From Candidatus Methylomicrobium oryzae (GTDB lineage Bacteria > Pseudomonadota > Gammaproteobacteria > Methylococcales > Methylomonadaceae), in assembly GCF_016745425.1 (NCBI RefSeq), contig NZ_JAERVK010000001.1, forward strand, positions 186,001-250,000: a DNA stretch of 64,000 nt, written 5' to 3'. Positions 1-64,000 of the stretch are shown here, piece after piece (the stretch's first letter is position 1; every line of letters begins with the position of its first letter). The position numbers were made by a program, and so were the translations under genes. The notes beneath the pieces are model-generated. The model was not told the DNA's origin and did no database searches. It worked only from the letters and a program-made list of their open reading frames with translations.

Positions 1-1
1 G

Positions 2-1234
2 CGTGGCGAAATCCAATTGTTCAAGCGCATCGGCGCGGTGCAGCTTTGGCGCAAGATGCTGACCATGCTGTTCGAAACCGGCCATCCCTGGATTACCTTC
101 AAGGACGCCTGCAATCTGCGCTCGCCGCAGCAGCACGCCGGGGTGATCCACAGTTCCAACCTGTGTACCGAGATCACGCTGAACACCGCTGCCGACGAAA
201 CCGCGGTCTGCAATTTGGGCTCGGTGAATCTGTCCGCGCATCTGATCGAACGCGACGGTGCCTGGCAATTGGACGCCGACAAACTGCAGCGCACGATCGC
301 CACCGCGATGCGGATGCTGGACAATGTCGTCGACATCAATTTCTATGCGACCGTCAAAGCACGCAACGCCAACCTGCGCCATCGCCCGGTCGGGTTGGGC
401 ATGATGGGCTTCTCCGACTGCCTGCATAAACTGGGCGTCAGCTACGCCAGCCCGGAAGCGCTGGACTTTGCCGACCGTTCGGCGGAAATGCTCTGCTATT
501 TCGCTTATCGGGCTTCGGCCGATTTAGCCGAGCAACGAGGCCGCTACAGCAGCTTTAACGGCAGTTTATGGCAGCAGGGTTTATTGCCGCCGGACACGTT
601 GGAACGCTTGTCCGAAACGCGCGGCGATTTGGGCGTCCCGGCTGGTGGCCAACTGGATTGGCAGAGCTTGCGCGAACGCATTACCGAGGTCGGCATGCGC
701 AATTCCCATTGCGTGGCGATTGCGCCGACCGCGACGATTGCCAATATCGTCGGCGTATCGGCGTCCATTGAGCCGGTCTATCAGAACCTGTACGTCAAAT
801 CCAACCTGTCCGGCGAGTTCACCGTGGTCAACGCCGCGTTGGTGCGCGAGCTGAAAGCGCTGGATTTGTGGGACGCGGTGATGGTGGCCGATCTGAAATA
901 CTTCGACGGCTCGCTGGCGGCCAGCGAGCGGGTGCCGGAAGCCATCAAGGCACGCTATGCGACCGCCTTCGAAATCGAGCCGGAATGGCTGATCGAAGCC
1001 GCCGCCCGCCGGCAGAAGTGGATAGACCAGTCGCAATCGCTGAACTTGTATGTCGCCGCGCCGACCGGCAGCAAACTGGACCGCTTGTACCGCTTGGCGT
1101 GGCAACGCGGTTTGAAGACCACCTATTATTTACGTACCTTGGGCGCGACGGCGATGGAAAAAACGGGTGATGGTAGCGAGCCGGCCGCCAAAGCTTGCTC
1201 GATCACCGATCCGGATTGCGAGGCCTGCCAATGA
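2..1234 (+). CDS. nrdA: Class I ribonucleoside-diphosphate reductase, large (alpha) subunit, 5'-truncated
   Basis: This is the C-terminal 410 residues of the catalytic subunit that reduces ribonucleotides to deoxyribonucleotides. The frame is open to the window edge, so the true start lies upstream. The active-site block NLCTEITL carries the Asn, Cys and Glu of the radical chemistry, and [11 protein letters not shown] follows with the partner Cys. [10 protein letters not shown] and the [13 protein letters not shown] region are typical of the family. The tail ends in CEACQ, the flexible C-terminal cysteine pair that re-reduces the active site. The stop overlaps the nrdB start (ATGA), so the two are translationally coupled. 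The N-terminal ATP-cone, if present, is outside the window. Confidence 0.95.
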
Positions 1235-2349
1235 AATCGGCTTTACAATTCGATGATTGGGATATTCCGACCGCAGCGGCCTTTGCTGCAACTTCGCCTG
1301 TCGATTTGACCGGGACGATGGCAGCGCAACAACCGGCTCCCGTATTGCCGCCGATCGATGCAGAACAAAAGCGGGTCGTCAACGGCCAGGCCGACATCAA
1401 CCAACTGGCGCCGTTCAAATACCCGTGGGCCTGGTCGTTTTTCCTGAACGCCAACCGCAATCATTGGACGCCGCTGGAAATCTCGATGGCGCAGGACGTG
1501 CACGATTACCCGTACAAGCTGACGCCGGCCGAGCGCCATGTGTTCGAAAACGTGCTGGCCTATCTGACCACCTCCGACATCCTGGCGATGCGCAACATCG
1601 GTTTGGCGGTGATGGAAAAGATGAGCGCCCCGGAATTGCAGATTTACCAGGCGCGGCAGGTGTACGAAGAAGCGCTGCACACCTGGGCCTACCAGCACTG
1701 CATCGAAACCTTGGGGCTCGACCAGCGCGAGATTTACAACCGTTACCGGGTGGTGCCGGAAATCCACGGCAAAATCGCGCTGGCCAACCGCCGCCTGCAC
1801 GGCGTGTTGCAATCCGGCCGGCCGTTGACCGACCGCGACGCGCTGCACGAATTTGCCATGGCGTATCTGTTCTTCGCTGCGGTGTTCGAAGGCTGCTGGT
1901 TTTACAACGGCTTCAGTCCGATGTTTGCGTTGCAGCGGCGCGGCTTGATGAAGGGCGCCGCCGAACAATTGCAGTACATCATGCGCGACGAGGTGCTGCA
2001 CTGCGCATTCGGCATCCGCGTGGTGCGGCAGTTACTGGAGGAGGAAAATCTGCAACTCGATCCGCAAGCGTTGCGCCGGATGTGGGACGAAGCCGAAGCC
2101 GCCGAAGCAGCCTACGCCGGCTATATCCTGCGCGAACCGATACTCGGCTACAACGCCGGCCTGCATATCGAGCAATTCCGCTACGTCGCCAATCGCCGCG
2201 CCCGCCAGTTAGGTATGGCCGAACCGTTTTCCGGCGCCGCCAACGTCTTGCCGTGGCTGGACGAGCAGGCCAATTTGCGCAAAGAGAAGAATTTTTTCGA
2301 AACCCGCGTTACCGAATATCAGACAGGCGGGGCGCTGGTTTGGGAATAG
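1231..2349 (+). CDS. nrdB: Class I ribonucleoside-diphosphate reductase, small (beta) subunit
   Basis: This 372-residue subunit houses the di-iron centre and tyrosyl radical and pairs with NrdA. Iron ligands are visible in EEALH (E147 and H150), in [12 protein letters not shown] and in [12 protein letters not shown] Tyr four residues after the first ligand His (Y154) matches the radical tyrosine position, so this looks like a class Ia-type protein. I chose the ATG overlapping the nrdA stop; an upstream in-frame TTG/ATG would only add residues read in another frame of nrdA. The long N-terminal stretch before the ferritin-like fold (about 45 residues) is weakly conserved in this subgroup. A strong terminator follows. 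Confidence 0.95.
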
Positions 2350-2393
2350 AATAGCTCCCGGTTTAAGCGAAGTGATGGGTTTGCCGGTTGAAT

Positions 2394-2429
2394 AAAAAAA
2401 GCCGCATCCGAAACAGGCGCGGCTTTTTT
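2394..2429. terminator. Bidirectional rho-independent terminator between nrdB and rpiA
   Basis: The palindrome reads A7-GCCGC, a 13-base loop, then GCGGC-T6. It has an A tract before and a T tract after the stem, so it can stop transcription from nrdB on the plus strand and from rpiA on the minus strand. It sits exactly between the two convergent genes. Confidence 0.85.
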
Positions 2430-2458
2430 ACGGCGGGCCGAAAGGCCGGCTTTGCGCC

Positions 2459-3112
2459 TTACCAGCTCTTGATCTCGTCGCCCTGGCTGACCAGAATGAC
2501 GTCGGCCGGACGCATCGCGAACAAGCCGACGCAAACCACGCCGGTAATGTCATTGATGGTTTTTTCCAGCTCGATCGGGTCCAGAATGTCCAGATTGTGC
2601 ACGTCCAGGATGTGGTTGTGGTTGTCGGTCACGAAGTTTTCGCGCCAGACCGGCTGGCCGCCCATTTTGACCATTTCGCGGGCGACATAGCTTCTCGCCA
2701 TCGGAATCACTTCGATCGGCAGCGGGAATTTGCCCAGTACATCGACGCATTTAGAGCCGTCGGCAATGCAGACGAATTTTTTGCTGGCCGCCGCGATGAT
2801 TTTTTCGCGGGTCAGCGCGCCGCCGCCGCCTTTGATCAACTGCTTGCGCGGGTTGATTTCGTCGGCGCCGTCGATGTAAATGTCCAGCGTGCCGACTTCG
2901 TTCAGGTCGAGCACCGGAATGCCGACTTTCTTCAGCCGCTCGGTGGTGCCGACAGAGCTGGAAACCGCACCTTCGATTGTGCTTTTATAGTCGGCCAGCA
3001 TTTCGATGAAATAATTGACCGTCGAACCCGTGCCGACGCCGATCAGCGGAATGTCCTTGACATAATCCAAGGCGGCCGCGGCGACTTTTTGTTTTAATTC
3101 GTCTTGAGTCAT
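2459..3112 (-). CDS. rpiA: Ribose-5-phosphate isomerase A
   Basis: This enzyme interconverts ribose 5-phosphate and ribulose 5-phosphate. In a RuMP organism it also helps regenerate the formaldehyde acceptor. The 217-residue length is normal for RpiA. Visible signatures are [12 protein letters not shown] (phosphate-binding loop), DGADEINP (catalytic Asp), [12 protein letters not shown] and VIPMARSYV. It is convergent with nrdB across a shared terminator. The neighbouring EVE gene lies 111 bases upstream in the same direction, an rpiA-EVE adjacency that is common in gammaproteobacteria. Confidence 0.96.
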
Positions 3113-3223
3113 AAGTTTCCTGTTGTGCTTGATGTAAGTGGCTTAAATTGAGTGATCATACCGCATAAACCGGCATTGTTCAGCCGATTTTTTAAAATCG
3201 GCGGCGGGTTTGGGATACACTGT

Positions 3224-3682
3224 TTACAGAAGCGATAGGACGAAATCCCACTGTTCTTTCGCCACCGGCATGATCGACAATCGGTTGCCGCGCCTGACCA
3301 GGGCGAGATCGGCGAGTTCGGAGCGTTCTTTCAGTTCTTTCAGCGTGATCGTGCGCGGCAGATGCCTGACGTATCTGACGTCGACCATGAACCAGCGCGG
3401 ATTGTCCGGCGTGCTTTTAGGATCGAAATGCGGATCGCCGGGATCGAAGGCCTTGAAATCGGGATAACCTTCCCGGGACACTTCCATGATACCCACGATG
3501 CCGGGCTCGGGGCAGTTCGAATGGTAAAAGAAAACCTGATCGCCAAGCTTTATCAGGTCGCGCATCATGTTTCGCGCCTGGTAATTGCGTACGCCGTCCC
3601 AGTGTTCTATTTTGCCGGGCTTTCGGCAGAGATCGTCGATGCTGAAAGTATCGGGTTCGGACTTCATCAGCCAATATTGCAT
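3224..3682 (-). CDS. EVE domain-containing protein
   Basis: The protein is a single EVE domain of 152 residues, a PUA-like fold thought to read modified bases in nucleic acids. The start MQYWLMKSEPDTFSIDDL is the family hallmark, followed by DGVRNYQARN, a GDQVFFYHS strand pair and a W-F-M-V-D-V core. It is about full length for the family. The molecular target is unknown. Together with rpiA it forms a minus-strand pair; in relatives this neighbourhood often also holds zapA and 6S RNA, which I do not see here. Confidence 0.9.
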   Translation of the reverse strand: MQYWLMKSEPDTFSIDDLCRKPGKIEHWDGVRNYQARNMMRDLIKLGDQVFFYHSNCPEPGIVGIMEVSREGYPDFKAFDPGDPHFDPKSTPDNPRWFMVDVRYVRHLPRTITLKELKERSELADLALVRRGNRLSIMPVAKEQWDFVLSLL

Positions 3683-3957
3683 TCTGAAATGCTCCTTATG
3701 ATTCGGAAAAAATTTTCTGCGTTGCCGGTCCCGTTATATCGCCTTTAGCCGGCGGCGTCTACAGCGCGCCGGTTGAACTTGGCTATACTTCAATTTATAC
3801 GTGCGTGGAGAGCCCGTTCGAAGAAAAGGGATTTCGGACCGGCTTGTTGGCTAGGGCTTGTTCATCTGTTGTATAGTAGCGATAGTGACTGAAAGGGCGC
3901 GGCTTTTACCACGGCAAGCGATATAAATTGCGAAATTGAGCGAATAAAGCAACCATC

Positions 3958-4725
3958 ATGGATATTTTAAGCGTCATCGGCCTGCTGATCGGCATCAGTG
4001 CGCTGTTATTCGGTAATTTTTTGGAGGGTGCCAGTCTCAGTTCGCTCGTTAACGGGCCGGCTTTTATTATCGTGTTCGGCGGTACGATCGGTGCGACGTT
4101 ATTGCAGTTTCCCCCCCTCATCTTCATTCGCAGCTTGAAGTTGAGCATGTGGGTGTTTTTTCCGAAGAAAAAGAATCTTTCGGTCGAGATCGACAAGATC
4201 GTCGAGTGGAGCCATTCGGCGCGCAAGCTGGGGTTGCTGGGATTAGAGGAAGAGATAGAGGCCGAGCCCGATCCGTTTATCAAAAAGGGTCTGCAGTTGC
4301 TGGTCGACGGCAACGAACCGGAAAGCATCCGCAATATTTTGGAACTGGATATCGACAGCCGCGAGGATATCGATCTACAGGCGGCGAAAATGCTGGAGGC
4401 AATGGGCGGGTATGCCCCTACCATCGGTATGTTGGCGGCCGTGATGGGGCTGATTCATGTTTTGGAAAATCTGTCCGATCCGAAGATGCTGGGCGCAGGC
4501 ATCGCGACCGCGTTTGTGGCTACGGTGTATGGCGTCGGTTCCGCCAATCTGTTTTTTTTGCCGATGGCAAATAAAATTAAAACGTATGTCTATGCCTCTT
4601 CCCAGGCAAGAGAAATGATTGCGGCCGGGTTGATTGCGATTTCGCAAGGCGAAAATCCGCGCAATATCAAGCTGAAATTAAGCGCTTATCTATTTGAGTT
4701 CGAGAGTGATAGCAGCAGTTTATGA
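3958..4725 (+). CDS. motC: Flagellar motor stator protein MotC (MotA/PomA family)
   Basis: This inner-membrane stator subunit forms the ion channel with MotD and pushes on the rotor. At 255 residues it has the MotA/ExbB layout: two N-terminal membrane segments (about 1-20 and 30-55), a charged cytoplasmic loop, then two more segments (about 145-165 and 180-200). The GGYAPTIGMLAAVMGLIHVL block with the channel-facing Pro/Thr region is diagnostic. The stop overlaps the motD start. Base composition is lower in GC than the neighbours. No other flagellar gene is in the window, so this second-stator type pair (as in Pseudomonas motCD) stands alone here. Confidence 0.9.
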   Translation: MDILSVIGLLIGISALLFGNFLEGASLSSLVNGPAFIIVFGGTIGATLLQFPPLIFIRSLKLSMWVFFPKKKNLSVEIDKIVEWSHSARKLGLLGLEEEIEAEPDPFIKKGLQLLVDGNEPESIRNILELDIDSREDIDLQAAKMLEAMGGYAPTIGMLAAVMGLIHVLENLSDPKMLGAGIATAFVATVYGVGSANLFFLPMANKIKTYVYASSQAREMIAAGLIAISQGENPRNIKLKLSAYLFEFESDSSSL

Positions 4726-5534
4726 GGAAGAGGCGCAGGAATAAGGCGAACGAAGTTATTCATCATGATCGCTGGCTGGTGTCCTATGCCGATTTTGTAA
4801 CGCTTCTGTTCGCATTCTTCGTTGTCATGTATGCGCTTTCGGCAAGCAACGAAAGCCAGTATCAGGCGGTTTCCCAATCCATAAGGACGGCTTTTCTGGA
4901 AAAAAAGCGCCAGGTCGTCATATTGGAAGAGGCGCTAAAAGAAAGAGTCGATCATGTGAGTCCGATCGAACTCGACGAAGAGTGGGTGGCCGATAGCAGG
5001 CAGTTGCAGCAAGCCTCCGATCAATTGACGCAACAGTTGAACGAACAGGTCAAGGATAACTTGGTTGCTGTCAACAAGGGCAACTCTTGGATAGAGTTGC
5101 AGATGAATAGCGAATTGCTGTTTTTGAGCGGCTCGGCAGACTTGTCGGCAAACTCGCTGCCGGTACTCAAAAAAGTTGCGGAAATTCTGAAACCGCTGCC
5201 GAATCAGATTCAGGTCGAAGGGCATACCGATAATCTGCCGATCGGTACGTCCAAGTTTCCTTCAAATTGGGAATTATCGTCGGCCAGAGCCACGACCGTC
5301 GTCAGGGAGCTCATCAAGAACGGCATCAACCCGCCTCGCTTGTCGGCCATAGGTTATAGCGAGTTTCACCCGGTTGCGGATAATAAAATCGAGGAGGGCC
5401 GTTTCAAAAACCGCAGAGTCTCGCTGCTGATTATTTCGCAGGATTATTCGCGCGACCGCTTGCACTTGATCAACGCGAATAAACCGGCTGCCGGTGGCCA
5501 GGACCGGAATTTCTCCGCTCAGGCTGCGCCTTGA
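4722..5534 (+). CDS. motD: Flagellar motor stator protein MotD (MotB family, OmpA-like C-terminus)
   Basis: The protein has 270 residues. It has a short basic N-terminus, one membrane helix (about 18-40) carrying the ion-binding Asp in SYADFV (D24), a periplasmic linker, and an OmpA-like peptidoglycan-binding domain (about 125-240). That domain shows VEGHTDNLPIG, NWELSSARA and FKNRRVSL. It anchors the MotC/MotD stator to the cell wall. The ATGA overlap with motC supports coupled translation at a fixed ratio. Proton rather than sodium coupling cannot be told from sequence alone. Confidence 0.92.
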   Translation: MRKRRRNKANEVIHHDRWLVSYADFVTLLFAFFVVMYALSASNESQYQAVSQSIRTAFLEKKRQVVILEEALKERVDHVSPIELDEEWVADSRQLQQASDQLTQQLNEQVKDNLVAVNKGNSWIELQMNSELLFLSGSADLSANSLPVLKKVAEILKPLPNQIQVEGHTDNLPIGTSKFPSNWELSSARATTVVRELIKNGINPPRLSAIGYSEFHPVADNKIEEGRFKNRRVSLLIISQDYSRDRLHLINANKPAAGGQDRNFSAQAAP

Positions 5535-5654
5535 CGACGATGCCGCGCAGCAAGAGGGACAAGCGGCTTTCGGATTCCCCTTGATTGTTGCCGGACCCGG
5601 GCCCTACAATATCAGGTTTGTTGGGCGCATATCAGTGAACGGGCTAAAGAAATA

Positions 5655-6122
5655 ATGGATTATCCTTCCGAAAAAAACCGCTATCAGGCCAGCCATGCCG
5701 GCCTGATCATCCAGAGCTATCGGGCTCTGCTCGGCAGAGAGCTGATTCCCGCCATCTGTGCCGATCCCAATTTTGCCGAGACTTTGTTTCATGCGCCGAT
5801 TGCGGTGATATCGCACGATACCGCGCCGGATCCGGTCTTCAATTACGCCAATCTGCAGGCCTTGGCGCTTTTCGAGATGAGCTGGGAGGAATTTACCCGT
5901 ATGCCGTCCCGCTTTTCGGCCGCGCAGGCCGAGTGGGCCGAACGCGAAAAATTGCTCGCTTCGGTCAAGTCGCACGGCTTCGTCTATCCCTTGCAGGGCG
6001 TCCGGGCTTCGAAAACCGGCAAGCGTTTCGAAGTCCATGACGGCGCGGTCTGGAACTTGATCGATGCCGGCCGGCAGTACCGCGGGCAGGCTGCCTGTTT
6101 TTTTGCATGGGAATCTCTCTGA
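5655..6122 (+). CDS. MEKHLA domain protein
   Basis: This 155-residue protein matches the stand-alone MEKHLA domain, a PAS-like sensor fold first named in plant HD-ZIP III proteins. The recognisable core is LIIQSYRALLGREL, VISHDTAPDPVFNYAN, ALALFEMSWEEFTRMPSR and the end pattern VWNLIDA-x-x-QYRGQAA. Ligand and role in bacteria are unknown; a small-molecule sensor is the usual guess. It lies between motD and parE with no overlap, so operon membership is uncertain. Confidence 0.85.
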   Translation: MDYPSEKNRYQASHAGLIIQSYRALLGRELIPAICADPNFAETLFHAPIAVISHDTAPDPVFNYANLQALALFEMSWEEFTRMPSRFSAAQAEWAEREKLLASVKSHGFVYPLQGVRASKTGKRFEVHDGAVWNLIDAGRQYRGQAACFFAWESL

Positions 6123-6185
6123 ATTTTCAAGCGGGTGCCCCGTTTCCGGCGAAACGAGCATCCCGGATTTTGAACTGAAATCATC

Positions 6186-8078
6186 ATGAGCAATGAATAT
6201 AATGCCGCGGCCATCGAGGTCTTGAGCGGCCTGGAGCCGGTACGCAAACGTCCCGGCATGTATACCGATACGACGCGGCCGAATCACCTGGTTCAGGAAG
6301 TTGTCGACAACAGTGTGGACGAAGCGCTGGCCGGCCACGCGGATACGATCGAGGTGATCCTGTACAAGGACGGTTCGGTGCGGGTCAGCGACAACGGCCG
6401 CGGCATGCCGGTCGACATCCATCCGGAGCAAGGCATTCCCGGCGTCGAGGTGATCCTGACGCAACTGCACGCCGGCGGCAAGTTTTCGAACAAGAATTAC
6501 CAGTTCTCGGGCGGATTGCACGGCGTCGGCGTTTCGGTCGTGAACGCGTTGTCGGCCAAGCTTGAAGTCGAAGTCAAGCGGAGCGGCAAGCTGTACCGTA
6601 TGGAATTCGCCGATGGCGAGAAACGGAGCGAGTTGGCCGAAACCGGCACGGTGGGCCGGAATAACACCGGTACGACGGTGACTTTCCTGCCCAACGAAAA
6701 ATATTTCGATTCGAGCAAGGTTTCGGTCACCCGGCTGAAGCAGAATCTGCGCGCGAAGGCGGTGCTGTGCCCGGGGCTGACGGTCAGCTTGAAGGTCGAG
6801 CAGCCTGAAGAAGAAATCGTTTGGCGTTACGAGCACGGCCTGAAAGACTACCTGCTCGACCGGATCGGCGATATCGACTTTCTGCCGGAGCAGCCGTTCA
6901 TGGGCGGCATGGCGGCCGACCACGAAGCGGTCGAATGGGGCATCGTCTGGGCATTGGAAAATCCCGAGGAAATACTCGCCGAAAGCTATGTGAACCTGGT
7001 GCCCACCGCCCAGGGCGGCACGCACGTGAACGGACTTCGGGCCGGCCTGACCGAAGCGATGCGCGAGTTCTGCGATATCCGGAACATCCTGCCGCGCGGC
7101 GTGAAGGTCGCGCCGGAGGATGTCTGGGAAAACTGTCATTTCGTGCTCTCGGTCAAGCTGGAGGATCCGCAGTTTTCCGGCCAGACCAAGGAGCGGCTCA
7201 GTTCGCGCGAATGCGTCGCGTTCGTCTCCGGCGTCGCGAAGGACAGCTTCAGCCTGTGGCTGAACCAGCATCCCGCCGAAGGCGAGAAAATCGCCGAAGT
7301 AATCATCGCCAGCGCGCAAAAGCGCCTTCGCGCCAGCAAGAAAATCATCCGGAAAAAAATCACCCAAGGTCCGGCCTTGCCGGGCAAACTGGCCGACTGC
7401 TCCGCGCAGGACATTAGCCGGACCGAACTGTTCCTGGTCGAAGGCGATTCGGCCGGCGGTTCGGCCAAGCAGGCGCGGGACCGCGACTTTCAGGCGATCA
7501 TGCCGTTGCGCGGCAAGATCCTGAACACCTGGGAAGTCGATTCGAACCTGGTGATGGCTTCGCAGGAAGTGCACGACATCGCGGTCGCCCTCGGCATCGA
7601 GCCGGGCTCGAACGATTTGGCCAACCTGCGCTACGGCAAGGTCTGCATTCTGGCCGATGCCGACTCCGACGGCAACCATATCGCGACTTTGATCAGCGCG
7701 CTGTTTTTCCAGCACTTCAATGCGCTGGTCCGGGCCGGGCATGTGTTCGTCGCAATGCCGCCTTTGTACCGGATCGATGTCGGCAAGCGGGTATTCTACG
7801 CGCTCGACGAATCCGAGCGTCAGGGGGTGATGGACCGGATCAAGGCCGAAAAGCTGAAAGGCCAGATCAACGTGCAGCGGTTCAAAGGCCTCGGCGAAAT
7901 GAATCCGTCGCAGCTTCGCGAAACCACGATGAATCCGGATACGCGCCGGCTCGTGCAATTGACCGTCGCCGACGGCGACGATACCGGCGGCCAGTTCGAT
8001 CTGCTGTTGGCCAAGAAACGCGCGCCGGAGCGGAAAATCTGGCTCGAAACCAAGGGCAATCTGGCGGATATCAAGTAA
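6186..8078 (+). CDS. parE: DNA topoisomerase IV subunit B
   Basis: This is the ATPase subunit of topoisomerase IV, which decatenates daughter chromosomes. The 630-residue length equals that of E. coli ParE. The GHKL ATPase shows VDNSVDEALAGH, DNGRGMP and SGGLHGVGVSVVNALS (about 40-120). The transducer region follows. The TOPRIM domain has EGDSAGGSAKQARDR and DADSDGNHI (about 415-510) with the catalytic Glu and metal-binding Asp pair. The C-terminus has the short ParE form with FKGLGEMNP. Its partner parC is not in the window. Confidence 0.97.
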   Translation: MSNEYNAAAIEVLSGLEPVRKRPGMYTDTTRPNHLVQEVVDNSVDEALAGHADTIEVILYKDGSVRVSDNGRGMPVDIHPEQGIPGVEVILTQLHAGGKFSNKNYQFSGGLHGVGVSVVNALSAKLEVEVKRSGKLYRMEFADGEKRSELAETGTVGRNNTGTTVTFLPNEKYFDSSKVSVTRLKQNLRAKAVLCPGLTVSLKVEQPEEEIVWRYEHGLKDYLLDRIGDIDFLPEQPFMGGMAADHEAVEWGIVWALENPEEILAESYVNLVPTAQGGTHVNGLRAGLTEAMREFCDIRNILPRGVKVAPEDVWENCHFVLSVKLEDPQFSGQTKERLSSRECVAFVSGVAKDSFSLWLNQHPAEGEKIAEVIIASAQKRLRASKKIIRKKITQGPALPGKLADCSAQDISRTELFLVEGDSAGGSAKQARDRDFQAIMPLRGKILNTWEVDSNLVMASQEVHDIAVALGIEPGSNDLANLRYGKVCILADADSDGNHIATLISALFFQHFNALVRAGHVFVAMPPLYRIDVGKRVFYALDESERQGVMDRIKAEKLKGQINVQRFKGLGEMNPSQLRETTMNPDTRRLVQLTVADGDDTGGQFDLLLAKKRAPERKIWLETKGNLADIK

Positions 8079-8112
8079 AAGGCCGATATTCGCTTGGGGC
8101 CGGGGAATCCTT

Positions 8113-8895
8113 TTATTGCCCGGGTTGTTCTTTTCGCCGCAGGGGATTCTGCCGGTAATAGAGGCTCAACTGCGCGTAAACGGCCGCAAACTCCGCCTGC
8201 AGGATTTCCGGCGCGCAGAAAAAATACTCGCTGACCACGGCGAAGAACTCGGCCGGACTGTCGGCCGCGTAAGGGTCGATCAAGGTGCGGTGTCCGTGAT
8301 CGACCCGCCGGACGAACTGTGCGTAGGCTGCGCTGAACGCGGCGGACCATGATGCGACCGGCATCCGGTAGTGCAGGGGCGGGTAGCCGTCGGCCGGCCC
8401 GTTCAGCATGTCGAGTTTATGGGCAATCTCATGGATTACGACATTGCGCCCGGCTTCAGGCTCCTCGAGTTCCCGCTCGATCTCGTCCCAGGAAAGGATC
8501 AACGGCCCGTGCGACCAGGCTTCCCCGCATAGATGCAGTTCCTGAGGATGGACGACGCCCGCTTCGTCCGTTTCCTCATGCCTGACCCGGAAATCGGCCG
8601 GATAAACGATCACTTCCCGCCAGCCCGCCAAACAGCCGAATCCGAGTTCCAACACCGGCAGGCAGGCGAGCGCCGCAATCCGGAGGCGCATCGCATCGGT
8701 AAGCGTCAGTCTTTGAGCCCCGCTGAACTCTTTTTCGTAAAGGAACAAGGTCGCCAACTCGCGCAGGCGCGCTTTATCGACCGCGCTCAGTTCGCGCAGC
8801 GGAGCGTAATTGCGGATGGTTTCCCGCCAGAGAGCGTGCGGGATCGAATGGCGGCGCAGAATACGGTAGAGGCGTGCGCGTTTTAACCAATTCAT
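8113..8895 (-). CDS. mtfA: Zinc-dependent peptidase, MtfA/M90 family
   Basis: The protein has 260 residues, close to E. coli MtfA (265). The zinc motif HEIAHKLDM is clear (H155, E156, H159), and a downstream acidic stretch EFFAVVSEYFF offers the third ligand. In E. coli, MtfA binds the Mlc repressor and so influences glucose PTS expression; whether that holds here is unknown, since neither a PTS nor mlc is in view. It is convergent with parE, 34 bases apart. Confidence 0.88.
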   Translation of the reverse strand: MNWLKRARLYRILRRHSIPHALWRETIRNYAPLRELSAVDKARLRELATLFLYEKEFSGAQRLTLTDAMRLRIAALACLPVLELGFGCLAGWREVIVYPADFRVRHEETDEAGVVHPQELHLCGEAWSHGPLILSWDEIERELEEPEAGRNVVIHEIAHKLDMLNGPADGYPPLHYRMPVASWSAAFSAAYAQFVRRVDHGHRTLIDPYAADSPAEFFAVVSEYFFCAPEILQAEFAAVYAQLSLYYRQNPLRRKEQPGQ

Positions 8896-9006
8896 CGAGT
8901 GGCTTCGGAAAATAAATAACTTGGGTTCAGGGCAATGTGTTTAAGGCAAGCCGGGATCAGGTTGCCTAATGGAGTTGCACAGCTCGCTTCGTCTCTTTTT
9001 TTAGTC

Positions 9007-9064
9007 GTAGGGTACGCTGTGCGTACCATTGGAGGGATGAAAGGTACGCACAGCGTACCCTATA
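9007..9064. repeat. GTAG-headed REP-like palindrome, copy A
   Basis: An 18-base arm GGGTACGCTGTGCGTACC is repeated as a perfect inverted copy after a 15-base loop, with GTAG at the left outer end and CTA at the right. A second near-identical element lies at 47533-47587. GTAG-headed extragenic palindromes are the class mobilised by REP-associated tyrosine transposases (RAYTs). It sits in the gap between the mtfA-like gene and the VanZ-like gene. Confidence 0.85.
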
Positions 9065-9135
9065 GCGGTCTGGGGGGTAACCCAAGCCGGCAAAATGTAT
9101 CACGAGACTTACTATCTTAACGCGGATAAGGGTAT

Positions 9136-9546
9136 TTATGGATGGAGCAGGAGTTTTTTTCCGATCTGGCGAGCGATCAGAATCCCGATCAAAATCCCCA
9201 GGCCGTCGAAGATCAAATCGCCCACATCGGCCGACCGTCCGGGAAGGGTCAATTGCCTTCCCTCATCCCACACGCCCACGCCCGCACAGAACAAAACGAC
9301 CGGAAAACGGATACGCAGATTCAGTCCGAAATCCAGCAGGCCGGCCAATACCGCAAACCAGGACAGATGCACCAGCTTATCCCACGGCGCTTTGAACAGG
9401 CCTATCGCTTCCGGTCGATTGCCGCCCCAAATGAATAACAGCAGCAATATCGAAGCGAGCAGCAGCGACAGCCGTCTTAACAGCAGCAAGACCGTCACCG
9501 AGTGTTTTTGATAGTACGAGGCAAGAAGCGTCAGAACAGGCATCAT
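9136..9546 (-). CDS. VanZ-like family membrane protein
   Basis: This 136-residue protein has about four membrane segments. Segment 2 is followed by the KLVHLSWFAVLAGLLDF stretch (family pattern K-x-x-H with a conserved aromatic core). DEGRQLTLPGRSADVGDLIFDGLG matches the E-x-x-Q...PGR-x-x-D...D-x-x-x-N/D-x-x-G pattern of VanZ-like proteins. The function is not known outside the vancomycin cluster. It starts 2 bases after the galE stop on the same strand, so the two very likely share a transcript, hinting at a role near envelope polysaccharides. Confidence 0.82.
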   Translation of the reverse strand: MMPVLTLLASYYQKHSVTVLLLLRRLSLLLASILLLLFIWGGNRPEAIGLFKAPWDKLVHLSWFAVLAGLLDFGLNLRIRFPVVLFCAGVGVWDEGRQLTLPGRSADVGDLIFDGLGILIGILIARQIGKKLLLHP

Positions 9547-9548
9547 AA

Positions 9549-10565
9549 TCAGATTTTATTGCTTCCGGAAGATTGCCAGCGCCAGACGTCGCGGCACATC
9601 TGTTCGAGGCCGCGATCGGCCCGCCAGCCCAGTTCGCGCTCTGCCAGCGTCGGGTCGGCGTAACAGACCGCGACATCGCCGGGACGCCGCGGCGCAAACC
9701 GATAAGGCACCAGGCATCCGCTGGCTTTTTCGAAGGCATCGATCATCTCAAGCACGCTGTAGCCCTGGCCGGTGCCCAGGTTATACGTCAGCACGCCGGT
9801 TTGCCGAGCCAGTTTTTCCAGTGCCTTGACATGTCCCTGCGCCAGATCGACCACATGAATGTAATCCCTGACGCCGGTGCCGTCGACGGTCTCATAATCG
9901 TTGCCGAATACCGAGAGCTTTTCGCGCCGTCCCTCGGCGACCTGGGCGATATAAGGCATCAGATTGTTCGGAATGCCGCCCGGATCCTCGCCGATCAGAC
10001 CGCTCTGATGCGCGCCGGTCGGGTTGAAATAACGCAGCAGCGCAATGCGCCAACGGGCGTCGGAGGCCGCCAGATCGCGTAGCATGTCCTCGACCATGCG
10101 TTTGGTACGCCCGTAGGGATTCATCGGCATTAGCGGAAAATCCTCACGGATCGGAACTGAGGGCGGTTCGCCGTAAACGGTGGCGGAAGAGCTGAATACC
10201 ACGGTGTGAACACCGAATTTCGCCATCGTCTGCATCAGGACCAGGCTGCCGGAAACATTATTTTCATAATATTGTGTGGGATCGGCGACCGATTCGCCCA
10301 CCGCTTTCAGCCCGGCGAAATGGATCACCGCATCGATCGCATGCTCGGCAAAGACCGTTTCCATCGCCGGCCTGTCGCGGATATCCATCTTGACGCAGAC
10401 CACGGATTTGCCGGTAATGTCCTCGACCCGTTTCAATACCGAAGGTTTGCTGTTCCGGAAGTTGTCGATCACGACGATTCGATGACCCGCCTCGAGCAGT
10501 TCGACGCAGGTATGGGAGCCGATATAGCCGGCACCGCCGGTAACGAGGATGGTATTTATCTGCAT
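9549..10565 (-). CDS. galE: UDP-glucose 4-epimerase
   Basis: This enzyme interconverts UDP-glucose and UDP-galactose for surface polysaccharides. It is a short-chain dehydrogenase-type epimerase of 338 residues from the preferred start. The Rossmann motif is GGAGYIG, the catalytic pair is in PYGRTK (Tyr and Lys), and SSSATVYG and YFNPTGAH are typical of GalE. I start at the ATG at 10565, which places ILVTGGAGYIG in the usual register; an in-frame ATG 12 bases upstream (10577) is the alternative. It is followed directly by the VanZ-like gene. Confidence 0.95.
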   Translation of the reverse strand: MQINTILVTGGAGYIGSHTCVELLEAGHRIVVIDNFRNSKPSVLKRVEDITGKSVVCVKMDIRDRPAMETVFAEHAIDAVIHFAGLKAVGESVADPTQYYENNVSGSLVLMQTMAKFGVHTVVFSSSATVYGEPPSVPIREDFPLMPMNPYGRTKRMVEDMLRDLAASDARWRIALLRYFNPTGAHQSGLIGEDPGGIPNNLMPYIAQVAEGRREKLSVFGNDYETVDGTGVRDYIHVVDLAQGHVKALEKLARQTGVLTYNLGTGQGYSVLEMIDAFEKASGCLVPYRFAPRRPGDVAVCYADPTLAERELGWRADRGLEQMCRDVWRWQSSGSNKI

Positions 10566-10714
10566 TGGCTTTTCCATGTTCTGCAGCGATTTCGACGACT
10601 TATCGTTTTATTGAGTTACAGTTTATATTTACCGAAAAAATAGGGATACCCGCAAAAAAGGATATTAGAAAGATAGCGAATGGATACTGGAGTTATTTAC
10701 AAACAGGCGGCTGA

Positions 10715-10743
10715 AAGCAAAAAAGCCCCGTTGCGGGGGCTTT
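10715..10743 (-). terminator. Orphan terminator-like hairpin between divergent genes
   Basis: The stem is AAAGCCCC/GGGGCTTT with a short loop. On the minus strand it ends in GGGGCTTTTTT, a classic rho-independent form. It lies between divergent genes (galE leftward from 10565, the helicase rightward from 10808), so no annotated gene needs it. It could end a short minus-strand transcript starting near the helicase gene, or insulate galE. Confidence 0.6.
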
Positions 10744-10807
10744 CGGCATTAGAATATAAGCTGTTTTTTCTTTTTATGAACCCTTCAGCCCGATCCCCTA
10801 AAATCGA

Positions 10808-12727
10808 GTGACCGAATTAGAATTATTTTTCAGCAGCGAAGGCGGTTTGGCAAAAGCGATCAAGGGCTACCGGCCGCGCGCGCCGCAAATCGAAATGGCG
10901 AAGGCGATCGCGGAGGCGATCCGGTCCGGGCAGCATCTGATCGCAGAGGCCGGCACCGGTACCGGCAAGACTTTTGCGTATCTGGCGCCGGCGGTTTTGT
11001 CGGGCAGCAAAGTGATCGTTTCGACCGGCACCAAAAACCTGCAGGATCAGTTGTTCAACAAGGATTTGCCGTTGATCCGCAAGGCGATCAAGACGCCTTT
11101 TATGGCCGCGCTGCTGAAAGGCCGCAGCAATTATCTGTGCACCTACCGGCTGGAGAATTCGCTCAATTCCGCGTTCGGATTCAGTAAGGAAGACGCCGAT
11201 GCGCTGAGCAAGATCAAGTCCTGGGCGAAGCGCACGAAGACCGGCGATATCGCGGAAATGTCCGAGGTGACCGAGGCGAATCCGGTCTGGTATCAGGCCA
11301 CTTCGACCGTCGAGAATTGCCTGGGCCAGGATTGTCCCCATTATGCCGACTGCTTCCTGGTCAAGGCCCGGAAAGCTGCGCAGGAGGCCGAAATTCTGGT
11401 CGTGAATCATCACCTCTTATGCGCGGACTGGTCGATTCGGGGCGGCGGCTTCGGCGAGCTGCTGCCGAAGGCTGACGTAATCATCGTGGACGAGGCGCAT
11501 CAGCTGGCCGATACCGCGTCCGATTTTTTGGGCATCAACGTCAGCAGCAAGCAATTGAACGATTTGGCCCGCGACGCGCTGGCCGAGTATTTCAAGGACG
11601 CGACCGATATGCCGGCCTTGCGCGCCGCCTGCGAAGAACTCGAACACGGCAGCAAGGACCTGCGCCTGGCGTTCGGGATCGAGCTGAAACGCGGCGAATG
11701 GCGGGAGATCGAGAACAATCCGAGAGTTTTGGGTGAGTTGGCGGACGTCCAGAGCCAATTGCAGAACTTGACCGACCAGCTCGAATTGGCCTCGGTCAAA
11801 AGCAAAGGACTGGAACTGTGTTTCAAACGGGCCGAAGAGCTCACACAGCAATTGAAGACCGTTTCCGAAGACGCCGGCGGCAAGTGGATTCGCTGGTATG
11901 AAACGCACCGTAAGACGGTTACTCTGAGCCGGACGCCGCTCGATATCGCCGCCGAATTCAGGCATTTCATGCAAGCGAGCCAGGCGGTATGGGTTTTTAC
12001 TTCGGCGACCTTGAGCGTAGCTCAGCGCTTCACGCATTTCGCAAACGGGCTCGGCATCGGCGATGCCGAAAATGCCCGCTGGGACAGTCCGTTCGACTAT
12101 GAAAGCCAGTCGCTGTTTTATCATCCGAAGGGCCTGCCGAAACCCGAGAATCCGGATTTTACCGCGTTGATCCTCGATTTTGTGGTGCCGGTGCTGCAGG
12201 CCAGTCGGGGGCGGGCGTTTTTTCTGTTTACCAGCCATCGCGCCCTGAAAGAAGCGGCCGAACTGCTGGCCGACAAAATTCCCTATCCGCTCTTGATTCA
12301 GGGCACGCGGCCGAAAGGCGCGCTGTTGGATCAATTTAAGAACACCCGGAATGCGGTGCTGCTCGGCACGTCCAGCTTCTGGGAGGGCATCGATGTGCGC
12401 GGCGAAGCCCTGTCGTGCGTGATCATCGATAAATTGCCGTTCGCATCGCCCGGCGACCCGGTGCTGAAGGCGCGGATGGAGGCGATGCGGCGGCAGGGGC
12501 GCAATCCGTTTTTCGAATACCAGTTGCCGGCGGCGGTGATCGCGCTCCGCCAGGGCATCGGCCGTTTGATCCGTGACGTGACCGACCGGGGCGTCCTGAT
12601 GGTCTGCGACCCGCGCCTCTTAAAGCGCTCCTACGGGCAAATCTTTCTGGACAGTGTGCCGGCGATGCGGCGCACCCGCGACATTGCGGAGGTGCAGGCA
12701 TTTTTCGAACGGGAAAAAGCTACCTGA
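10808..12727 (+). CDS. yoaA: ATP-dependent DNA helicase, YoaA/DinG family (XPD-like, iron-sulfur)
   Basis: This superfamily 2, XPD-type 5'-3' helicase has 639 residues, the size of E. coli YoaA rather than DinG. Walker A is [16 protein letters not shown], the DEAH box is VDEAHQL, and the end motif is [12 protein letters not shown]. Cysteines at YLCTYR and in [13 protein letters not shown] supply the four ligands of the iron-sulfur cluster. The start is GTG. An 11-codon mini-frame ([11 protein letters not shown]) beginning at 10776 ends in a TGA that overlaps this GTG; with no visible ribosome site it may be chance. The 3' end overlaps the convergent GGDEF/EAL gene by 8 bases. Confidence 0.93.
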
Positions 12728-15700
12728 CCGCCGCCTGCCGGCATGTTTCGAGCAGGGCATCGGCTACTTCCCGGGAGGCGAGCAGGGCGCCGAATTCCGC
12801 AGCCGGCAAGGGGTGGCTGACCAGAAAGCCCTGATAGAGATCGCAGCCTTTTTCTTTCAGAAAGGCGAGCTGTGCCGGCGTTTCGACGCCCTCGGCCAGC
12901 ACCTTGAAACCGAGAATGTGCCCCATCGCAATGATCGTGGACGCGATTTCCATATCGTCCTGCTGATCCGGAATGTCGTCGATAAAATTCTTGTCGATCT
13001 TCAGCACATTCAACGGGAAACGCTTCAGATAGGCCAGAGACGAATAGCCGGTGCCGAAGTCGTCGATCGCCAGGCGCACGCCCTGCACGCGCAAATTCTT
13101 CAGTATCCTGATCACGTCGGTCTGGCGCTCCATCAATCCGCTTTCGGTCAGTTCCATTTCCAGGTACTGGGCAGGAAAACCGGTTTCCCGCAGCACCTCC
13201 GCTACGAGGCCGTTGATGTCGCTTTGGCGGATTTGATGCTGCGAAACATTCACCGCCAGCGAAATCGGTTTGAAGCCGTTATCCAGCCATTCCTTGCCCT
13301 GGCGGCAGGTTTCTTTCAGTACCCAGGCGCCGACCGCCTGAATCAGGCCGGTCTGTTCGGCGACGGGAATGAAATGGTTCGGCGAGATCATCCCTTCGAC
13401 CGGATCCTTCCAGCGGGCCAGTGCTTCGGCGCCGACGATCTCGCCGGTCGCGATGTCGATCTGCGGCTGGTAATAAACGAGCAGTTCGTTCTGCACCAAT
13501 GCCCGGCGCAGGCGCGCTTCCATCTCGATGCGGCGGCGTGCGGCCTCGGTGAACTCGTTGGAGAAGAAGGAGAAACGGTTGCGGCCCCCTTCCTTCGCTT
13601 CATACAGCGCCGCGTCGGCCTGCTGCAGCAGTAATTCGGGCGTATGCCCGTGCTGGGGATACAGGCTGATCCCGACGCTGGCGCCGATCAGCACTTCGCC
13701 GGCGTTCGGGATCGACCAGGGTTCGCTGAGGTCGTCGATGATCGCCTGGGCGATCCGGGCGGCATCTTCCGGATGCGCGATATTTTCCAACACCACCGTA
13801 AATTCGTCGCCGCCCAGCCGGGCCACCGTATCGATGTCCCGCACCCGGTTGACCAGCCGGTTGGCGACCAATTGCAGAAGTTGGTCGCCGACCAGATGGC
13901 CGAAGCTGTCGTTGACGTCCTTGAAGCGGTCCAGGTCGAGCATCAAGAGGGCGAGTTGCGCGCCTTCGCGTTTGGCGGTTTCGATGCTGTGCTCGAGGCG
14001 GAAGAACAGGCGCAGCCGGTTCGGGAGCGATGTCAGCGTGTCGTGGTGCGCAAGAAACTCCAGTTGCGCTTCGGAGGCTTTGAGCTGGGTAATATCGGCG
14101 AAGACGCCGACATACTCGGTGACGTTGCCCGAATGGTCGCGTGCGACGCTGACGTTCAATAATTCGGGATAAACTTCGCCATTCTTGCGCCGGTTCCAGA
14201 TTTCCCCCTGCCAAAAATTCTGGGTGCGGATGGTTTCCCAGAGGTTCCGGTAAAACTCGCGGTCGTGGCGTCCCGACGACAGGATGCCGGCACTTTTGCC
14301 GAGGGCTTCCTGTTCGGTGTAGCCGGTAATCGCGGTAAAGGCCGGATTGACTTTCAGGATGCGGCGGCGGGCGTCGGTGATCATGAAACCTTCCTGGCTT
14401 TGTTCGAACACTTTGGCGGCCAGTTTGAGCTGCGTCTCGGCGCGTTTGCGGTCGATCGTCAGCGCGGCGTAATGGGCCACCGTTTCGATCAGTTTACGCT
14501 GATATGCGTCCGGTACGGCCGCCTTGCGGTGGTAAACCGCAAAGGTACCCAATACCTTGCCGTCCGGGCCTTGTATCGGCTCCGACCACCAGGATTTCAA
14601 GTCGGCCCGTGCGAGCAGATCTTTGATCCGAACGCAGCGGGGATCGGTCATCACATCGTAGGCCACCGCGCTTTCGCCTTTGTCGGCCGCATAGCCGCAG
14701 CAGCCGGTGTCGTCTCCCACAGGAAGGCTGTCGATGCCGCTCTTGTAGAAATCGGGCAGGCTGGGCGCGGCGGCCGGATTCAGGCAGTGCCCTTTATCGT
14801 CAAGCAGGAGGATCGCACAGCAGGCGTCAGACATCAGGTTCTCGGCTTTGTGTGTGATGGTTTCCAGGATTTCGGCCAACGGCATGCTGCTGGTGATGCA
14901 TTCGAGCATGAATCCGCGCAGTTCCTCCAGGTTTTGCTCCTGGCGGCGTTCGGTCAGATCCATGTTGGTGCCCGAGATGCGCACGACCTTGCCTTCCTTG
15001 TTGCGCGAAATGAAGCTGCGTTCCAGGATCGGCACGTAATGGCCCTCCTTATGGCGCAGGCGGAATTCGATCGCATGCATGCTTTGCCCGGTGTTCAGCG
15101 CCTTGCGTAAATCGTCCTGGATGAACTCGAGGTCGTCGGGATGAACCAGACTTTGCCAGAGCTTGGCGTCGCTCTGCAGTTCGTCCGTTTCGTAGCCCAG
15201 CATGCGCCACCACTGGGGCGAGTAGTACAGGCGGTTTTTTTCCAGATCCCAGTCCCAAGGCGCATCGTTAGAGCCCTTGATCGCAAGCATCAGGCGGGCT
15301 TCCGATTCCTGCAGGGCCTGTTCGGCGAGTTTGCGCTGGGTAATATCGTGGGTAACGCCGAGCAGCATCACGACGTTGTTGTGGCGGTCGGGCAACGGCG
15401 CGGCATAGGTTTCGAGCCAGCGGCGCGCGCCTTTGAGCCCGATGATTTCGAACTCGAGGGAGCCTTGCCCGCCTTTCATCACGCGTTTGTGCAGGGCGAC
15501 AAAGGCCTCACGGTATTCCGGCAGAATGAAGTCGGGCAGTTTATGCTGCCGCACCTGTTCGAGCGAATCGGCTTCAAGCATCTTCAGGCCAGCCGCGTTC
15601 ATCTCGAGCAAGTCGCCGTTTTTGTCGACCACTTTGACGCATTCGGGTTCGGTTTCGATGATTGTGCGCAGGAATTGCTCGTTTTTCTGCAGCGAGCGTT

Positions 15701-17375
15701 CGGCTTGGGTCCGTTTCTCTTCCCTTTCGAAATTGTCGAGAGCGAAACTGATGTCCCCGGCCATTTTGAGTAGGAGATCCTGTACGTCTTCGTCGAACGC
15801 ATGCGTCTTGCTCGCATACAGGCAGAAAACGCCCAGGACCACCCCGTTCCGGTGAATCGGCAGCGCCGCTTTCGATCCCCACCCGTAACGGGAAGCCACT
15901 TCATGCCAGGGCAGAGTGGATGGGTCGCGGGAAAAATCCTGACACCAGACCGGCCGGTCTTCGAGTATCGCGGTTCCGGACGGCCCGTTGCGGAACGGCG
16001 ATCCCTGCGTCAGATCCATATTGATTTCCTGAAGATACTCGATCCCGTCGCCGGCCCAGGCTACCGGGGTCACGCGTTGTTTTTCGGTGTCGGTCAGGCC
16101 TATCCACACCATTTTCATACCCCCGAACTCGACCGAATCGCGGCAGATTTGCCGATACAGTTCGATCGCATGAGTGCAGCGCACGATGGCCTGGTTGCAA
16201 TGGCTCAAGGCGGCATACAGCTGGGTCAGGCGTTGAATTTTGTCCTCGCTGTATTTATGTTCCCTGATTTTTCTTTGGAGTTCGCGGGTACGGATTTTGA
16301 CCACCTCTTCCGTTTGCATCGTGCGCCCGGTCAGCATCAGTAAACCGATTCCGGTGAGGCCGGTAAATAGAAAACAGCTCAGAATCAGCCACCACATATT
16401 CCAGTTGAGCTGTTCGGCATAAAATTCGGGTGTTGCGGAGTAGGTGACGATCCAGGTTCGGTCGGCCATCCGCAGGGGCATGGACTTTTCCAGCTTGGGA
16501 AAGTCCGGGGACAGATTCGGCATGGCCGCCGTTTCGCTGATCAGCTCTTTGCCGCTGTCGGTTATTCTTATCAGCAGCTGTAAATCGGCGAATTGTTCTT
16601 TAACGATTCCGATTTTCCGCGGCACCTGGAAAACATCCCCATTGGTCTCGAGAGAGCGGTTGAATTCGTTTTGCAGGGCGTTGTGCAGCAGGCTGCATTG
16701 TTCGTCGAACAGTGAACCGATGCGCTTTTGTTCCTGGTACTTGCCGAAATGCAGGATCACGATCACCAACAGCGACAGGATGGACAATGGCAAGGCGATC
16801 CAATTGAGGCGCAAGTTTTTGCGATTGCGCAGCACGCCGATGAAGCTCAGGAGCAAAGGCGTGAAAATCAAGACCCCGATCGTATCGCCTATCCACCAGG
16901 TCAGCCAGCTTAACGGCAGATCTTCGGGCTTAATGGCGTTGTGCAGAAACAGGGTGACGGTGCCGAGCGAGGCGGACAATATGCAGCTGACCGGCCCGCC
17001 GAGCGCAATGAAACGCAGGATGCTGCGGTCCCTGGTCAAGGGGTTGTCGGCACCAACATAACGGCGGGTCAGCCAGACGCCCAGGGCTGCCTGCAGAACG
17101 GAGCCCGCGCTGGCGATACTGGCGACGGACAGGGAGAATCTCACGCTGCCCGGATAGACCGCATCGATAAAGGAAAAAGCCTGAGCGGCAAACGAGCCGA
17201 CCAGGAGCCCCGGAGCGACTTTGTATCCGTAGGTGAACATGCCGGCAAAAGCGATTCCCGCCGCCGGCCAGACCGGGCTGGCGTGGCTGGGCGGTATCGA
17301 CAGCAAGGTGCCTAGATAGCCGCCCACGAAATAGCCGAATGCAAGCCAGATGTTGATCTTTATGACGTATGGCAT
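12720..17375 (-). CDS. MASE1-GAF-PAS-PAS-GAF-PAS-GGDEF-EAL cyclic-di-GMP protein
   Basis: This is a membrane multi-sensor protein of about 1551 residues that should make and/or break cyclic-di-GMP. In order: a MASE1 membrane sensor (about 1-320, eight or so helices), a short coiled coil, GAF (about 390-540), two PAS domains (about 560-805), a second GAF with several Cys including DDTGCCGY (about 815-980), a third PAS (about 985-1100), GGDEF (intact LGGDEF near 1187) and EAL (EALARW near 1317, DDFGTGYSS near 1438). Both catalytic motifs look intact, so either activity is possible. I start at [10 protein letters not shown] because MASE1 begins there; the frame stays open to an ATG at 17522 with a basic, unstructured extension. 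Confidence 0.93.
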
Positions 17376-18073
17376 TGATCGGCTGTTAAAATCGGATAAT
17401 CTGGAGGAGCGGGGTCGGGAGGCGCTTATGCGCCGCGCAGACTGTTTTAAAGTGAATCGTGAATTCCGGTCGGTGCTCGACTTGGCTGCATGGGGCGTAT
17501 TTCGGAAAGGAAAATTTTTCAAAAATCTATAGCTCGTTGGAATCGCGTTCGTGGCGTTACAGGTCCGGGTAAAACGTAAGCCATACGAAACATGCCATTT
17601 TCATGTTCGCCGATTGTCAGCCTCCGAAGCCCGGCAAGGAAGTGAAAAGCGACGGTATTTATGCGTTTTTGATAAAGTGCCTGGCCGTCTATAGTAATTT
17701 AATCTTTTGGGATAGCCAATTTTCTCTTTCGATTCGGAAAATTTATAAGGGAAAAGTAAGAACGCGCACGCTGACCAACTCGCTTGCCGGTATGAGGCGC
17801 GCCTTGAGATTGTCGTCCTTCCCGAAGCCGGATTACGTTTATTCAGAAAGCGCGGTCTGGTAAAAGTTCACTCGCGCCTGGCCTGCTCCCTGTACGGCTA
17901 GGCGGACATTCTCGAACTGCGTTGATACCGTTTTGCGTTCGGCATTTGATCGGTGAACCGGGTTTGCTGTCCGGTCAATCAAGCGATTTCCGCTCGGGCG
18001 ATCGCGAGGGCAGCCATTTTGGCCCGGATACTGGTAAAATAACGGGTTATTGATTCAACCGGCATTTTACAAA
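17376..18073. other. Long gap between the MASE1 protein and queF
   Basis: About 700 bases (550 if the MASE1 gene starts at 17522) with no convincing gene. A plus-strand frame at 17603-17863 (86 codons) lacks a ribosome site, has no recognisable domain and an unlikely composition. I looked for a preQ1 riboswitch before queF and did not recognise one. The gap must hold promoters for two divergent transcripts. Confidence 0.5.
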
Positions 18074-18463
18074 ATGAGTACACAACCCAGCAGAGACCTC
18101 GAAACCTTCGTAAACCCCGAGCCAGGCCGGGACTATACGATCCGTATCGATATCCCCGAATTCACCTGCTTGTGCCCGAAGACCGGGCAGCCCGATTTTG
18201 CGACGATCCGCCTCGAATATGTGCCGGCAGCGGCCTGTGTCGAGCTGAAATCGCTGAAATTGTATATCTGGTCGTTTCGCGATCAGGGCGCCTTTCACGA
18301 GGCGGTGACCAATCAAATTCTGAACGACATCGTTGCTGCGATTCAGCCGAATTTCCTGCGCGTGCGCGCCGAGTTCAATGTCCGGGGCGGCATTTACACG
18401 ACCGTCGTGGCCGAGCATCGCAATCCGGACTGGCAAGCGCCGCAGTCGGTCCACCTGCCTTGA
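18074..18463 (+). CDS. queF: NADPH-dependent 7-cyano-7-deazaguanine reductase (short, type I QueF)
   Basis: This enzyme reduces preQ0 to preQ1 in queuosine tRNA modification. The protein has 129 residues, the unimodular (Bacillus-type) form rather than the long E. coli type. The thioimide-forming Cys is C34 in [14 protein letters not shown], with the acid Asp at D41. The NADPH-binding signature is [14 protein letters not shown], and H75/E76 (AFHE) complete the site. I chose the ATG of [10 protein letters not shown]; the upstream in-frame ATG adds only eight poorly fitting residues. It is followed 7 bases later by psd. Confidence 0.95.
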
Positions 18464-18470
18464 AGATAAT

Positions 18471-19325
18471 ATGATCAAAGACCTGCTGACCACGCTGCCG
18501 CAATATCTGCTGCCGCAGCATACTTTATCGGGACTGATGAGCCGTCTGACCCATTCGGAACATGCGGCCTGGAAGAATTTTTTTATCCGCCAGATCATCC
18601 GCCATTACGGCGTGAACATGGACGAAGCGCTCGAGCCGAATATCGAGTCGTATAAAAGCTTCAACCATTTTTTCACCCGCGAATTGAAACCCGGCATCCG
18701 GCCGTTGACCGGCGCAGAAGGCGCGATCGCCTGTCCTGCGGACGGCGCGGTCAGCCAGGCTGGAGCGATTACCGGCGGCAGGATCTTTCAAGCCAAAGGC
18801 AAAAGCTTTACGGCCGTGGATTTGCTCGGCGGCAGCGAAGAACGGGCGGCACCGTTTCAGGACGGCGTATTTACAACCATTTACCTGTCGCCGAAGGATT
18901 ATCATCGGCTCCACATGCCTTTGACCGGTACTCTGCGCGAGATGGCACACATTCCGGGCCGCCTGTTCAGCGTAAATACCGCCACCGCGAACGTAGTGCC
19001 GGGCCTGTTTGCGCGCAACGAGCGCGTCGCGGCGATCTTCGACACCGAGATCGGGCCGATGGCTTTGGTGCTGGTCGGCGCGATTTTCGTCTCCAGCGTC
19101 GAAACGGTCTGGCACGGCGTGGTGACGCCGCCGACCGTCAGCGCCGTACAAACCTGGCGTTACGACGAAGATGCGCCGATTTTGCGGATCGGCGAAGAAA
19201 TGGGTCGTTTCAATATGGGGTCGACGATTATTGTGCTGTTCGGCAAGGACTGCGCCGCATGGCGTGAGGACCTGACCGCCGGCCTACCGGTCAGACTCGG
19301 AGAAATGATCGGCAGAATGCGGTAA
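18471..19325 (+). CDS. psd: Phosphatidylserine decarboxylase proenzyme
   Basis: This enzyme makes phosphatidylethanolamine at the inner membrane. The protein has 284 residues. The self-cleavage motif is MGST, with the Ser near residue 251 becoming the pyruvoyl group of the alpha chain; L/M variation before GST is known in the family. The other catalytic-triad residues are in CPADGAV (Asp) and KDYHRLHMP (His). The start ATG lies 7 bases past queF, so the two are probably co-transcribed although functionally unrelated. A strong terminator follows 17 bases after the stop. Confidence 0.95.
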   Translation: MIKDLLTTLPQYLLPQHTLSGLMSRLTHSEHAAWKNFFIRQIIRHYGVNMDEALEPNIESYKSFNHFFTRELKPGIRPLTGAEGAIACPADGAVSQAGAITGGRIFQAKGKSFTAVDLLGGSEERAAPFQDGVFTTIYLSPKDYHRLHMPLTGTLREMAHIPGRLFSVNTATANVVPGLFARNERVAAIFDTEIGPMALVLVGAIFVSSVETVWHGVVTPPTVSAVQTWRYDEDAPILRIGEEMGRFNMGSTIIVLFGKDCAAWREDLTAGLPVRLGEMIGRMR

Positions 19326-19342
19326 TCGAAATGCCCTCCGTT

Positions 19343-19370
19343 AAAAAAAGCGCCTGAATGGCGCTTTTTT
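19343..19370 (+). terminator. Rho-independent terminator after psd
   Basis: The sequence A7-GCGCC-TGAAT-GGCGC-T6 forms a five-base-pair GC stem flanked by A and T tracts, and ends the queF-psd transcript. Confidence 0.85.
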
Positions 19371-19423
19371 GATCAATTCGGCTTTTGAAGCTAAACCGGT
19401 TGATTTTAATAAAAATAATTCGG

Positions 19424-19452
19424 TTGGCGTTTAATTGCCGATTCAATATACT
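19424..19452 (+). promoter_or_regulatory. Likely sigma-70 promoter for the small membrane protein gene
   Basis: TTGGCG and TATACT are separated by exactly 17 bases, a good sigma-70 match. It predicts a start near 19459 and a 5' leader of about 220 bases before the gene at 19679. No other gene could use it. Confidence 0.5.
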
Positions 19453-19678
19453 GTCGCCGAGCATTTCGGGCCGAAAGACTATCTCCCTGTTTCGATCAAG
19501 ATTTTCATTTAGGGGCGTCCGAACTTTAAGACACAGGCGCTTTGACGAAGGGATGCGGGCTGTAGGGATTTTCCGGATGATTGCTCGCATCGGCTCGATT
19601 GCCGGAGCCGCCCTGTTCGGCGGCAGGATCACGGCAAGCCCATGCATGTTTGCTAATAATCACAAGAGGAGGCACATC

Positions 19679-20026
19679 ATGAAACCGATCATCAACCCGC
19701 TCGTCCACGGCTATCTCGATTATTTCACTGTTGCCGTATTTCTGCTCGCGCCCTCGTTGTTGGGTTTGACCGGCCTGGCCGGGGCATTGGCCTATGCGCT
19801 GGCGCTCATTCATCTGGCGATGACCCTGATCACCGATTTTCCTTTAAGCGTCCGCAAGCTCGTTCCTTTCCGCATACACGGCTGGATCGAAAGGATTGTC
19901 GGTCCCGTGCTGTTGTTGCTGCCTTTTCTGTTGGGATTTGAAGGCGCGGCCCGTATTTTTTATTTTGTGATCGGCGCAACGATTATCGTTGTCGGGCTAC
20001 TGACCGATTATGAGGCAAGCGCATAG
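19679..20026 (+). CDS. Small four-helix membrane protein, SPW-like
   Basis: The protein has 115 residues, mostly membrane, with about four helices. Conserved-looking features are the opening PLVHGYLDYFTV, TDFPLS after helix 2, PFRIHGWIER before helix 3 and the ending LLTDYEA. Similar small proteins are widespread and usually left as hypothetical. The start is set by a very strong ribosome site, AAGAGGAGG, eight bases upstream; in-frame codons further up have none. It has its own promoter and terminator, so it is monocistronic. No function can be assigned. Confidence 0.75.
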   Translation: MKPIINPLVHGYLDYFTVAVFLLAPSLLGLTGLAGALAYALALIHLAMTLITDFPLSVRKLVPFRIHGWIERIVGPVLLLLPFLLGFEGAARIFYFVIGATIIVVGLLTDYEASA

Positions 20027-20045
20027 CATTTCTCTTAATCCATTT

Positions 20046-20077
20046 AAATCGGGGATCATAGAGACTCCCCGATTTTT
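20046..20077 (+). terminator. Rho-independent terminator
   Basis: A ten-base-pair stem AAATCGGGGA/TCCCCGATTT with a ten-base loop is followed by further T residues. It ends the preceding membrane-protein transcript, just before the PfkB gene. Confidence 0.8.
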
Positions 20078-20101
20078 CAATCCGGCCGAAGCGGAGCAGC
20101 C

Positions 20102-21043
20102 GTGCGGTTAGTCGTGCTGGGCAGTTTCATCCAGGCCTGTTGCTGGTATGTGGACAGGCTGCCGAAACCCGGAGAAACCTTCGCGGCATCGTCCCTGTCA
20201 GTAGAGGCCGGTGGCAAGGGGTTGAATGTTGCGATCGGCGCAAAAAGGCTGGGTGCGGACGTGGATGTGCTGTTGGGCATCGGCCGGGACGCGGCCGGCG
20301 AGGCGTTGCTGTCCCTGCTGGCGAAAGAAAAGCTTGCCGCCGGCCATGTCTGGCGTCTGGCGCCGCAATCGGGGTACGGCGCCGGTCTGATTGCGGCGGA
20401 CGGGCAAAATGCGATTGCGATTTATCCGGGCCCGAATTTGCTGGTCGGGGAAGCGCACATCGCGAGCGCCACCGCCGCGATCGCATCCGCGGACTTGGCC
20501 TACGGGCAGCTCGAGACTTCAATCGCCGCCGTAACCGCTTTTTTCCGCCTCGCCCGCCGGAGCGGGGTCGATACCGTATTGAATGCCTCGCCCTGGCAGG
20601 ATCTGCCGCAAGACTTGTTCGACCTTACCCGGATCCTGATCGTAAATGAGCTCGAAGCCGGGCATTTACTGGAGTCGGCTGTGCCGCTGACCGGCTCGCC
20701 GCAGGATTCTGCCGTGCTGATTGCGGACAGGGCGGACACTTTATGGAAGCGCTGGAGCGGGTCGCTGCTGGTCGTGACGCTCGGCGAGAAAGGAGCCCTT
20801 GCATTCGATCGCAACGGTTCGGTTCATCCGGCGCCGGCTTTCGCCATTAAGGCCGTCGACAGCACCGGCGCGGGCGACGCGTTTGCGAGTGCCTTTTGCT
20901 GCGCTTACGGCAATCGCGCCCCCCTGGAATCCGCGCTGCAGTATGCGAATGCGGCCGGCGCCTGGGTCGCTTCCCGGGTCGGGGTCCTGGAAGCCTTACC
21001 TACGCGCGAAGACCTGCGAGGTTTTATCAAGTCCCGAGGGTGA
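20102..21043 (+). CDS. PfkB-family carbohydrate kinase (ribokinase-like)
   Basis: This ATP-dependent sugar kinase has 313 residues. Both PfkB signatures are present: GGKGLNVAIGAKRLG near residue 40 and DSTGAGDAF at 253-261, with the catalytic Asp at 259 and its anion hole. The start is GTG with a GGAG site upstream. Overall shape is closest to ribokinase, but the substrate (ribose, adenosine or another furanose) cannot be fixed from sequence. It converges with the GntR regulator, overlapping it by 17 bases, which makes that regulator a candidate for control of this gene. Confidence 0.88.
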   Translation: MRLVVLGSFIQACCWYVDRLPKPGETFAASSLSVEAGGKGLNVAIGAKRLGADVDVLLGIGRDAAGEALLSLLAKEKLAAGHVWRLAPQSGYGAGLIAADGQNAIAIYPGPNLLVGEAHIASATAAIASADLAYGQLETSIAAVTAFFRLARRSGVDTVLNASPWQDLPQDLFDLTRILIVNELEAGHLLESAVPLTGSPQDSAVLIADRADTLWKRWSGSLLVVTLGEKGALAFDRNGSVHPAPAFAIKAVDSTGAGDAFASAFCCAYGNRAPLESALQYANAAGAWVASRVGVLEALPTREDLRGFIKSRG

Positions 21044-21809
21044 CCTTATAAACGTAGGCGTCGCCCCGGAAAGTGCCCTCGACATATTCGATCAATTGAT
21101 CGGTCGATGAATAGGTATGGCGCTTCAATAACAGGCAGGGGCTCGGCTGCTCGAAACCGAACACTGCCGATTCTTCCGCTGTGCTCATGACCGCTTCGAT
21201 GGTCTGGTCGGCGCGCACCAGCGTGATATTGCATTTTTCCTGTAAAAAAGCATAAATCGAACCGCCGGTGTCCCAGTCCTCCAGCGCCGGCGCCGCGGAT
21301 AGGTCGTACCAGGCGACTTCGCGGGTCATCGGCACGCCGTCGGCCAGCCTGACCCGCACCAAACGCAGGAACGGCGCCACGGACGGCCTTTTGAATATGC
21401 AGGCGATCATCCGCTCGGTGATCACATCGCAGTGCAGCACGCGGGTTGAGGCGACTTTGCCCTGTTCGCGCATTTCCTCGGTGAATCCTTTCAGCCGTCC
21501 CATCGTCGGATTTACCCGCGGCGGCGCCTGCACGACCGTACCGCCGCGTCCGTGCGTGCTCAGCAAATGATTGGAGCGCAACTCGTCGTAGCAGCGTTTG
21601 ACCGTGGTCCGGCTGATCTGCATCGCTTCCGCGAGCGTCCGTTCGGAAGGGAGGTTCACGCCCGATTTGAGGTCGCCGCCTTCGATCATTGCGTTCAACT
21701 GGCGCTTGAGCTGCAAATAGTAAGGTTCCGAGCTTTGCTCGTTAAGCTGCAAACGGTTGATTAATTCCGTCACAGGGTCTTTTTCGCTTGTCATGTTTGG
21801 CTCGGTCAT
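21027..21809 (-). CDS. GntR family transcriptional regulator with UTRA ligand domain (HutC/NagR type)
   Basis: The protein has 260 residues. An N-terminal winged helix (about 27-95) has LPSERTLAEAMQISRTTVKR as recognition segment and an STHGRGGTVV wing. A UTRA domain (about 110-255) should bind a sugar phosphate or similar effector. It overlaps the PfkB kinase gene tail-to-tail and is divergent from the small secreted protein gene at 22253. In the intervening DNA, TGGTAT/ATACCA-type half-sites are repeated, which are plausible operators for a UTRA regulator. Confidence 0.9.
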   Translation of the reverse strand: MTEPNMTSEKDPVTELINRLQLNEQSSEPYYLQLKRQLNAMIEGGDLKSGVNLPSERTLAEAMQISRTTVKRCYDELRSNHLLSTHGRGGTVVQAPPRVNPTMGRLKGFTEEMREQGKVASTRVLHCDVITERMIACIFKRPSVAPFLRLVRVRLADGVPMTREVAWYDLSAAPALEDWDTGGSIYAFLQEKCNITLVRADQTIEAVMSTAEESAVFGFEQPSPCLLLKRHTYSSTDQLIEYVEGTFRGDAYVYKVTLGT

Positions 21810-22054
21810 GGTTTCTGCGCTTGCTTATTTCAAAAGAAGCAAAAAAGTGGAAGGACTATTTTTAAAGTCATTATGCCATCTTCGGGCAATTTTAAAAAAC
21901 AGCCGATCTCGTTTTGATACCGATCAATGCCACGAATCCAAAGATTTTTGCCCAAGAACAATTTACTCCCAAAGGCATAGGACTTTCATTTTAATTACAT
22001 TTTTTGCGAAAAGCATCCCATAAATTATTAATGGTATTTATATAGTATTTCTAT

Positions 22055-22083
22055 TTGGATTTTTTATGGATATTTTGTATACT
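22055..22083 (+). promoter_or_regulatory. Likely sigma-70 promoter for the small coiled-coil protein
   Basis: TTGGAT and TATACT are separated by 17 bases in an AT-rich stretch, predicting a start near 22090 and a leader of about 160 bases before the ATG at 22253. An ATGGTATTTATATAG stretch lies directly upstream of the -35 box. Confidence 0.55.
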
Positions 22084-22170
22084 TCCCGGCAGGTTTGTCG
22101 GCTGCAGCCCGCCGGCAGCCATTTAGAGGGATTGAGAGGGTTCTTTATCAAAAAACAGGAAGGGAGGAAA

Positions 22171-22227
22171 AATACCAAATACAACCATGATTCATCTTTG
22201 TGCAACAATACCATAATATAACCATAG
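22171..22227. repeat. Two tandem ATACCA...AACCAT repeats in the leader (possible operators)
   Basis: ATACCAAATACAACCAT (from 22172) and ATACCATAATATAACCAT (from 22208) start 36 bases apart and share the order ATACCA-AATA-AACCAT. They lie downstream of the predicted promoter and close to the start codon, a place where a bound repressor would block transcription or a bound protein would block translation. The neighbouring GntR/UTRA protein is the obvious candidate binder, but that is inference. Confidence 0.35.
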
Positions 22228-22252
22228 CGATAATCGAAGGAGAATCAGCAAG

Positions 22253-22537
22253 ATGTTTTCCAGCAAAATCTTAAGCATTATGATACTGGGGGGCGGCCTG
22301 CTCGTATCCGCGGCGGCAGCGGCGGAATCGGGCTGTATGAGCCTGGAATGCAGCCAGATGGCTGTCCAGGTCGAGCAGCTGCGTGCTCAAATCGGTAATG
22401 ATCACGCGACCGTCCAAAAGTTGCAGGCGGACTTGACTCTGGCCAGGCAGGATATCAGCCTGCTGCAGAGCGGCGTTCCGTATAAGGCCAACGGTGCAGG
22501 CGATAGTCCCCGTACCGCCAATGGACACGGACGTTAG
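22253..22537 (+). CDS. Small secreted coiled-coil protein, function unknown
   Basis: The protein has 94 residues. Residues 1-24 form a signal peptide (KILSIMILGGGLLVSAAAAAE, likely cut after an Ala). Two Cys follow (SGCMSLECSQ). A heptad-rich helix spans about 35-73 (VEQLRAQIGNDHATVQKL onward), and the last 20 residues are polar and probably disordered. A GAAGGAGA ribosome site precedes the ATG. It has its own promoter and terminator. The architecture suggests a periplasmic oligomer; I do not recognise the family. Confidence 0.75.
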   Translation: MFSSKILSIMILGGGLLVSAAAAAESGCMSLECSQMAVQVEQLRAQIGNDHATVQKLQADLTLARQDISLLQSGVPYKANGAGDSPRTANGHGR

Positions 22538-22539
22538 CG

Positions 22540-22579
22540 GCGACTCGGTCAACGTTCAGCCGGCCGAGTCGCTTTTTTT
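22540..22579 (+). terminator. Rho-independent terminator
   Basis: A nine-base-pair stem GCGACTCGG/CCGAGTCGC with a 15-base loop is followed by T7, three bases after the stop of the small coiled-coil protein gene. Confidence 0.88.
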
Positions 22580-23006
22580 AGCCGAGCATTCGGCAGAAAA
22601 TTTCCCGACAATGGGAAAGCATAATAAATAGACAGGCACAACGAACTTCTCTTCCGGCCCGGCGGGGTATAAGGCTCGGATGCTTTTGCCTCCGCCCGGC
22701 CGTTTGCCGATAGCAATCCCTATTCATCATCTCTGCGCGCGTCGATTGTTGCTTGCGGGCGAGCAGAACCCCTGCGATTTTTCCTTCTCCGCCTTGTCCG
22801 AAGTACCGGTACATCCGGCTAACGATTAGGCTGTCATTGTGCCCAAATGCTTGCCGGCAAAAAGTAAATCTTGTTGCCGACCACGACCGTTAGGGTGTAA
22901 TGTTAATCGGCTTTAGAACATCGGTATTGCCTAATTTAAGTTTCAGGTCCGAGCGTACTCCATTGCGGTTCACCAGCCGGACGCTGATTTTATTGAGAGG
23001 GGCGTC
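22580..23006. other. Gap before hflK
   Basis: About 430 bases. A minus-strand frame at 22578-22814 (78 codons) has no ribosome site, no domain and a composition unlike the real genes, so I do not call it. The right half should contain the hflK promoter, which I could not place with confidence. Confidence 0.4.
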
Positions 23007-23987
23007 ATGGATTATTCGAACACTGTCTGGGAGCGCATCCCGGAACCCAAATTGCCGGTTTCGCTGCCGTTTCTGGGATTGATTTTCTTGGCATTGATCG
23101 GGCTCTGGTCGTCTTTTTTTACGATTCCGGCCGAATCCGAAGGGATCGTCCTGCGGTTCGGCGAATACATCAAAAAGGTGCCGCCGGGGCTGCATTTCAA
23201 GATTCCGTTCGGCATCGACTCCGTCGTCGAGGTGCCGACCCAGCGCCAGCAAAAACTCGAATTCGGCTTTTCCTCCCGCAACTACACCAATCCCGACCAG
23301 GCAGGCGGCGAGCCGGAACTCGAAAAGTCGATGGTGACGGGCGACCTGAATGCGGCGCTGGTCGAGTGGATTGTGCAATACCGGATCACCGAGCCGGAAC
23401 ATTACCTGTTCTCGGTGCGCCAGCCCGGACTGACGCTGCGCGATATCTCCGAAGCCACGATGCGCGAGGTGGTCGGGGACCGGACCGTCGACGAGATCAT
23501 CACGATCGGACGCCAGGAAATCGAGGACAATGTGCTGATGCGCCTCCGCGAATTGGCCGGACGCTACAATCTCGGGGTTACGATCAATCAGGTCCAGCTG
23601 AAAAACGTGAACCCGCCGGTACCGGTGCAGCCTTCGTTCAATGAAGTGAACCGGGCCCAGCAGGACCGCGAAAACATGATCAATATCGCCAACGGCGAAT
23701 ACAACAAGGCGGTGCCGCGGGCGCGCGGGGAGGCCGATCAGCGCATTCAGGCCGCCGAAGGCTACCGCTTTAAACGGATCAATGAGGCCGAAGGCGATGC
23801 CAGGGCGTTCACGGCGGTGCTTGAACAGTATATCAAGGCGCCGGAAGTTACCCGGACCCGCATCTATCTGGAGACCCTGGGTCAGGTTTTGCCCCAGGCC
23901 CGGCAGCAAATCATTGTCGACGACAGCGTGCAGCAGATCCTGCCGATGCTGCCTTTCCCTGCCGTACCGATGGAGGGGGCGAAATGA
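23007..23987 (+). CDS. hflK: FtsH protease regulatory subunit HflK (SPFH domain)
   Basis: This membrane-anchored SPFH protein assembles with HflC into the large periplasmic cage that surrounds FtsH and moderates its proteolysis. It has 326 residues: one N-terminal membrane helix (about 20-42), an SPFH domain (about 45-240, with EGIVLRFGEYIKKVPPGLHF), then a long helical arm (NRAQQDRENMINIANGEYN). The N-terminal Gly-rich extension seen in many HflK proteins is short here. The downstream gene overlaps by ATGA. The usual upstream hfq-hflX genes are absent, so the pair is separated from its common context. Confidence 0.93.
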   Translation: MDYSNTVWERIPEPKLPVSLPFLGLIFLALIGLWSSFFTIPAESEGIVLRFGEYIKKVPPGLHFKIPFGIDSVVEVPTQRQQKLEFGFSSRNYTNPDQAGGEPELEKSMVTGDLNAALVEWIVQYRITEPEHYLFSVRQPGLTLRDISEATMREVVGDRTVDEIITIGRQEIEDNVLMRLRELAGRYNLGVTINQVQLKNVNPPVPVQPSFNEVNRAQQDRENMINIANGEYNKAVPRARGEADQRIQAAEGYRFKRINEAEGDARAFTAVLEQYIKAPEVTRTRIYLETLGQVLPQARQQIIVDDSVQQILPMLPFPAVPMEGAK

Positions 23988-24955
23988 TCAATTCCAAAAC
24001 ATGGCTTTTAACCGGCGCAGCGACCGCGCTGGTTCTGCTGTTTCTTTCGGCCTATACGGTCAACCAGGCCGAACAGGTAATCATCACCCAGTTCGGCAGG
24101 CCCATAGGCGATCCGATCACCGAGCCCGGGCTGCATTTCAAGCTGCCGTTCGTCCAGGACGTGAACCGTTTCGACAAGCGCTACCTGGCCTGGGACGGGC
24201 CGATGGTGGAAATGTCCACGAAGGATAAAACCTACATCCAGGTCGACACGTTCGCGCGCTGGCGGATTACCGACCCGATGCGCTATTACCTGCGCCTTCG
24301 CGACGAACGCAGCGCGCAGTCCCGGCTCGAGGATATCCTCGGCAGCGAAACGCGCACCGCAATCGCCCGGCATGAGTTGATCGAAGTCGTGCGCACCGAC
24401 AAGGGGCGCAAGCCGATGCAGGACGAAACCCTGACGGGCGCGGCGGGCGAAAGTACTCTACTGGGCATGCTGCGCCCGATCCGAGTCGGGCGGTTGCAGA
24501 TCGAACAGGGAATCTTCCGGGCCGCCCAGCCGAAGCTGGCCGAGTTCGGCATCGAATTGCTCGACGTGCGTTTCAAACGGATCAATTACAACCAGCAAGT
24601 CCTGGAGCGCATTTATCAGCGCATGATCAGCGAGCGCCTGCAAATCGCCCAGCGCTTCCGTTCCGAAGGGGAAGGCGAAGCGGCCCGGATCAACGGTAAA
24701 AAAGAGCGCGACATCAACGAAATCGAGTCTGCCGCTTATAAAAGAGTCCAGGAGATTCACGGCGAAGCGGACGCCAAGGCGACCGAAATTTATGCCCAGG
24801 CTTACACCCAAAAACCTGAAGCAGCGGAGTTTTTCAAGTTTTCGAAAAGCATGGAAACCTATCGCAAGATTTTGAACGGCGATGCGACGATTGTGCTGTC
24901 GACCGGCAGTGACCTGTTTGAATTACTCAAACGCATCGAACAGAAAAAGCCTTAA
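23984..24955 (+). CDS. hflC: FtsH protease regulatory subunit HflC (SPFH domain)
   Basis: This is the partner of HflK in the FtsH-modulating complex, 323 residues. One membrane helix (about 7-27) leads into an SPFH domain with EQVIITQFGRPIGDPITEPG and the HFKLPFVQDVNRFDKR strand. The helical region holds ERLQIAQRFRSEGEGEA and the conserved GEADAKATEIYAQAY motif. It overlaps hflK by four bases. No terminator is visible immediately after the stop. Confidence 0.94.
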   Translation: MINSKTWLLTGAATALVLLFLSAYTVNQAEQVIITQFGRPIGDPITEPGLHFKLPFVQDVNRFDKRYLAWDGPMVEMSTKDKTYIQVDTFARWRITDPMRYYLRLRDERSAQSRLEDILGSETRTAIARHELIEVVRTDKGRKPMQDETLTGAAGESTLLGMLRPIRVGRLQIEQGIFRAAQPKLAEFGIELLDVRFKRINYNQQVLERIYQRMISERLQIAQRFRSEGEGEAARINGKKERDINEIESAAYKRVQEIHGEADAKATEIYAQAYTQKPEAAEFFKFSKSMETYRKILNGDATIVLSTGSDLFELLKRIEQKKP

Positions 24956-25583
24956 GTATTGGTCAACCTTAATGTAGTGGACGAAAGGAAAGGGGAACTG
25001 CAGAATTTTTAATTCTTTACGGGAAATGCATTAATGCCATTATTTTGGATTAGCTCGAGTTCAAGGCATGGGCGAACAAAACTCTTTAATTCTTAAGCTT
25101 TTTTCGTTCGGCATTGGAAGGCGCATGCTAAATGGATAGTTGAAGTATTCATTTTATATCCAATCGCTATCTCTTTAATTGCCTTTGAGGAATTGGATTA
25201 TATATATACTTAAGAAAATAATTAGTGAAAAATATCTTAATAAAAATAATTAATTAATATTCAGTGGGTTGCGAAAAACAAGTAATATTCTAATCAAAAT
25301 TAAAAATAAAGGAAATTTGACGGTATTCCATATATGTCGAGTAATTTCTCAGATTCAATCAGACCATTAAAGCGGGGTGTATAGCGCGTAAATCAGAGTT
25401 GACAATACCCGTATAAAAAATGAGAGAATAGGGCGGTAAGCCGAGAAGCTTTTTTACCTACCAAAACTCATAAGGCCCCATTTAGACAATGGGGTTAGAG
25501 AGAAGGCTTTTACGGTTTTAATCACAATAACTCCCTGGAATTGAAAATTAAAATTTTGATTCTTTTTTTGCTGGATATGTCGC
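24956..25583. other. AT-rich intergenic region, no gene seen
   Basis: About 630 bases, markedly richer in A and T than anything around it, with long runs such as AATAAAAATAATTAATTAA. Only tiny frames exist. An imperfect inverted pair (ATATCCAAT near 25157, ATTGGATTATAT near 25191) and a CCCCATT/AATGGGG hairpin near 25475-25493 are present. The latter lies in the predicted 5' leader of the next gene. The composition shift continues mildly into the two genes that follow, which would fit acquisition from elsewhere. Confidence 0.6.
25399..25427 (+). promoter_or_regulatory. Possible sigma-70 promoter for the GGDEF/EAL operon
   Basis: A perfect TTGACA is followed after 17 bases by GAGAAT (four of six matches to TATAAT). 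It would give a leader of roughly 150 bases containing the CCCCATT-TAGAC-AATGGGG hairpin. Confidence 0.4.
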
Positions 25584-25919
25584 ATGACAACTAACGATAG
25601 AAGAGTACGCATTTCGGTCCATGTAGGTGAATACGCCATTCCTCCTTTAAAAGATATGCTGGTTTTAGGCAGAAACTCGCCGATCGGTTGCATCGCCATG
25701 CGGAGAGCCATCGAATTGCTGGTCAAGACGCCTTTCGAACATATTGAGCTGGATGACGAGGTGATTTCGGATATTTTGGTGCGCCAATCGATATTGCGCC
25801 GTTTATCCAGGGAAGAACTCATCGATTTCGTGGTGGCCCGAATGAAGCCCATGATGGGACCGGATGAAGTGTTGCATGCGCTTGTTGAAGTCAACGTCTT
25901 TTTGTCGTCCGATCATTAA
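25584..25919 (+). CDS. Hypothetical 111-residue protein coupled to a GGDEF/EAL protein
   Basis: I do not recognise this family. The protein is mixed alpha/beta by eye, with a basic start (TTNDRRVRISVHVGEYA), a middle helix (MRRAIELLVKT) and an acidic-hydrophobic middle (IELDDEVISDILV). It has no signal peptide or membrane segment. The stop codon shares its last base with the ATG of the next gene (TAATG), so translation of the two is coupled. That tight link to a cyclic-di-GMP enzyme suggests a regulatory partner or sensor subunit. Codon usage is less GC-biased than in neighbouring genes. Confidence 0.7.
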   Translation: MTTNDRRVRISVHVGEYAIPPLKDMLVLGRNSPIGCIAMRRAIELLVKTPFEHIELDDEVISDILVRQSILRRLSREELIDFVVARMKPMMGPDEVLHALVEVNVFLSSDH

Positions 25920-28204
25920 TGAAACAGTTAACTGTGGGTGATTGTTTGAGCCCTTGCGTGGTTCGCGTACTGGAAGAAGAGCGCCCTGGGCACAAACCAA
26001 TGACAGGCCAATCTTTATTTGCCGTTTTTAGGGAATGCGTCGATGAGGGGAGTTTTTGCGGTTTGGCTACCGGGTATGATGTTTTGCGACATCCCGAATG
26101 GATTTTTGCCGACCTTGTCGGACATAGAGCTCTATTGTCGATCCCGCCGGACAAGGATGTGCTCTACGCGCTTGAATTCATGGAACGGCACGAGGTAGAT
26201 GCGCTGGCGGTCCTTGAACTGCAGCGATTTATCGGGGCGGTGACTCGGCAGAGTATTCAAGAAATGCTTTTGCAGAGAGAGCAGGAGTTGTTGTCCGAAT
26301 CTCGGCAATTGAAGGAAATGCTGGAGATCGAGCATCAGCAGACGCTCTGCTGGGCGGAGAAACTGGCCGAGCTCCATGAGGCTTCGCGCCGTCTGTTGAG
26401 TGTATTGGCCCATTCATCGGTCGAGAGCGGTTTGTTACAGACGGGAATCGAAGCGCTCGCCTCTCTTTTGGAATGCCGCTACGGCGCCATTGGGATTTTG
26501 GATGAGTCCGGGCAGCTCAAACATTTCATTTATACGGGTATCAGTGCCGAGCAGGCACGGGCTATCGGCAAGTTGCCGGAAGGAAAAGGGCTGCTCGGCA
26601 TCGTGATACGGGAAAATATCTCAGTGCGTTTGGCGGATATGGCGCTTGATCCGCGCCGCATCGGCTTTCCGGCGCACCATCCCCCGATGAAATCGTTATT
26701 GGCGGTGCCCATTGCGCAGCGGGGGCACGTGTATGGCCGGCTCTACCTGAGCGATAGGATTGACGGCCGGGCCTTCAGTGAGAGAGACGAAGAAATTGCT
26801 TTCAGTTTTGCCCATTCGCTGTCGCTGGTTCTGGATAATGCGCGTGAAATGGAAGAACTCAAGCGGACGCAGCAGCGGCTCGATTATATTGCGCATTACG
26901 ATATCCTGACCGATCTTCCCAATCGGGTGTTGTTCATGGACAGAATAAAACAGGCCATTTTGCATGCACACCGCAATGACGGCAGTGTCGCCGTCTTATT
27001 CCTGGATCTGGACAATTTCAAGATGGTCAACGATACCCAGGGCCATACGTTCGGGGACAGCTTGCTGAAAAAGGTGGCGCAGCGGATCAAGTCTTGTTTG
27101 CGCGAGGATGATACCGCGGCTCGCCTAGGAGGCGACGAATTCATCGTGATGCTGCCCAAAATTTCCGATGTCCTGGATGCGGCCAAGGTTGCGGATAAAA
27201 TTTTGGAAGGGTTCGCGGAGCCTTTGGTGATCGATCAACATAAAATTTTTGTCGGCGTCAGTATCGGAATCAGCATCTATCCGGTTAACTCCCAGGATAC
27301 GGAGGGGCTTTTGGCCGATGCCGATACGGCCATGTATCACGCAAAGAAACTGGGGAAAAACAATTACCAGTACTTTACCCCGGCCATGAACAGTTCGGCC
27401 CGGAATTACATGAAGCTGGAAAAGCATTTGCGCCGGGCTCTGGAACAGAGCGAGTTCGTGCTTTATTACCAGCCTCAGATTGCCATCGATACGGGCAGGA
27501 TTATTGGAATGGAAGCCTTGATTCGTTGGATGGATCCGGAATTGGGGTTGATTCCGCCCGATGATTTTATTCCGGTCGCGGAGGAAACCGGTTTAATCGT
27601 GCCGATAAGCGCCTGGGTCTTGAAAGCGGCCTGCACTCAGGCCCGCAGTTGGCAGCAACAGGGATGGCCTGTGCGGGTGGCCGTCAATTTGTCGAGCCGC
27701 CAATTCCATCAGGTTCAGCATCAGCGGCACAATCAGCATCCGCTGCTGGAAGCTATTCAGGATGCATTGGAAGAAACCGACTTGCCACCCGATTTGCTGG
27801 AATTGGAAATCACCGAGGGAACACTCATGCATCAATTGGAGACGGCCATGGAATTGCTTAATGTCTTAAAAAGGAAAGGCGTACGTTTATCGCTCGACGA
27901 TTTCGGCACCGGTTATTCATCGCTCAGCTATCTCAAACAATTCCCTCTCGATACGCTCAAAATCGACAAATCGTTTATTAACGACATTTCCACGGATCCC
28001 AACGACAAAGCGATTGTGGCCGCCATTACCGTCATGGCGCAGCAACTGAAACTCGAAGTCGTGGCGGAAGGGGTGGAAACGGAAGCGCAGCTCGAGTTCT
28101 TGCGTGAGTTACGCTGTCATTCCGTCCAGGGTTTTTATTTCAGCAAACCTCTGCCGGCCGATCAAGTCGCGTTTTTTTTACAGGGTAAGCTTTCGTCATC
28201 GTAA
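25919..28204 (+). CDS. CBS-like/GAF/GGDEF/EAL cyclic-di-GMP signalling protein
   Basis: The protein has 761 residues and no membrane helix. An N-terminal region (about 1-120) looks like a degenerate CBS pair (MKQLTVGDCLSP and PPDKDVLYALEFMERHEVDALAVLE). A coiled linker is followed by GAF (about 155-310), GGDEF with intact LGGDEF (near 405) and EAL with EALIRW (near 540) and DDFGTGYSS. The EAL domain has a His/Gln-rich insertion (FHQVQHQRHNQHP). Both catalytic motifs are present. It is soluble, unlike the MASE1 protein at 12.7 kb, and translationally coupled to the 111-residue protein. Confidence 0.92.
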   Translation: MKQLTVGDCLSPCVVRVLEEERPGHKPMTGQSLFAVFRECVDEGSFCGLATGYDVLRHPEWIFADLVGHRALLSIPPDKDVLYALEFMERHEVDALAVLELQRFIGAVTRQSIQEMLLQREQELLSESRQLKEMLEIEHQQTLCWAEKLAELHEASRRLLSVLAHSSVESGLLQTGIEALASLLECRYGAIGILDESGQLKHFIYTGISAEQARAIGKLPEGKGLLGIVIRENISVRLADMALDPRRIGFPAHHPPMKSLLAVPIAQRGHVYGRLYLSDRIDGRAFSERDEEIAFSFAHSLSLVLDNAREMEELKRTQQRLDYIAHYDILTDLPNRVLFMDRIKQAILHAHRNDGSVAVLFLDLDNFKMVNDTQGHTFGDSLLKKVAQRIKSCLREDDTAARLGGDEFIVMLPKISDVLDAAKVADKILEGFAEPLVIDQHKIFVGVSIGISIYPVNSQDTEGLLADADTAMYHAKKLGKNNYQYFTPAMNSSARNYMKLEKHLRRALEQSEFVLYYQPQIAIDTGRIIGMEALIRWMDPELGLIPPDDFIPVAEETGLIVPISAWVLKAACTQARSWQQQGWPVRVAVNLSSRQFHQVQHQRHNQHPLLEAIQDALEETDLPPDLLELEITEGTLMHQLETAMELLNVLKRKGVRLSLDDFGTGYSSLSYLKQFPLDTLKIDKSFINDISTDPNDKAIVAAITVMAQQLKLEVVAEGVETEAQLEFLRELRCHSVQGFYFSKPLPADQVAFFLQGKLSSS

Positions 28205-28369
28205 GCCTTCTGAGCCCTATCCTATTCAAATGGGTACGCTGCAATATTTCAACAGAACCTGGAAAAAGGATATTTTTTCCAGACTCAACTTATATTCCAC
28301 CGAACGATTGGTCAGGGAATACGCAGTCGGTCCCGTTCTTCATCGGGTATGAAGCGGTATAACGAACGA

Positions 28370-28786
28370 TTAATCCCATCCGACAGGTTGATACCCGCGC
28401 TCTTGAAGACACCGGTCCACGAAATTTTCGAAGGCCGGACTGCGTTGAGGCTTGCTGAATAGCCAGTGCAACAGTCCGGCCGTGGCGCCGCTGGCTGCGC
28501 CAATCGCCGAGCCGGAGCCTGCCGCACCCACGACTGCGCCTCCCACGGCGCCGGAGGCCGCGCCAACCGCCGCGCCTCCCGCAGTCTGGGCCGCTCCTTG
28601 TCCCACGCTGCTGCCGGCTGAATCGGCGCCGGCGGACTCTGCAAGCCGCATGCAATTTTCGATATCGCGTTCGGCGGTTTCCTGCCCGACTCTGCTGAAA
28701 TGATCGTTGGGATACAGAACCGGTTTTGTCGACGCGCAGCCTGCCGTCAGCAATGCGATCACGAACGTCGGTAAAATCTTGAACAT
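28370..28786 (-). CDS. Glycine-zipper lipoprotein
   Basis: The protein has 138 residues. A lipoprotein signal peptide (MFKILPTFVIALLTAGCAS) has a clear LTAGC lipobox. A segment of small residues (about 70-110) repeats GAA/GAV/GSG patterns (AAVGAASGAVGGAVVGAAG), the glycine-zipper type that packs helices in membranes. A C-terminal part ends ENFVDRCLQERGYQPVGWD. AGGAGA precedes the ATG, fixing the start. Likely an outer-membrane or periplasmic-facing lipoprotein of unknown role. Confidence 0.85.
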   Translation of the reverse strand: MFKILPTFVIALLTAGCASTKPVLYPNDHFSRVGQETAERDIENCMRLAESAGADSAGSSVGQGAAQTAGGAAVGAASGAVGGAVVGAAGSGSAIGAASGATAGLLHWLFSKPQRSPAFENFVDRCLQERGYQPVGWD

Positions 28787-29263
28787 GCGAATCTCCTGTA
28801 TCGGCAATGAAGGACGAGAAGACCGAATACGCCGGGTTGGGTGACTTCCGGGCGGCTTTGAATTCATGGGCAACCATCCTTGTCCTCTTTTCCCATGGGA
28901 CCGGGCTGTGCCGAGTTCGGTTCAGCCGGGACAGCGGGCTCAATCCGGCTACTGCAGCAGGAGGCTGCCTTTTATTGTTCGTTTTCCTCTGGCAGGCCGG
29001 AGACGGCTTGCATTGCAAGGCGGGCAAGATGCCCCGCCCATGCTCTCTTCCGGTGATAAACCGGTGCGCGATGCACAATCTTTATCCCAATCTCTCCGGC
29101 GCAAGCCGCGAATGTCCATTGCCGTTCATAAACTCGCACCATTACAGAGCGCCGAGCATTGCTTTGGTGCTTCATGTTTTGCGAGGCTTTCATCTTGGTG
29201 CAAGGATCAATCGGTTGATCCAAGATAAATCAATCATTTAGGGGCGAAACCGATTCGAGCGGA
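28787..29263. other. Regulatory gap upstream of the nitrate transporter unit
   Basis: About 480 bases without a credible gene: overlapping plus-strand frames (28807-29241 and 28866-29228) lack ribosome sites and recognisable domains. The right end holds NtrC-like half-sites and leads into the sigma-54 promoter at 29264. Confidence 0.5.
29135..29171. promoter_or_regulatory. Two imperfect NtrC-type sites upstream of the nitrate transporter
   Basis: GCAC-CATTACA-GAGC (29136-29150) and GCAT-TGCTTTG-GTGC (29156-29170) each match GCAC-N7-GTGC with one mismatch. One half of each is a consensus half-site (GCACCA and TTTGGTGC). A further lone half-site CTTGGTGCA follows at about 29194-29202. They lie roughly 120-155 bases upstream of the start predicted from the sigma-54 promoter, the usual enhancer range. 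Confidence 0.4.
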
Positions 29264-29281
29264 TTGGCATGCATCATGCTT
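29264..29281 (+). promoter_or_regulatory. Sigma-54 promoter for the nitrate transporter unit
   Basis: TTGGCATGCATCATGCTT has the invariant GG (29266-29267), ten bases, then GC (29278-29279), the strict -24/-12 spacing of sigma-54. Start would be near 29291, 30 bases before the transporter ATG. Nitrate uptake genes are classic sigma-54/NtrC targets. Confidence 0.6.
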
Positions 29282-29320
29282 GTGCAGGGGCACTTCTTCG
29301 ATTTCTGCAGAGAATTCATC

Positions 29321-30799
29321 ATGGCGAACCCAAACTTTAATCTATTGTCCTTTTCGGGAAGAATGAAGATTCTTCATATGACCTGGCTGGCGTTTTTCAT
29401 CAGCTTCGTGGTCTGGTTCAATCATGCGCCGCTGATGCTGGCGATCGGCAAGACGCTGAATCTGACCGACTCCCAGATCAAGACGATTCTGATCCTGAAC
29501 GTCGCTTTGACGATTCCGGCGCGTATCGCGATCGGGATCCTGGTCGACAAGTTCGGGCCCAAGCGTACTTATTCGATTTTGCTGGGGCTGGGCAGCATTC
29601 CGTGCTTTATGTTCGCGTTCGCGGAGAGCTTTGAGCAGCTGGCGCTGGCCCGCTTTCTGTTAGGCTTCATCGGTGCAGGCTTCGTGATCGGGATCCGGAT
29701 GGTCGGCGAATGGTTTCCGGCCCGGCAGATCGGCATTGCCGAGGGCGTGTACGGCGGTTGGGGCAACTTCGGTTCGGCGGCGGCTTCGGGGTCGCTGCCG
29801 GTGATCGCTCTGCTGTTCGGCGGCGACGAAGGCTGGCGCTATGCGGTTGCCAGCACCGGTATGATCGCGCTGGTGTATGCCTTCATTTATTATTTCAGCG
29901 TCTCCGACACGCCGAAAGGCTCCACTTATTTTAAGCCGAAAAAATCCGGTGCGATGGAAGTGACTAGCGTCGGCGACCTGATTTTTTATATCGTGATGAC
30001 GGTTCCGTTGTATGCGGCCTTGTCGCTGCTGACCTGGAAGCTGTCGCCGGCCGGCGTGAACATGCTGCCCGGAACCATCGCCTATGCCACTCATGCGTTC
30101 ATCTGGGTTCTATTCTTATATAACGTTTATAAGATTTTTCAGGTAAACAAGGATCACGTGTTCGAACCGATCGAGGAAATCCACCGCTACAAGTTCAAGC
30201 AGGTTGCGATCCTGAACCTCTCTTATCTGATCACGTTCGGTTCCGAACTGGCGGTCGTGTCGATGCTGCCGCTGTTCTTCTTCAATACCTTTCACGAAAC
30301 GCAGGGGGTCACGATGGTGCAGGCGGGCCTTCTGGGGGGCAGTTTCGCATTTATGAACATGGTCGCGCGGCCGGGCGGCGGCTGGTTCAGCGACCGTTTC
30401 GGGCGTAAACTGTCGTTGACGATCGTGGCTTTGGGCGTTTTGATCGGCTTCTTGTGCATGTCGCAAATCAATTCGAGCTGGCCGGTGTCGGTGGCGGTGG
30501 GCGTAACGCTGGCCTGTTCCTTTTTCGTGCAGGCCGGTTGCGGCGCAGTCTTCGCGATGGTGCCGCTGATTAAACGGCGGATGACCGGCCAGATTGCCGG
30601 GATGGTCGGTGCCTACGGTAATGTCGGCGGTGTCGTGTTTCTGACCGTGCTGTCGTTCGTGACGCCGGCCGAGTTTTTCCTGGTGATCGGTGCGGTCGCA
30701 TTCTTCGTGCTGATTGCGGTCCAGTTCATCGACGAGCCGAAGGGGCATATGGCCGAGGTGCTGGAAGACGGCACGATCGAGATGATCGAGGTCAATTAA
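29321..30799 (+). CDS. narK: Nitrate/nitrite transporter, NarK/NasA type (major facilitator)
   Basis: This protein imports nitrate for assimilation. It has 492 residues and about twelve membrane helices. Both nitrate signatures are present: GGWGNFGSAAASGS after helix 4-5 and AGCGAVFAMVPLIKRR followed by GMVGAYGNVGGV in helix 11. The MFS loop motif GILVDKFGPKR is present. I chose the ATG of MANPNFNLL; upstream in-frame codons would fall around the predicted sigma-54 transcript start. A large central loop (about 205-300) contains two extra hydrophobic segments. The kinase/phosphatase gene follows 22 bases later. Confidence 0.93.
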   Translation: MANPNFNLLSFSGRMKILHMTWLAFFISFVVWFNHAPLMLAIGKTLNLTDSQIKTILILNVALTIPARIAIGILVDKFGPKRTYSILLGLGSIPCFMFAFAESFEQLALARFLLGFIGAGFVIGIRMVGEWFPARQIGIAEGVYGGWGNFGSAAASGSLPVIALLFGGDEGWRYAVASTGMIALVYAFIYYFSVSDTPKGSTYFKPKKSGAMEVTSVGDLIFYIVMTVPLYAALSLLTWKLSPAGVNMLPGTIAYATHAFIWVLFLYNVYKIFQVNKDHVFEPIEEIHRYKFKQVAILNLSYLITFGSELAVVSMLPLFFFNTFHETQGVTMVQAGLLGGSFAFMNMVARPGGGWFSDRFGRKLSLTIVALGVLIGFLCMSQINSSWPVSVAVGVTLACSFFVQAGCGAVFAMVPLIKRRMTGQIAGMVGAYGNVGGVVFLTVLSFVTPAEFFLVIGAVAFFVLIAVQFIDEPKGHMAEVLEDGTIEMIEVN

Positions 30800-30821
30800 C
30801 GAATGCAGCCTTTAAAAACCT

Positions 30822-32558
30822 ATGCCGGCAAATAGACTCACCGTCAGCGTTGCCTATGCCAGCGATCGGGGCATCAAAGAGGAGAATCAGGATTTTGCTG
30901 GTTCGCTGATTCCCGAAGATCATCAGTTGACTTATAAGGGCATCGCGGCGGCGATTGCGGACGGGATGAGCGGCTGCGATGCGGGCAGGGAGGCGAGCCA
31001 TTGCTGCGTCGCGGCGTTTCTGGACGATTATTACAGCACGCCCGATTCCTGGTCGGTCAAATATGCCGGGCAGAAAATCCTTTCCGCCACCAATTCCTGG
31101 CTGCACAGCCAGGGCCAGCGACGTTTCGATGCGACGCACGGGATGGTCAGCACGCTCAGCGCGATCGTGTTGAAGTCGAACACTGCGCATATTTTTCACG
31201 TCGGCGATTCGCGGATCTACCGACTGCGGGACGGGAATCTGGAGCAATTGACCCGCGATCACCGGGTCTGGGCTGGCAGCGAACGCAACTACCTGAATCG
31301 GGCGATGGGGATCGAGCCGCGCCTGGAAGTCGATTATCAGGCTCTGCCGCTCAAGCGCGGCGATCTGTTTCTGATGACGACCGACGGTGTACACGATTTT
31401 ATCGACGAGAAATCCTTAAAAGAATTGCTGGCGGAGGGCGGCGATTTGACTGCCGTCGCGAACCACATCATCAAGAAGGCCGCGGACAACCGGAGCGACG
31501 ACAACCTGACCTGCCAGTTGCTCCGGATCGAAGGCTTGCCGCTGCTCAGGGAAGACGAGATTTTGCGCGATCGCAGCCAGCGACCCTTTCCGCCGCCTTT
31601 GAAGCTCGGCATGATTCTGGACGGCTACCGGATCGAGGAGGAAATGCACGCGAGCAAGCGCACGCAGATTTACCGCGCTTTCGATACCGAAACCGGCGTC
31701 CGGGTGATCTTGAAAACGCCCTCTGTGCTGTATGAGGACGACACCCATTACATCGAGCATTTCCTGCACGAGGAATGGGCCGGCAAGCGCATCCACAGCG
31801 AGCACGTGGTCAAAACGCTCGGCTCCGACCGCGATAAAAGCTGCCTGTATTATGTGACCGAATTTCTCGAAGGGCCGACCTTGGCCGAATGGATACGGGC
31901 AAATCCGCAGCCCGAGATCAGGGAGGTCAGGAAAATCGTCGAACAGATCGCGCAGGGCCTGCGGGCGTTTCACCGGATGGAAATGCTGCATCAGGACCTG
32001 AAGCCGGAAAACATCATGTTCGACCGGCACGGCACGGTCAAGATCATCGATTTCGGTTCGGTCAAGATCGCCGGCATCGCCGAAATCACTCCGCTCGATC
32101 ACGGCAGTGCCGAAAACCTGCTCGGCACGCTGAACTATACCGCGCCAGAATATCACCTGGGCCTGCGTGGCACGATCAAGTCCGATCTGTTTTCCCTCGG
32201 TGTGATCGCCTACGAAATGATCAACGGCGCGCTGCCGTTCGGCCGGTCGATGCCGGAAAAACCGAACAAAACGAATCTGGATAAGCTCCGCTACGTGCCG
32301 AGCATCCAATGTAATCCGATGGTGCCGCTCTGGATCGACGGCGCGCTGAAAAAAGCGACGGCGATACGGCACGAATTCCGCTACGACGATCTTTCCGAAT
32401 TTCTTTACGACCTTTCCACCCCGAACCCGAATTTTCTGACCGCCGAGGAAGCCCTGCCGCTGATGCAGCGAAATCCTTTGCTGGCCTGGAAAACGCTGGC
32501 TATCGTTTTGCTTGTCACCAACTTGGTGACCTTGTATTCCCTGCTGAAGGCGCACTGA
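30822..32558 (+). CDS. Fused PP2C-type phosphatase and serine/threonine kinase with membrane tail
   Basis: The protein has 578 residues. The PP2C domain (about 1-235) shows EENQD, ADGMSG, GDSRIYRL, TTDGVHDF and DDNLTC, all metal-binding motifs. A Hanks-type kinase domain follows (about 270-530) with the ATP Lys in RVILKT, the catalytic loop HQDLKPEN (HRD changed to HQD) and DFG in IDFGSVK. A single C-terminal membrane helix spans about 552-572. Similar fused proteins sit between nitrate transporter and nirB genes in Pseudomonas. The position implies control of nitrate uptake or reduction by reversible phosphorylation; the targets are unknown. Confidence 0.92.
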   Translation: MPANRLTVSVAYASDRGIKEENQDFAGSLIPEDHQLTYKGIAAAIADGMSGCDAGREASHCCVAAFLDDYYSTPDSWSVKYAGQKILSATNSWLHSQGQRRFDATHGMVSTLSAIVLKSNTAHIFHVGDSRIYRLRDGNLEQLTRDHRVWAGSERNYLNRAMGIEPRLEVDYQALPLKRGDLFLMTTDGVHDFIDEKSLKELLAEGGDLTAVANHIIKKAADNRSDDNLTCQLLRIEGLPLLREDEILRDRSQRPFPPPLKLGMILDGYRIEEEMHASKRTQIYRAFDTETGVRVILKTPSVLYEDDTHYIEHFLHEEWAGKRIHSEHVVKTLGSDRDKSCLYYVTEFLEGPTLAEWIRANPQPEIREVRKIVEQIAQGLRAFHRMEMLHQDLKPENIMFDRHGTVKIIDFGSVKIAGIAEITPLDHGSAENLLGTLNYTAPEYHLGLRGTIKSDLFSLGVIAYEMINGALPFGRSMPEKPNKTNLDKLRYVPSIQCNPMVPLWIDGALKKATAIRHEFRYDDLSEFLYDLSTPNPNFLTAEEALPLMQRNPLLAWKTLAIVLLVTNLVTLYSLLKAH

Positions 32559-32587
32559 CTAACGCATCAATTTGCCTAGGCTCAGAA

Positions 32588-32654
32588 GTAGGGTGGATAA
32601 GCAAAGCGCATCCACCATTCTGTGCCGGTGGATGCGCTTTGCTTATCCACCCTA
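32588..32654. repeat. GTAG-headed REP-like palindrome with 28-base arms
   Basis: Left arm 32589-32616, loop ATTCTGTGCC, right arm 32627-32654; the arms are perfect reverse complements over 28 bases and begin GTAGGGTGGATAAGC. The sequence differs from the 9.0/47.5 kb elements but shares the GTAGGGT head. It lies between the kinase/phosphatase gene and the nirB control region and could also act as a transcription-blocking hairpin. Confidence 0.85.
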
Positions 32655-32749
32655 TGTTCATACCGATTTTTTCAACCCTGAATTTTTTCGGATGGGCCTG
32701 CCTTCAGAGGTTTAGGTGATGGCGGCTTTCGCACTAAAGGCGATTGACG

Positions 32750-32807
32750 CGCACTATAACGGTGTGCGAGGCGGGAGATCGCCGAATCGATGCACTGTTA
32801 TCGTGCA
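32750..32807. promoter_or_regulatory. Pair of NtrC enhancer sites upstream of nirB
   Basis: The promoter-proximal site TGCACTGTTATCGTGCA (32791-32807) is a perfect 5-7-5 dyad of the NtrC form TGCAC-N7-GTGCA. The distal site (32750-32766) is GCAC-TATAACG-GTGT, one base off. Centres are 41 bases apart, about four helical turns, and lie about 109 and 150 bases upstream of the expected sigma-54 start, strikingly like the two NtrC sites at enteric glnA. Confidence 0.7.
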
Positions 32808-32881
32808 TTTTTGCGCAGGAATTCTTTATCAAAATTATAGGATTAATAAAATACACATAAAAAACAAATGTATGTAAAAAG

Positions 32882-32897
32882 TGGCGCGTATTTTGCT
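32882..32897 (+). promoter_or_regulatory. Sigma-54 promoter for the nirB operon
   Basis: TGGCGCGTATTTTGCT matches TGGCACG-N4-TTGC(A/T) with a single change and has GG (32883-32884) and GC (32895-32896) ten bases apart. Transcription would start near 32908, about 32 bases before the nirB ATG. Confidence 0.75.
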
Positions 32898-32939
32898 GAT
32901 TCTTGTTGACTGAGCATTAACCTGTTGATTGAGGGTGCC

Positions 32940-35507
32940 ATGAGTACAAAGCAAACCATCGTCGTGATCGGCAACGGTATGGTAGGGCAGAATTTTCTGG
33001 CCGGCCTGGTTTCCAGCGGCAAGCATACCGATTATGACATCGTAACTTTTTGTGAAGAACCGAGAGCGGCTTACGACCGGGTACACCTTTCTTCGTTCTT
33101 CAGCGGCAAGACGGCCGAAGATTTATCCCTGGTCGAAGAAGGCTTCTTCGAGCGGAGCGGCATTACCCTGCACCTTGGCGATAAAGCCGCGCATATCGAC
33201 CGAGCCGCCAAAACGGTCACTTCCGCGAAAGGGGCCATCATTGACTACGATAAGCTGGTCCTGGCGACCGGTTCCTATCCGTTCGTGCCTCCGGTACCGG
33301 GACACGAGCGTCCTCACTGTTTCGTGTACCGCACGATCGAGGATCTGGAGGCGATCACCGCTTCCGCAAAGGACGGCAAGGTCGGGGTGGTGATCGGCGG
33401 CGGTCTGCTCGGCCTGGAGGCGGCCAAGGCGCTGACCGATCTGGGCCTCGAAACGCATGTGGTCGAGTTTGCGCCGCGGCTGATGGCGGTGCAGTTGGAC
33501 GAGGCCGGTGGCGCGATGCTCCGGCAAAAGATCGAAGCCCTCGGGGTGGCCGTGCATACCGGCAAGAACACCAGCGTGATCAAGGACGGCGACGGTTGCC
33601 GGCACAAGATGTGCTTCGCGGACGGCACCGAGCTCGAAACCGACCTGATTCTGTTCTCGGCCGGCATCCGCCCGCGCGACGAACTGGCGCGTGCCTCGGG
33701 GCTGGAGATGGGGCCGCGCGGCGGCATCGCGATCGACAATCAGTGCAGAACCTCCGATCCGGACATCTATGCGATCGGCGAATGCGCGCTCTGGAACGGG
33801 ATGATCTACGGCCTGGTCGCCCCCGGCTATGCGATGGCGCGGACCGTCGTCGCCGACCTGACCGGCGGCGAAGGCAGCTTCACCGGCGCGGATATGAGCA
33901 CTAAATTGAAGCTGATGGGTGTCGACGTCGCGAGCATTGGCGACGCGCATGCAAAGACGCCGGGGGCGATGGTCTATACCTATCAGAACGGGGCCAGCGA
34001 AGTCTACAAACGGCTCGTGGTCAGCCAGGACAGGAAAAAGCTGCTCGGCGCGGTGCTGGTCGGTGATGCCTCCGGTTACGGCACCCTGCTGCAATACTGC
34101 CTGAACGGAATCGATCTGCCCGAAAATCCGGATGCGCTGATCCTGCCGAGCCGCTCCGACGAATCGGTCGGCCTGGGGCCGGACGCGTTGCCGATGTCCG
34201 CGACGATCTGCTCCTGCTACAACGTGACCAAAGGCGACATCTGCCAGTCGATCGACGGCGGCTGCACCACGATCGCCGGCCTGAAAGCCGAAACCAAGGC
34301 CTCGACCGGCTGCGGCGGCTGCGCGGCGCTGTTGAAATCGGTATTGAACTCGGAGCTGGCCAAGCACGGCTATGAGGTCAACACCGACCTTTGCGAACAC
34401 TTTCCTTATACCCGCCAGGATCTATACAACCTTATTATGGTCAAGCAGATCCGGACTTTCGACGAACTGCTCGAAAAATACGGCAAGGGCCGGGGCTGCG
34501 ACATCTGCAAGCCGGCGGTCGGGTCGATCCTGTCCTCCTACTGGAACGACTACATCTTGAAGAACGAGCATGTCGGCCTGCAGGATACCAACGATACTTT
34601 CCTGGCGAACATGCAGAAAGACGGCACCTATTCGGTCGTGCCGCGCATCACCGGCGGCGAGATCAAGCCGGACATGTTGATCGCGCTGGGTCAGGTCGCC
34701 AAAAATTACCAGCTTTACACTAAGATCACCGGCGGCCAGCGTGTCGATTTATTCGGTGCGCGCGTGGATCAGCTGCCGTCGATCTGGAAGGACCTGATCG
34801 ACGCCGGTTTCGAATCCGGCCATGCCTACGGCAAGTCGCTGCGCACGGTCAAATCCTGTGTCGGCAGTACCTGGTGCCGCTACGGCGTCGACGACAGCGT
34901 CGGCCTCGCGATCGAGCTCGAAAACCGCTACAAGGGGCTGCGTTCGCCGCACAAACTAAAGTTTGCGGTGTCCGGTTGCACCCGCGAATGCGCGGAAGCG
35001 CAAGGCAAGGACGTTGGCGTCATCGCGACCGAAACCGGCTGGAACCTGTACGTCTGCGGCAACGGCGGGATGAAGCCGCGGCATGCCGACCTGTTCGCGA
35101 CCGGGCTCGACAAGGAAACCCTGATCCAGCTGATCGACCGCTTCCTGATCTTTTATGTGCGCACCGCCGACCGCCTGCAGCGGACTTCGGTGTGGATGGA
35201 AAACATGGAGGGCGGCCTCGACTATCTGAAGTCGGTGATCATCGACGACAGGCTGGGCATCTGCGAACAGCTCGAACAGCAGATGAAGTATGTGATCGAC
35301 ACCTACCAATGCGAGTGGAAGACCACGATCAACGACGAAACCCGCCTGAAGCGCTTCCGCCACTTCATCAACAGCGACGCGCAGGACGATAACGTGCTGT
35401 TCGTCGAAGAGCGCGGCCAGTTCCGGCCGGCGCTCGAGAACGAACGCAAGCATTTCAAATTGAATGTAGAAACCGAAAAAGAAACCGTAACGGGAGAGGT
35501 GGAATGA
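32940..35507 (+). CDS. nirB: Assimilatory nitrite reductase (NAD(P)H), large subunit
   Basis: This enzyme reduces nitrite to ammonia in the cytoplasm using NAD(P)H, FAD, iron-sulfur and sirohaem. It has 855 residues. FAD/NAD-binding Rossmann motifs are IGNGMVGQNFL (start) and VIGGGLLGLEAAKAL (about 145-160). A BFD-like [2Fe-2S] site is CSCYNV...GCGGC (about 424-460). The sirohaem/[4Fe-4S] cysteines are in CVGSTWC (near 640) and GCTRECAEA (near 680). The ATG with GAGGG upstream is preferred over a codon 15 bases earlier. It overlaps nirD by four bases. Confidence 0.97.
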   Translation: MSTKQTIVVIGNGMVGQNFLAGLVSSGKHTDYDIVTFCEEPRAAYDRVHLSSFFSGKTAEDLSLVEEGFFERSGITLHLGDKAAHIDRAAKTVTSAKGAIIDYDKLVLATGSYPFVPPVPGHERPHCFVYRTIEDLEAITASAKDGKVGVVIGGGLLGLEAAKALTDLGLETHVVEFAPRLMAVQLDEAGGAMLRQKIEALGVAVHTGKNTSVIKDGDGCRHKMCFADGTELETDLILFSAGIRPRDELARASGLEMGPRGGIAIDNQCRTSDPDIYAIGECALWNGMIYGLVAPGYAMARTVVADLTGGEGSFTGADMSTKLKLMGVDVASIGDAHAKTPGAMVYTYQNGASEVYKRLVVSQDRKKLLGAVLVGDASGYGTLLQYCLNGIDLPENPDALILPSRSDESVGLGPDALPMSATICSCYNVTKGDICQSIDGGCTTIAGLKAETKASTGCGGCAALLKSVLNSELAKHGYEVNTDLCEHFPYTRQDLYNLIMVKQIRTFDELLEKYGKGRGCDICKPAVGSILSSYWNDYILKNEHVGLQDTNDTFLANMQKDGTYSVVPRITGGEIKPDMLIALGQVAKNYQLYTKITGGQRVDLFGARVDQLPSIWKDLIDAGFESGHAYGKSLRTVKSCVGSTWCRYGVDDSVGLAIELENRYKGLRSPHKLKFAVSGCTRECAEAQGKDVGVIATETGWNLYVCGNGGMKPRHADLFATGLDKETLIQLIDRFLIFYVRTADRLQRTSVWMENMEGGLDYLKSVIIDDRLGICEQLEQQMKYVIDTYQCEWKTTINDETRLKRFRHFINSDAQDDNVLFVEERGQFRPALENERKHFKLNVETEKETVTGEVE

Positions 35508-35836
35508 CCGAATGGATCGATGTGTGCGGCGCGGACGATCTGCAGCCCGACTCGGGCATTTGCGCACTGGTGGAAGGGCGGCAGGTGGCGATTTTTTACC
35601 TGCCGAAAGAAAAGGCGCTGTTTGCTGTCGGCAACTACGACCCGATCGGCCGGGCGAATGTGCTGTCGCGCGGGATGATCGGCGATCTCAGCGGTCAGCC
35701 GGTGGTTGCCTCGCCCTTGTATAAACAGCATTTCAACCTGGAAACCGGTGTCTGTGTGGAGGATGCGGCGGTATCGGTACCCGTTTATCCCATCCGGATC
35801 GAAAACGGCCGGGTCGAAGTCGGCGTCGGAGGCTAA
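35504..35836 (+). CDS. nirD: Nitrite reductase (NAD(P)H), small subunit
   Basis: This Rieske-fold accessory subunit of NirB has 110 residues. The fold is recognisable (VAIFYLPKEKALFAVGNYDP, RGMIGDLSGQPVVASPLYKQHF), but the Cys/His ligands of a true Rieske cluster are missing, as is normal for NirD. ATGA overlap with nirB implies coupled translation. Confidence 0.95.
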   Translation: MTEWIDVCGADDLQPDSGICALVEGRQVAIFYLPKEKALFAVGNYDPIGRANVLSRGMIGDLSGQPVVASPLYKQHFNLETGVCVEDAAVSVPVYPIRIENGRVEVGVGG

Positions 35837-35839
35837 CGC

Positions 35840-36751
35840 ATGAATTATCAATACTATATTGCCGACGTCTTTACCCGCGAGGTTTTCAACGGTGCGCAAA
35901 TCGCGGTGTTCCCGCACGCGGACGGGCTTGACGACCGGACGATGCAGAAAATCGCCAACGAGTTGAATCTCTGGGAAACCGTATTCGTGTTCCATCCCGG
36001 CGGCGATCTGCGCCGATTGCGGATGTTTTCGCCGAAGGCCGAGGTCGATTTCGCCGGCCATCCGATCATTGCGGCCGCCTACGTGCTGGGCCTGTGCGGG
36101 GACATTACGCTGGACGCGCCGGTCACGCCGGTTGTGTTCGAACAGAATGCGGGGCCGGTCGAGGTGAACATTACCGCCGAAAACGGTAAGCCGGCGTTCG
36201 TGCAGTTCACCAACAAAGTTTCCTCGATCGTCGACCGCTTTGCGCCGAACGACGAGGAACTGGCGTCCGTGCTGTCGATTCCGCAGGCCGATCTCGACCG
36301 CATCAAATATTCGGCGCGATTGGTCGCCTGCGGGATGCCGTATCTGATCGTGCCGGTCTGGAAGTACGAAACGGTGCGCAAGGCGCGCTTCGATTACGCG
36401 GCCTGGAGCCGGTCCGCCGCGCCCCAGACCGCCGCGCAGGAAATCCTGTTGTTCGCACCGAAAACGCCGTATTCCGATTCCGATTTCAACCTGCGCCTGC
36501 TCGGGCCGCACATCGGTCACGACGACGACCCGCCGGTCGGCGCAGCGGTGCCGGCCTTTGCCTCCTATCTGTGCTCGTTCGAACATACGCGCAAAGGCAC
36601 CCATACTTTCGCGGTGGACCGCGGCGATGCGGACTCGCGCCGCAGCCTACTGAACATCGAAATGGATCACAAAGGCAAGGCGCAATTGACCCTCCGGGTC
36701 GGGGGCAGCGCGGCGATATTTGCTCAGGGTACGGTATTTTTACCGGATTGA
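35840..36751 (+). CDS. PhzF-family isomerase-like protein
   Basis: The protein has 303 residues with the two-lobed PhzF/diaminopimelate-epimerase fold. The catalytic Glu is in NLWETVFV (E46), AEVDFAGHPIIAAAYVL is the family signature, and the second-half mirror is DPPVGAAVPAFASYL. The usual GNP near the N-terminus reads NGAQ here. Substrate is unknown; the family includes phenazine and quinone-related isomerases. It starts 3 bases after nirD and precedes the nitrate reductase, so it is inside the nitrate operon, for which no established role of PhzF proteins is known to me. Confidence 0.88.
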   Translation: MNYQYYIADVFTREVFNGAQIAVFPHADGLDDRTMQKIANELNLWETVFVFHPGGDLRRLRMFSPKAEVDFAGHPIIAAAYVLGLCGDITLDAPVTPVVFEQNAGPVEVNITAENGKPAFVQFTNKVSSIVDRFAPNDEELASVLSIPQADLDRIKYSARLVACGMPYLIVPVWKYETVRKARFDYAAWSRSAAPQTAAQEILLFAPKTPYSDSDFNLRLLGPHIGHDDDPPVGAAVPAFASYLCSFEHTRKGTHTFAVDRGDADSRRSLLNIEMDHKGKAQLTLRVGGSAAIFAQGTVFLPD

Positions 36752-36834
36752 CGCAATCGCTGCGGGCCTCGGCACACGGATGAGAGGCCTTAAAAAATAA
36801 TAATAATGACATACACATCAGGGTTGGCGATTTT

Positions 36835-39030
36835 ATGCTATTTGGACGCAACAAAAAGAATCCGATCAAAATGGTCGACAAGGGTGTCGTCAAATGGACT
36901 TACACGACCTGCGGCTACTGTTCGACCGGCTGTTCGATCGAAGTCGGCAGCAATGCGGAGGGAGCCGCGGTCGCGACGCGCGGCGTCGGCGGTGCGGACG
37001 TGAACCGCGGCAAATTGTGCCTGAAAGGCATTTTCGAATACCAGTTATTCGAGGCCCAAGGCCGGGGCGAACGCCCGTTGGTGCGCAACGCGCCGTTCGA
37101 GCCGTTCCGAAAGGCAAGCTGGGACGATGCGCTGGACAAGATGGCGTCCGAAATCAAGCGCATCCAGGCGGCTTACGGCCGCGATGCGTTTGCGGTCGTC
37201 TCGACCGGGCAGTTGCTGACCGAAGAGTTCTATACGCTCGGCAAGCTCGCGCGCGGGGTGATCGGCAGCAACAATTACGACGGCAACACGACCCTGTGCA
37301 TGGCTTCGGCGGTGTCCGGCTACAAGCGCTCGTTCGGCTCGGACGGCCCGCCCGGCTGCTATGAAGACTTTGAGCATACCCACTGTCTGATTGCCTGGGG
37401 CTCGAATCTGCCCGAACAGCATCCGATCATTTATTGGCGGTTGAAGGAAGCACTCGAAAAACGCAAGTTTCCGCTGATCGTGGTCGACCCGCGCGTGACC
37501 ATGCTGGCGCAGTTCGCGGACATCCACCTGCCGATCACGCCGGGCACCGACGTGGTGCTGCAGAATGCGCTGATCCACGTGATTCTGGCCGAAGGGCTGG
37601 AGGACCGCGCCTACATCGAGGCGAACACGACCGGCATTGAGGATCTCGCGAAAGAGGTCCGAAACTACGACCCGATCACCGCCTCGAAAATCTGTGGGAT
37701 CGACGAGGATACGATCCGGACTGTCGCGCGGTTGTACGCGAAGGCCCCGAGGGCGATGAGCATTTGGACGATGGGGATCAACCAGAGCACGCACGGCTCG
37801 GACGGGGTGGTCGGAATCAATAACCTGAACCTGGTGACCGGCAATATCGGCAAACCGGGTGGCACCAGCCTGTCGATCACCGGGCAATGCAATGCGATGG
37901 GCACGCGCGAATGGTCGTCCTGCTCCGGTTTGCCGGGCTACCGGGTGCTCGAAAAGTCCGAAGAACGCGAGGAAATCGCGAAATTCTGGGGCATCGATCC
38001 GGAATTTTTCCCGAAACAGCGCGGCCTGACCGAAACCGATATCTTCCCCGCGATCGAGACCGGCCAGATCAAGGGGCTGTGGCTGGTCGCAACGAACCCG
38101 ATCACCTCGATGCCGAACACCGCGCGGATTCGGAAGACGCTCGAAAAACTCGAATGCCTGGTCGTGCAGGATTCCTATCAGGACGTCGAAAGCGCGAAAT
38201 ATGCGCACATCTATCTGCCCGCCGCGACCTGGGCCGAGAAGGAAGGCGTCTTCACGAATACCGAGCGCCGGGTCAATCTGACTCGCCAGGTGCGCAAGCC
38301 CTATGCCGATTCGAAATCGGACCTGCAGATTTTCAACGAACTAGCCAAGCGTTTCGAACAGGGGCAAAAGATCAAGTTTCCGGAAAAACCGAGCGAGGTG
38401 TTCGAGGAAATGAAGCAGCTTTCGAAAGGCCGGCTGGTCGATATTTCCGGCATGTCGCACGAGCTGATCGAGGCGCAGCGCGGGATTCAGTGGCCTTATA
38501 CCGAAGCGCACGCGAAACAGGGCATCGCCAAGGGCAATCAGCGGCTTTATACCGAAACCGCCTCCTTCCGCTATAAGGAGGGCAAGGCCAAGCTGATTCC
38601 GCTGCCGTTCGTGAACAACAACGAAGTGCCGGACGAGGAATATCCGTTCTGGCTCAATTCGGGGCGGTTGGTCGAGCATTGGCATACCCGCACGAAGACC
38701 GGCAAGATCGGCAACAATAACAAGTTCAGCCCGATCCCATTCATGGAAATGAATCCGGATGCGGCGGCCGAAATGGGCGTCAAGCACCAGGCCTATGTAA
38801 GAGTCGTCTCGCGCCGCGGCGATGCGGTCGTGATGGCGATGCTGACCCAGCGCGTGCCGCGCAACATGGTGTTCATCCCGTTCCACTTTTTCGACTGCGC
38901 GAACCGCCTGACTTTGGGGCTTCTGGACCCGCATTCGCGCCAGCCCGCCTTCAAGCAGCAGGCGGTCAGGATCGAACACGTCGACCAGGAACTGGCCGCG
39001 CGGATCAATAAAGAAGCGCGCGAATATTAA
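36835..39030 (+). CDS. nasA: Assimilatory-type nitrate reductase catalytic subunit (molybdopterin, [4Fe-4S])
   Basis: The protein has 731 residues of the bis-MGD molybdoenzyme family. Four N-terminal cysteines (C26, C29, C33, C62) bind one [4Fe-4S] cluster. The Mo ligand is probably C155 in TTLCMASAVSGYKRS, Cys as in Nas, Nap and Fdh. There is no Tat signal (it starts MLFGRNKKNPIKM), so the enzyme is cytoplasmic, and no C-terminal BFD [2Fe-2S] domain as in enteric NasA. Nitrate as substrate is inferred mainly from the transporter and nirBD neighbours; a formate dehydrogenase-like activity is the alternative. The fused anchor gene follows 12 bases later. Confidence 0.85.
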   Translation: MLFGRNKKNPIKMVDKGVVKWTYTTCGYCSTGCSIEVGSNAEGAAVATRGVGGADVNRGKLCLKGIFEYQLFEAQGRGERPLVRNAPFEPFRKASWDDALDKMASEIKRIQAAYGRDAFAVVSTGQLLTEEFYTLGKLARGVIGSNNYDGNTTLCMASAVSGYKRSFGSDGPPGCYEDFEHTHCLIAWGSNLPEQHPIIYWRLKEALEKRKFPLIVVDPRVTMLAQFADIHLPITPGTDVVLQNALIHVILAEGLEDRAYIEANTTGIEDLAKEVRNYDPITASKICGIDEDTIRTVARLYAKAPRAMSIWTMGINQSTHGSDGVVGINNLNLVTGNIGKPGGTSLSITGQCNAMGTREWSSCSGLPGYRVLEKSEEREEIAKFWGIDPEFFPKQRGLTETDIFPAIETGQIKGLWLVATNPITSMPNTARIRKTLEKLECLVVQDSYQDVESAKYAHIYLPAATWAEKEGVFTNTERRVNLTRQVRKPYADSKSDLQIFNELAKRFEQGQKIKFPEKPSEVFEEMKQLSKGRLVDISGMSHELIEAQRGIQWPYTEAHAKQGIAKGNQRLYTETASFRYKEGKAKLIPLPFVNNNEVPDEEYPFWLNSGRLVEHWHTRTKTGKIGNNNKFSPIPFMEMNPDAAAEMGVKHQAYVRVVSRRGDAVVMAMLTQRVPRNMVFIPFHFFDCANRLTLGLLDPHSRQPAFKQQAVRIEHVDQELAARINKEAREY

Positions 39031-39042
39031 TCGGGGTTGACT

Positions 39043-40941
39043 ATGTTTGAAGTACGCAACGACGAGCCGAAATACGCATTTCTGAACCCTAAGAACATTT
39101 CGGAAAAAAGCCGCTACGGCCAAAGTATCGAACTGACCGAACCGGGCAGCGCGTTGAGAAACCAAAGCCTGAAGATCAACAACGATGCATCGATCGGCTA
39201 CAACCCGAACCGCTACAAGCAACACGGCTTCTATTTCAACGCGGACAACTGCATCGGCTGCCATGCCTGCGAATCGGCCTGCAGCGAGAAGAACGAGGTG
39301 CCGATCCATTTGGCCTACCGGTCGGTCGGCTTCGTCGAGGGAGGGACTTATCCCGACTACCAGCGCATCAACATCTCGATGGCCTGCAATCATTGCGAGG
39401 ATCCGGTCTGCCTGAAAGGCTGCCCGACGCGCGCCTACACCAAATTCGCCGAATACGGCGCGGTGCTGCAGGACCCGGATATCTGTTTCGGCTGCGGTTA
39501 CTGCACCTGGGTTTGTCCATACAACGCGCCGCAGCTCGATCCGGTCAAAGGCGAGGTCTCCAAATGCAATATGTGCGTCGACCGGCTCGAGGTGAACCTG
39601 AAACCGGCCTGCGTCGCGGCCTGTCTCGGCAACGCGCTCGACTTCGGCGTGATCGAAACGATACCGGAAGGGCGGGTGCAGGCAAAAGCCGAGATTCCGG
39701 GCTTTCCGACCACCGACATCACACATCCGAACATCCGTTTTCAACAAACCCGCACGACGCACCGCGAAATGACGCGGACCGACGCAATGCCGCTGAAGTA
39801 TCACAAGGACGATCGGGAAGGCAAATTCAAGCCGGTCGTCGACCCGAAGCAGGGCAGCGAAAAACACTGGAACCTGCGCCAGCTGCTGACCAGCCACGAA
39901 AGCGCGCACGTGATCTTCACGCTGAGCACGCAGGCAACGGTCGGCGCATTCATGATGCTGACATTGAGCGGCTGGTTCGGGATTGATGCGCTGGCGCCTT
40001 TACAAAACGTCAGTATTAAATTGCCGCTCACGGTTTTGATGGTGCTGATTTCGACGTTCGGCCTGTTCAAACTGAACATGCATCTCGGCAAACCGCACCG
40101 CTTCTACCGCGGCTTCAACAACCTGAGGCTGTCGCCGGTCAGTCGCGAAATCGCCGGCGTATCGCTGTTTTACAGCGGACTTTTGGGGTATGCGGCATTG
40201 TCCTGGTTCGACAACGGTTTGCTGCAGTTTTTCGCGCAGGCGAGCGCTTTGGTTGCGGTTTTGAGCGGTGCGGCCGGGCTCTTTTATATGTACAAACTGT
40301 ATCGGATTCCCGCTCGGCCGTTCTGGAATCATTGGCAGACGGGCTCCTCTTTTGCGGGTTCGATGCTGAGCCTGGGGAGCTTGATGGTTGCTGTCGCCGG
40401 TCTGTTCGCGCTGCCGGAAAGCGCGGCGGCCTTGCCCGTGCTGTTTGCGGCGATGGCGGCCGGCCTGGCGCTCGAAGGCGCGGGACTGGCAGTCCATGCC
40501 CGCGACATGCAGGCGCTGGGCAACGAAGGGGCGGCTTCCCACTATCGACAGGTTACCCTGTACGGCAAGCCGTATCTCCTCAGGAACGTGCTGCTCGGCC
40601 TCAATATGCTGCTGGCCGGCGGGTTAGTCATGACCGGCGCGGCAGGTGCCGCCGGCATCGTCAGCGTCACCGTTTTAACGCTGACGATGCTGACCGCCAG
40701 CGCGCTCGGCCGCTCGCTGTTCTTCGTGCTGGTGATTCCGACCACGATGCCCGGTGCCTTCTTCTGGAAAAACAGCGGCTTTGTCGACCATGCCCGCGCG
40801 ACGGGGCTGGCCGACAAGCCTCAGCATGGCGTGGTTTATGAACGGCATCATGCGTTCGATTTGAAAGCATTGATCCGGACGATTCGGGAAAGCTCGCTCC
40901 GGGATATGTTCGCGCATGTGAAGTGGATTTTCGGAAAATGA
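39043..40941 (+). CDS. Fused DmsB-DmsC electron-transfer and membrane-anchor protein
   Basis: The protein has 632 residues. The first half (about 60-270) is a DmsB/NrfC-type ferredoxin with 16 cysteines in four groups (CIGCHACESAC, CNHCEDPVCLKGC, CFGCGYCTWVC, CNMC...ACVAAC), enough for four [4Fe-4S] clusters. The second half (about 285-632) is a DmsC-type anchor with about eight membrane helices, expected to oxidise quinol. In E. coli DmsB and DmsC are separate proteins. Downstream of a cytoplasmic nitrate reductase it should deliver electrons from the quinone pool. The start ATG at 39043 has GGGG upstream; an in-frame TTG lies two codons before. Confidence 0.9.
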   Translation: MFEVRNDEPKYAFLNPKNISEKSRYGQSIELTEPGSALRNQSLKINNDASIGYNPNRYKQHGFYFNADNCIGCHACESACSEKNEVPIHLAYRSVGFVEGGTYPDYQRINISMACNHCEDPVCLKGCPTRAYTKFAEYGAVLQDPDICFGCGYCTWVCPYNAPQLDPVKGEVSKCNMCVDRLEVNLKPACVAACLGNALDFGVIETIPEGRVQAKAEIPGFPTTDITHPNIRFQQTRTTHREMTRTDAMPLKYHKDDREGKFKPVVDPKQGSEKHWNLRQLLTSHESAHVIFTLSTQATVGAFMMLTLSGWFGIDALAPLQNVSIKLPLTVLMVLISTFGLFKLNMHLGKPHRFYRGFNNLRLSPVSREIAGVSLFYSGLLGYAALSWFDNGLLQFFAQASALVAVLSGAAGLFYMYKLYRIPARPFWNHWQTGSSFAGSMLSLGSLMVAVAGLFALPESAAALPVLFAAMAAGLALEGAGLAVHARDMQALGNEGAASHYRQVTLYGKPYLLRNVLLGLNMLLAGGLVMTGAAGAAGIVSVTVLTLTMLTASALGRSLFFVLVIPTTMPGAFFWKNSGFVDHARATGLADKPQHGVVYERHHAFDLKALIRTIRESSLRDMFAHVKWIFGK

Positions 40942-40982
40942 CGGCTTCACATGGCCTTCCGCCCTGTAGGCGGGAAAACCGT

Positions 40983-41669
40983 TCAGTCCGAGTCCGCCAT
41001 ATCCAGCGCGACTTTCGCGGCTTCGCTGATGTCTTCGTTTTTATTGTTGCTTAATTCCTTGATTTTTTGAGCCAAGGCCGGATCGTCGATTTCGGCGACC
41101 GATTCCAGCGCCAGGACGACGATGTCGGGATGATCGTTCTGCAGGGCTGTCAACAGCATCTGCTGGCGCTCTTTTTCGTCTTCCCAGTTGCCGATCTGGC
41201 TGACCGCCTGTTCCCGCACGGCGTCTTCCGGATCGTTCAGCGCATAAAGAATCGCTTCCTTGGCTTTAGGATCGGGGTATTCGCCCAGGATCATCAGGGC
41301 CGATTCCCGATCTTGCTCATCCTCGGAGGAATAGAAGTCATTCAGGGCTTCTTCCATGGTTTTCAAGTCTTCAGGGTCTTCGCTATCCGTTGCCAGCGGC
41401 GGCGGATTCATCGCTTCCATGGCTTTTTGTTGCAGCAGCTGTTTTATCTGGTCCGGGGTTTGGGAAGGATTGGCATTGTTCTGGATTTTACTTGGTGGTT
41501 CGGATGATGCCTCGTTACCGATTAACGATGTGTACATTTCGTTTGCCAAGGCGAAAAGACGCTCGTGGTTAAGCGCCGCCACGGCCGTAAGCAGTGTGCA
41601 AACGGAGATTAAAAAGTAGCCGGTTTTAGAAAATTTCACGTTTTGGATCCGATTGAGAAAATTGAGCAA
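40983..41669 (-). CDS. HEAT-repeat protein with N-terminal membrane anchor
   Basis: The protein has 228 residues. One membrane helix (about 16-34, GYFLISVCTLLTAVAAL) is followed by a polar linker, then an acidic alpha-helical array (about 105-225). That array has HEAT/armadillo-like pairs such as SALMILGEYPDPKAKEAIL, AVREQAVSQIGNW and DIVVLALESVAEIDD. Such repeats bind other proteins. Probably anchored in the inner membrane with the repeats in the periplasm. Partner unknown. It converges with the DmsBC gene 41 bases away. Confidence 0.82.
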   Translation of the reverse strand: MLNFLNRIQNVKFSKTGYFLISVCTLLTAVAALNHERLFALANEMYTSLIGNEASSEPPSKIQNNANPSQTPDQIKQLLQQKAMEAMNPPPLATDSEDPEDLKTMEEALNDFYSSEDEQDRESALMILGEYPDPKAKEAILYALNDPEDAVREQAVSQIGNWEDEKERQQMLLTALQNDHPDIVVLALESVAEIDDPALAQKIKELSNNKNEDISEAAKVALDMADSD

Positions 41670-41689
41670 ACAGTAATTTCGTTAGGCGA

Positions 41690-41718
41690 TTGAAGCCTTC
41701 AATCCTGTGAATTATAAT
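41690..41718 (+). promoter_or_regulatory. Strong sigma-70 promoter for the GlcG-like protein
   Basis: TTGAAG, 17 bases, then a perfect TATAAT. Predicted start near 41725, giving a leader of about 115 bases that folds into two hairpins. Confidence 0.65.
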
Positions 41719-41723
41719 GCGGC

Positions 41724-41808
41724 GGCTTGTAAAATAAGAATACAAATACAAGCCAATGGTTCAGTTTAGCGCTGTATTTGAAGAAATACGCGCAGACCGA
41801 ACTGAACC
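41724..41808 (+). promoter_or_regulatory. Structured 5' leader with two hairpins
   Basis: Hairpin 1 pairs GGCTTGTA (41724-41731) with TACAAGCC (41747-41754) around a 15-base A-rich loop. Hairpin 2 (41758-41808) has three stacked perfect segments: GGTTCAGTT with AACTGAACC, GCGC with GCGC, and GTATTT with AAATAC, closed by a GAAG loop, 19 pairs in all. Neither is followed by a T tract, so they are not simple terminators. They fill nearly all the leader between promoter and ribosome site. This resembles no riboswitch I recognise. Confidence 0.6.
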
Positions 41809-41840
41809 TATTGCCACAATAATTAATGAGCGAGGATGTT

Positions 41841-42614
41841 ATGGTATTAAAAAAAATGGTATCCGGGGCGTTTTTGGTTCTGGCTTCGTCGGCAGTCTTG
41901 GCCGGCCCGCCCAAGGATTGCCCGGTGAGCTATGAACAACTGAAAGCCGCTTTGGACGCAGCGCAGGCCGCAAACAACGGCGGGTTGGGTTTCGACATGT
42001 GGGGGACGGTCGTCAATAAGGACGGCAGAGTCTGCGCGGTAGCAAAAACCGGCGACAGTTTGAACGACCAATGGTTGGCCAGTCGCGTGATATCGGCTCA
42101 AAAGGCTTATACGGCTGCAACGTTGAGCAACAACAAGGGATCGAGCCACAGTACCGGCGGCGCTTTCGGTTTTTCGACGGCAAGCTTATACGGAACCGTT
42201 CTGGAAGGCGGTCCTTTGTACGGCTTACAGCACAGCAATCCTGTCGATGCCCAAACCGCTTACGCCGGCAACAGCAGCAAGTTCGGCGCCCAGAACGATC
42301 CTTTGGTAGGGCGTAGAATCGGCGGCATCAATGTCTTCGGCGGCGGATTGCTGCTTGTCGATGCGGATGATCAGGTCGTCGGCGCCGTCGGCGTCAGTGG
42401 CGACACCTCGTGCGCTGACCACAACATTGCGAGACGCGTCAGAAATAATTTCGCTGTAAACCATATCGCCCAGGGGCCGACGAGCGAATGGGATATCGAT
42501 TATGCCGGTACCGTTAACGGAGCCGGTCCTTATCCCGACTGTGCGGGCAACGGCGGATCCAAGGCTTTCTACGAAGGTACTATCGTCGGTCTGACGCAGC
42601 GTTTCCAGCCGTAA
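41841..42614 (+). CDS. Secreted GlcG/HbpS-type (DUF336) protein, possible haem binding
   Basis: The protein has 257 residues. Signal peptide MVLKKMVSGAFLVLASSAVLAG is cut before PPKDC. The body has the GlcG/HbpS fold: DQWLASRVISAQKAYTAATLS near 80, GGAFGFSTASLYG, then VFGGGLLLVDADDQVVGAVGVSG with SCADHNIARRVR. Family members bind haem or sense redox state, mostly in periplasm or outside the cell. The start is fixed by GCGAGG upstream and a signal peptide beginning at this Met. It is monocistronic and preceded by a strong promoter and a long-hairpin leader. Confidence 0.85.
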   Translation: MVLKKMVSGAFLVLASSAVLAGPPKDCPVSYEQLKAALDAAQAANNGGLGFDMWGTVVNKDGRVCAVAKTGDSLNDQWLASRVISAQKAYTAATLSNNKGSSHSTGGAFGFSTASLYGTVLEGGPLYGLQHSNPVDAQTAYAGNSSKFGAQNDPLVGRRIGGINVFGGGLLLVDADDQVVGAVGVSGDTSCADHNIARRVRNNFAVNHIAQGPTSEWDIDYAGTVNGAGPYPDCAGNGGSKAFYEGTIVGLTQRFQP

Positions 42615-42667
42615 CTTGAAATGCCTTTACGGGCTTATTCGCTGGAATATACCCGCATGGCAATACC

Positions 42668-42693
42668 GTTGGGTTGCCGCTCGGCAACCCAAC
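42668..42693. other. Perfect 11-base-pair hairpin between convergent genes
   Basis: GTTGGGTTGCC-GCTC-GGCAACCCAAC is a perfect stem with a four-base loop and no T tract on either side. It lies between the ends of the GlcG-like and SnoaL-like genes and may protect 3' ends or act as an atypical terminator. Confidence 0.55.
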
Positions 42694-42712
42694 ATGAGCT
42701 CAACCTTAGCCC

Positions 42713-43123
42713 TTATTGACCGCTGACCTGAGCGACCCAGTCGTTCAGATTGTAGTAATTCGTAATCCGGGCGACCTTGTTGTCGCGAATTTCGAAGAAG
42801 GCGCCGGCAGGCAGGCGGTATTTCTGGCCGTTTGCGGGGGGCAGGCCTTCATCGGTTTGCAGGTATTCGCCGAGCACCACGAATTCGGCTGCGGCGCGTT
42901 TGCCATCTTCGGTCGCGATGATCACCATATCGGCCAGTTGCTCCTTGTAATTGCGGTTCATGCCGCCCATAAACTGCCTGAACGCATCCTTGCCGATTTC
43001 GCGTTTGCCCTGGTTGATGTCGTGAATCACGTCATCGGTCAACAGGTTCAAAAAAGTATCCATATCGCCGGCGTTGAAGGCGTCATAATAGTTTTGAATC
43101 AGCTTGATGCTCTCTTGGTTCAT
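42713..43123 (-). CDS. SnoaL-like/NTF2-fold protein (ketosteroid isomerase-related)
   Basis: The protein has 136 residues of cone-shaped NTF2 fold: an opening helix IQNYYDAFNAGDMDTFLNLL, DDVIHDINQGKREIGKDAFRQF, then strands around AAEFVVLGEYLQTD and GAFFEIRDNKVARITNYYN. No signal peptide. Members include isomerases, cyclases and binding proteins, and this sequence alone does not tell which. It appears monocistronic on the minus strand. Confidence 0.85.
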   Translation of the reverse strand: MNQESIKLIQNYYDAFNAGDMDTFLNLLTDDVIHDINQGKREIGKDAFRQFMGGMNRNYKEQLADMVIIATEDGKRAAAEFVVLGEYLQTDEGLPPANGQKYRLPAGAFFEIRDNKVARITNYYNLNDWVAQVSGQ

Positions 43124-43242
43124 AAAGATTCTCTGGTGAAAAAAAGTAAAGCTTGCTATTTTATCGCGAATCGGCCGTTGTATGTATCTTATAAATTTGA
43201 CGGTTTCCAGACGGCAAAGGGTTATTTCGACGGAGATTCAGG

Positions 43243-43896
43243 ATGTGCGGACGCTTCAACATGCTGGCAACGCCCGAGCAATTGGCCGAAGCGTTCGGTC
43301 TGGCCGAAGCGTCGGGCTATAAAATCAGTTACAACATTGCGCCCGGCCAAAAGATCCTCGGGATCGTGCAGCCGGAGCCGAACGATTTCAGGGCAGTCTT
43401 CCTCGACTGGGGATTGGTGCCTTCCTGGGCCAGGGACAGCAAAATCGGCCATTCGTTGATCAACGCCCGAGCCGAAACGCTTGGCGATAAACCGTCGTTC
43501 AAGGCCGCTTACCGTAAAAGGCGCTGTTTGATTCCGGCGACCGGGTTTTACGAATGGCAGAAGCGCGAAGGTGGCAATCAGGCCTATCATGTTTGCCGCG
43601 AAGGCCTAGGCATGTTCGCCTTTGCCGGCTTGTGGGAGCACTGGGCGCAGGGCGGGGAACAACTGTATTCCTGCACCCTCGTCACTGCTCCGGCAAATGC
43701 GTTGATGGAACCGGTCCATGATCGTATGCCGGTAATTATCGCCGCGAAACATTACCGAATTTGGCTGGATCCGCGGCAGACGCGGCAAAGTCTGGATGCG
43801 CTGCTGGCGGCTCCCGACTATGAAGGAATGACGCTGTATCCGGTCGGTGACCGGGTCAACAATCCGCGCCATGACGACCGCTATTGCTTGGCATAA
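43243..43896 (+). CDS. SRAP-family DNA-protein crosslink protein (YedK/HMCES)
   Basis: Family members covalently capture abasic sites in single-stranded DNA through the N-terminal Cys. The protein has 217 residues and starts MCGRFNML, leaving C2 as the new N-terminus after Met removal. The other active-site residues are visible: Asn in NARAET, Glu in TGFYEW, and His in EPVHDRMPVI. The start is therefore certain. Often LexA controlled, but I see no clear SOS box upstream. Confidence 0.95.
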   Translation: MCGRFNMLATPEQLAEAFGLAEASGYKISYNIAPGQKILGIVQPEPNDFRAVFLDWGLVPSWARDSKIGHSLINARAETLGDKPSFKAAYRKRRCLIPATGFYEWQKREGGNQAYHVCREGLGMFAFAGLWEHWAQGGEQLYSCTLVTAPANALMEPVHDRMPVIIAAKHYRIWLDPRQTRQSLDALLAAPDYEGMTLYPVGDRVNNPRHDDRYCLA

Positions 43897-43969
43897 AGCG
43901 GTAAGACGTTTTACGGCGGGTTAGGGCAAACAATTGCCGGCAACGGGCAGCATCGTTGGAGAGGTTAGC

Positions 43970-44740
43970 ATGCATCACGACCATCGAATCAGAATCCTGG
44001 CGGGCATTACCCTGGTTGCCGTCATCGCGGTTTTCAATTTCGCACCAATTCCCCAAGATTCCGCCTACCACCGGTTCGCCGACCAGCGCACGGTGGCCGG
44101 CCTGTCGAATTTCTGGAATGTGGTCTCGAATTTTCCGTTTCTGATCATCGGTCTGATCGGCATGGGCCGGGTTTTCGGCGGACCGCTGACAGGCGGTCTG
44201 GCCGAATTGCGCTGGATGTATTTCGCTTTTTTTGCCGGCGTTTTCCTGGCCGGCATCGGTTCGTCATATTACCATCTGCATCCGGACAATCGCACCCTGG
44301 TCTGGGACAGGCTGCCGATCACGATCGGCTTTATGGCGCTGTTCGGCGCGATCGTCGGCGAATATGTCTCAATTCGGGCGGCGCGCTTGCTCTTCCTCCC
44401 GTTATTGGTTGTCGGGGTGGCTTCAGTATTTTACTGGTATATCACCGAGCTGGAGGGGCAAGGAGATTTGCGTCCCTATGCGTTGGTGCAGTTTCTGCCG
44501 ATGATCCTGATACCGGTAATCCTCTGGCTCTTCAAGTCGGATCTGCAGGGAAACGCTTTCTACTGGGGTATGATTGCGGCTTATGCGCTGGCGAAAGCGG
44601 CGGAATTTTTCGATGCGGGGTTTTACGAGTTACTAGGCGGAGTCAGCGGCCATACGCTGAAGCATCTGATCGCGGCCGCAGCGCCCTTTATTTTCTACCG
44701 GGCGCTACGGTATCGGGAACGGATTATTCGAGCGGCTTGA
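43970..44740 (+). CDS. Ceramidase-like seven-helix membrane protein
   Basis: The protein has 256 residues with about seven membrane helices. The fold and motifs resemble the alkaline ceramidase/CREST family: [15 protein letters not shown] near the start, [13 protein letters not shown] (Ser and His expected to bind zinc) and a C-terminal [19 protein letters not shown] with two His. In bacteria the substrate is unknown. The start is set by GGAGAGG six bases before this ATG. Its last 17 bases overlap the end of the rubredoxin gene on the other strand. Confidence 0.85.
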
Positions 44741-44894
44741 AGAAGCTTTTCGGCGCGCCGCAGATCGGGCATTCCCAATCGTCCGGAATGTCTTCCCAGC
44801 GGGTGCCGGGCGCGATGCCGCTGTCCGGATCGCCTTTGGCTTCGTCGTAAATGTGCTCGCATTCCATGCAGTGGTATTTCTTGTAATCTGTCAT
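44724..44894 (-). CDS. Rubredoxin
   Basis: This small cytoplasmic electron carrier has 56 residues, starting [20 protein letters not shown] and ending [15 protein letters not shown]. Two C-x-x-C pairs (HCMEC near 9-12 and ECPIC near 42-45) bind one iron, and DDWECPICG is the family hallmark. It lies 40 bases after the start of the Gfo/Idh gene in the same direction. The electron partner is unknown; in methanotrophs rubredoxins are often near hydroxylases, but none is next to it here. Confidence 0.95.
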
Positions 44895-44934
44895 GTTTTG
44901 CCTGCTTATCTGTGGTTGAAATTTATTATTCGGA

Positions 44935-45948
44935 TCAATCCAGTTTGATCAGTCTGCCTTCGGCGGCGGACTGCATCGCCGCTTCGAGAATCCGGCAGTT
45001 GGCCTTCGCGTCCTCCAGCGATAGCGCAGGTTCTTTACCGTTGAGTACGCAATCGCTGAAATGTTCGACTTCCAGGCGGAAGTGATTGGCCGGCGGCAGT
45101 CTTTCCTCGCATTGGCGGCCGTCTTCGGTCCACCAGGAAATGACCGGGATATCGCCGGGCAGTTGCCAGACCGTATGGCATTTGATGCCGCCTTTGGTGC
45201 CGATCACTTCGTATTCGGAGCGGCGCGCGCGTTCGAAGCTGAAGTCGAATTGCGCGAAGCGCCCGCGGCCGAAGTCGATTACGCCGCTGCTCGAAATATC
45301 GGCGCCGCTGCCGACATAGCTGGATAGAGCCGATACCGAGACCGGCGTATCCTCGAAAAACATCCGCGCCGAATGCACCGCGTAACAGCCGATGTCCCAC
45401 AGCGCGCCGCCGCCGCGTTCGACCGGCTGTTCGAGCCGGTACATCCGCGCGGGGCGCATCATGAACGAATAAGTCGCACGTACCGAGCGGACTTCGCCGA
45501 ACAAGCCCGAATCGAGCAATTCCCGCACTCGGGCATGCTGCGGATGGAACCGGTACATGAACCCTTCCATCACTCTGACCTGGTAGCGCTGTGCGGCGGT
45601 TTCGATCGCCAAAATGTCGTCGACCGACAAGGCTATCGGTTTTTCGCAGAGCACGTGCTTGCCGCGTTCGATCGCACGCAGGGTCCATAAGGCATGCTCG
45701 TGATTGGCCAGCGGCAGGTATACCGCATCGACGTCATCGTCGTTCAGCAGGGTTTCGGGATCGTCATAGATACGCACCTCGGTTTGGTCCGGGGCGTATT
45801 TGACCAAGGTTTCCGCAGCGGCTCCGGGCCTGCGGCTGGCGATCGCAACGAGCTCGGCGTTTTCCGCTTCGACGATCGCCGGCAAAAGGCGCTCGTTCAC
45901 GCGTGCCGCGCCGAGGATTCCCCAGCGTAAAAGGGTCTTATTCGTCAT
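44935..45948 (-). CDS. Gfo/Idh/MocA-family oxidoreductase
   Basis: This NAD(P)-dependent sugar or polyol dehydrogenase has 337 residues. The N-terminal Rossmann domain begins [18 protein letters not shown], and the family signature is [13 protein letters not shown] (Lys-Pro of the EKP motif) near residue 98. A conserved [13 protein letters not shown] loop lines the active site. Substrate cannot be named. It lies upstream of the rubredoxin gene on the same strand, with only 40 bases between, so they probably share a transcript. Confidence 0.92.
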
Positions 45949-46082
45949 CGTTGCTCTCTTATTGTTGTTAGCAATTTTCTTAAGCGGTTCGAACCCGTTT
46001 CCCTGAAAAAGGCGGGAAGCGGGGAGGAAGGGACATTGCCTCCCCTGCCTTGGGCAAGAGGCCTCAGGTCGGCCCGAAGCGC

Positions 46083-47300
46083 TTATTCGAGGTTCGCGTG
46101 CCGGTACCGCATCACTTCTTCGGCGATGCCTTTTTCATGGATCAGGTGCGATACCAGCGCTTCCAGGAATGACAGTGTCGACAGTTCGAATACGGTGCCC
46201 ATCGGCATCCCGACCACCTTGCTGTATTGGTCCGGCTTGCCGATCAAAATGACCTCGTCGGCCATGTCGCCGATAGTCGAACCGCTCTTCGCAGTGATCA
46301 GGCAGATTTGGGCGCCGACTTCGCGGGCTTTTTTGGTAAACGCGATCAACTGCTCGGTTTCGCCGGAGCCGGAGATCACGATCAAGAGGTCGCCCGTCTT
46401 GATGCTGGGGGTCACGATTTCGCCGACGACGCTGACATCATAGCCGCTGTGCATCAGCCGCATCGCGAAGAAACGGCCGACCAGGCCCGAACGTCCGGCG
46501 CCGGAGATGTAGACCCGTTTAGCGTTGTCGAGCATGCCGGTCAGTTTGACCGGTAAATCGTCGCCGGTCGCTTCCAGAATCGAATGGATTTTATTGATGA
46601 TCAGCGTTTGGTGCGGAGTGCCGACGGTGCTGGCAGCGGGGCTGCTGTCCGGCGCCGCGGCTTTACCGTCGACGAGGTCGCGGATTTCTTTCGCGGCGGT
46701 TGCAGGACAAGGCGCACCGTAGATGGCTGCGCCGACCACGATGATGTCCGCGCCGGCCTTGACGACCTGGTCAACGGTGGCAGGCTTGATGCCGCCCGCG
46801 ACCGAAATTCTGACGTCCAGGCCCAGATCCGCGATCGCCTGCAGGTCAGCGAAGGGAGTCTGGCCGGCGGCTTGCGCGTCCAGGCCGGTGTGTACGCCGA
46901 TGATCTGTGCACCGAGTTCCGCCGCGGCACGCGCGCAGGCGACTTTGTCTTCCACGTTGATCAGGTCGATCTGCGCTTCGCCGCCGTGCGCATTCGCCGC
47001 CTTGATCACGCCGCTGATCGTCGGCAGCCCGGATACGCCGAGCACAGTGCAGATGTCTGCGCCGGCTGCATAAAAAGGCGCCGCTTCATATTCGCCGGCA
47101 TCCATCGTCTTCAGGTCGACCAGAATCAGTTTGTCGGGGAATTTTTCCCGTAATGCTTTGACCAGTTCAATGCCGTTGTGTTTGATGCAAGGGGTACCGA
47201 TCTCGAAGATATCGACGTAAGGCGCCGTTTTCTCGGCCAGACTGACGGTTTGGTCGAAATCCAGAGAATCCAGTGCCAATTGTATTAATGGTTTTGCCAT
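46083..47300 (-). CDS. hps-phi: Fused 3-hexulose-6-phosphate synthase/6-phospho-3-hexuloisomerase
   Basis: This protein fixes formaldehyde onto ribulose 5-phosphate and isomerises the product to fructose 6-phosphate, the two defining steps of the ribulose monophosphate cycle. It has 405 residues. The HPS domain (about 1-205) is a decarboxylase-type barrel with LVDLKTMDAGEYEA and GADIIVVGAAIYGA. The PHI domain (about 225-405) is a SIS sugar isomerase fold with VYISGAGRSGLVGRFFAMRL and VISGSGETEQLIAFT. Fusion of the two is known from gammaproteobacterial methanotrophs. The start at 47300 has GGAGCG upstream. No methane-oxidation gene is adjacent. Confidence 0.96.
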   Translation of the reverse strand: MAKPLIQLALDSLDFDQTVSLAEKTAPYVDIFEIGTPCIKHNGIELVKALREKFPDKLILVDLKTMDAGEYEAAPFYAAGADICTVLGVSGLPTISGVIKAANAHGGEAQIDLINVEDKVACARAAAELGAQIIGVHTGLDAQAAGQTPFADLQAIADLGLDVRISVAGGIKPATVDQVVKAGADIIVVGAAIYGAPCPATAAKEIRDLVDGKAAAPDSSPAASTVGTPHQTLIINKIHSILEATGDDLPVKLTGMLDNAKRVYISGAGRSGLVGRFFAMRLMHSGYDVSVVGEIVTPSIKTGDLLIVISGSGETEQLIAFTKKAREVGAQICLITAKSGSTIGDMADEVILIGKPDQYSKVVGMPMGTVFELSTLSFLEALVSHLIHEKGIAEEVMRYRHANLE

Positions 47301-47532
47301 TGTGCGCTCCAACTACTTATAGTTATTGTCATGTATCAGCGGGAAACTCTAAATCAGGAGGGGAGGCGATGTCAATTGCGTATTGGCGGCAGCGGCGGGG
47401 TTGCCCGGCTTTAGGGCGTCCGGCAGGGAGGCGTCCGGAGAAAAACGGTGTGTCCCCAGTTTCCTCCGCCGGGCGCTCATCGTGATACAACCTTTGCCCG
47501 GCTTGGGTTACACCCAAAGAGTACAAGTCGCT

Positions 47533-47587
47533 GTAGGGTACGCTGTGCGTACTATTAGGGTGAAAAGGTACGCACAGCGTACCCTAC
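47533..47587. repeat. GTAG-headed REP-like palindrome, copy B
   Basis: The arms GTAGGGTACGCTGTGCGTAC and its perfect inverse flank a 15-base spacer (TATTAGGGTGAAAAG). Arms and even the spacer (ATTGGAGGGATGAAA in copy A) closely match the element at 9007-9064, so both descend from one mobile palindrome. It lies between hps-phi and the 3' end of rpoS. Confidence 0.88.
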
Positions 47588-47682
47588 AGCTGAAAACAGT
47601 GACGAAGGATGTTGCAGGCGCCGAGGACCGGCAGGCGGGAGAAATTCCCGCTCTCCCGTTAAAGAAGCCTTGGCCCGCCGGT

Positions 47683-48675
47683 TTAATTGAAAATCGTTTC
47701 GAACGAATAACCGTTCGTATGCAGGATTTCTTTCAGCCGTTTCAAACCGTCCATCTGAATCTGCCGCACCCGCTCGCGGGTCACGTTCAATTCGAGCGCG
47801 ACCTGTTCAAGGGTTTCGGCTTCGTAGCCGCAAAGCCCATAGCGGCGGCAGATCACTTCGCGCTGTTTTTCGGGCAGTTGAAAAACCCAGCCGGAAATGC
47901 TTTGCCGGATGCCGTCCTCCTGAATCTGGTCGGCGGCCGATGGGCTCTCGTCGTCGGAAATCGTTTCGACCATTGGTTTGTCGATATCCTTGCTGCACGG
48001 CACGTCGATCGAGGTGACCCGTTCGTTCAATTTGAGCATTTTTTCGACTTTGTAGACCGGTTTGTCCATGAATTGCGCGATTTCCTCGGCGCTCGGATCG
48101 TGGTCGAGTGACTGTTGCAGGTGGCGCTGTGCCTTCAGATAGGAGTTCATCTCCTTGACGATATGGATCGGCAGACGAATGGTGCGGGTCTGGTTCATGA
48201 TCGCGCGCTCGATCGTTTGCCGTATCCACCAGGTTGCGTAAGTCGAAAAACGGAAGCCGCGGTCCGGATCGAATTTTTCGACGGCGCGGATCAGTCCCAG
48301 ATTGCCTTCTTCGATCAGGTCCAAAAGCGGCAGCCCGCGGTTCAGGTAGCGGCGGGAAATTTTGACGACCAGACGCAGATTGCTTTCGATCATCACCTTG
48401 CGGGATTCGGAATCTCCCCGCAGCGCCTTGCCGCCGTAATATTTTTCCTGTTCGGCCGATAGCAGTTTCGAGCGGCCGAGATCGTTCAGATAAACCCGCG
48501 TCGCATCGAAACCGTCATCGCGGACTTTCAGTGCCTGGACTTCATTCTCGACCTCCAGGTCTTCGAGAGAACCGTCTATATCCTCGAATTCTTCCTCGAA
48601 AAAAATATCCTCGTCTTCTTCTTCAAAATGCAGGCCGATTTCCTCATCAGCGGGCTCTACTATGTTTTCTTTCAT
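47683..48675 (-). CDS. rpoS: RNA polymerase sigma factor RpoS
   Basis: This stationary-phase/general stress sigma factor has 330 residues. It has an unusually acidic N-terminus (about 8-50, rich in Glu/Asp and Phe), region 1.2 ([16 protein letters not shown]), region 2 ([54 protein letters not shown]), region 3 and region 4 ([19 protein letters not shown]). The start is the ATG of MKENIVEP; the frame stays open upstream through nlpD but is not translated RpoS sequence. Upstream of the start lies a run of nine G, described separately. nlpD is upstream as in other gammaproteobacteria. Confidence 0.96.
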
Positions 48676-48681
48676 CTTATT

Positions 48682-48690
48682 CCCCCCCCC
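48682..48690 (-). repeat. G9 homopolymer in the rpoS ribosome-binding region
   Basis: Read on the coding strand, nine G residues are followed by AATAAG and the rpoS ATG. This run occupies the place of the Shine-Dalgarno sequence and is the only G-rich element there. Runs of this length are prone to slippage at replication. Confidence 0.8.
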
Positions 48691-48721
48691 TGACTTTTCG
48701 CTTGGGTGCTCAACAGCATCT

Positions 48722-49558
48722 TCATAACTTCGGTAATAATGCCAATGGATTGACCGACTTGCCCTGTTTGCGGATTTCAAAGTGCAGCATGGCCTTGCGG
48801 GAAGCGCCGACGCCCACTGTAGCGATCTCCTGGCCTTTTTTGACTGCGTCACCCTCTTTGGCCAATAAGGCATTGTTATTCGCATAAGCGGTCAAATATT
48901 GATCGTTATGCTTTATGATAAGCAGATTACCATATCCGATCAATCCTTGTCCGCTATAGACTACTTTTCCTCGCTCGGCGGCCCTAACTGCCTGGCCTTT
49001 TTTGCCGGCGATCTTGATGCCCTTTCTGCCGGTCTGGGCGTAATTCTTCAAAAGATTGCCCGCTAACGGCCAGCCGAAGTGTAACGGGGTATTGTCTTTT
49101 TCCATCCCGGCGGGAACGGCAATACTTTTTTTAGCCGCAGGCTTTTGGCGGGCAGGCTTGACAGGTCCGGATTCCGGTTTTTTCTTTTCGGGAACCGGCT
49201 GTGCCGAAGCGATCAGGGCCGGCTTGATCTTGTTTTCGTTCTTTGCCGTCCGGACGGCGCTGCGGGGACGGGCGATCGGGGAGGGCGCCTGCCGCTGCAC
49301 CGGACGGGGTTTTGCCTGTGCCGGGGGCGCATACCGGTTAGGGGGGACGGGAGGAAGCGCTTGCCGCCGGGGCGCCGGAGACACAGGCCCTGGCGGGACG
49401 GGAGACGCGGAAGGCTCCTGCGGAAGCACTTCATTCAAATTCTGATAGCCGGTCCATACCGGCGCCAGGTCCGTGCGTTCGGTGCAGCCGAACATCACGA
49501 CCGTCAGAATCGCGGTTAGCATCACTGCAACAGTCCGGGAAAGAGGGCACATCGGCAT
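48722..49558 (-). CDS. nlpD: NlpD-like lipoprotein with degenerate LytM domain, no LysM
   Basis: NlpD activates septal amidases (AmiC in E. coli). The protein has 278 residues. It has a lipoprotein signal peptide with VVMFGC lipobox (Cys near 25), then a 100-residue Pro/Ala/Lys-rich linker, then the LytM/M23 domain (about 158-275). The catalytic metal residues are lost: the H-x-x-x-D position reads RKGIK and H-x-H reads MLHFE, as expected for a non-enzymatic activator. The LysM domain usual for NlpD is not visible; the Pro-rich region takes its place. Synteny with rpoS supports the name. Confidence 0.88.
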
Positions 49559-50062
49559 TTATTTTTTCAGCAGCGTTTTTTTGGCTAGGTTGATCTTCGC
49601 GGCCAAATAATCGGACCCGCCCCGGTCCGGATGGATTTTCTGCATCAGCCGGCGATGCGCTTCAACAATTTCCTTGTCGGAGGCGCCCATTTTCAGCCCC
49701 AGTACTTCGTAAGCTTCCGCGGCGGTCATTTTACCGGAAGCCGGGCGATCGTGCTGCTCCTGCCGGGGACCGGCCTGTCCCTGTTTCGCGCGTTGCCACG
49801 CGACCCAGATTTGATGCAGATAAGGGGCATTGCGCAGCAATGCCGGCAATAACCGGAGCAAAAATGCCGCCGCGAGCCCGAGCAGGGCAAACACTCCGCC
49901 GAGCCAGCCGGCTTTTGCCATGTAAATCAGTGCCGCCAGGCCGCCGGCGATCAGTCCGTAACGAAGCACACGCGCCTTCACGTCGGCAGGGGCTTTCCGC
50001 AATTTACGCAGCGCAAAAAACACAAGCCAAATCAGCAGTAAAACGAACGCAATGCGAATCAA
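49559..50062 (-). CDS. Membrane-anchored J-domain protein
   Basis: The protein has 167 residues. Two hydrophobic segments (about 3-18 and 35-75) are followed by a C-terminal J domain (about 112-165) with the HPD motif in [18 protein letters not shown]. The arrangement resembles DjlA/Tim14-type co-chaperones that recruit DnaK to the membrane. Its stop is immediately followed by the nlpD start on the same strand, so it is probably the first gene of a J-protein-nlpD-rpoS unit. Confidence 0.88.
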
Positions 50063-50217
50063 TGTCGGCTCCGGGGAAAACTCGGGTTCTGCTTTAAAAT
50101 TTCAACGGCGCGGGACGGCGGGAGAGGATAACAGCGGTGCCGCCGTTACCGTAGTGCCGGGCTTAATAATGCCTTAGAATATCGCGATTATCGATTCTAA
50201 TCCAACGATTCAATCCC

Positions 50218-50742
50218 ATGCAGAATGCACAAAAGCCGATCCTCGGCTTTGCCGCCGCCAGCGGCACCGGCAAGACCACGCTCCTGACGCAACTGATTCC
50301 GCTGCTGAAGCAGCAGGGCCTCCGGGTCGGTTTGGTCAAGCACAGCCATCACAGCTTCGATATCGACCATCCCGGCAAGGACAGTTACCGGCTGCGGATG
50401 GCCGGCGCCTCTCCGGTCATGCTGGTTTCCCAATACCGCTATGCGATCATCCACGAGTTCGAAACGCCCAGGGAGCCGAGCCTGGATGAGCAGCTCAAGG
50501 TGTTGGACCAGTCGGGCCTGGATCTGATCCTGGTCGAGGGTTTCAAGGCCGAAAAATTCTCCAAAATCGAACTGCACCGGCCATCGCTGCAAAGGCCGCT
50601 CTTGTTCCCGCAGGATCCGGACATCATCGCGATCGCGAGCGACGCGCCGGTCGAGGTGCCGGACCGGCTGGTCAGGCTGGACCTGAACCGTCCCCATCTG
50701 ATCGCGCGCTACATTCTGGACCACTACCGGGAATTCAAATGA
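50218..50742 (+). CDS. mobB: Molybdopterin-guanine dinucleotide biosynthesis adaptor protein MobB
   Basis: This GTP-binding helper assists attachment of GMP to molybdopterin. It has 174 residues. The P-loop AAASGTGKTTLLTQL is near residue 13, VKHSHHSFDIDHPGKDSYRLR is the family block, and LILVEGFKAEKFSKIE follows. It overlaps moeA by four bases. The bis-MGD cofactor it helps make is needed by the nitrate reductase at 36.8 kb. The start ATG has a weak ribosome site. Confidence 0.94.
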   Translation: MQNAQKPILGFAAASGTGKTTLLTQLIPLLKQQGLRVGLVKHSHHSFDIDHPGKDSYRLRMAGASPVMLVSQYRYAIIHEFETPREPSLDEQLKVLDQSGLDLILVEGFKAEKFSKIELHRPSLQRPLLFPQDPDIIAIASDAPVEVPDRLVRLDLNRPHLIARYILDHYREFK

Positions 50743-51980
50743 TGGCCGATCCGTGCAGCCTCGAACCGATGCTGTCCGCCGAGGCCGCGCTGGACAGGAT
50801 CGTGTCCGCGGTACAGCCGGTTTCCGGCGCGGAAAGATCGGCGCTGAAACATGCGCTGGGACGGGTGGCGGCCGAACCGGTGCGTGCGCCGCTCCCTATT
50901 CCGCATTACCGGAACGCGGCGGTCGACGGCTATGCCTTCGGCAGTATCGAATTTGAGCGGAACCGGCCGGTTCGTCTGCGGGTGGCCGGCGCTTCCTGGG
51001 CCGGCCACCCGTTTCGGGGACGGCTGAACCGAGGCGAATGCATTCGGATTTTCACCGGCGCGGCTGTCCCGGATCAGGCCGATTCGGTCGTCATGCAGGA
51101 GTTTGCGGCAGCAGACGGCGACGAGATCGTGCTGCCGGCCGCTGTAGAATTGCGCCGCTTCGTGCGCGAAATCGGCGAAGATCTTCAGCAGGGCGAACTT
51201 CTGTGTGGAGAGGGCAAAAAGCTGACCGCGGCCGATCTCGGTTTGCTGGCTTCGGCAGGCGTTTATGATGTGGCGGTTAAAAGACCGGTCAATATCGCAT
51301 TTTTCTCGACCGGGGATGAGCTGATCGGGATCGGGCAGGCCTTGTCGGCGGGCAGAATATACGACAGCAATCGCTACATGCTCGGCAGTTTATTGATCGA
51401 TCCTTGTTACCGCGCCGCCGATCTGGGGGTGATCGGCGATAACAGGGAGCAGCTGGAGGCAGCGTTGAAACGGGCAGCCCAGAATCACGACGTGATCATT
51501 ACGACCGGCGGCGCCTCGGTTGGCGAGGCCGATTTTATCGCCGAGGTTCTCGGACGGCTCGGCGAAATTCATCTCTGGAAGATTGCGATGAAGCCCGGAA
51601 AGCCTCTGGCTTTCGGCAAAATCGGCAAGGCGTTCTTCTTCGGCCTGCCCGGCAATCCGGTTGCGGTGGCCGTTACGTTTCGGCAGATGGTCGAGCCGGC
51701 GCTGAAGCGGCTGGCGGGGCAGGCGCCCGCCCACCCGCTGCGCATCCGGGCCATTTGTACGGTTCCTCTCAAAAAAGAACCGGGCCGCCTCGAATTTCAA
51801 CGCGGCGTTCTGACCCAGAACGCGCAGGGCGAATTTTTCGTCGCCGCAGGAGGCGGACAGGGATCGCACCTCTTGGGTGCGATGGCGCGGAGCAACTGTT
51901 ACATCGTTCTGCCGGCCGATTGCGGCGGCGTGCGGGCCAACGAAGCCGTCTGGGTGGAACCTTTCGGGGTAGCGTTATGA
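50739..51980 (+). CDS. moeA: Molybdopterin molybdenumtransferase MoeA
   Basis: This enzyme inserts molybdate into adenylylated molybdopterin. It has 413 residues. The MoeA N-terminal part has PIPHYRNAAVDGYAFG, and the MoaB/MogA-like domain has TGDEL and YDSNRYML, TTGGASVGEADF and FGLPGNPVAVAVTF. A C-terminal beta domain is present, so it is full length. Two successive ATG codons (50739 and 50742) could start it; both overlap the mobB stop. No mobA is visible in the window. Confidence 0.95.
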   Translation: MMADPCSLEPMLSAEAALDRIVSAVQPVSGAERSALKHALGRVAAEPVRAPLPIPHYRNAAVDGYAFGSIEFERNRPVRLRVAGASWAGHPFRGRLNRGECIRIFTGAAVPDQADSVVMQEFAAADGDEIVLPAAVELRRFVREIGEDLQQGELLCGEGKKLTAADLGLLASAGVYDVAVKRPVNIAFFSTGDELIGIGQALSAGRIYDSNRYMLGSLLIDPCYRAADLGVIGDNREQLEAALKRAAQNHDVIITTGGASVGEADFIAEVLGRLGEIHLWKIAMKPGKPLAFGKIGKAFFFGLPGNPVAVAVTFRQMVEPALKRLAGQAPAHPLRIRAICTVPLKKEPGRLEFQRGVLTQNAQGEFFVAAGGGQGSHLLGAMARSNCYIVLPADCGGVRANEAVWVEPFGVAL

Positions 51981-52014
51981 AATCGAAAAGGCGCGGCCGG
52001 AAGCCTGGAACATC

Positions 52015-52037
52015 TTATCCACAATTTCTGTGGATAA
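52015..52037. promoter_or_regulatory. Two perfect DnaA boxes in inverted orientation
   Basis: TTATCCACA (52015-52023) and its inverse TGTGGATAA (52029-52037) are both exact consensus DnaA boxes, five bases apart. A weaker TTTGTGGAA follows. An AT-rich stretch lies at about 52098-52150. The group is in the non-coding gap after moeA. Confidence 0.65.
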
Positions 52038-52226
52038 CTTTGTGGAAAGACTCTCGATAACCGCTCGGGGACCCGATAGCGCCTGCCTTGCGGTTAAATT
52101 GTAAACATTTTATACGAAACAGAATAATTATTTAATATCAATAATTTATTGGTGTTGATCGGGTTTCGCCAGAGTTTGGGCTGCGAAAATCGCGGCGCTC
52201 CGGACATTCGGGACAATGTGCATAAC

Positions 52227-52811
52227 ATGAAACGCGACCCCCTTAAATTCGATGGGATTCCTCTTGAAACACCTCTAACGGAAAGATGCATGTTGGTTTT
52301 CATTCTGCTCAGCCTTGCCCTCGGCTATTTCGTTCAAACTTCCAATCCGCTGCTCAGCCACTTGGTATCGCCGCTGGCGCTCTATCTCGGCATCGGCGGC
52401 GCCTTGCTGGCGGCCTCCGGCATGCTGTTCAGGAAAAAGTATTTCCCGGTCTGGTACGACCTGTTTGCATCGAGTGTCTTGCTGGCCTGGTTCGCCTACT
52501 GGAAAACCCGATTCAACGACGATTCGCCGATGTTTTTTTTCTTTCCGGTCTATTTCGCGGCGATGGCCGCCTTCATCTCGCTCGCCTTCATCGGTCCCTG
52601 CGAGCGCCTCGATAATGAAACCGTCGGCTACATGCGCCGGCTTGTCGAGCACAAAGCCCTGCAGCCCTGGGTGGTTATGCTGGGGACGCTCGGGAGTCTG
52701 GAATTGCTGGACCATTATCTGGTCTTTCCGATAGCGGTCACGTTGTTGCTGTTGCGGTTTGCGCTGGACTGCTGCGTCGAGCGGAACAGCCGAAAGGGCG
52801 GCAGAAGCTGA
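52227..52811 (+). CDS. Hypothetical multi-pass membrane protein
   Basis: The protein has 194 residues with about five membrane segments (from MLVFILLSLALGYFVQTS to TVLLLLRFAL-type stretches). The loop GPCERLDNETVGYMRRLVEH is polar and the C-terminus is basic. I do not recognise the family. I start at the ATG of MKRDPLKFDG; a second ATG at 52290 would begin right at the first helix, and non-ATG codons upstream keep the frame open. It is separate from moeA by 246 bases containing the DnaA boxes. Confidence 0.7.
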   Translation: MKRDPLKFDGIPLETPLTERCMLVFILLSLALGYFVQTSNPLLSHLVSPLALYLGIGGALLAASGMLFRKKYFPVWYDLFASSVLLAWFAYWKTRFNDDSPMFFFFPVYFAAMAAFISLAFIGPCERLDNETVGYMRRLVEHKALQPWVVMLGTLGSLELLDHYLVFPIAVTLLLLRFALDCCVERNSRKGGRS

Positions 52812-52836
52812 TCGGTATTTCCCTGTTTCGGTAAGT

Positions 52837-52871
52837 AAAAAACCGCCCCGGCGATGAGCGAAAGGCGGTTT
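52837..52871 (-). terminator. Rho-independent terminator after the NlpE-like gene
   Basis: On the minus strand AAACCGCC pairs with GGCGGTTT around a 16-base loop and ends in T7. It sits 58 bases past the stop of the NlpE-like gene and also faces the end of the membrane protein gene. Confidence 0.7.
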
Positions 52872-52928
52872 ATCTCAGGCGGACCGGCAGGACGCGATAT
52901 GCCTTCCCGGGTGTTCGGATCGCTTGGG

Positions 52929-53450
52929 TTAGTGGATATGCACTTCCCGCGACTTGTACGTATCGCTTCTTTGCAGTTCGTAATCCTCCATCTTGATTCC
53001 ATCTTCATTGAGCTGGATCAGTGTGCCTTCGTCTTCGATATGGTAGCGGCGCGTTTTTGTTCCTCCCTTGGTCGGCGTCAAAACCACGGTGCGGGTTTCT
53101 ACATTCCAGTCGTATTTGCCTCTTTCAAAATACTCCCGTGAAGATTGTTTAGCCGGCTGGATTACGATCAGATAGTTGTTCTTCTGCTGTAAAGACAGCG
53201 TCGTTTTAACACCGTCGCAATCGCTGCAGGGCAGATAGCCGTAAAAAACGCCGCGAAACTCCTGGCTCTTGTCGGCAGGGTTCTGATGCGCCGAGTGATC
53301 CATTCCTGGGTGAAGGTTTTTCGACCGTGCCCTGGCGAAGCCTTCTTGCGCTTCGAGATCGGATACCGCCATTGCCGGCATCGCCGCAAGCAGGCTGCTG
53401 AAAAGGAACAAGGCCAGATTGTGCTGTAATGGTTTTGTTAATGCTCGCAT
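52929..53450 (-). CDS. NlpE N-terminal-domain periplasmic protein (copper-resistance type)
   Basis: The protein has 173 residues. Signal peptide (MRALTKPLQHNLALFLFSSL to AMA) is followed by a linker with a Met/His cluster HPGMDHSAH. The NlpE barrel follows, with FYGYLPCSDCDGVKTTLSL (the C-x-x-C of the family) and a typical LTPTKGGTKTRRYHIE end. E. coli NlpE is a lipoprotein that senses surface contact and copper stress; here the Cys lipobox is missing, so the protein is probably soluble in the periplasm. The start at 53450 has GGAAAG upstream; an ATG 15 bases earlier is possible. Confidence 0.85.
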   Translation of the reverse strand: MRALTKPLQHNLALFLFSSLLAAMPAMAVSDLEAQEGFARARSKNLHPGMDHSAHQNPADKSQEFRGVFYGYLPCSDCDGVKTTLSLQQKNNYLIVIQPAKQSSREYFERGKYDWNVETRTVVLTPTKGGTKTRRYHIEDEGTLIQLNEDGIKMEDYELQRSDTYKSREVHIH

Positions 53451-53708
53451 GATGACTTTCCACAAAAGTAACGCGGGTTGTGCTGATGAACGGAGCGGGA
53501 AATTTACCAGATTTACCGAAAAAGAGCTTCTCTAATTTCGAACTTACCGCTTCGCCGCCGCGCTGCAATGTTTTGACGAACCCATCTTCCGCCGCGCCGT
53601 ATGTACGGAAACGTACCGACCTTTCGAAGCGGGAGGGCTTATATAGACGGTATCGGATCGTACCACGCCCTCATTTTCCTTGACACCCGTTTCCGGAGGA
53701 GTTCCAAC

Positions 53709-54113
53709 ATGCGTAACTTAATAGCGGGATTTATTCTGATCGTGATTCTGCCTGCGGTCGGCACGGCCCAGACATCTACAGGTGTTGAACGTCCGCGGAA
53801 CGTGCTGGAGCCTTCTCCGGAAACTGGGCCTGCCGGCCCCCATCCACCCCGCGCTTCGGAAGGCAAGAATGCCGGTTCCGCGGGCACGCAAGGCGATGCC
53901 TACGCCATTTGCATGCGCGCGACTCAGCGCTTCGATGAACAGGAGAAAGCCAAAGGCAACGAGAAAACCGAGGTCACATCGCTGTCGACGGCGTGCCAGG
54001 AAGAGCTGAAACCGGCCGCGTATTGGCTGTGCATGGATAAAAAAGCGCTCGAACAAGTCGACTTCAACAGTGCGGATTGGCAGTGTGCGAGGCAGACCGG
54101 GATCTTGAAATGA
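53709..54113 (+). CDS. Small secreted four-cysteine protein, function unknown
   Basis: The protein has 134 residues. Signal peptide MRNLIAGFILIVILPAVGTAQ is followed by a low-complexity Pro/Gly/Ser stretch (about 24-55), then a helical domain with four Cys (ICMRATQRFDEQEKA, LSTACQEEL, YWLCMDKKALE, WQCARQTG). These are likely two disulfide bonds. A GGAGGAG ribosome site fixes the start. I do not recognise the family. Confidence 0.75.
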   Translation: MRNLIAGFILIVILPAVGTAQTSTGVERPRNVLEPSPETGPAGPHPPRASEGKNAGSAGTQGDAYAICMRATQRFDEQEKAKGNEKTEVTSLSTACQEELKPAAYWLCMDKKALEQVDFNSADWQCARQTGILK

Positions 54114-54293
54114 TGTCTCGCTTTAGCCGCTATTGTCCGGTTTTGGCGGGGAACGGGACGAGCCGGCGAGAGTTGCCGGCTTGACAAGTCGAGCCTTGCC
54201 ATTACGAAAAACCGTCTCGAAGCGCTCTTCTGATCTTGGATCGCTGTGAGGGATCGGTCCGGCTGCGCCGGCAACAGGCCCAAAGTTTCTCTT

Positions 54294-55307
54294 ATGATCA
54301 ATCAAAATGTTTGTTTCAAGCTTCCGCCCATTACGCGCAAGATCGACGGCACTCCTAAGCGGGTGGGGTTCGAATTGGAGTTTTCCGGCCTGAGTCTCGG
54401 CCAAACGGCCGATGCGCTTCAGGCAGCGCTGGGAGGTCGGCTGGAAAAGAAGAATAGAGTCGAGTGGACGGTTCATGTGGAGGCGCTGGGCGACTTCAAG
54501 ATTGAACTCGACTGGCATTACCTGAAATGCAAGGCGGAAGAAAATGCCGAAGAGGCCCAATACGGAAAGCAGCCGGATCTGTTTACTCAAACATGGGTCG
54601 ATCTGTTGGCGCAGGCTTCGGCGCTGCTGGTGCCTGTCGAAATTGCCTGTCCTCCGGTCGCAGTCACCGGTCTCGAAGTGCTGTTGCCGATGGTAGCGTC
54701 CTTGCGCAAAGCAGGGGCCATAGGCACCGAAGAATCGCTGTTAGCCGCTTACGGCGTGCATATCAATACGGAGATTTACAGTCTGAATTCCGCAACGCTG
54801 TTCCCTTACCTGAAAGCGTTTGCGCTGCTTCAGTGGTGGTTGGTGGATGCACATCAGGTCGATGTGAGCCGCAAAATCAGTCCTTACATCGATCTTTATC
54901 CGGAAGCGTACCTTAGAAAATTGCTGTCCCAGCCGCAACCTTCGATGGCCCAAATTACGGCCGATTATCTCGCGTATAATCCGACCCGCAACCGGGCACT
55001 GGATCTGTTGCCGATGCTGGCCTGCTGGAATAAGGAAGTCGTACAGAAGGTGGTCGACGATCCTAGAATCCAGGCCCGGCCAACATTCCATTACCGCTTG
55101 CCGAATTGCCGGATCGATCGGGAAGACTGGTCGTTAGCGGAAGCCTGGAATAAATGGTGGGTGGTCGAACAATTGGCGCACCGTCCGGCCGATCTTGAAA
55201 AACTCGGTTTGGACTTCCTGATCGCCGAGCGCCCCTTGATCGGCATCAGCCGTCGCGATTGGGTGGAGTACATGGACCAATGGCTGAGAGACAACGGGTT
55301 GGTGTAA
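54294..55307 (+). CDS. Amidoligase-family protein (Amidoligase_2, COOH-NH2 ligase fold)
   Basis: The protein has 337 residues of the glutamine-synthetase-like amidoligase family, predicted to form amide or peptide bonds using ATP. The opening strand RVGFELEFSGL carries the metal-binding Glu pair. VHINTEIYS matches the His-containing strand of the active site, and a third conserved strand reads HYRLPNCRI. Nothing suggests secretion. The next gene, a class I amidotransferase, overlaps by 28 bases, and a YqaA-like membrane protein follows with a four-base overlap. Computational surveys of this family (Iyer and colleagues) predicted such groupings in peptide or metabolite modification; the product is not known. 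Confidence 0.85.
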   Translation: MINQNVCFKLPPITRKIDGTPKRVGFELEFSGLSLGQTADALQAALGGRLEKKNRVEWTVHVEALGDFKIELDWHYLKCKAEENAEEAQYGKQPDLFTQTWVDLLAQASALLVPVEIACPPVAVTGLEVLLPMVASLRKAGAIGTEESLLAAYGVHINTEIYSLNSATLFPYLKAFALLQWWLVDAHQVDVSRKISPYIDLYPEAYLRKLLSQPQPSMAQITADYLAYNPTRNRALDLLPMLACWNKEVVQKVVDDPRIQARPTFHYRLPNCRIDREDWSLAEAWNKWWVVEQLAHRPADLEKLGLDFLIAERPLIGISRRDWVEYMDQWLRDNGLV

Positions 55308-55945
55308 CCGGAAACGACCGGCGCTGGGCGCCCGGCTGGTGGTGTACGGCATTGGCTTTGCGCATGGCCGGCGCCGTGCCCGAACGGATCAGCGTTCAGC
55401 ATGCGCCCAGCGGCGAACCTTTGGACGCGCTGATTATCGGCGGCGGCAACGATATCAGCCCGGAACATTACAACGGCGACATCAATGCCAAGGTCAGACA
55501 TGATCTGGCGCGCGACCTGCTGGAGATCGAATGGATTCATCAGGCGCTGAAGAAAAGAATTCCGCTGCTGGGCATCTGCCGCGGCGCCCAGTTGATCAAC
55601 GTGGTGCTTGGCGGCAATCTGTACCAGGACATTCGGCCGCTGCGCGTTCATACCCATAATCGGCCGGGGCTGTTGCCGACCAAGCAGGTCCGCCTGGAAG
55701 CGGATTCAAGATTGGCCGAAATCTGCGGCAAAACGACTTTTCGAGTCAACAGTTTGCATCATCAGGCGATCAAAAGCATCGGAGCCGGACTGAGAATCGT
55801 GGGGTGGGACCTTGACCGGATCGTCCAGGCGGTGGAAGCCTGCCCCAACGCCCGAATTCTCGGCGTTCAGTGGCATCCCGAGTATCTGCTGTATCTGCCG
55901 TCGCAATTCGCTATTTTCAAGTGGCTATTAGAGAATAAGGAATGA
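55280..55945 (+). CDS. Class I glutamine amidotransferase-like hydrolase (peptidase C26, PuuD-like)
   Basis: The protein has 221 residues. The nucleophile elbow is GICRGAQLINVVLGG (Cys near 97), and the His-Glu pair is in VQWHPEYLLYL. The sequence SLHHQAIKSIGAGLR is typical of gamma-glutamyl-GABA hydrolases. The frame is open earlier, but the ATG at 55280 is the first good start and lies inside the end of the amidoligase gene, indicating coupled translation. It would cleave gamma-glutamyl amides or feed ammonia to the ligase. Confidence 0.9.
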   Translation: MAERQRVGVTGNDRRWAPGWWCTALALRMAGAVPERISVQHAPSGEPLDALIIGGGNDISPEHYNGDINAKVRHDLARDLLEIEWIHQALKKRIPLLGICRGAQLINVVLGGNLYQDIRPLRVHTHNRPGLLPTKQVRLEADSRLAEICGKTTFRVNSLHHQAIKSIGAGLRIVGWDLDRIVQAVEACPNARILGVQWHPEYLLYLPSQFAIFKWLLENKE

Positions 55946-56373
55946 TAGCTTCTTATCTCTTATTATTCAGTTCCGCTTTTCTTGCCGCGACCTTTTTTCC
56001 GTTCTATTCGGAAGTGACGTTATTCGCGCTGTTGAGCGAAGGGGGAGATCCTTATGTGCTGGTCACCATTGCGGCGGTCGGCAATACATTGGGCGCGGTC
56101 GTTAACTGGTTCCTGGGGCTTTATCTGCTGGATTTCCAGGACCGGCGCTGGTTCTATTTCAGCAAGGCCCAGATCGAGAAAGCGCAGGCCTGGTATCAGC
56201 GGTACGGTTTCTGGTCGCTGCTTTTCGCCTGGATGCCGGTGGGCGGCGATGCGCTGACCCTGATCGCCGGCATCATGAAAGTCAGGCTGCCGCTGTTTCT
56301 GTTATTGGTCGGGCTAGGGAAAGCACTGCGCTATATCGTACTGGTCTATCTGACTGCCCGGTTGTGGCAGTGA
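55942..56373 (+). CDS. YqaA/DedA-like membrane protein
   Basis: The protein has 143 residues and four to five helices. SSAFLAATFFPFYSEVTLFALL opens it, NTLGAVVNWFLGLYL and the loop QAWYQRYGFWSLLFAWMPVGGD (as in the VTT/DedA fold) follow, then GKALRYIVLVYL. The family may transport lipids or small ions; no substrate is established. It overlaps the amidotransferase gene by ATGA, so the trio makes one coupled operon. Confidence 0.85.
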   Translation: MIASYLLLFSSAFLAATFFPFYSEVTLFALLSEGGDPYVLVTIAAVGNTLGAVVNWFLGLYLLDFQDRRWFYFSKAQIEKAQAWYQRYGFWSLLFAWMPVGGDALTLIAGIMKVRLPLFLLLVGLGKALRYIVLVYLTARLWQ

Positions 56374-56394
56374 CTCGGCCTGAAGTCTTAACCG

Positions 56395-56934
56395 CTAACA
56401 AAGAACGACCAGCAATATCAAACCCGGAATGATCCCCAGGATCAGGCCGATCACGATCGCGATTACCTCGCCGGTCGAGTAATTGCATCCCACCTTGCCG
56501 ACGTTCACGTCGGCCACACTGTCGTCGTCCAGGCCGGCGAGCACCATGCCCGAAAATTCATCGGCGACCTGTGCCGGGGTGGAGGCCGTCAGAATGCGTG
56601 ATCGGAATTCGCGCAGTCGGCCTTCGGCGTCCCGCAGATCGTTGCTGAACGGCATCAGAGCGCGGGTGTTCCGGAGCGCGTCAAGGGCCCCGTCCGCCGG
56701 CGCGAGCGCCAGCGTACGGGCCTGATTCAGCGTATCGGCGGCGGCGATGCGGTCCTTCAATGCTGACAGCGCCGGATAAGACGCCGGTCCGGTAGTGCAG
56801 GCGGATGCGATCAAGTCCCCAGGCTCGACGGATGGCGAAAAAGCCGCTGCGGCTGTTTGCGGCAGAAATACGTAAACGATCCATATCAGTTCCAGCAGAA
56901 TCAGAGCGGACGAAATTTTGGTATGTTTAAACAT
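56395..56934 (-). CDS. Hypothetical protein with N- and C-terminal membrane helices
   Basis: The protein has 179 residues. An N-terminal hydrophobic segment (about 8-32, probably a signal peptide or anchor) precedes an Ala-rich helical domain (about 38-150, two Cys) and a C-terminal helix (GEVIAIVIGLILGIIPGLIL). The pattern suggests a periplasmic helical domain held at the membrane. I do not recognise the family. It converges with the YqaA gene, 21 bases apart. Confidence 0.72.
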   Translation of the reverse strand: MFKHTKISSALILLELIWIVYVFLPQTAAAAFSPSVEPGDLIASACTTGPASYPALSALKDRIAAADTLNQARTLALAPADGALDALRNTRALMPFSNDLRDAEGRLREFRSRILTASTPAQVADEFSGMVLAGLDDDSVADVNVGKVGCNYSTGEVIAIVIGLILGIIPGLILLVVLC

Positions 56935-57097
56935 GACACTTCGCCTCGATGGTAGAGGTAAACAGCGTTTTCGACCGTTTTAGGGGAACGGGCGCTGTAA
57001 TCACCCAGATTGAAGAAGCCAAATCCGAACAGTGTTCGGTCACTGTAACCGCTTCAGGCAAATACGCAATCCGTATGAATACCTAACCCGAGCCGCG

Positions 57098-57832
57098 CTA
57101 CAAGTGCCATAATCCGAGCGCGCTGACCGCGATCAGGCCGCCGCCGATCCACCGCTTGAAAAGCCTGTCGTTGCGCATGATCGCGTCATGTGCTTTGAGG
57201 CCCAGCAGATGCCCGATAGCTGCTATCGGCAGCAGCGTCAGCGCTTCGGTCAAATGCAGATCCACGGACAGGGCCACAAACGTAGTCATCTTGATGCTGA
57301 CCAGAATAAACCATAAGACGAACAACGTGTCGCGCAATTGGTGTTTGCCGACGTTATTCATGAAAACGGCCACCATTAACGGCGCCCCGGATAGGGATAT
57401 CCCTGCAACATAGCCTCCCAAAACGAGCAGCCCTCTGTCCGCCCAGCGATGGCGGCTTTCGATGCCCCGGTTGAAGAGCCAGATGAAGCCGTAAAACAAG
57501 GTAATCGAATAAATGAAACCGTTCAGCCATAAGACCGGCAGTTTGACCAGTCCGAAGACGCCGGCGATGGCGGGCGGAATGATGTAAAGCGAAGAGCACA
57601 GCAGATAGCGCCAGTCGACATTATGCAGCCGGTTCAGCAGCGTCAGGCCGGAAAAAAACAGCAGATGCACTCCGATGATCGGCAACCAGAACAGCGGCGT
57701 ATCGCGGATGAACAACATCAGCGGCAAGCCCAGGGCGGCGCCGCCGAAACCCAGCCCGGTCCGGACAAAGCCGGTCCAGACGAAAACCAGCGCAATGCAC
57801 AAAATCTGGTAAAGAGAAAAATCGGTCAACAT
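57098..57832 (-). CDS. TauE/SafE-family membrane transporter
   Basis: The protein has 244 residues with about seven or eight helices. The start RTGLGFGGAALGLPLMLF and the mirrored YVAGISLSGAPLMVAVFM are the two repeats of the sulfite/sulfoacetate exporter family. Substrate is uncertain (sulfite, sulfoacetate or other anions). It is single on its strand, with a REP-like element just upstream of its start. Confidence 0.88.
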   Translation of the reverse strand: MLTDFSLYQILCIALVFVWTGFVRTGLGFGGAALGLPLMLFIRDTPLFWLPIIGVHLLFFSGLTLLNRLHNVDWRYLLCSSLYIIPPAIAGVFGLVKLPVLWLNGFIYSITLFYGFIWLFNRGIESRHRWADRGLLVLGGYVAGISLSGAPLMVAVFMNNVGKHQLRDTLFVLWFILVSIKMTTFVALSVDLHLTEALTLLPIAAIGHLLGLKAHDAIMRNDRLFKRWIGGGLIAVSALGLWHL

Positions 57833-57865
57833 ATTTTTATTGAGTCATCGTTTGAGGTATTGACT

Positions 57866-57945
57866 GTAGGGCGCAATAGGCGAAGCCGTATTGCGCCGCA
57901 TGGAGGCCTACATTCGGCGGAATACGTTGTGCTATTCCGCCCTAC
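57866..57945. repeat. Double-hairpin REPIN-like element
   Basis: Two hairpins, GGCGCAATA/TATTGCGCC (57870-57897) and GGCGGAATA/TATTCCGCC (57916-57942), are arranged so that the whole element starts GTAGGGCG and ends CGCCCTAC. Two inverted REPs with GTAG at the outer ends is the REPIN layout. Confidence 0.75.
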
Positions 57946-58016
57946 GCGAGCTGTTTTCGCCGGATGAAGATTAAGGCAGCAGAGGACTGCCCATCTGGGC
58001 GGGGAGGCGGATTTTC

Positions 58017-58328
58017 TTAAAATGGAAGCTTGCCGGTCAACATGTCCCACCACATTCGCCAGTCGCACAGGAAGCTGAGCCAGGGATATCTGAAGGTGGC
58101 AGGCCTGTTATGCTCGAAGAAGAAATGCCCGCTCCAGGCCAGAGCGTAGCCTTGCACCAGCGCGACCGCAACCAGCCACCCTGCCGGCACCGCGAAAGCG
58201 GCGACCAGCAGCGCCAAGGCTATCGAGGTGCCGGCAAAATGCAGCCGGCGCGAGACGCGGTTGGCGTGCTCGCTGAGGTAAAACGGATAAAACTCTTTGA
58301 GCGTGCGGTAATGCGGGGGCTCATTCAC
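58017..58328 (-). CDS. DUF962/Mpo1-like membrane protein
   Basis: The protein has 103 residues. The start TLKEFYPFYLSEHANRVSRRLHFAGT contains the His-rich motif (H-x-N...R-x-x-H) and GYALAWSGHFFFEHNRPATF the second; yeast Mpo1 of this family is an iron-dependent dioxygenase acting on 2-hydroxy fatty acids. Two membrane helices lie between. It ends MLTGKLPF. Bacterial substrates are unknown. Confidence 0.85.
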   Translation of the reverse strand: MNEPPHYRTLKEFYPFYLSEHANRVSRRLHFAGTSIALALLVAAFAVPAGWLVAVALVQGYALAWSGHFFFEHNRPATFRYPWLSFLCDWRMWWDMLTGKLPF

Positions 58329-58391
58329 GGCAATAGCCTCGGTTGAGTGCGAGTTCCTTTTTTAGATCATCGATTTGCCGGGACGTGCGGT

Positions 58392-58790
58392 TTACGGCAG
58401 CCGCTCCGGCTCCTGATTGATCATGTGCGTGGCAAGGTGCTGCAACGCTTCCTGCATATTGGTTCTCAGTTGCGGATCCAGGGTCATTTCCGCCAGGGCT
58501 TTATTCATGCACAGCATCCACTGGTCGCGCTCCGCTTCGCCGATCGCGAACGGGAAATGGCGGGCGCGCAGCATCGGATGGCCGAATTCTTCGATGTACA
58601 AATTGGGGCCTCCCAGCCAGCCGGACATGAATTTGAACAGCTTGTCCTTGGCGGAGGCCAGGTTGGGCTGATGCATCGCGCGAATGCCTTGCGCTTCGGG
58701 CAGGATGTCCATATAGAAGTAAAACCGGTCGACCAAACTGCGGATGGCCTGTTCGCCTCCGATGGCCGCGTAAGGCGTGAGGGTTGTCAT
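58392..58790 (-). CDS. Group II truncated haemoglobin
   Basis: The protein has 132 residues of two-on-two globin fold. The B-helix aromatic pair is in RFYFYMD, the proximal His is in RARHFPFAI, and the Trp of helix G is in RDQWMLCMNKAL, the mark of group II. The GGPNLYIEEFG loop is typical. These proteins bind oxygen or nitric oxide, or detoxify reactive species. I start at MTTLTPYAAIGG; the longer open frame upstream has no globin sequence. Confidence 0.93.
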   Translation of the reverse strand: MTTLTPYAAIGGEQAIRSLVDRFYFYMDILPEAQGIRAMHQPNLASAKDKLFKFMSGWLGGPNLYIEEFGHPMLRARHFPFAIGEAERDQWMLCMNKALAEMTLDPQLRTNMQEALQHLATHMINQEPERLP

Positions 58791-59164
58791 GACGGATTGT
58801 GCTCTTTGAGATACGGGGGTTGTATGGTTTATGCCTGGGCCGTATAGCCCGCTTCTGCGGGCAGTCAGGGGCAGTGATTCTCCACCGGATGCGTAACGCG
58901 CGACAAGCGCAGCCCGGATCGGAGGGGTTTCAAGACAGCGAATGAATGCCGGCTGCAAAACTGCGAGAATTTTATCAGTATTTTGCTTTCTCGGCTGCCG
59001 CCTGGAAAATAATGGCTGAAAAATTTCATGAGCCGCGCCAAAGATTCGCTATCATTTTCAAAATGAAATGGGCTCCGAAGCCGCCTTCCGGCCTTCGTCG
59101 AGCCGAATTTTTGCCGGGTTGAACCGGCACCTGCCTATTATCAAACGACTTTGGAGAAAACCGG

Positions 59165-60523
59165 ATGACAGCGCAGCGGCTTGTAAGGCAATTCTGTACC
59201 GCCCGCGACACGGCCGACCGGCTTGCGGAACGGGCGCCGATCGAATTCGTGCCGGCCTCGGAGCCCAAAGGGCCTGCCGTTTTCATCGACACCCAGGTCA
59301 AATATCAGGAATTTCTGGGATTCGGCGGCGCCTTCACCGAAGCGGCCGCGGCGACGCTGGACAGGATGCCCGCCTCGTTGCGCCAGGAAATACTGGCGGC
59401 TTATTTTTCACCGAAGCAAGGCCACGGTTATACTCTATGCAGAACCCATATCAACAGCTGCGATTTCTCGCTCGGCAACTATGCCTATACGGAGGTCGAG
59501 GGCGACGTCGGATTGAAACACTTCAGCGTCGACCGGGACAGGCGAACCTTAATACCGATGATATGCGATGCGATCGAATTGTCCGGCGGAAAGCTCAGGC
59601 TGTTCGCTTCGCCGTGGAGCCCGCCGGCCTGGATGAAGACGAACCGGCAGATGAACGGCGGCGGCCGGCTGAAACCCGAGTACCGTCAGGCCTGGGCCGA
59701 TTATTACATCCGCTACATTCGGGAATACGGGAAAGCAAGCATCCCGATCTGGGGCTTGACCGTGCAAAACGAGCCGGAGGCCTTGCAAACCTGGGATTCG
59801 TGCCTCTATACCGGCGAGGAAGAGCGCGATTTCGTCAGGGATTACCTCGGTCCGGCCCTGCATCGCGCCGGGCTCGGCGATGTCAAACTGATCATTTGGG
59901 ACCACAACCGCGACCGGATGTATGAACGGGCCAAAATCGTCCTGGACGATCCGGACGCCGCGCGCTACGTCTGGGGGATCGGTTTCCATTGGTATTGCGG
60001 CGATCATTTCGACAATGTCCAATTGACGCACGATGCCTACCCCGACAAACACCTGATTTTTACCGAGGGCTGCCAGGAAGGCGGGCCGCATCTCGGCGCC
60101 TGGGAGCCCGGCGAGCGTTACGCCCGCTCGATCATTCAGGACCTTAACCGTTGGACGGTGGCCTGGGTGGACTGGAATCTGGCTCTGGACGAGAACGGCG
60201 GGCCCAATCACGTGAACAATTTCTGCAGCGCGCCGATCATTGCCGACACGCAAGCCGGGGAGGTTCGCTATCAAAGTTCCTATTATTACATCGGGCATTT
60301 CTCGCGCTTCATCCGTCCCGGCGCCCGCCGGGTCGTTTGCGCAAGTACTTCGGATGCGCTCGAATCGACCGCGTTTTTGAACGCCGACGGCACGGTGGCC
60401 GCCGTCGTATTGAACCGCTCCGGCGAGACGATCGACTTTGATCTGAAGATTCCGGGATTACAGGCCAAGACTGCCATTCCCGCTCGCGGGATCAAAACTT
60501 ATCTTTTCGAGGATCGGCAATGA
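59165..60523 (+). CDS. Glycoside hydrolase family 30 (glucosylceramidase/beta-glucanase type)
   Basis: The protein has 452 residues with a beta/alpha barrel and a C-terminal beta domain. The acid/base Glu is E203 in QNEPEALQTW and the nucleophile is E301 in FTEGCQEGG. FLGFGGAFTEAAA, RTHINSCDFSLGNY and SPWSPPAWMK are GH30 blocks. There is no signal peptide, so the enzyme is intracellular. It has a GGAGAAAA ribosome site and lies 82 bases before a GH94-like phosphorylase. Beta-1,6- or beta-1,3-linked glucosides are the likely substrates. Confidence 0.92.
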   Translation: MTAQRLVRQFCTARDTADRLAERAPIEFVPASEPKGPAVFIDTQVKYQEFLGFGGAFTEAAAATLDRMPASLRQEILAAYFSPKQGHGYTLCRTHINSCDFSLGNYAYTEVEGDVGLKHFSVDRDRRTLIPMICDAIELSGGKLRLFASPWSPPAWMKTNRQMNGGGRLKPEYRQAWADYYIRYIREYGKASIPIWGLTVQNEPEALQTWDSCLYTGEEERDFVRDYLGPALHRAGLGDVKLIIWDHNRDRMYERAKIVLDDPDAARYVWGIGFHWYCGDHFDNVQLTHDAYPDKHLIFTEGCQEGGPHLGAWEPGERYARSIIQDLNRWTVAWVDWNLALDENGGPNHVNNFCSAPIIADTQAGEVRYQSSYYYIGHFSRFIRPGARRVVCASTSDALESTAFLNADGTVAAVVLNRSGETIDFDLKIPGLQAKTAIPARGIKTYLFEDRQ

Positions 60524-60605
60524 ACTCGCCGGAACGCTTTGCCGGAATTCCCGCCTTGAATGATTTCGCCGGTTGCGCCGGATCGGACTTTTTTAAAACT
60601 GCCAT

Positions 60606-63600
60606 ATGAACCGAACCTATGCTTTCAAGGACAATTACCGCTGCTTCGCGATCGAGCGGTACAACGAACTGCCTCCTTTCGCCGGTTTTTTGCCGGGGAT
60701 TGCCGGTATCCGGGGGCGTCCCGCCTGGGCTTTTTACGTCAATCGCGGCCAAGCCGTCGCGAGTTTCGGCGTACGCAACAAGGACGGGGCTTTTTTGGAG
60801 TTTTATCCGGCCGACAAGGCGTATCAACTTACCCCGTCCCGCGGCTTCCGGACGTTTCTGAAGATTGCCGATCGTGATCGAATGATCGCCCACGAGCCTT
60901 TCCAGCGCGGTGCAGGGCCGGATGTCATTCAGCGCCTCTACGTGACAGCCCACGAAGTCGGGGTCGAAGAGATCAATCCCGGCGTGGGGATCCGTATCCG
61001 GGCCGATATGTTCACCGTGCCGGAAGCGTCCGTCGCGGGCCTGGTCAGACGGGTCGAGATCGTGAACCTTTCCGCGCAGTCCCGCACCCTTGAGATCGTC
61101 GACGGTTTGCCGCAAGTCCTGCCTTACGGACTCAATCAATGGGGCGTCAAATTCATGAGCCGAACCTCGGAAGCCTTCATGCGGGTCGAAGGGGTAGAGC
61201 AAAACCGGCCTTTTTATCGCCTGAAAGTCTGGCCGTCCGACACCCCGGAGGTCGAACCGGTGATACCGGGCAATTTTTTCGTGGGTTTTTTGAACGGCGA
61301 GCGTAACCGTGCGGTGGTGGATGCCGAGCAGGTTTTCGGCCTGGCGGGCGATTTATCCAGGCCGGAACGATTTTTCTCCGAAGATCGGCCGGATTTTTCC
61401 GCCCAGGTCACGGCCAACCGGACGCCCTCGGCTTTCCAGGCAATGACCCTCGAACTCCGGCCGGGGGAGGGCCGGGTATTTTACGGCCTGTACGGCCATG
61501 CGCCTTCGCTGCCGGAGTTGGACCAATTTCTGGCCGGGATCGATGCGGAGCGCTTTTTCGAGGCGAAACGGGCGGTCAACCGCCGCTTGCTGGAAGAAAT
61601 CACTCAACCTGCCTTTACCGCAACCGCTAATCCGCTTTTCGATGCGCACGTCCGTCAGTGCTATCTGGACAACGGTTTGCGCGGCGGTTTTCCGATGGCC
61701 GTGCCGGGAGGCGCGCGCCTGTATCTGTTCGGACGCAAGCATGGCGATTTAGAGCGGGATTACAACGACTTTCTGCTCCGGGATACGCCGTTTTCGGAAG
61801 GCAACGGCGATTTTCGCGATGTGCTGCAAAACCGCCGCCTGGACCTTTTCTTCGATCCGGCCCTGGATGCCAAAAACATCCGCTACTTCTTCAGCCTGAT
61901 CCAGCCGGACGGCTACAATCCCTGTTCGCTCAGGAATTCGCGTTTCGCTGTCGAGTCGCCGCAGGCCTTTGCGTCTTATTTCTCCCGCTTTCCGGCGCTG
62001 GAAAAGTTGCTTGACCGCGAGTTCAAATATGCGGAGCTCTGGACAGCGCTCGAACCAGCCGCGGGCGAGCGGCCGGCGATTTTGCAGGCCATTCTGGCGC
62101 AGGCGCAGGAAGTCGAGGATGCCGAATTCGACCGGGGCTATTGGAGCGACCACTGGACCTATCTGGCGGACTTGCTGATCGGCTATCAGGCCGTTTATCC
62201 GGACCGCCTGCAGGGCCTGTTTCTGGAAAAGACTTACACCTTTTTCGATCCGACCCATGCGGTCCTGCCGCGCGCCGAAAAATACGTAGTGACCGCCCGA
62301 GGCGTGCGCCAATTCGGCGCGGTGCAGGCGCGTCCGGACAAGATCGCCTTGATCGGGTCGCGAACCCGGCGACGCTATCAGGTCCGCTCTCAACGGGGGC
62401 AAGGCGAAATCGTCTATACCACGCTGCTCGGTAAAATCCTGACGCTCGTGGTGAATAAACTGGCCTCCCTGGATCCGTACGGCGTAGGAATCGAAATGGA
62501 GGCCGACCGGCCGGGCTGGTGCGACGCGTTGAACGGCCTGCCCGGACTGTTCGGCTCGTCCGTGAACGAGACGATCGAGCTCAAGCGCCTGATCGACTTC
62601 ACTGTGCAAGCGCTGACCGATCTGCAAGGCGAATTTTCGCTGCCGGCGGAACTGGCCGATTTCATGGCCGGCCTGGAAGCGCTGCTGCCGCGTCCGAACC
62701 TGACCGCCGAGGCCTTCTGGCGGGACGGCGGGGCTTTGAAGGAAGCCTATCGGGACAAGGTGTTCATGGGCTTCGAGGGTACCGAACAATCGTGTTCGGT
62801 TGCCGGCCTGTGGGCTTTTTTGAAGACGGTTTCGGCTCATCTGGACGCGGCGATCGCCAAAGCGCGCAACCCGGAAGGGATCATCACCTATTTTGCCTAT
62901 GAAGCGGCGCAGTATCGGGAAGTCGGGCCGGGCCGGGCGGAAGTGATACGCTTCCGTCAAAAACCGCTGCCGCTGTTTCTGGAGGGTTTCGTGCATGCGC
63001 TGCGCATCGCGAAACCGCAAGAGGCCCGCGCCTTGTACGAGGCGGTGAGTCATTCCGAACTGTTCGATAACAAGCTGGGCATGTACCGGCTGAACGCCCC
63101 GCTTGGGGAGAACGCCCTGGACCTGGGCCGGATCGGCATTTTCAACTACGGCTGGCTGGAGAACGGTTCGATCTTTCTGCACATGCATTACAAATTCGTG
63201 CTGGAAATGGTTCGGGCCGGGCTGGTCGAGGAATTCTACAGCCGGATCGACAAATTGCTGGTGGCGTTTCACGATCCCGTCGAATACGGGCGCAACCCGG
63301 CCGAAAGCTCCAGCTTCCTGGTCAGCAGCGGTTTCTCCGTCGATCCGCGCCAGCACGGGCGCGGCTGCGTCGCGCGCTTGTCGGGATCGACGGTCGAGCT
63401 ATTGCACCTGTGGCTTCACCTTTTCCTCGGGTCGGCGCCTTTCGTCGTCGAGCAGGGGGCGTTGCGGTTCCGTCCCGCGCCGCTCCTGTCGAAGTCATTT
63501 TTCACCGCCGAGGCGCAATGCGTTCGCCCTTTCGGCGCGGAAGAGAAATTGCCGGCCGGCAGTGCGGCCTGCGCCTTGTTCGGATCGACCTTGCTGGTCT

Positions 63601-63776
63601 ATCGCAATCCCAAGCGGCAGGATACTTTCGGTCCTGCTGCGGCGATGCCGTGCCGTTACCGATTGTACGGACGGGACGGCAGCACGCAAGTGGTGGAAGG
63701 CGGAGAACTGGAAGGCCAGGCGGCGGCGTCGCTACGGCAGGGGGTATTCCGGCGCGTCGAGATCGAGCTGGAATGA
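60606..63776 (+). CDS. GH94-related glycoside phosphorylase (cellobiose phosphorylase-like)
   Basis: The protein has 1056 residues, cytoplasmic. An N-terminal beta-sandwich (about 1-300, with AFYVNRGQAVASFGVR) leads to an (alpha/alpha)6 barrel (about 340-950) and a C-terminal beta region. YWSDHWTYLADLLIGY and PGWCDALNGLPGLFGSS correspond to conserved blocks of COG3459 proteins; D640 sits where GH94 has its catalytic Asp (GDWND). It would split a beta-linked oligoglucoside with phosphate. GH149 and GH161 are related families with a similar size; I cannot choose among them. Confidence 0.82.
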   Translation: MNRTYAFKDNYRCFAIERYNELPPFAGFLPGIAGIRGRPAWAFYVNRGQAVASFGVRNKDGAFLEFYPADKAYQLTPSRGFRTFLKIADRDRMIAHEPFQRGAGPDVIQRLYVTAHEVGVEEINPGVGIRIRADMFTVPEASVAGLVRRVEIVNLSAQSRTLEIVDGLPQVLPYGLNQWGVKFMSRTSEAFMRVEGVEQNRPFYRLKVWPSDTPEVEPVIPGNFFVGFLNGERNRAVVDAEQVFGLAGDLSRPERFFSEDRPDFSAQVTANRTPSAFQAMTLELRPGEGRVFYGLYGHAPSLPELDQFLAGIDAERFFEAKRAVNRRLLEEITQPAFTATANPLFDAHVRQCYLDNGLRGGFPMAVPGGARLYLFGRKHGDLERDYNDFLLRDTPFSEGNGDFRDVLQNRRLDLFFDPALDAKNIRYFFSLIQPDGYNPCSLRNSRFAVESPQAFASYFSRFPALEKLLDREFKYAELWTALEPAAGERPAILQAILAQAQEVEDAEFDRGYWSDHWTYLADLLIGYQAVYPDRLQGLFLEKTYTFFDPTHAVLPRAEKYVVTARGVRQFGAVQARPDKIALIGSRTRRRYQVRSQRGQGEIVYTTLLGKILTLVVNKLASLDPYGVGIEMEADRPGWCDALNGLPGLFGSSVNETIELKRLIDFTVQALTDLQGEFSLPAELADFMAGLEALLPRPNLTAEAFWRDGGALKEAYRDKVFMGFEGTEQSCSVAGLWAFLKTVSAHLDAAIAKARNPEGIITYFAYEAAQYREVGPGRAEVIRFRQKPLPLFLEGFVHALRIAKPQEARALYEAVSHSELFDNKLGMYRLNAPLGENALDLGRIGIFNYGWLENGSIFLHMHYKFVLEMVRAGLVEEFYSRIDKLLVAFHDPVEYGRNPAESSSFLVSSGFSVDPRQHGRGCVARLSGSTVELLHLWLHLFLGSAPFVVEQGALRFRPAPLLSKSFFTAEAQCVRPFGAEEKLPAGSAACALFGSTLLVYRNPKRQDTFGPAAAMPCRYRLYGRDGSTQVVEGGELEGQAAASLRQGVFRRVEIELE

Positions 63777-63794
63777 CCGGCCGGCAGCCGGCTT

Positions 63795-64000
63795 TTACTC
63801 CGGCCGCCAGACGCAGGTCGCCACCGTGCGCGCGGGGAGCATCACGGCCGCTTCTTTACTACGGCAGCGAACCCTCAATGACTGCGGTTCGGCCCGGTCA
63901 TTCAGCACGATCAGCACGATCGAACCGGCAGGCGTCAGAAAAACCGCATGGGGCAGATTTATATCGGCTTCGGAATGAATCCTGAAGGATCCTGGACGCA
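63795..64000 (-). CDS. C-terminal end of a second GH30-like glycoside hydrolase, cut by window end
   Basis: The minus strand has an open frame from the window edge to TAA at 63795-63797. The 67 visible residues include SFRIHSEADINLPHAVFLT, a Ser/Ile/Val strand GSIVLIVLNDRAEP and the ending MLPARTVATCVWRPE. This matches the C-terminal beta domain of GH30 enzymes (LPA-x-S/T-VAT). It ends 18 bases from the phosphorylase stop, convergent with it. The catalytic part is outside the window. Confidence 0.75.
   Translation of the reverse strand, partial: RPGSFRIHSEADINLPHAVFLTPAGSIVLIVLNDRAEPQSLRVRCRSKEAAVMLPARTVATCVWRPE

Follow-up and report, generated by a model that had tools for sequence, protein, structure and literature searches.

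The last two genes of a nitrate assimilation operon in Candidatus Methylomicrobium oryzae raise the question of where this bacterium draws the electrons for the reduction of nitrate. Bacterial assimilatory nitrate reductases are assigned to two donor classes, NADH and flavodoxin/ferredoxin (PMC7816997), and the clade comprising Nas, Nap and cytoplasmic formate dehydrogenases is described as having no member with four-cluster and membrane-anchor subunits (PMC7331816). The genes in question are nasX (36835..39030, + strand), coding for a predicted cytoplasmic nitrate reductase catalytic subunit with Mo-bisPGD and one N-terminal [4Fe-4S] cluster (assigned from Pfam, motifs and trees), and dmsBC (39043..40941, + strand), coding for a four-cluster ferredoxin domain fused to an eight-helix DmsC-type anchor (assigned from Pfam, topology, quinol-site residues and a model).

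The whole stretch of DNA analysed, referred to here as the window, is 64,000 nucleotides long, and all coordinates are given within it. The operon is read from the + strand in the order nirB-nirD-phzF-nasX-dmsBC. The large and small subunits of the NADH nitrite reductase, encoded by nirB (32925..35507, with an alternative start at ATG 32940) and nirD (35504..35836), score above the cut-offs of TIGR02374 and TIGR02378, respectively, and the gene between nirD and nasX (35840..36751) belongs to the PhzF family, as indicated by a match above the cut-off of TIGR00654 and by synteny. The operon is adjoined by genes for a NarK-family nitrate/nitrite MFS transporter (29264..30799, + strand, TIGR00886 above its cut-off), which is conserved close to nasX-dmsBC at many of the related loci, and for a PP2C phosphatase-Ser/Thr kinase fusion (30822..32558, + strand, Pfam PP2C_2 and Pkinase), which is kept in related loci. 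The gene string from narK to dmsBC contains no NasB-type or ferredoxin gene, though a soluble donor may be encoded elsewhere; no NarJ/TorD-type chaperone was found in the genome, and an Rfam search of the whole window gave no match. Upstream of nirB there is a sigma-54-like promoter, TGGCGCGTATTTTGCT (32882..32897, + strand), with one mismatch to the consensus. Taken singly, this site is weak, since matches allowing as many as two mismatches do not exceed chance in frequency across the whole window; in most related loci such sites are located 25-95 nt 5' of nirB, and shuffled sequences yielded zero sites with at most one mismatch.

NasX is a protein of 731 amino acids. A sequence-only reading of this DNA had described a molybdoenzyme with four N-terminal cysteines, a cysteine Mo ligand and no Tat signal, and all three points were confirmed: the cysteines are Cys26, Cys29, Cys33 and Cys62, the Mo ligand is Cys155, and neither a twin-arginine nor another signal sequence was found in NasX, an in-frame stop being located shortly upstream of the ORF. 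The top NCBIfam profile for the protein is TIGR01591 Fdh-alpha (566 bits, under the 666 cut-off), which would suit a formate dehydrogenase supplying the quinone pool. However, the annotated NasA proteins of Erwinia and Rhizobium, as well as a NasA-CysJ enzyme of the host, give the same top match, also under the cut-off, so that this match is uninformative. The NCBIfam cut-offs for NasC/NasA are likewise missed by both NasX and the annotated Erwinia and Rhizobium NasA. As for the motifs, Cys155 is followed by Met, like in NasA and NapA, and this Cys-Met pair is found in all family members shown, whereas most formate dehydrogenase counterparts have Cys/Sec-His at the Mo ligand and none has Met. 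The segment TGQCNAMGTRE, also present in all family members shown, corresponds to TGQxNAMGGRE of NasA and agrees with the test motif TGQxNAMGxRE.

In the maximum-likelihood tree, 26 NasX-family members form one clade (support 100/100), which sits in the nitrate-reductase group with NasA and NapA (support 99/98), apart from formate dehydrogenases. This placement persisted after long outgroups had been taken out (support 99-100%), and a forced grouping of NasX with formate dehydrogenases was rejected (p-AU 0.021). The clustering of the catalytic protein with formate dehydrogenases, which had been envisaged as a possible outcome, was not observed. Given the Fdh-alpha match shared with NasA, the motif, the tree with its AU test and the nitrate operon, the formate dehydrogenase candidate was rejected and appears extremely improbable. 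The computed motifs and phylogeny support the placement of NasX in the nitrate-reductase lineage, where its clade is separate and long-stemmed, the branching order relative to NasA and NapA being left unsettled by the trees. NapA forms a separate clade and carries the Tat signal that NasX lacks, while the NarG profile TIGR01580 matched NasX weakly and NasX falls outside the NarG clade. With NasA/NarB/NasC the protein shares the nitrate-reductase clade and motifs, the predicted cytoplasmic location (no export signal), the N-terminal four-cysteine cluster, the Cys-ligated Mo and an operon with a nitrite reductase and a transporter. The AlphaFold model of NasX, built from 24 rows, was of a confidence too weak to use.

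The ORF of DmsBC was listed from TTG 39037. Its true start is likely ATG 39043, which gives a product of 632 amino acids and lies exactly 12 bases past the nasX stop. The earlier description of a single polypeptide 12 bases downstream, with 16 ferredoxin cysteines and about eight helices, proved accurate. DmsBC has exactly 16 cysteines, every one of them inside the ferredoxin domain, and Pfam detects the Fer4 family and DmsC (PF04976) on the same chain. An AlphaFold2 model based on 32 family members shows eight long membrane helices (residues 287-312, 323-348, 365-386, 392-420, 431-454, 464-491, 508-531 and 535-568), mostly with pLDDT of 80-94; the ferredoxin domain, the best NCBIfam match of which is TIGR02951 (DmsB type), was poorly modelled from the shallow alignment. 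ActC of alternative complex III (Z 22) and PsrC (Z 19) can both be aligned with the membrane domain, which is in keeping with an NrfD-like fold. As cytochrome bd subunits score almost as well (Z 18-20), the fold alone is not specific, and the assignment is based on the Pfam DmsC match and on quinol-site residues.

These residues, His65, Ser82 and Glu87 of E. coli DmsC, have their equivalents in H347, S364 and E369 of DmsBC, which are invariant in 32 sequences; Ser62 of DmsC is not kept (Leu). Ser82 is the conserved serine of the NrfD family. According to mutagenesis work as cited in PMC8076601, His65 and Glu87 of DmsC matter for quinol. Lys+Arg residues average 12.1 in the membrane-domain loops that lie on the same side as the ferredoxin domain and 1.0 in those on the opposite side, a bias computed in 78 of 78 sequences, whereas the equivalent loop sets of E. 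coli DmsC contain 4 versus 8. By the positive-inside rule, these loop charges support a predicted cytoplasmic ferredoxin domain and an anchor that would face the cytoplasm, opposite to that of E. coli DmsC.

Relatives of DmsBC are encoded by 388 stretches in GTDB species genomes, the best 80 of which were taken for the comparison of loci. To the question of whether the fused protein always sits beside a Nas-type reductase, the answer is nearly uniform: nasX lies directly upstream of dmsBC in 76 of these best 80, and in the other four dmsBC starts at most ~2 kb from a contig end, in one case behind a transposase. Preservation in about 76 loci indicates a pairing beyond chance. Among the 201 genomes of the order Methylococcales, nasX occurs in 37, each also carrying dmsBC, and dmsBC in 40; the three with dmsBC only comprise two with contig-edge fragments and one in which the gene lies behind an IS. 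Hence, dmsBC without nasX was dismissed as a real state, the cases being explained by contig ends or by an IS transposase between the gene and the contig edge. The spread is patchy, as both genes are absent from most Methylococcales-order genomes, including one of the host's genus, and the pair is also present in two genomes outside the host's class, within the same phylum. Most related loci of sufficient length contain nirB (with nirD and phzF) or narK, the nirB-like gene of the Thiotrichaceae loci being distant (about 36% identity).

Several apparent exceptions were examined and set aside. Where the gap between nasX and dmsBC is wider, it is occupied by transposases, toxin-antitoxin genes or an endonuclease-like ORF and not by a conserved extra subunit, and the split of the fused gene in one genome is due to an IS insertion. 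The Proteus DmsB-DmsC "fusions" obtained in a plasmid search are separate adjacent ORFs of ordinary DmsABC, and a Burkholderia match belongs to a separate SoeABC-like set.

The pairing also bears on the possibility that ferredoxin, flavodoxin or NAD(P)H supplies NasX, as in other Nas enzymes, while DmsBC does another job, such as anchoring or electron transfer between quinone and another acceptor. Monomeric NarB-type enzymes of similar size do use ferredoxin (donor classes: PMC7816997). Such an arrangement is nevertheless hard to reconcile with the near-absolute pairing and with the congruent divergence of the two proteins, the pairwise distances of which correlate with r = 0.79 (permuted maximum 0.13; shared descent explains part of this). 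The ferredoxin domain is, moreover, of the DmsB type, which docks onto molybdoenzymes, and this arrangement as a whole seems quite improbable.

The reading we favour, with a probability of about 0.7, is that NasX and DmsBC would together form a two-polypeptide, cytoplasmic, membrane-bound, non-electrogenic ubiquinol:nitrate oxidoreductase for nitrogen assimilation. Ubiquinol would be oxidised near the cytoplasmic face at the DmsC-type site (His347, Ser364 and Glu369 of DmsBC), and the four [4Fe-4S] clusters of DmsBC would relay the electrons to the [4Fe-4S] cluster of NasX and on to Mo-bisPGD. Nitrate would then be reduced to nitrite by NasX in the cytoplasm, and nitrite to ammonium by NirBD with NADH. 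The quinol is probably ubiquinol, expected rather than menaquinol because neither MenD above the cut-off nor MqnA was found in the host genome. The potentials of ubiquinone and nitrate/nitrite are about +0.1 V and about +0.42 V, textbook values by which the transfer would release roughly 60 kJ/mol. Motifs, phylogeny, gene content, synteny, the loop-charge bias and site-residue conservation were computed; what we infer is that the two proteins form a complex, that quinol is the donor and electrons flow from it, and that nitrate is the substrate, reduced for assimilation. The sequence-only proposal that nitrate assimilation is fed from the quinone pool on the cytoplasmic side was thereby strengthened by the ancestry of NasX, the assimilatory operon, the strict pairing, the cytoplasm-facing anchor and the quinol-site residues; its quinol-linked activity and the complex remain predicted.

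The same complex might instead serve respiration or redox overflow, passing electrons from excess quinol to nitrate under low oxygen, with assimilation as just one outlet. Regardless of what becomes of the nitrite, a quinol-linked reductase draws down the quinone pool; among the carriers are methanotrophs and sulfur oxidisers from habitats poor in oxygen, and the lineage may be respiratory or bifunctional. Against this stand the nirBD-narK operon with its conserved sigma-54-like site and the predicted location of the quinol and nitrate sites on the same side of the membrane, which, unlike the arrangement in NarGHI, saves no energy. Because quinol oxidation and nitrate reduction would take place on one side, no proton-motive force is expected, and assimilation fits better than respiration. 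A primarily respiratory or overflow role is rather unlikely.

Compared with known systems, the assimilatory ubiquinol:nitrate oxidoreductase proposed here differs from NasA/NarB/NasC in the separate lineage of NasX and in a partner that is a ferredoxin-anchor fusion instead of the NADH/ferredoxin route. With E. coli DMSO reductase (DmsABC) it shares the four-cluster B domain, the eight-helix DmsC family and the quinol-site residues, but B and C are fused, the predicted membrane orientation is inverted, and NasX has no Tat signal and comes from another clade. SoeABC likewise pairs a cytoplasm-facing molybdoenzyme with a DmsC/NrfD-like anchor, and SoeC has been proposed to be inverted relative to DmsC, itself a prediction (PMC8076601). 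However, the Azospirillum SoeA-like protein falls far outside the nitrate reductases in the tree, B and C are separate in that example, and electrons run in the opposite direction. NarGHI reduces nitrate in the cytoplasm with quinol and can serve assimilation, as it does in M. tuberculosis (PMC7816997), which is the nearest, though partial, functional precedent for a quinol-linked enzyme in assimilation; in NarI, by contrast, the anchor is of the haem-b type and has an energy-conserving loop, and the NarG clade does not include NasX.

No description of the nasX-dmsBC pair was found in the literature searched, which mostly excluded subscription journals, and quinol supply to assimilatory nitrate reduction would be an electron route absent from those papers. 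At the sequence level the family contradicts the clade statement of PMC7331816, and, if biochemically confirmed, it would also contradict the account of two donor classes (PMC7816997). We consider it reasonably likely that a third, widespread class exists, in which a nitrate-reductase lineage has been combined with a fused DmsB-DmsC anchor of inverted orientation into a quinol-dependent, cytoplasm-facing assimilatory enzyme. Such a class would be favoured in methanotrophs and in sulfur oxidisers, for which quinol would come at a lower cost than NADH. Of the best 80 of the 388 relatives, 31 bear methanotroph names, 7 are Cycloclasticus and 18 come from sulfur-oxidiser lineages (Thiotrichaceae, Leucothrix, a Lamellibrachia symbiont and Halothiobacillaceae), the remainder being other or unspecified Gammaproteobacteria. 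Judging from these names, we suggest that the carriers are methane, sulfur and hydrocarbon oxidisers in which quinol costs less than NADH. If the quinol-linked activity of the family is confirmed, the reductant spent on nitrate assimilation would have to be accounted for differently in methanotrophs and hydrocarbon-degrading Cycloclasticus, and equally in sulfur-oxidising bacteria, among them symbionts of tubeworms and mussels.

The host itself encodes two copies of particulate methane monooxygenase-type AmoA/PmoA proteins, which confirms its description as a methanotroph. Its NasA-CysJ, a diflavin enzyme of 1392 amino acids and the NAD(P)H type, means that nasX-dmsBC need not be the sole assimilatory reductase, and the sparing of NADH suggested by the sequence-only reading is thus a tentative idea. 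As for the surroundings of the operon, the PP2C-kinase fusion is a usual neighbour of narK.

In one relative, a transposase gene on the reverse strand (5848-6598 of stretch L143) lies inside the fused gene dmsBC and splits its ferredoxin half from its anchor half, a natural disruption of this gene. In some other genomes, nasX and dmsBC are separated by toxin-antitoxin genes or an IS element (L065:7616-8990, L043:7611-8990 and L113:7736-8990), indicating that the junction between the two genes has been hit by insertion repeatedly.

Between nirD and nasX, the window carries a PhzF-family gene (35840-36751), which is also found at this interval in most Methylococcales and Cycloclasticus relatives. 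A PP2C phosphatase-kinase fusion (30822-32558), which adjoins narK, is likewise kept together with the nitrate cluster across relatives, and possibly regulates nitrate uptake. The nirB-like gene of the Thiotrichaceae-type loci (L094:3910-6204, L113:2612-4936, L121:4759-7068) shares only about 36-38% identity with nirB, and a search of these loci for nirD came up empty, suggesting that they encode a nitrite reductase of a different kind.

The host genome harbours two predicted assimilatory nitrate reductases, the second being of the diflavin NasA-CysJ type (reverse strand, 5817-9995 of stretch L125).
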